Positions 1-13,846 of a stretch of DNA of 13,846 nt are shown here, in pieces; the stretch's first letter is position 1, and the number at the start of each line of letters is the position of its first letter. The translations under genes were made by a program, and so were the position numbers. A model generated the notes under the pieces. That model ran no database searches, was not told the origin of the DNA, and saw nothing but the letters and a program-made list of their open reading frames with translations. This DNA is from an uncultured Bacillota bacterium (lineage in GTDB: Bacteria > Bacillota_I > Bacilli_A > RFN20 > CAG-826), in NCBI GenBank assembly GCA_946612055.1, contig CAMOEH010000159.1:1-13846 (forward strand). Direction: 5' to 3'.

Positions 1-604
1 TCTCAGAAAGAGAAGCCCAAATCGGTTCGTTTAACAATCCTTTGTTCATACTTCCGAGGGGATACCAGGCTTCGATTTTGATGCCATGTTTTTCATGGTG
101 TTCCCTTAATTTGTCTTGGGCTTCATAAGGATGGCATTCGACTTGATTAACGGCAGGGACGATGGTGGCGTATTTAAGCATCTCATCGACGAATTTTTCA
201 GAGAAATTGGATACCCCAATTGATCTGATTTTCCCCTGACGAACACATTCTTCCAAATCAAGCCAGGCTTTCTTGATGTTTCCATAAGGTTGGTGGAGAA
301 GGAATAGATCCAAATAATCCACGCCTAGCCTCTTCAAGGTAGCGTCAACAACTTCGGGGACCTTCTTGTAATAGGCGGGGAATATTTTAGACGTTAAGAA
401 GATTTCTTCTCGGGGAAGTCCAGAAGCAGCGATAGCCCTTCCTACGGCCTTTTCGTTTTGATAGAAATTGGCCGTATCGATATGGCGGTAGCCATTGGCT
501 AAGGCTACTTTAACCGCGAATTCAGCTTCATCGGGAGATAAGCGATATGTCCCGATGCCAAATTGGGGGATGCGGTGGCCGTCATTTAAAAGAAATTGTT
601 CCAT
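1..604 (-). CDS. Aldo/keto reductase, N-terminal 201 residues (runs off the left edge)
   Basis: Minus-strand reading frame starting with ATG at 604 and open to base 1, so the C-terminal part lies outside the window. The protein begins MEQFLLNDGHRIPQFGIGTY and shows the complete aldo/keto reductase catalytic tetrad: Asp43 and Tyr48 in HIDTANFYQNE, Lys73 in LTSKIF and His104 in LLHQP. GKIRSIGVSNF (about 124-134) and the VNQVECHP strand (about 152-159) are also family hallmarks. The pattern fits the 2,5-diketogluconate reductase/YvgN-like group of NADPH-dependent cytosolic carbonyl reductases; the substrate cannot be told. The start is supported by an AGAGGA Shine-Dalgarno (complement of 612-617) 7 nt upstream. 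It is transcribed divergently from the HTH-glmM operon, so it may share regulation with it; that is inference. Confidence 0.93.
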   Translation of the reverse strand, partial: MEQFLLNDGHRIPQFGIGTYRLSPDEAEFAVKVALANGYRHIDTANFYQNEKAVGRAIAASGLPREEIFLTSKIFPAYYKKVPEVVDATLKRLGVDYLDLFLLHQPYGNIKKAWLDLEECVRQGKIRSIGVSNFSEKFVDEMLKYATIVPAVNQVECHPYEAQDKLREHHEKHGIKIEAWYPLGSMNKGLLNEPIWASLSE

Positions 605-611
605 TGGTTTA

Positions 612-630
612 TCCTCTTTTTTTCAATATA
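612..630 (-). promoter_or_regulatory. RBS and probable -10 box of the aldo/keto reductase gene
   Basis: On the minus strand a TATATT hexamer (complement of 625-630) is followed by an AGAGGA ribosome binding site (complement of 612-617) 7 nt before the ATG at 604. No good -35 hexamer is seen at the expected distance, so the -10 assignment is tentative while the RBS is solid. Confidence 0.5.
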
Positions 631-642
631 ACGTATCGCCCT

Positions 643-710
643 ATTCTTGACGAGAAATAGGCAAATTCTTTTTCTCGCTTCAAAAGCAAATTTACATTTT
701 TGTCAAGAAT
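643..710. repeat. 9-bp perfect inverted repeat in the divergent intergenic region
   Basis: ATTCTTGAC at 643-651 is exactly complementary to GTCAAGAAT at 702-710, with 50 bp between the arms. Inside it, CGAGAAA (651-657) and TTTCTCG (671-677) form a second 7-bp inverted repeat with a 13-nt loop. The region lies between two divergently transcribed genes, one of which encodes an HTH domain. An operator role is possible but not shown. Confidence 0.4.
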
Positions 711-760
711 GAGAAAGAAAGTAAAACAAAAATAAATTGGCTTATCATCGATACTATTTC

Positions 761-787
761 ATCGTGTAAAGAAAGGTTTACATCGAT
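761..787. promoter_or_regulatory. Inverted-repeat operator candidate upstream of HTH-glmM
   Basis: ATCGTGTAAA (761-770) pairs with TTTACATCGAT (777-787) as a 10-bp stem with one bulged T (783) around a 6-nt centre. The motif CATCGAT also occurs at 746-752 and 781-787, with a partial copy CATCG at 760-764. The repeat ends 15 bp before the -35 box at 803, a usual place for an operator. The downstream protein carries an XRE-type DNA-binding domain, so autoregulation is a reasonable inference. Confidence 0.4.
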
Positions 788-802
788 TTTGGCACATATT
801 GG

Positions 803-832
803 TTGACCATTGTTTTGCGCGCTGCCTATATT
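803..832 (+). promoter_or_regulatory. Sigma-70-type promoter of the HTH-glmM operon
   Basis: TTGACC (803-808) and TATATT (827-832) are separated by 18 bp, near consensus for the vegetative sigma factor. Transcription would start near 839, giving a leader of about 22 nt that contains the AAAGGAGGT ribosome binding site (845-853). Confidence 0.65.
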
Positions 833-860
833 TAGAAGCGCTTCAAAGGAGGTAAAGAAG

Positions 861-2498
861 ATGACAATCGGTGAAAAAATCGCCCACTTAAGGATTGCCA
901 ATAACATTTCTCAGGAAAAGCTTTCCGAATTATTGAAGGTTTCCCGTCAATCCGTTTCCAAGTGGGAAAGCGACGAATCCTTGCCCCAAATCGATAAGGT
1001 TTTGCAAATCTGCGATCTCTTCAAAATCACCGCGGATGAGCTTCTTCACGATAACGTTGTTATCCATCGCGGCAAAGCCTTACCCTTACGCTTAGAAGAA
1101 GGGGTGAAAACCAAATATTTCGGGACCGATGGCTTCCGTGGCGAAGTCAACAAAGTCCTAACCTGCGACCACGCTTATAAAATTGGAAGATTCTTGGGCT
1201 GGTTTTATGGCAACCCGAAATACAATCTCCAAAAGCCAGGATACCGTCCTCGTATCTTGATTGGAAAAGACACGAGACGTTCTTCTTATATGCTCGAATA
1301 TGCCGTTGCGGCGGGCATCGCTTCTAGCGGAGCCGATGTCTATTTGCTTCACGTCACGACCACGCCTAGTGTTTCTTATATCGTCAGGCAAGATTGCTTT
1401 GATTGCGGCGTGATGATCACCGCTAGCCATAATCCTTTTTACGATAATGGCATCAAGATCATTAATTACAATGGTGAGAAAATCGAAGATGCGGTGGCTG
1501 TCCTTATCGAAGCCTATCTTGATGGAGCTTTAGATAAATTAGGGATTAAAGAGAAAGATTTACCCTTCGCTAGTAGAGAAAAACTAGGGGCAATCTTTGA
1601 TTACGCTAGCGGTAGAAATCGTTACATCGGATATTTGATCTCTCTCGCCCGTTTCTCCCTAAAGGGATATCGCATCGGCTTAGATAGCGCTAATGGAGCA
1701 TCTTGGATGATTGCCAAATCCGTCTTTGATGCGGTAGGGGCTCAAACCTTTGTAATTAATAACGAGCCCAATGGTCTCAACATCAACGAGAATGCTGGAT
1801 CGACCCACATCGCTCCCTTTTGCCAATTCGTCAAAGACAACAAATTGGATATGGGCTTTGCTTTCGATGGCGATAGTGATCGTTGCATCGCTGTCGATGA
1901 AAATGGCAAAGAAGTTGATGGAGATAAGATCCTCTATCTTCTTGCCAATAAGCTTAAAGGCGAGAATTCGTTAGAAAACAATGCCGTCGTCGCGACCATC
2001 ATGTCCAATTCAGGACTTGAAAAAGCTTTGAAAGGCATTGGCGTGAAATTGATCCGCACGACCGTTGGGGATCGCTTCGTCTATGAGAAGATGCAACAGG
2101 ACAATTATTCTCTAGGAGGAGAGCAATCGGGCCATATCATCGTCAAGAAATATGCGACGACAGGAGACGGCATCCTCACGGCTTGGATGATTGCTGAAGA
2201 AGTGATTGGCAAGAAGACAACTTTGTCTAAGCTTGTTTCCCCAGTTCGTTCTCTTCCCCAAAAGACGAGGAACGTGAAGGTGACCAACAAATCCGCGGTC
2301 GTGGATGATTATGCCGTCAAAGCGCGGTTTGCCGAATTAAGCGAAGCCATGGGTGAAGATGGTCGCATCTTGCTTCGAGAAAGCGGAACCGAACCCGTTG
2401 TCCGCATCATGGTAGAGGCTCGTAATGAAGCAGAATGCGATGCCTATATCGAAAAGATGTATGCAACGATCAAGAAAAGAGGGTACGTGTGTGAATAA
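861..2498 (+). CDS. glmM: Phosphoglucosamine mutase with fused N-terminal XRE-type HTH domain
   Basis: A 545-aa protein, about 95 residues longer than the usual GlmM (about 450). Residues 1-65 form a Cro/C1 (XRE) helix-turn-helix: MTIGEKIAHLRIANNISQEK, then VSRQSVSKWES and the usual trailing DLFKITADELL. From about residue 85 it is a complete alpha-D-phosphohexomutase: GTDGFRG (88-94), catalytic Ser189 in TASHNP, metal-binding DGDSDR (336-341), sugar-binding GEQSGH (420-425) and phosphate-binding RESGTEP (506-512). GEQSGH together with VGDRFV points to GlmM rather than a phosphomannomutase. It should convert GlcN-6-P to GlcN-1-P for UDP-GlcNAc and peptidoglycan synthesis. ATG 861 is chosen because a perfect AAAGGAGGT ends 7 nt before it; an in-frame ATG at 810 has no such site. 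It overlaps the downstream acyltransferase by 8 nt. Catalytic residues all look intact; a regulatory role for the HTH is inferred. Confidence 0.93.
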   Translation: MTIGEKIAHLRIANNISQEKLSELLKVSRQSVSKWESDESLPQIDKVLQICDLFKITADELLHDNVVIHRGKALPLRLEEGVKTKYFGTDGFRGEVNKVLTCDHAYKIGRFLGWFYGNPKYNLQKPGYRPRILIGKDTRRSSYMLEYAVAAGIASSGADVYLLHVTTTPSVSYIVRQDCFDCGVMITASHNPFYDNGIKIINYNGEKIEDAVAVLIEAYLDGALDKLGIKEKDLPFASREKLGAIFDYASGRNRYIGYLISLARFSLKGYRIGLDSANGASWMIAKSVFDAVGAQTFVINNEPNGLNINENAGSTHIAPFCQFVKDNKLDMGFAFDGDSDRCIAVDENGKEVDGDKILYLLANKLKGENSLENNAVVATIMSNSGLEKALKGIGVKLIRTTVGDRFVYEKMQQDNYSLGGEQSGHIIVKKYATTGDGILTAWMIAEEVIGKKTTLSKLVSPVRSLPQKTRNVKVTNKSAVVDDYAVKARFAELSEAMGEDGRILLRESGTEPVVRIMVEARNEAECDAYIEKMYATIKKRGYVCE

Positions 2499-3156
2499 TT
2501 TACCAATCAAAACCTGCGAACTATATCGCTGCGACATCCCGTTCCTATTCCCTTATTTTGCCCAAGCTGAATATCCGTGGCTTCTTCTTCCTCGGATTGA
2601 AGAGATCGTGGAGAAAGCATTGTCGGAGCATTGGGAAGGATATAGCGAAATCTCTCCCGGCGTCTTAGTGGGACAAAACGTTAAGATTGCCCAAACGGCA
2701 ACAATCATTCCTCCCGTTATTATCATGAGTGGAACCGAGATTCGCCCAGGAGCCTATATCCGTGGCAAAGTCTTTATTGGCGAGAATTGCGTCATCGGGA
2801 ATTCTTCCGAACTCAAGAACTGCATCCTCCTTAATCACGTGCAGGTTCCTCATTATAACTATGTCGGCGATTCGATTTTGGGTAACCATGCCCATATGGG
2901 GGCTGGCTCGATTTGCTCCAATCTAAAAAGCGATAACCGTCCTGTTGTTATCCATGGGGAGAAAGATTATCCAACCTCTCTTCGAAAAGTCGGTGCCTTC
3001 TTAGGAGATGATGCAGACTTAGGGTGCCATTGCGTTTGCAATCCCGGGACGATCGTTGGAAAAAACACTTCCGTCTATCCCTTAACTAGCCTTCGTGGCG
3101 TCTATCCAGAAAATAGCATCGTCAAAAGCCAAAAAACCATCGTCAATCGAAAATGA
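2491..3156 (+). CDS. Left-handed beta-helix acyltransferase, GlmU C-terminal-domain-like
   Basis: A 221-aa protein with hexapeptide repeats from about residue 55 to the end (SPGVLVGQNVKI, GTEIRPGAYIRG, KVFIGENCVIGNSS), the signature of a left-handed parallel beta-helix transferase. VPHYNYVGDSILGNHAHMGAGS (about 119-140) closely parallels the GlmU acetyltransferase stretch HLxYxGDAxxGxxxNxGAG; His121 corresponds to the GlmU catalytic His. The N-terminal uridyltransferase domain of GlmU is absent; only about 50 residues precede the helix. With glmM directly upstream, N-acetylation of GlcN-1-P is the likely reaction, though other amino-sugar substrates are possible. The start is GTG 2491, with AGAGGG (2478-2483) 7 nt upstream, overlapping the end of glmM by 8 nt, so translation is probably coupled. 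An in-frame ATG at 2425 lies well inside glmM and is less likely. Confidence 0.82.
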   Translation: MNNLPIKTCELYRCDIPFLFPYFAQAEYPWLLLPRIEEIVEKALSEHWEGYSEISPGVLVGQNVKIAQTATIIPPVIIMSGTEIRPGAYIRGKVFIGENCVIGNSSELKNCILLNHVQVPHYNYVGDSILGNHAHMGAGSICSNLKSDNRPVVIHGEKDYPTSLRKVGAFLGDDADLGCHCVCNPGTIVGKNTSVYPLTSLRGVYPENSIVKSQKTIVNRK

Positions 3157-3170
3157 GGCGTTAAATTGTT

Positions 3171-3190
3171 TCCTCTTTCCAAAAAGAGGA
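3171..3190 (+). promoter_or_regulatory. Hairpin containing the ribosome binding site of the nuclease gene
   Basis: TCCTCTTT (3171-3178) is perfectly complementary to AAAGAGGA (3183-3190) around a CCAA loop. The 3' arm is the only Shine-Dalgarno candidate (AGAGG, 3185-3189) for the ATG at 3201, 11 nt away, so folding would hide it. There is no U-run after the stem, which argues against a terminator. A GATAAT at 3189-3194 with TTGTTT at 3166-3171 (17 bp apart) is an alternative, leaderless-type promoter reading of the same stretch. Confidence 0.4.
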
Positions 3191-3200
3191 TAATAGCCTT

Positions 3201-4823
3201 ATGAAATTTCGTGCCAAATTGTTTTTGACATTCGTAGCAGCCTTTGCTTCGATGTCCGCCGTTGCAACGGCTAGTTATCAATCCTCTTCTATCAAAGAAG
3301 AAAGCGTTGTCGCGGTCACCGATGCTTCGGTTTGGGATGGCCTTGATTATTCGACCTATGGGGCAGCCTTCCGCGCTTCTTTGGCGGCCAAAATCAAAGC
3401 AACCCGAAGGAAGACTTGCTCTTATGACGCGACCTTAGCAATTGGGCAAAACGCTGCTTCTTATCCAAAAGGATCGAATAGGTTTGTTCCTTTTTATCAC
3501 ACCACGGATACGGTGGTTTCTGGTGGATGCAATCGCGAACACGTCTGGCCTAATTCTCGTGGAGCAGGCAAATCTGGCCCAGGAGCAGATCCCCATATTA
3601 TTCGACCAACTTTGACAAGCGAAAATAGCGATCGCGGCAACTCTTTCTTTGGGACTACCGGTAACACATGGGATCCGGCTAGTTGCGGATTTGAAGGAGC
3701 TAGAGGAGAAGCGGCCCGTGTCATTCTTTATGCTGCGACAGCTTATTACGATACCTGCGGAACCGGCGGCTCGAGCAATGGCAATATTCCATTGAGCCTT
3801 TCCAATAATCCGGGCGACGCCAACAATAGTCATACAATGGGGAGGCTCGATACCCTCCTTGAATGGAATGCTACCTATCCGGTTACGGCGATGGAAATCC
3901 AAATCAACAATTATTTGGCCGATGCCGGATATGCGAGAAATCCTTTTGTCGATTATCCGGTTTTAGCCAATTACATTTGGGATAAAAACGGACTTAGGAA
4001 TTCTCCTTATCAAGATGGAGGCGAGAATATTCCTTCTTCGACCTCTTCTAACCCTTCCTCTAGCAGCGTTCCTGATGATGGGTCGGGATATCGATTGGTG
4101 AAGGACGTGAATGAATTAAATGCCGGAGACAAAGTCGTTATCGTTTCCGAAGACCCTGATGCCAGCGGATCTTATCTTGCCTTGACCTCTTCGGCAAAAT
4201 CGGATTCTCTTCCTTGGTATTTAATTGGTTGCCCGGCGACCTTTAATGGCGAGAAGCTAGAATATCTCGATGCGATGGCTTCTTGGACTGTCGGCAAAGA
4301 AAACGGGAAATATCAATTCAAATTAGGCTCGAAGAGTCTCTTCCATTATGTCGATAGCGAGAACCATTATTCGATTGGTGTTGGCTCTCCTGGAAGCGAT
4401 GGCTCGGTGAATTGGTCGATTCAAGATATGAATCCCTCTTCCGGGCTATGCCAACTTTATGGCGAGAAAGGCGTCTATCTGGAATATTACAAGAGCAGTT
4501 TCTGCGGCTATCGTTATAAGCCGAATATTGGGATTCGCTTCTTTGCTTATTCCGACGGAGAGGAAATCCCTTCTTCGAGCAGCTCGGAAATCCCAAGCAG
4601 TTCTTCGGAACCTTCGAGTTCGATTCCTTCCTCCGAAAGCAGTTCTACGACCGTTCCCTCTTCCTCTGAAAGCGGATCTTCCGTTGCCCCGTCCTCTTCT
4701 GAAGGAGGCTCTTCTAGACATAGAGGATGCCGTGGCGAAGTGATTTCGGGCTTGGTTGCTTCTTCGATCGCTATGGTTGGAGTCATCGGGGTCGCCTTAT
4801 ACCGTAGAAGGAGGCCAGAATGA
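3201..4823 (+). CDS. Secreted endonuclease I-like nuclease with C-terminal sorting-type tail
   Basis: A 540-aa exported protein. Residues 1-25 are a signal peptide (basic start, hydrophobic core, AxA-like end near ATAS). Residues 45-270 match the EndA/NucM endonuclease I family of His-Me (beta-beta-alpha metal) nucleases: NREHVWPNSRG (111-121, catalytic His114), ADPHIIRP (129-136) and N-S-D-R-G-N (142-147). A Ser-rich linker (279-290) leads to an unrecognised domain of about 155 residues (297-452) rich in beta-type sequence. A second Ser/Pro/Glu linker (455-505) precedes HRGCRGE (507-513, Cys510), one hydrophobic segment (514-534) and a terminal RRRR. This three-part tail resembles MYXO-CTERM/GlyGly-CTERM signals, suggesting membrane retention followed by processing or lipid attachment; that part is inference. 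Likely role: degradation of extracellular nucleic acid. Its stop overlaps the start of a 44-aa membrane protein. Confidence 0.85.
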   Translation: MKFRAKLFLTFVAAFASMSAVATASYQSSSIKEESVVAVTDASVWDGLDYSTYGAAFRASLAAKIKATRRKTCSYDATLAIGQNAASYPKGSNRFVPFYHTTDTVVSGGCNREHVWPNSRGAGKSGPGADPHIIRPTLTSENSDRGNSFFGTTGNTWDPASCGFEGARGEAARVILYAATAYYDTCGTGGSSNGNIPLSLSNNPGDANNSHTMGRLDTLLEWNATYPVTAMEIQINNYLADAGYARNPFVDYPVLANYIWDKNGLRNSPYQDGGENIPSSTSSNPSSSSVPDDGSGYRLVKDVNELNAGDKVVIVSEDPDASGSYLALTSSAKSDSLPWYLIGCPATFNGEKLEYLDAMASWTVGKENGKYQFKLGSKSLFHYVDSENHYSIGVGSPGSDGSVNWSIQDMNPSSGLCQLYGEKGVYLEYYKSSFCGYRYKPNIGIRFFAYSDGEEIPSSSSSEIPSSSSEPSSSIPSSESSSTTVPSSSESGSSVAPSSSEGGSSRHRGCRGEVISGLVASSIAMVGVIGVALYRRRRPE

Positions 4824-4954
4824 GGCTATTAGCCTATCTTTCTCGTTCTTCAATTATTGGTGTGATCGTTTCGATTGCCATCGTTGCTTTGACGATTGCC
4901 ATCGTCTTTTATCTCCTTTCTTTGAAAGACAAAAACAAAGACGAGGAAGAATAA
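4820..4954 (+). CDS. 44-aa single-pass membrane protein, translationally coupled to the nuclease
   Basis: ATG 4820 overlaps the nuclease stop codon as ATGA, and a strong GAAGGAGG (4807-4814) lies 5 nt upstream, so this is very likely translated although it is short. The product begins MRLLAYLSRSS, has one strongly hydrophobic helix (about 12-35, rich in Ile, Val and Ala) and ends in a charged cytosolic-type tail KDKNKDEEE. No family was recognised. Coupling to a secreted protein with a membrane-spanning sorting tail suggests a role in its anchoring, processing or stability, but nothing in the sequence proves this. A terminator follows 18 nt after the stop, so the two genes form one transcript. 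Confidence 0.75.
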   Translation: MRLLAYLSRSSIIGVIVSIAIVALTIAIVFYLLSLKDKNKDEEE

Positions 4955-4971
4955 TGTTCCTATTGCTAGCG

Positions 4972-5000
4972 TTACCGCCTTTTGGCGGTTATAATTTTTC
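4972..5000 (+). terminator. Rho-independent terminator after the nuclease operon
   Basis: ACCGCC (4974-4979) and GGCGGT (4984-4989) form a 6-bp GC-rich stem with a TTTT loop, followed by ATAATTTTT. The tract overlaps the -10 box of the next gene, so the end of one transcript and the start of the next are packed into the same 30 bp. Confidence 0.75.
4990..4995 (+). promoter_or_regulatory. Consensus -10 box (TATAAT) directly upstream of gdpP
   Basis: A perfect TATAAT lies 8 nt before the ATG at 5004, overlapping the U-tract of the preceding terminator. Transcription would start at about 5001-5004, giving a leaderless gdpP message if ATG 5004 is used. No convincing -35 hexamer is seen 16-18 bp upstream. 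Confidence 0.5.
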
Positions 5001-5003
5001 CTG

Positions 5004-7091
5004 ATGCCTATTTCTAAGAAAACCAAAACCAACAAAAGGAAGACCGTTCGCGGGAGCACTTCCATGTCTGAGGCGATTCATCGCCTTCGCGTTGCGACAG
5101 CAATCATCATTTTGATCGAGTTGCTTATCGCTGCCGCGGCAATCACCCTCTATTTCTTCAATTGGCCTAGAGGAATGCAAGAATGGCTTAGCCCGAGAGT
5201 TTGGGCCATTGCTTCCGGCTCGGTTATCGTTATCGATGGCCTTTTCCTTTGGTTCAGCGAAGCTAGGATCTCGGCAATCCGTCAGAAAAACGATTTGGAT
5301 GCCGCGTCGATTTTAGGATCGGATGTCCAAGAAGCTTATAACTTCGGCCAAATCGGTCTCGTTGTCGTTGATGATAATGATTCCGTGGCTTGGGCCTCCC
5401 CCTTATTCAAAGATCGTCACATCGATTTGCTTGACCTCAACATCTTGGAATGGGAGCCTCGCCTTGCTGATTTAAAGACCGCTCCTACGGATATCTCGGT
5501 GAAAGTAGAAGTCAACGGACGCAACTATGAAGTCAAATATCTTTCCGATGCTCGTCTATATATCTTCAAAGACTGCACCGATTACGAATCGATCTTCTCT
5601 TATTCGAAAGAACAAGCGGTGGTCATCGGTATCATCTTGCTGGATAACTATTCCGATATCGCGGGTAAAACCGAAGACGATAACAACGACTTAGTCGCGA
5701 AAGTTCGCGCGGCAATTTTTGATTACGCCAAAGAGCATGGCGTCTTGCTCCGTCGTTTCCGTTCGGATTCCTATTTCGCGGTTTGCAATTTCGCGACCCT
5801 TGCTTCGATGGAAGAAGATCGCTTCAAAATCTTGGAAAACGTCCGTGCCTTAGGCAAAGGGCAAAATGTCATCCCAACCCTTTCGATTGGCTTTGCTCAC
5901 GATTTCCCTGATGTTGGCAAATTGAACGAAATGGCTTCTAACGCCATCGATATCGCGATGTCGCGTGGCGGTGACCAGGCGGTTGTCTCTTGCTATGGCA
6001 AGGACCTTACCTTCTATGGAGGAAGATCCGCGGCGATTGAAAATACGGGCCGCGTCCAATTCCGTTCGGTTGCCGACTCGATCATCAATATCATCAAAGA
6101 ATCTTCTAATGTCTTTGTCTCTGGTCATAAAGAAATGGATATGGACGCTTTAGGAGCTTGCTTAGGCGTGATGGCCATCTGCGAACATTACAAAGTCCCT
6201 TGCCAAATCATTTACGATCCCCGTAACACCGAAAAGAAGACTCGTCTAGCCTTGACCAATTCTTTCTCCAAGACCGAAATCGAAAAGATGACGATTTCTC
6301 CAAAAGATGCCGAAGAGAAGATTCGCCCGACGACGTTACTTGTTGTCGTTGATGTTTCTGTTCCAAATCTTGTCATGGGCGATGGGGCGTTAGAAAAATC
6401 TGCCAAGACGATTGTTATCGACCATCACCGTCGCGGCGAATCCTTCATCGATCACCCGGTTTTGCCTTATGTTGATCCTTCGGCAGCTTCGGCTTCCGAA
6501 ATCTTGGCTGAATTCATCCATTACGCGACCGCGAACCCGCGCATAGAGATTCGTCCAGAATATGCGACTTTGATGTTATCGGGTATGTTCTTAGATACCT
6601 CGTTCTTCAAATCCAAGAGCACTGGCATCCGTTCTTTCGAAGCCGCGGAAATCTTGAAAGAATTCGGCGCGGATAACTCCCGTGCGGATGATTTCCTCAA
6701 AGACGATTATGAAGAATACGCCTTGACGACGAAGATCATCTCGACGATGAAAACCCCATACACGGGCATTGTCTATTGCGTTTCCGATGAGCGCGATATC
6801 GTGGAGCGTTCCGCATTAAGCAAAGTCGGTAACCAAGTCATGCAATTAAAAGACGTGCAGGCTTGCTTCGTCATTGGAAAGACGCAGGCAAACGAAGTCC
6901 GTATCTCGGCTCGAAGCGATGGCAATAGCGTCAACGTCCAATTGCTTTGCGAGAAGATGGGTGGCGGTGGACATTTCTCTTCCGCGGCTTGCTCGTTCAC
7001 GGATATGACGGTATTTGCCGTTGAAAACAAATTGATCGATACGTTAGAAACCTATTTATCCGAAGCACGTAAAGAAGGAGGAAAGAATTAA
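5004..7091 (+). CDS. gdpP: Cyclic-di-AMP phosphodiesterase, GdpP family
   Basis: A 695-aa membrane protein with the full GdpP layout. Two TM helices (about 29-52 and 66-84) are followed by a PAS-like region (about 108-195), a degenerate GGDEF domain (about 205-335, with RSDSY at 253-257 in place of GGDEF), then DHH (HKEMDMD 375-381, DVSVP, DHH at 473-475) and DHHA1 with GGGGH (653-657). It should hydrolyse c-di-AMP to pApA at the inner face of the membrane and so affect osmotic and cell-wall homeostasis. Start choice is uncertain: ATG 5004 lacks a Shine-Dalgarno but sits 8 nt after TATAAT; ATG 5064 has GGGAG (5052-5056) 7 nt upstream and would remove 20 basic residues ahead of TM1. The neighbourhood gdpP-rplI-dnaB is the classic Firmicutes order. 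The stop overlaps rplI by 1 nt. Confidence 0.95.
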   Translation: MPISKKTKTNKRKTVRGSTSMSEAIHRLRVATAIIILIELLIAAAAITLYFFNWPRGMQEWLSPRVWAIASGSVIVIDGLFLWFSEARISAIRQKNDLDAASILGSDVQEAYNFGQIGLVVVDDNDSVAWASPLFKDRHIDLLDLNILEWEPRLADLKTAPTDISVKVEVNGRNYEVKYLSDARLYIFKDCTDYESIFSYSKEQAVVIGIILLDNYSDIAGKTEDDNNDLVAKVRAAIFDYAKEHGVLLRRFRSDSYFAVCNFATLASMEEDRFKILENVRALGKGQNVIPTLSIGFAHDFPDVGKLNEMASNAIDIAMSRGGDQAVVSCYGKDLTFYGGRSAAIENTGRVQFRSVADSIINIIKESSNVFVSGHKEMDMDALGACLGVMAICEHYKVPCQIIYDPRNTEKKTRLALTNSFSKTEIEKMTISPKDAEEKIRPTTLLVVVDVSVPNLVMGDGALEKSAKTIVIDHHRRGESFIDHPVLPYVDPSAASASEILAEFIHYATANPRIEIRPEYATLMLSGMFLDTSFFKSKSTGIRSFEAAEILKEFGADNSRADDFLKDDYEEYALTTKIISTMKTPYTGIVYCVSDERDIVERSALSKVGNQVMQLKDVQACFVIGKTQANEVRISARSDGNSVNVQLLCEKMGGGGHFSSAACSFTDMTVFAVENKLIDTLETYLSEARKEGGKN

Positions 7092-7552
7092 TGAAAGTCA
7101 TTTTGCTCTCCGATGTGAAAAAACTTGGGAAGAAAGGCGATACGGTCGTCGTAACTGATGGCTATGGCGCCAATTATTTGATTCCCCGCGGCTTGGCCGT
7201 GGCTTCGACTTCCTCCAGTCAGAAAGAGCTTGCTAGAAGCAATGCCGAAGAAGAAGCCAGGCAAAAAGAGCTTTTCCTAGAAGCAACCGCTTTAGCCAAA
7301 AGACTAGAAAACCTCAATGTCGAATTCAAAGCCAAAGCTGGCAATGACGGCAGGATGTTCGGGACCATTTCCCCCAAGGAAATCGAAGCCGAACTTTTAA
7401 AGCAATGGGGCATCAAAATCGACAAAAGGAAATTCGTCGATAAATATCCTTGCAATGCCTTTGGCTATACTCGGCTGAAGATCGAGCTTTATAAAGGCAG
7501 CGAAGGCAAAGTCATCGGCACGATCAACGTCCACATCGCCGAGGAGAAATAA
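7091..7552 (+). CDS. rplI: 50S ribosomal protein L9
   Basis: A 153-aa protein, normal length for bL9. It starts MKVILLSDVKKLGKKGDTVV and carries the L9 signature through GYGANYLIPRGLA (24-36), followed by the long connecting helix (about 41-75) and the C-terminal 23S rRNA-binding domain with GRMFGTIS (87-94). It binds 23S rRNA near the L1 stalk base and helps reading-frame maintenance. AAGGAGG (7075-7081) lies 9 nt before the ATG, and TAATG joins it to gdpP with a 1-nt overlap. It lies 2 nt upstream of dnaB in the same operon. Confidence 0.98.
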   Translation: MKVILLSDVKKLGKKGDTVVVTDGYGANYLIPRGLAVASTSSSQKELARSNAEEEARQKELFLEATALAKRLENLNVEFKAKAGNDGRMFGTISPKEIEAELLKQWGIKIDKRKFVDKYPCNAFGYTRLKIELYKGSEGKVIGTINVHIAEEK

Positions 7553-7554
7553 TT

Positions 7555-9036
7555 ATGGCCAAGAAAGTCGCTTTACCCGCCAACGTCGAAGCCGAGCGTT
7601 CGGTTTTAGGCGCGATGATGATGGATAAGCTCTACGCTGGAATTGCTTTATCTAGCTTAGAGGAAAACGATTTTTCCGACGTCGATCCTCGCCACAAAAT
7701 CCTTTTCCGCGCGATGAAGGAAGTCAACAAAAGCGGAAATCCGATCGACGCCCAAACCATTTATAACGAACTCGTGACGCTCCATTTGGATAAGAGCTTC
7801 GGGGATATTAGCTATATCATCCAACTCGTCAATTCGATGATTACGCCGGAAAATATCGAAACCTATGTCCATATGGTTCGCGAGCAATCCGTCCTTCGTC
7901 AATTGCTTTTGAAAGTCAGCGAGATTCAAGATAACTACACCAAAGGGGTTCCTGATATTGGTGAATTCATCACGAAAGCCAATGACGAAATCTCTGATAT
8001 TGCTCAATTAAGGACGGTTGAAGGTATGCGCAGTGCAAAAGATGTCGCCAATGTCGTTCATGAGAAGATCAACAAAACCTCATCTAGACAAGATAAAGGG
8101 TTATTAGGCGTTGATACGGGCTATGCTGGCTTGAATAAATTGACCCATGGCTGGCAAAAAGGTGACCTCATCATCTTGGCTGCCCGTCCTTCTGTAGGGA
8201 AAACGGCTTTTGGGTTGAACCTAGCTTATAATGCCGCCTTCTATAGCAAAGTGGCCGTGGCTTTCTTTTCGCTAGAAATGACCGCGGAGAAAATCATGGA
8301 ACGTCTTATCGCCCGCGAAGCGATGGTGGAAAACCAAGCGATCCAGCTTGGCAATATCCATGCGCAAGAGAAGATGAAAATCAAAACGGCCGTCGATACG
8401 ATCAGCAAAACGGAGATCTATTTTGATGACACGCCCAACATGAAACTTGGGGATATCATCGCTTCGGCTACGCAACTTCGTAACAAAACCCATAACCTTG
8501 GCTTAATCGTCATCGATTATCTAGGCCGTATCACGACGGGAGAACGCGTTGATCCTAACGCTAGGCAACAAGAAGTCTCACGTATCTCTGGACAATTAAA
8601 ATCTTTGGCTAGAACCCTTAACGTCCCCGTTCTTTGCCTTTGCCAGTTAAACCGTGATGTTGAAAAAGAAGGTAGCAAACGTCCTGGCTTATCTCATCTT
8701 CGCGAATCGGGTTCGATTGAGCAAGACGCCGATATCGTCATGCTCATGTACCGCGAGAATTACTACACGAACCTCGGTCAATCCGTCAGCAAGAAGAAAA
8801 CCTATCGCGATAAGCAGGAAGAAGAAAAACCAGAAGAAGAAAACCTTTCTCCGGAAGAAAAAGAAAAACGCCAGAATACGGCCGAAACCGAAATCATCGT
8901 CGCGAAAAACCGTAACGGCATCACCGGAACCGTCAAACTCAATTTCTTGATGCCCTATTCGCGTTTCACCGATCAGACCCAATCTTATGTTGATAAGATG
9001 GCCAAATATCAACGCGGCGGTGATGATGACGAATGA
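7555..9036 (+). CDS. dnaB: Replicative DNA helicase DnaB/DnaC
   Basis: A 493-aa protein (usual length about 440-470). The N-terminal domain (about 8-110) contains the EAERSVLGAMM motif typical of DnaB. The RecA-like domain has Walker A ARPSVGKT (210-217), FFSLEM, Walker B IVIDYLG (Asp321), CLCQLNRDVE, the LRESGSIEQDAD segment and AKNRNGITG (450-458). It is the hexameric helicase that unwinds DNA at the replication fork. Two oddities: the usual DYLQLI after Walker B reads DYLGRI, and residues about 405-443 are an extra Lys/Glu-rich stretch between MYRENYY and the AKNRNG motif. The RBS GAGGAG (7541-7546) is 8 nt upstream. The stop overlaps the next start as ATGA. Confidence 0.97.
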   Translation: MAKKVALPANVEAERSVLGAMMMDKLYAGIALSSLEENDFSDVDPRHKILFRAMKEVNKSGNPIDAQTIYNELVTLHLDKSFGDISYIIQLVNSMITPENIETYVHMVREQSVLRQLLLKVSEIQDNYTKGVPDIGEFITKANDEISDIAQLRTVEGMRSAKDVANVVHEKINKTSSRQDKGLLGVDTGYAGLNKLTHGWQKGDLIILAARPSVGKTAFGLNLAYNAAFYSKVAVAFFSLEMTAEKIMERLIAREAMVENQAIQLGNIHAQEKMKIKTAVDTISKTEIYFDDTPNMKLGDIIASATQLRNKTHNLGLIVIDYLGRITTGERVDPNARQQEVSRISGQLKSLARTLNVPVLCLCQLNRDVEKEGSKRPGLSHLRESGSIEQDADIVMLMYRENYYTNLGQSVSKKKTYRDKQEEEKPEEENLSPEEKEKRQNTAETEIIVAKNRNGITGTVKLNFLMPYSRFTDQTQSYVDKMAKYQRGGDDDE

Positions 9037-9779
9037 AAATCGCATTCTTAGCCTCGGGTTCTAAAGGCAATGCCACTTTAATATCCACCGAAAAAACGCT
9101 CATCCAAATCGATATGGGCGTGCCTTTGAAAATGGTGGATGCCGGGCTAAAGAAATTAGGAAAGACCCGCAAAGACATCCAAGCCGTTTTGATTACCCAT
9201 GAGCATACCGATCATATCGGTTGCTTGCCTTTATACCATGATCAAATCCCTGTCTATGCCGGAGAAGGGACTTTGCCAAAGATCGACGAAGAGATTCTCC
9301 CTGGGGTCATGATTGAAATTGGAGATATCCGCATCATGCCTTTTTCGAGTAGTCACGACGCGGTCAACCCATTCAATTTCATCATCTATGCCGACAATGA
9401 AAAACTAGGGTATGTCACGGATACGGGTGTGATTCTAGAAGATGGCCTTACCTTATTAAATGACTGCACGTATTACCTATTTGAATCCAATTACGATGTG
9501 AAGATGCTTTATGCAAGCAATCGTCCCGCCTATCTAAAAGAAAGAATTGATGGGGATCATGGCCATTTGTCCAATTACGATTCGGCTTGCTATCTTTCTT
9601 CTTTGATTGGGAAGCATACAAAGCAAATCTTCTTGGGCCATATTTCTCCTGAATGCAATACCCATGACCTTGCTTTATTGACCCATGAAACCGTCTATCG
9701 AGAAAAAGGCGTTTCCTTAGAAGGGATATCTTTAACCTGCACGAAGCGGTGGGACCTTGTATTAGGAGGTTCCTTATGA
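9033..9779 (+). CDS. walJ: Metallo-beta-lactamase-fold hydrolase, YycJ/WalJ type
   Basis: A 248-aa cytosolic protein. SGSKGNAT near the N-terminus and THEHTDHI (55-62, metal ligands His56, His58, Asp60, His61) are diagnostic of the metallo-beta-lactamase fold; SSSHDA, VTDTG, GHLS and LGHIS supply the later ligands. Length and motif order match the YycJ/WalJ group, thought to be a 5'-3' exonuclease linking DNA replication or repair with cell division in Gram-positives; the exact activity is not shown by sequence alone. It overlaps dnaB by 4 nt (ATGA) with only a weak upstream GGTGAT, so translation is probably coupled, and it overlaps rlmH by 4 nt. Confidence 0.9.
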   Translation: MKIAFLASGSKGNATLISTEKTLIQIDMGVPLKMVDAGLKKLGKTRKDIQAVLITHEHTDHIGCLPLYHDQIPVYAGEGTLPKIDEEILPGVMIEIGDIRIMPFSSSHDAVNPFNFIIYADNEKLGYVTDTGVILEDGLTLLNDCTYYLFESNYDVKMLYASNRPAYLKERIDGDHGHLSNYDSACYLSSLIGKHTKQIFLGHISPECNTHDLALLTHETVYREKGVSLEGISLTCTKRWDLVLGGSL

Positions 9780-10255
9780 CGATTACCCTTTATTGCATCG
9801 GCTCCTTAAAAGAAACGTATTGGAGAGATGCTTTTCATGAATATGAGAAGAGGATGGCTCCTTATGCCAAATTTATCCTCGTGGAAATGCCAGATGAAAA
9901 AGCAGGGGAGAATCTTTCCGAAAAAGAAGAGACAAACATCAAAGACAAAGAATGCTCCCGCTTATTGGAAAAGATCAAACCTAACGAATATCTCATTGCT
10001 TTGGACCTCAATCAAAAGGAATATGATTCCCTTTCTTTTGCTTCCCATATCGATAGCTTAGTTAGCAATGGCCATTCCAATATTTCCTTTGTCATCGGGG
10101 GATCGCTTGGCTTAAGCGAAGCGATGAAAAAACGCGCGAATGAATCGATGAGCTTTGGGAAGATGACCTTCCCCCATCAATTAGCGCGCGTGATGTTTAT
10201 GGAACAGCTATATCGTTGTTTCCGGATCAACCATCATCAGCCTTACCATAAATAA
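9776..10255 (+). CDS. rlmH: 23S rRNA (pseudouridine1915-N3)-methyltransferase RlmH
   Basis: A 159-aa protein, the standard RlmH length. The SPOUT-fold SAM-binding knot is visible as FVIGGSLGL (105-113), and the C-terminus has FPHQLARVM (132-140), EQLYR and the terminal PYHK typical of the family. It methylates pseudouridine 1915 in helix 69 of 23S rRNA in assembled 70S ribosomes. ATG 9776 is chosen because AGGAGGT (9764-9770) lies 5 nt upstream; an in-frame ATG at 9749 would sit inside the preceding gene without an RBS. This is the last gene of the gdpP operon; the next gene converges on it only 3 bp away. Confidence 0.97.
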   Translation: MTITLYCIGSLKETYWRDAFHEYEKRMAPYAKFILVEMPDEKAGENLSEKEETNIKDKECSRLLEKIKPNEYLIALDLNQKEYDSLSFASHIDSLVSNGHSNISFVIGGSLGLSEAMKKRANESMSFGKMTFPHQLARVMFMEQLYRCFRINHHQPYHK

Positions 10256-10258
10256 GGA

Positions 10259-11059
10259 TTAGATGAGGCCATAATGCTTCATGGCATTGGCCCAGCCATC
10301 GGCATCGATGTCGTCGGTGACGTAATCGGCGACTTTTTTCGTTTCGGGATGAGCATTGCCCATAGCAACGGAGATACCCGTGTATGCAAACATCTCTCGA
10401 TCGTTGAGCCCATCCCCAAGGCACATCGCTTCTTCGGGAGCGTAGCCATAATATTCCAAGACGGATTGAATGCCTTTGGATTTATCGGAATCTTTGAGCA
10501 TGATGTCGACGGCGAATTCATCCCAACGGGCGGATTTGCAAACGCCAAGATGGGGAAGGAAAAGCGATTCCTCAAATTCATCGCAGAAGGCGATCATTTG
10601 ATAAACGACTCGGTCATAATGGTCGGGGAAGTGACGGGGTTGCGGGAAGCGGGTCCCATATTTTTCATGGGCCGAGATGACGCGGTCATCAATCATATTG
10701 ATATGGCCTTCGTTTTCTTCGATGAGGGTCAAGCCGAAGCGGAGGCGCTTAGCAAACAAAATCATGCGATCAACGACTTCGGATGGGATGGGATATTTAT
10801 AGATGATATTCCCGTCGATGATGGCGTTAGCCCCATTCATCGTGACCATGCCATCGGGTTCGATGAGATTTAAGATTCCCGATTTGCGGATGAGGTAATA
10901 ATTCCTTCCAGAGCAAAGGAAGACTTTGATTCCTTTTTGCTGAAGGGATTTGATGGCGTTGATTGCCGAAATAGGAACCATCCCTTTGGCATGAGAGAAA
11001 AGAGTCCCGTCAATATCGGTGAAGACGATCTTAATGTTTTTTCCTCTTTCTTCGTGCAT
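10259..11059 (-). CDS. Cof-type HAD-superfamily phosphatase
   Basis: A 266-aa minus-strand protein. HAD motif I is FTDIDGTLF (nucleophile Asp15, general acid Asp17), motif II is CSGRN, the motif III Lys is in KSKGIQSVLEYYG, and motif IV is GDGLNDREMF near the C-terminus. Together with the large C2B-type cap this is the Cof/YbeY-neighbour-like sugar-phosphate or cofactor phosphatase subfamily IIB; the substrate cannot be predicted. The start ATG at 11059 is preferred because TATAAT (complement of 11066-11071) and AAGGAT lie directly upstream; an in-frame start at 11122 would add 21 residues without homology to the family start. It converges with rlmH, 3 bp apart, with no visible terminator between. 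Confidence 0.9.
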   Translation of the reverse strand: MHEERGKNIKIVFTDIDGTLFSHAKGMVPISAINAIKSLQQKGIKVFLCSGRNYYLIRKSGILNLIEPDGMVTMNGANAIIDGNIIYKYPIPSEVVDRMILFAKRLRFGLTLIEENEGHINMIDDRVISAHEKYGTRFPQPRHFPDHYDRVVYQMIAFCDEFEESLFLPHLGVCKSARWDEFAVDIMLKDSDKSKGIQSVLEYYGYAPEEAMCLGDGLNDREMFAYTGISVAMGNAHPETKKVADYVTDDIDADGWANAMKHYGLI

Positions 11060-11065
11060 ATCCTT

Positions 11066-11071
11066 ATTATA
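11066..11071 (-). promoter_or_regulatory. Consensus -10 box of the HAD phosphatase gene
   Basis: The complement of 11066-11071 reads TATAAT and lies 6 nt before the ATG at 11059; the 6 nt between are AAGGAT. Transcription from this box would begin at or just inside the start codon, a leaderless message. No -35 hexamer is obvious. Confidence 0.45.
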
Positions 11072-11103
11072 AAAAACAATCGCATCCCGCGCATGGGCGT
11101 TCG

Positions 11104-11112
11104 TGATATGAT
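11104..11112 (+). promoter_or_regulatory. Extended -10 promoter candidate for the 112-aa orphan gene
   Basis: TGATATGAT (11104-11112) matches an extended -10 element (TGnTATGAT). A start near 11119 would leave a leader of only about 11 nt without a Shine-Dalgarno before the ATG at 11130. Confidence 0.4.
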
Positions 11113-11129
11113 TGTTGGGCAAATCTTAT

Positions 11130-11468
11130 ATGCTTTACCCCGAGTTTGACAAGTATATTCCGTATCTTGACCCCTTAAATCATCTCGTCCACGCCTATGA
11201 AGACGAGCAAGGGAACCGTTTTTACGTGGAGCCTGGCTTCTACGATGGCTTGCTTGGATTTAAAGAAAAACGAGCCGAACGCTTCGATGAGATTATGAAA
11301 GAGATCGACCATATCATCAAAACCCATCATAAAGTCATCTTCACCGCGGATTTCGAATATCCGTGGATCAGTAGAGAAGGTTACATTTACCGAGAGATCC
11401 ATGACATCACTGATCCATTAGCTATCTTTGTGGAAGATAAATCACGGGGTTCGGATTACGGCGATTAA
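11130..11468 (+). CDS. Hypothetical soluble protein, 112 aa
   Basis: No family recognised. The product begins MLYPEFDKYIPYLDPLNHLV, is charged and rich in aromatic residues, and has neither signal peptide nor membrane segment; HDITDPLAIFVEDKSRG near the end is followed by an acidic tail. ATG 11130 has no Shine-Dalgarno; a TTG at 11112 in frame would add 6 residues. It is judged real because it fills the space between a divergent gene with promoter signals and a strong terminator that begins at its stop codon. It shares a short divergent promoter region with the HAD phosphatase gene. Confidence 0.65.
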   Translation: MLYPEFDKYIPYLDPLNHLVHAYEDEQGNRFYVEPGFYDGLLGFKEKRAERFDEIMKEIDHIIKTHHKVIFTADFEYPWISREGYIYREIHDITDPLAIFVEDKSRGSDYGD

Positions 11469-11495
11469 AAAAGCGATGGGCGTCCATCGCTTTTT
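11468..11495. terminator. Bidirectional rho-independent terminator
   Basis: AAAAAGCGATGG (11468-11479) and CCATCGCTTTTT (11484-11495) form a perfect 12-bp stem around a GCGT loop. The A-run on one side and the T-run on the other make it work in both directions, serving the 112-aa gene on the plus strand and the membrane protein gene that ends at 11510 on the minus strand. Confidence 0.9.
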
Positions 11496-11509
11496 GCTTG
11501 CTATTTCTT

Positions 11510-12601
11510 TTATTGTTGCGGGCGGAAGGCTTTCATCGATAGCCACATCACGCGCATGCCATAGAAGAAGACAAATAGGAATAAGGCGAATTGCTGGAGC
11601 AAGAAGCCAAGCAAGCAAAGCACGCCAGGGCTAAAGGCGGCCCAGCAAGCGATCTTCTGGCTTTGCCAATAGGTGATGACGCGGTAGGGGTTCCTTTTGC
11701 CGCGGGTCATCAAGAAGAGGACAAGCCCCATCAAAAGGACGAGGCCAACATAAACCCCAGCCATGATGCCAGCATATTGCCAAGCGGTTTTCTCTTTGGC
11801 GGGATTATAGGCTTCGTTAAGGACGTTTTTCCAAGTCGAGCGAATGGCGGAAGCATATTCTTCGATGTGATCTGCATCATCATAGGCAAGAGTTTGCTCT
11901 TCGCCATTTTTATCTTTGTAGACGTAGGTTTTGCCTTTGAGGTCCTTGCTCGTTAAGTCATAAAGATCGACGCCATTAAGGCGAGCATAACTGCCGATGA
12001 CAGATAAGGTAGCTGTTTTGGCGTTACGAGCGAATTTGAAGATATAGAGATTGCTTTGGCCAAGGACCATGGTGTTGGTGTGATAGGTGCCATCACCAGC
12101 GGTGCGTTTGGCATCGGTGAACGGGTTCTTATTGTCGATGACCTTATCGACGAAATCTTGATCTTTCAAACCGGTGGAATTGAAGAAGACTTCGAATTCC
12201 GCAATGCCAGTGACAGGGCTTTCATAAATGAACCAGGAATGATCCGTATCATGATTCATGGCATCCCAGTTCTCGACGACGGCTTTCCCATCTTCGAAAC
12301 GGACGTGGGCGTTTTTGACGACCAATTCTTTTTGGAAAGCAACCAAGCCTTCTTCGATGCCATAGGTGGCAGACCCTAGGAAGGAGTTACCCGCTTTCAC
12401 GTTCATCCTAGAAACAAAGCTAGGAACTAAAGCAATGATGACCGCGGCAACAGATAATCCAATCGGCCAATACCATTTCATTTCTCGTCCAGCACGGACG
12501 CAAGCGTCATTAGAAACCAAGGTCGAAAAGCCAAGACGAATCTTTGCTTTGGTTTCGGGATTTAGACGCGATTTCTTCTTCTTGTTATTCTTGTTCGACA
12601 T
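11510..12601 (-). CDS. Multi-pass membrane protein, DUF1189-like
   Basis: A 363-aa protein. A Lys-rich cytosolic start (MSNKNNKKKKSRLNPETKAK) leads to TM1 (about 44-64), a roughly 210-residue extracytoplasmic region (65-273), then TM2 (276-299), TM3 (318-336) and TM4 (337-357). The layout of one N-terminal helix, a soluble domain opening with an F-E-D-G-K-A strand, and a C-terminal helix cluster resembles DUF1189 proteins of Firmicutes, sometimes annotated near maltodextrin genes; this is only a resemblance of architecture and a few motifs. ATG 12601 is supported by AAAAGG (complement of 12608-12613) 6 nt upstream; a further in-frame start at 12673 is less likely. Function unknown. It is divergent from the next membrane protein gene. 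Confidence 0.75.
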   Translation of the reverse strand: MSNKNNKKKKSRLNPETKAKIRLGFSTLVSNDACVRAGREMKWYWPIGLSVAAVIIALVPSFVSRMNVKAGNSFLGSATYGIEEGLVAFQKELVVKNAHVRFEDGKAVVENWDAMNHDTDHSWFIYESPVTGIAEFEVFFNSTGLKDQDFVDKVIDNKNPFTDAKRTAGDGTYHTNTMVLGQSNLYIFKFARNAKTATLSVIGSYARLNGVDLYDLTSKDLKGKTYVYKDKNGEEQTLAYDDADHIEEYASAIRSTWKNVLNEAYNPAKEKTAWQYAGIMAGVYVGLVLLMGLVLFLMTRGKRNPYRVITYWQSQKIACWAAFSPGVLCLLGFLLQQFALFLFVFFYGMRVMWLSMKAFRPQQ

Positions 12602-12692
12602 AATAAACCTTTTGCAATAAGCAAAAATACGATACACGGATTTATCGCGTTTGAAAATCAAAAAGACAATCAAAGGGTGGGAAACAAATCGG

Positions 12693-12698
12693 TATAAT
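12693..12698 (+). promoter_or_regulatory. Consensus -10 box of the four-TM protein gene
   Basis: A perfect TATAAT lies 8 nt upstream of ATG 12707, the same distance as at gdpP. There is no Shine-Dalgarno between them, so a leaderless message is likely. The -35 region is poor. Confidence 0.5.
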
Positions 12699-12706
12699 AA
12701 CTAATT

Positions 12707-13216
12707 ATGGGTAAGCAGAAGCGAGATAACCGTCCACGAAAATGGCCATCGATCCTTCTTGGCATCCTTTATTTGTCTTCGATTGGCATCTTCTTTTTGC
12801 CTCGTTTTGCTTTGCTAGATGGCGAGGCTTATTTATCGATCCCATCTTATTTGGCTTTCTTTGGAGGGGATTTAGGGGAAAGCATCGATGGCGTTTATTA
12901 TTCGTTGCACCTCAATTTCAATTATTTCGATTTGGTTTTTTTCTTGTTGATCTTGCAAGCTTCCTTCTCTTCCTTTTTAGGAAGGAACGATATGCATAAC
13001 CAAATCATCTCTTTGATCTTTGGCCTTTTTGGATTGGCCGTAGCGGTGGCTTCTCCTTTCTTCCTTTCAATTGTTAATGCGGGCATATCCTCAGATGGTT
13101 TGAATTTGGCTTATGGCTATTTTGCTCTCATTGGCTTGCTATCGTTATGTATCGCCGGAAGCGTGGTCATCTTGATCCAAAGTAGGATCTATTGGAAGAA
13201 ACGCTTAGCGTTATGA
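12707..13216 (+). CDS. Hypothetical four-TM membrane protein, 169 aa
   Basis: No family recognised. The product starts with a basic cytosolic stretch MGKQKRDNRPRKW, followed by four predicted helices at about 13-32, 72-91, 98-122 and 136-158, and ends in a basic IYWKKRLAL tail, so both ends are probably cytosolic. The outside loop between TM1 and TM2 (about 33-71) is aromatic and acidic. ATG 12707 lies 8 nt after a consensus -10 and has no RBS. The gene stands alone between a divergent membrane protein gene and the ssrA promoter; no terminator is visible before ssrA. Confidence 0.75.
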   Translation: MGKQKRDNRPRKWPSILLGILYLSSIGIFFLPRFALLDGEAYLSIPSYLAFFGGDLGESIDGVYYSLHLNFNYFDLVFFLLILQASFSSFLGRNDMHNQIISLIFGLFGLAVAVASPFFLSIVNAGISSDGLNLAYGYFALIGLLSLCIAGSVVILIQSRIYWKKRLAL

Positions 13217-13240
13217 CCTTCCCTTTCCCTTTGCTTTGGC

Positions 13241-13246
13241 TATAAT
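13241..13246 (+). promoter_or_regulatory. Consensus -10 box of the tmRNA gene
   Basis: TATAAT at 13241-13246, about 28 nt before the mature 5' end. A start near 13253 would give a precursor leader of about 20 nt. The -35 is weak. Confidence 0.6.
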
Positions 13247-13254
13247 ATTCCCGC

Positions 13255-13268
13255 AGCGTGAAAACGCT
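13255..13268 (+). ncRNA. Small hairpin in the 5' leader of pre-tmRNA
   Basis: AGCGT (13255-13259) and ACGCT (13264-13268) form a 5-bp stem closed by a GAAA (GNRA) tetraloop, between the predicted transcription start and the mature tmRNA 5' end. This piece should be removed by RNase P. Confidence 0.4.
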
Positions 13269-13273
13269 CCTCT

Positions 13274-13671
13274 GGGGCCGTACTGGTTTTGACGGGGGAA
13301 TGTTTTGCCTAGACTGCAGCGGGATGGCTACCCTAAATGCCAAAAAACAATAACTGACAACTCTGTCAAACCTTGGATGGTGGCTTCCAATCGCCCCGTC
13401 CTCGCTCGCGCCTAATTAGAGCACCCGACATAGGGTTCCGCGATTGCGGACGAGCTCGTCCTACTCCGCGTTCTCGCCTTGGCGGAAATAGGGCGTAAGA
13501 GAAGGCGATAAGCTCGAGCGTTGGCTGGCGTGTAGAGACGAAAACCTAACAGCCGAGTCCCGGAATGAACTCGCCTCCATCGACGTCTGGGACTTAAAGA
13601 TGGAGACTAAGCTGTAGATGTCTTTGTGAAAATTCCTTCGGACCCGAGTTCGATTCTCGGCGACTCCACCA
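13274..13671 (+). ncRNA. ssrA: Transfer-messenger RNA (tmRNA)
   Basis: About 398 nt. The 5' end GGGGCCGTACTGGTTTTGAC is a typical tmRNA start, and the 3' end has a T-arm (CCGAG, TTCGATT loop, CTCGG) followed by CGACTCC, A and an encoded CCA (to 13671). The acceptor stem pairs GGGGCCG with CGACTCC, with one C-A mismatch. Pseudoknot 1 is visible: GGG 13321-13323 with CCC 13331-13333, and TGGC 13325-13328 with GCCA 13339-13342. The tag frame ends at TAA 13413-13415, followed by TTAGAGC, a usual tmRNA context. With the resume codon set at GAC 13356, preceded by AATAACT, the tag is DNSVKPWMVASNRPVLARA. tmRNA with SmpB rescues stalled ribosomes and tags the nascent chain for proteolysis. smpB is not in the window. 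Confidence 0.95.
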
Positions 13672-13681
13672 TTGAAAGCAT

Positions 13682-13706
13682 AGCCCTTGAGACCAAGGGC
13701 TTTTTT
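13682..13706 (+). terminator. Rho-independent terminator of ssrA
   Basis: AGCCCTTG (13682-13689) and CAAGGGCT (13694-13701) form a perfect 8-bp stem with an AGAC loop, followed by six T residues, 10 nt after the tmRNA 3' end. Confidence 0.93.
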
Positions 13707-13846
13707 GTGCAAGAGCTGTTAAATTTTAACAATGACAAAAATAAGGAGCCAGCAAGGCCCCTATTAATAATCCTAGAGTTGTCCTCACCATGCAGCAGCA
13801 TGTTGAGTTCGCCTAATCCGGCTAATTATTGTTTTCTTTTTTCAAA
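13707..13846. other. Right-edge sequence with no recognisable gene
   Basis: These 140 bases hold no reading frame with an RBS, no tRNA fold and no clear promoter. The only structure is a near-palindrome GTTAAATTTTAAC at 13719-13731 and an imperfect one, CATGCAGCAGCATG, near 13788-13801. The next gene probably begins beyond the edge. Confidence 0.5.

Follow-up and report, generated by a model that had tools for sequence, protein, structure and literature searches.

A helix-turn-helix domain fused to the phosphoglucosamine mutase GlmM: most likely an enzyme-regulator of amino-sugar synthesis

The 13,846-nucleotide stretch of DNA analysed here (the window) encodes, at positions 861–2498 of its + strand, a 545-residue protein in which an XRE-type helix-turn-helix (HTH) domain is joined to a complete phosphoglucosamine mutase, GlmM. 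The fusion is confirmed as real, with chance or sequencing error excluded. We conclude that HTH-GlmM is most likely a bifunctional enzyme-regulator of amino-sugar synthesis, where we infer from sequence that the protein binds DNA, that it senses a ligand and in which direction it regulates. It is probable, in our judgement, that this one protein does two jobs, acting as mutase and as the binder of a conserved dyad, site A, from which it would activate its own operon and glnA-glmS under the control of a ligand. This is also the parsimonious reading, because the HTH is intact, a site of its own precedes glmM, and the same site is found at glnA-glmS in genomes with the fusion and in none of the unfused relatives examined.

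The reading frame is unbroken from the ATG at 861 through to the stop codon and is preceded by the Shine-Dalgarno sequence AAAGGAGGT (845–853, + strand). Three regions can be distinguished on the + strand: an XRE/Cro-C1 HTH domain, recognised from the Pfam family HTH_3 and from its fold in an AlphaFold2 model (residues 1–65, 861–1055); a linker with the lowest conservation and partly low model confidence (residues 66–84, 1056–1112); and the GlmM phosphoglucosamine mutase, identified by its family profile, its invariant motifs and a match of its model to solved structures (residues 85–545, 1113–2498). HTH_3 aligns with residues 8–61 (E 3e-12), all four of the four PGM/PMM domains of Pfam fall in residues 85–533, and the NCBIfam equivalog model for glmM, TIGR01455, covers residues 87–538 at 490.5 bits against a cut-off of 447.55. 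The ORF, Pfam and TIGR01455 thus bear out the first-pass annotation, which had described a single uninterrupted frame with an HTH (residues 1–65) and an apparently intact GlmM. The domain scan of the protein found HTH and PGM/PMM domains only, and neither an NMN adenylyltransferase nor a ribosylnicotinamide kinase domain.

Across an alignment of 61 proteins (47 fused and 14 unfused), the residues A188-S189-H190-N191, D336, G337, D338, D340 and R341, G419-H425, and R506, S508, G509 and T510 are invariant. We take these positions to be the catalytic loops, comprising the serine S189, the metal ligands D336, D338 and D340, the sugar-binding segment E421-H425 and the phosphate-binding segment R506-T510. 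By profile and motifs, the C-terminal part is a complete GlmM, and mutase activity is predicted on the same grounds. The AlphaFold2 model, built from the 61-sequence alignment, has a mean pLDDT of 89.9; the HTH part forms five helices with a mean pLDDT of 93, and pLDDT falls below 50 at linker residues 70–73. The GlmM of Firmicutes, which is encoded in a cdaA-cdaR-glmM operon, belongs to the same family and has the same fold, and the mutase part of the model fits the nearest solved structures, those of B. subtilis and B. anthracis GlmM, at 43–44% identity. A sequence search of the PDB gave 50 distinct matches at E ≤0.001, with GlmM structures on top and the best-aligned stretches lying within the mutase part. 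For the HTH, the closest solved fold is that of the P22 c2 repressor on synthetic operator DNA (rmsd 1.0), and the closest solved structure by sequence is a Listeria XRE regulator (E 1e-4). As judged from sequence and model, the N-terminal part is an XRE-type HTH with a conserved recognition helix.

Relatives were sampled around one genome, G001, whose protein (locus L001) is 74% identical to that of the window. The best 120 of 7,997 scored homologues, the window protein among them, all combine HTH and PGM domains, at identities of at least 73%, and 114 of these 120 are exactly 545 residues long. A match at E ≤1e-45 is present in 128 of the 196 genomes searched of G001's family and a full-length fusion in 58 of the 196 (59–77% identity); the full-length fused matches among those listed contain no internal stops. 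Three further family genomes (G399, G405 and G425) hold pieces cut by contig ends, with the HTH visible in G399 and G405. Most of the remaining family matches are GlmMs that start near query residue 80, and a few are partial or start at residues 50–66 across stop codons. In a search at class level the full-length fusion was found in 8 of 296 genomes, the closest unfused GlmMs being 54–57% identical. A maximum-likelihood tree of the GlmM part places all 47 sampled fused proteins in one clade (support 100/99), a group of uncultured gut bacteria. Conservation of the fusion across a clade, which the first-pass annotation had put forward as a question, is evident from both the family count and the tree. 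In nearly all fused genomes HTH-GlmM is the sole match at E ≤1e-45. One genome, G405, has its fused GlmM pieces on two contigs together with an unfused GlmM of 45% identity, and could be a mixed bin.

The branch next to the fused clade is the unfused GlmM of G228 (98/92), a long branch whose placement the program reports as unsure. In G228, as read by eye, glmM already clusters with a nagB-like and a GlmU-acetyltransferase-like gene, so the nagB-glmM-GlmU-like cluster may predate the fusion. Separate HTH and glmM genes in related genomes, also considered at the outset, were not seen beside glmM: the flanks (up to 1.5 kb) of 37 unfused loci contain no HTH-like neighbour of glmM at E ≤1. In the unfused locus L045 a small XRE-like ORF, noted by eye, lies behind glmM on the opposite strand, and not upstream.

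Conservation within the fused clade extends to the HTH, with a mean pairwise identity over 47 fused proteins of 65%, between the values of the linker (52%) and of GlmM (75%). Ten residues, M1, K6, R11, Q18, R29, Q30, W35, E36, P42 and F54, are identical in all 47 (M1 thus in 100%), and both T2 and K34 are kept in 98%. The conservation of M1 and T2 speaks for use of the upstream start codon, where the first-pass annotation had named translation solely from an internal start as a refutation. From these conserved residues and the 65% identity we conclude that the HTH is maintained. It is very improbable that it is maintained as a protein-protein or localisation domain, for example one that alters the contact between GlmM and CdaA. 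GlmM does inhibit CdaA in B. subtilis, according to PMC8573169, and 57 of 59 fused genomes have a CdaA, though away from glmM, being on another contig or at a distance of more than 180 kb (G056, G407); the conserved residues, however, include those of the recognition helix, and DNA dyads co-occur with the fusion. HTH-GlmM differs from the Firmicutes GlmM in its extra HTH, in having no adjoining cdaA and in the nearby nagB.

The dyad that we propose as the binding site of the HTH-GlmM dimer, site A, is an 18-bp element of the form TGTAAA-N6-TTTACA, with TTAACA and TTGACA as variants of the right arm. In the window it reads TGTAAA-GAAAGG-TTTACA and lies at 765–782, upstream of glmM, where it is found both by matrix and by pattern. 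The core GTAAA-N6-TTTAC has a single match in the window and is present in 1 of 200 shuffles; with a matrix from relatives less than 80% identical the window site scores 20.8 bits, the maximum over 20 shuffles of the stretch being 1.3. Among 60 fused loci (59 genomes and the window) site A reaches at least 12 bits upstream of glmM in 51, counts that are not independent as the fused genomes are related. The shuffle maximum is 10.3, and that of 38 unfused upstream stretches, a weak control since many of them sit within operons, is 5.5. When each locus is scored with a matrix from loci less than 80% identical to it, the training sites having been located with the full matrix, 39 of the 60 score at least 12 bits and 48 at least 10. 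Among 20 shuffles for each locus, one or more attain 12 bits in 4 of the 60 loci and 10 bits in 9, and one of the 20 shuffles of L022 hit 19.7 bits.

The nine fused loci below 12 bits comprise the eight loci of the deepest fused branch and L020, in which the site is one base short. Most of the eight have GCAAC-type half-sites; for one of them, L101, the upstream DNA is just 32 nt long. Another genome, G024, has A-type sites upstream of glnA and a mixed site upstream of glmM. Half-sites of the GCAAC type also make up a second dyad, site B (GCAAC-N5-GTTGC and near forms), which lies within 60 nt of the glmM ATG in 27 of the 60 fused loci and in none of the 60 after one shuffle per locus. No B-type match is present in the other 33 fused loci, the window included. 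In the window the region that site B occupies in many relatives holds a perfect palindrome, GAAGCGCTTC, at 835–844 between the −10 element and the Shine-Dalgarno sequence; the window has no proper B site, and the palindrome is a putative counterpart of it. A full TGTAAA-type site occupies the B position in L078, and a near one does so in L072 and L081, which suggests that the same protein binds at A and B. A second matrix, meant for site B, picked up A sites at many loci, and the counts make no use of it.

A consensus scan predicts the glmM promoter of the window at 803–832 on the + strand, with TTGACC (803–808) and TATATT (827–832) separated by 18 nt; the match is 10/12, from a simple consensus finder with about one promoter-like match expected by chance in the scanned stretch. 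The centre of site A lies 56 bp from the centre of the predicted −10. Over 51 glmM loci this distance is 41–46 bp in 29, 52–57 bp in 13, 47–51 bp in one and another value in eight. Among 19 representatives less than 85% identical the corresponding numbers are 5, 8, 0 and 6, and in shuffled downstream DNA the proportions are 14% at 41–46 bp, 15% at 52–57, 12% at 47–51 and 59% at other distances. For 21 glnA sites the distance to the predicted −10 is 44–46 bp in 18 and 55–56 bp in three. Two site positions that differ by about one turn of the helix and lie upstream of the −35 are typical of activators. The position of site A relative to the predicted promoters fits such a role and suggests activation, and contact with polymerase is suggested because A lies upstream of the −35 and the spacing avoids 47–51 bp.

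A different reading of the same arrangement is a pure repressor: it would occupy A and B, which flank the promoter, as a loop or a roadblock, and GlcN-6-P would relieve it. Repression is common among XRE regulators, and the B-type matches in 27 loci do lie over the start region, but the lack of any such match in the other 33, together with a site A upstream of the −35 at a spacing that avoids 47–51 bp, makes this explanation doubtful. Activation by HTH-GlmM remains the reading that we prefer for site A. The first-pass annotation had pictured an enzyme-regulator that could sense amino-sugar phosphates and control its own operon or the divergent reductase gene. Control of its own operon is supported by comparative evidence, namely the clade-wide fusion, the conserved HTH and the dyads that track the fusion. 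Control of the reductase finds no support: the divergent neighbour varies between genomes, and it is from the glmM promoter that the site keeps a conserved spacing. Positions 625–653 do hold a weak promoter-like match that could serve the reductase.

An independent test of site A comes from glnA, to the upstream DNA of which we applied a matrix trained solely on glmM sites. A site of at least 15 bits is present in 21 of 27 fused genomes, in none of 20 unfused genomes and in none of 270 shuffles (Fisher p 2.4e-8 for fused against unfused, ignoring relatedness). Of the fused set, 26 were chosen for a glnA lying before glmS, and the remaining one is G006. The best unfused score is 11.7 bits, in G393, one of four unfused genomes (with G039, G309 and G029) in which glmS also lies behind glnA and in none of which a site is found. 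Six fused glnA genes have no scoring site; altered versions are visible in G007, G356 and G474, and none in G004, G396 and G006. Excluded from the count were the fused genomes G413 and G408 (no glnA before glmS), G437 (truncated) and G271 (no glnA found) and, on the unfused side, L177 (truncated) and L187 (a second copy in G228).

That the sites precede glnA, a classical target of nitrogen regulators, raises the question of whether a separate clade-specific regulator, of XRE or GlnR-like type, binds site A, leaving the HTH of GlmM as a passenger or with another role. GlnR/TnrA boxes resemble the dyad of site A and are 1 bp shorter, and ORFs other than the fusion gene match the HTH part in the four fused genomes looked at. 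Such a regulator is nevertheless unlikely to own the sites, which track the fusion and are absent before glnA in all 20 unfused relatives, including the four with glmS behind glnA. The fusion gene is, moreover, the commonest target in whole genomes, with 33 of 66 pattern matches, as expected under autoregulation by HTH-GlmM.

These matches come from a stricter whole-genome pattern, GTAAANNAAANTTDACA, with the reversed pattern as control. Across 59 fused genomes it has 66 matches, in 39 of the genomes, against 9 for the reversed pattern, and in 21 unfused genomes 4 against 5. By their coordinates, the fused matches beyond the 33 at glmM (one of which, in G453, sits 222 bp upstream) comprise 16 at glnA, one before nagB (G410), three at exopolysaccharide genes and 13 at other positions, of which 12 fall within ORFs. 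The exopolysaccharide sites precede a Wzz gene by ∼490 bp and a LoaP-like antiterminator gene by ∼265 bp in G003, and an initiating sugar transferase gene by ∼100 bp in G045. The LoaP-like ORF (locus L290, 1022–1815) scores 121.3 bits, just below the family cut-off of 125, and combines its A site with a leader of ∼265 nt. None of the four unfused matches lies before glmM, glnA, nagB or exopolysaccharide-type genes; three are inside ORFs and the fourth (G021) is in a 72-residue frame that lies, by eye, beside a tRNA-like gene.

A looser pattern, TGTAAANNNNNNTTDACA, gives 43 strand matches in 12 fused genomes, a number that proves little since the reversed control is nearly as high, at 33. More telling is where they fall, as its intergenic matches lie upstream of glmM, glnA and nagB, with one in G002 (L222) before another ORF. 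Where nagB and glmM are divergent, a site is found between the two genes in all seven such loci scanned. A further candidate target, GTAAATTAAAATTTACA, which recurs in seven genomes, was rejected as it encodes the first residues, MGKLKFT, of a conserved protein. In the seven fused genomes concerned (L295–L301) this start is encoded by one and the same 17-mer, most likely as coding sequence, a strict conservation that is odd.

The gene neighbourhood has an amino-sugar setting. The end of glmM is overlapped by a + strand gene at 2491–3156 for a left-handed β-helix protein, like the acetyltransferase half of the archaeal-type GlmU; TIGR03992 matches its residues 28–198 (E 5e-41) at 140.8 bits, below the cut-off of 292.1, and Hexapep is also found. 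Of the 59 fused genomes, 43 have nagB one gene behind glmM and 8 have it divergent from glmM; 5 carry it at another place, and the search found none in 3. A glmS above cut-off is present in 29 of the 59, and in G445 the gene appears as two contig-end pieces. No glnA was found at E 1e-60 in 9 of the 10 glmS-lacking fused genomes examined, and the two genes therefore seem to be lost together.

The glmS ribozyme (RF00234) was found neither in the window nor in any of the 59 fused genomes, compared with 12 of the 18 unfused genomes of the same search, run with stricter filters that can lose weak matches, and of the 11 closest unfused relatives by GlmM, 10 have it. With new sites before glnA-glmS, this distribution would suit a takeover in which HTH-GlmM replaced the ribozyme as the glucosamine phosphate sensor of the fused clade. 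We regard that takeover as distinctly unlikely, however, as its absence is nearly family-wide: all 40 additional unfused genomes examined from the family of G001 lack it too, which argues that its loss is older than, or unrelated to, the fusion, and among the unfused genomes tested in this family G422 alone carries it. G228 (L148), the unfused sister lineage, likewise has no glmS ribozyme; a different dyad, ACATATGTTAAAAAATAACATATGT, lies upstream of its glmS and is perhaps the site of another glmS regulator.

Several other features of the window deserve mention. Directly after the GlmU-like gene, positions 3201–4823 encode an Endonuclease I-like protein; its tail is serine-rich, and inspection by eye suggests a signal-like start and a C-terminal membrane anchor. 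The c-di-AMP phosphodiesterase gene gdpP adjoins rplI at 5004–7552, and the NCBIfam model for a GdpP-L9 fusion matches both, below cut-off; this places a gene of c-di-AMP breakdown near glmM in the window, with cdaA elsewhere in the fused relatives. Two ORFs at 11510–12673 (− strand) and 12707–13216 (+ strand) look by eye like membrane proteins and match no Pfam family. A tmRNA gene (RF00023, 123 bits) with the tag peptide APSSLAPN lies at 13274–13671.

The mechanism that we propose for HTH-GlmM is as follows. The GlmM part would serve as the phosphoglucosamine mutase of the cell, and its dimer would pair the XRE domains for binding to TGTAAA-N6-TTTACA, or to sites with the variant half-site GCAAC. 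Bound next to the −35 on its upstream side, at its own operon and at glnA-glmS where this is present, the protein would activate these promoters, most likely through touching RNA polymerase, and at higher levels of bound protein the site B that about half of the loci have over their start region could bring repression. Through the linker, the HTH would receive a signal of amino-sugar supply from the state of the active site, be it GlcN-6-P, GlcN-1-P or the phosphorylated serine. The fusion and its clade, the conservation of HTH and enzyme, and the sites with their targets and positions are observed; we infer three elements of this scheme, namely that the HTH owns the sites, that binding activates and that a ligand controls it.

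In model bacteria the supply of amino sugars is controlled by a ribozyme, by small RNAs or by dedicated repressors; in Bacilli, the glmS ribozyme, an RNA, or NagR/YvoA, a GntR-type repressor, controls amino-sugar genes by supply. HTH-GlmM would differ from these in making the mutase itself the controller, in place of RNA or a GntR-type repressor. PutA and BirA also unite an enzyme and a DNA-binding regulator in one chain, with different enzymes, DNA-binding folds and signals. The NadR protein, as presented in PMC12421817, has an N-terminal HTH on active enzyme domains and represses genes of its own pathway, and its trifunctional form (HTH, NMN adenylyltransferase and ribosylnicotinamide kinase) is confined to Enterobacterales. 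The logic is the same as that proposed for HTH-GlmM, with another enzyme, pathway and lineage; NadR is a repressor, whereas the position of the HTH-GlmM site suggests activation.

A further parallel is offered by the engineered BzdR-like chimera Q1, in which an XRE-type HTH is joined to shikimate kinase. PMC3602430 reports that Q1 keeps both enzyme activity and DNA binding, that its linker is required for the response in vitro, and that working enzyme activity prevented induction by substrate in vivo. Natural BzdR has lost its kinase activity. BzdR/Q1 and HTH-GlmM share the order of HTH, linker and enzyme-derived part, and HTH-GlmM looks like a natural version of Q1 because its catalytic residues are kept and it is nearly always the sole GlmM match. 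The block of induction by working Q1 enzyme disfavours easy sensing by a catalytic domain.

Among the papers listed by full-text searches of the open-licence PMC literature, none describes an HTH-GlmM fusion or its regulon, as judged by title and start of abstract. The prediction is concrete, being one 18-bp site and two main operons. We rate as evenly balanced the wider proposal that, throughout the clade, a cell-wall enzyme activates the pathway that feeds it, from glnA through glmS to glmM, and in some genomes nagB and exopolysaccharide genes, as a natural, still catalytic intermediate between enzyme and transcription factor. If true, amino-sugar supply would here be controlled in a new way, by a mutase that senses its own pathway and promotes the synthesis of glutamine and glucosamine, and the clade would provide a natural test of the idea that enzymes turn into regulators by gaining a DNA-binding domain.
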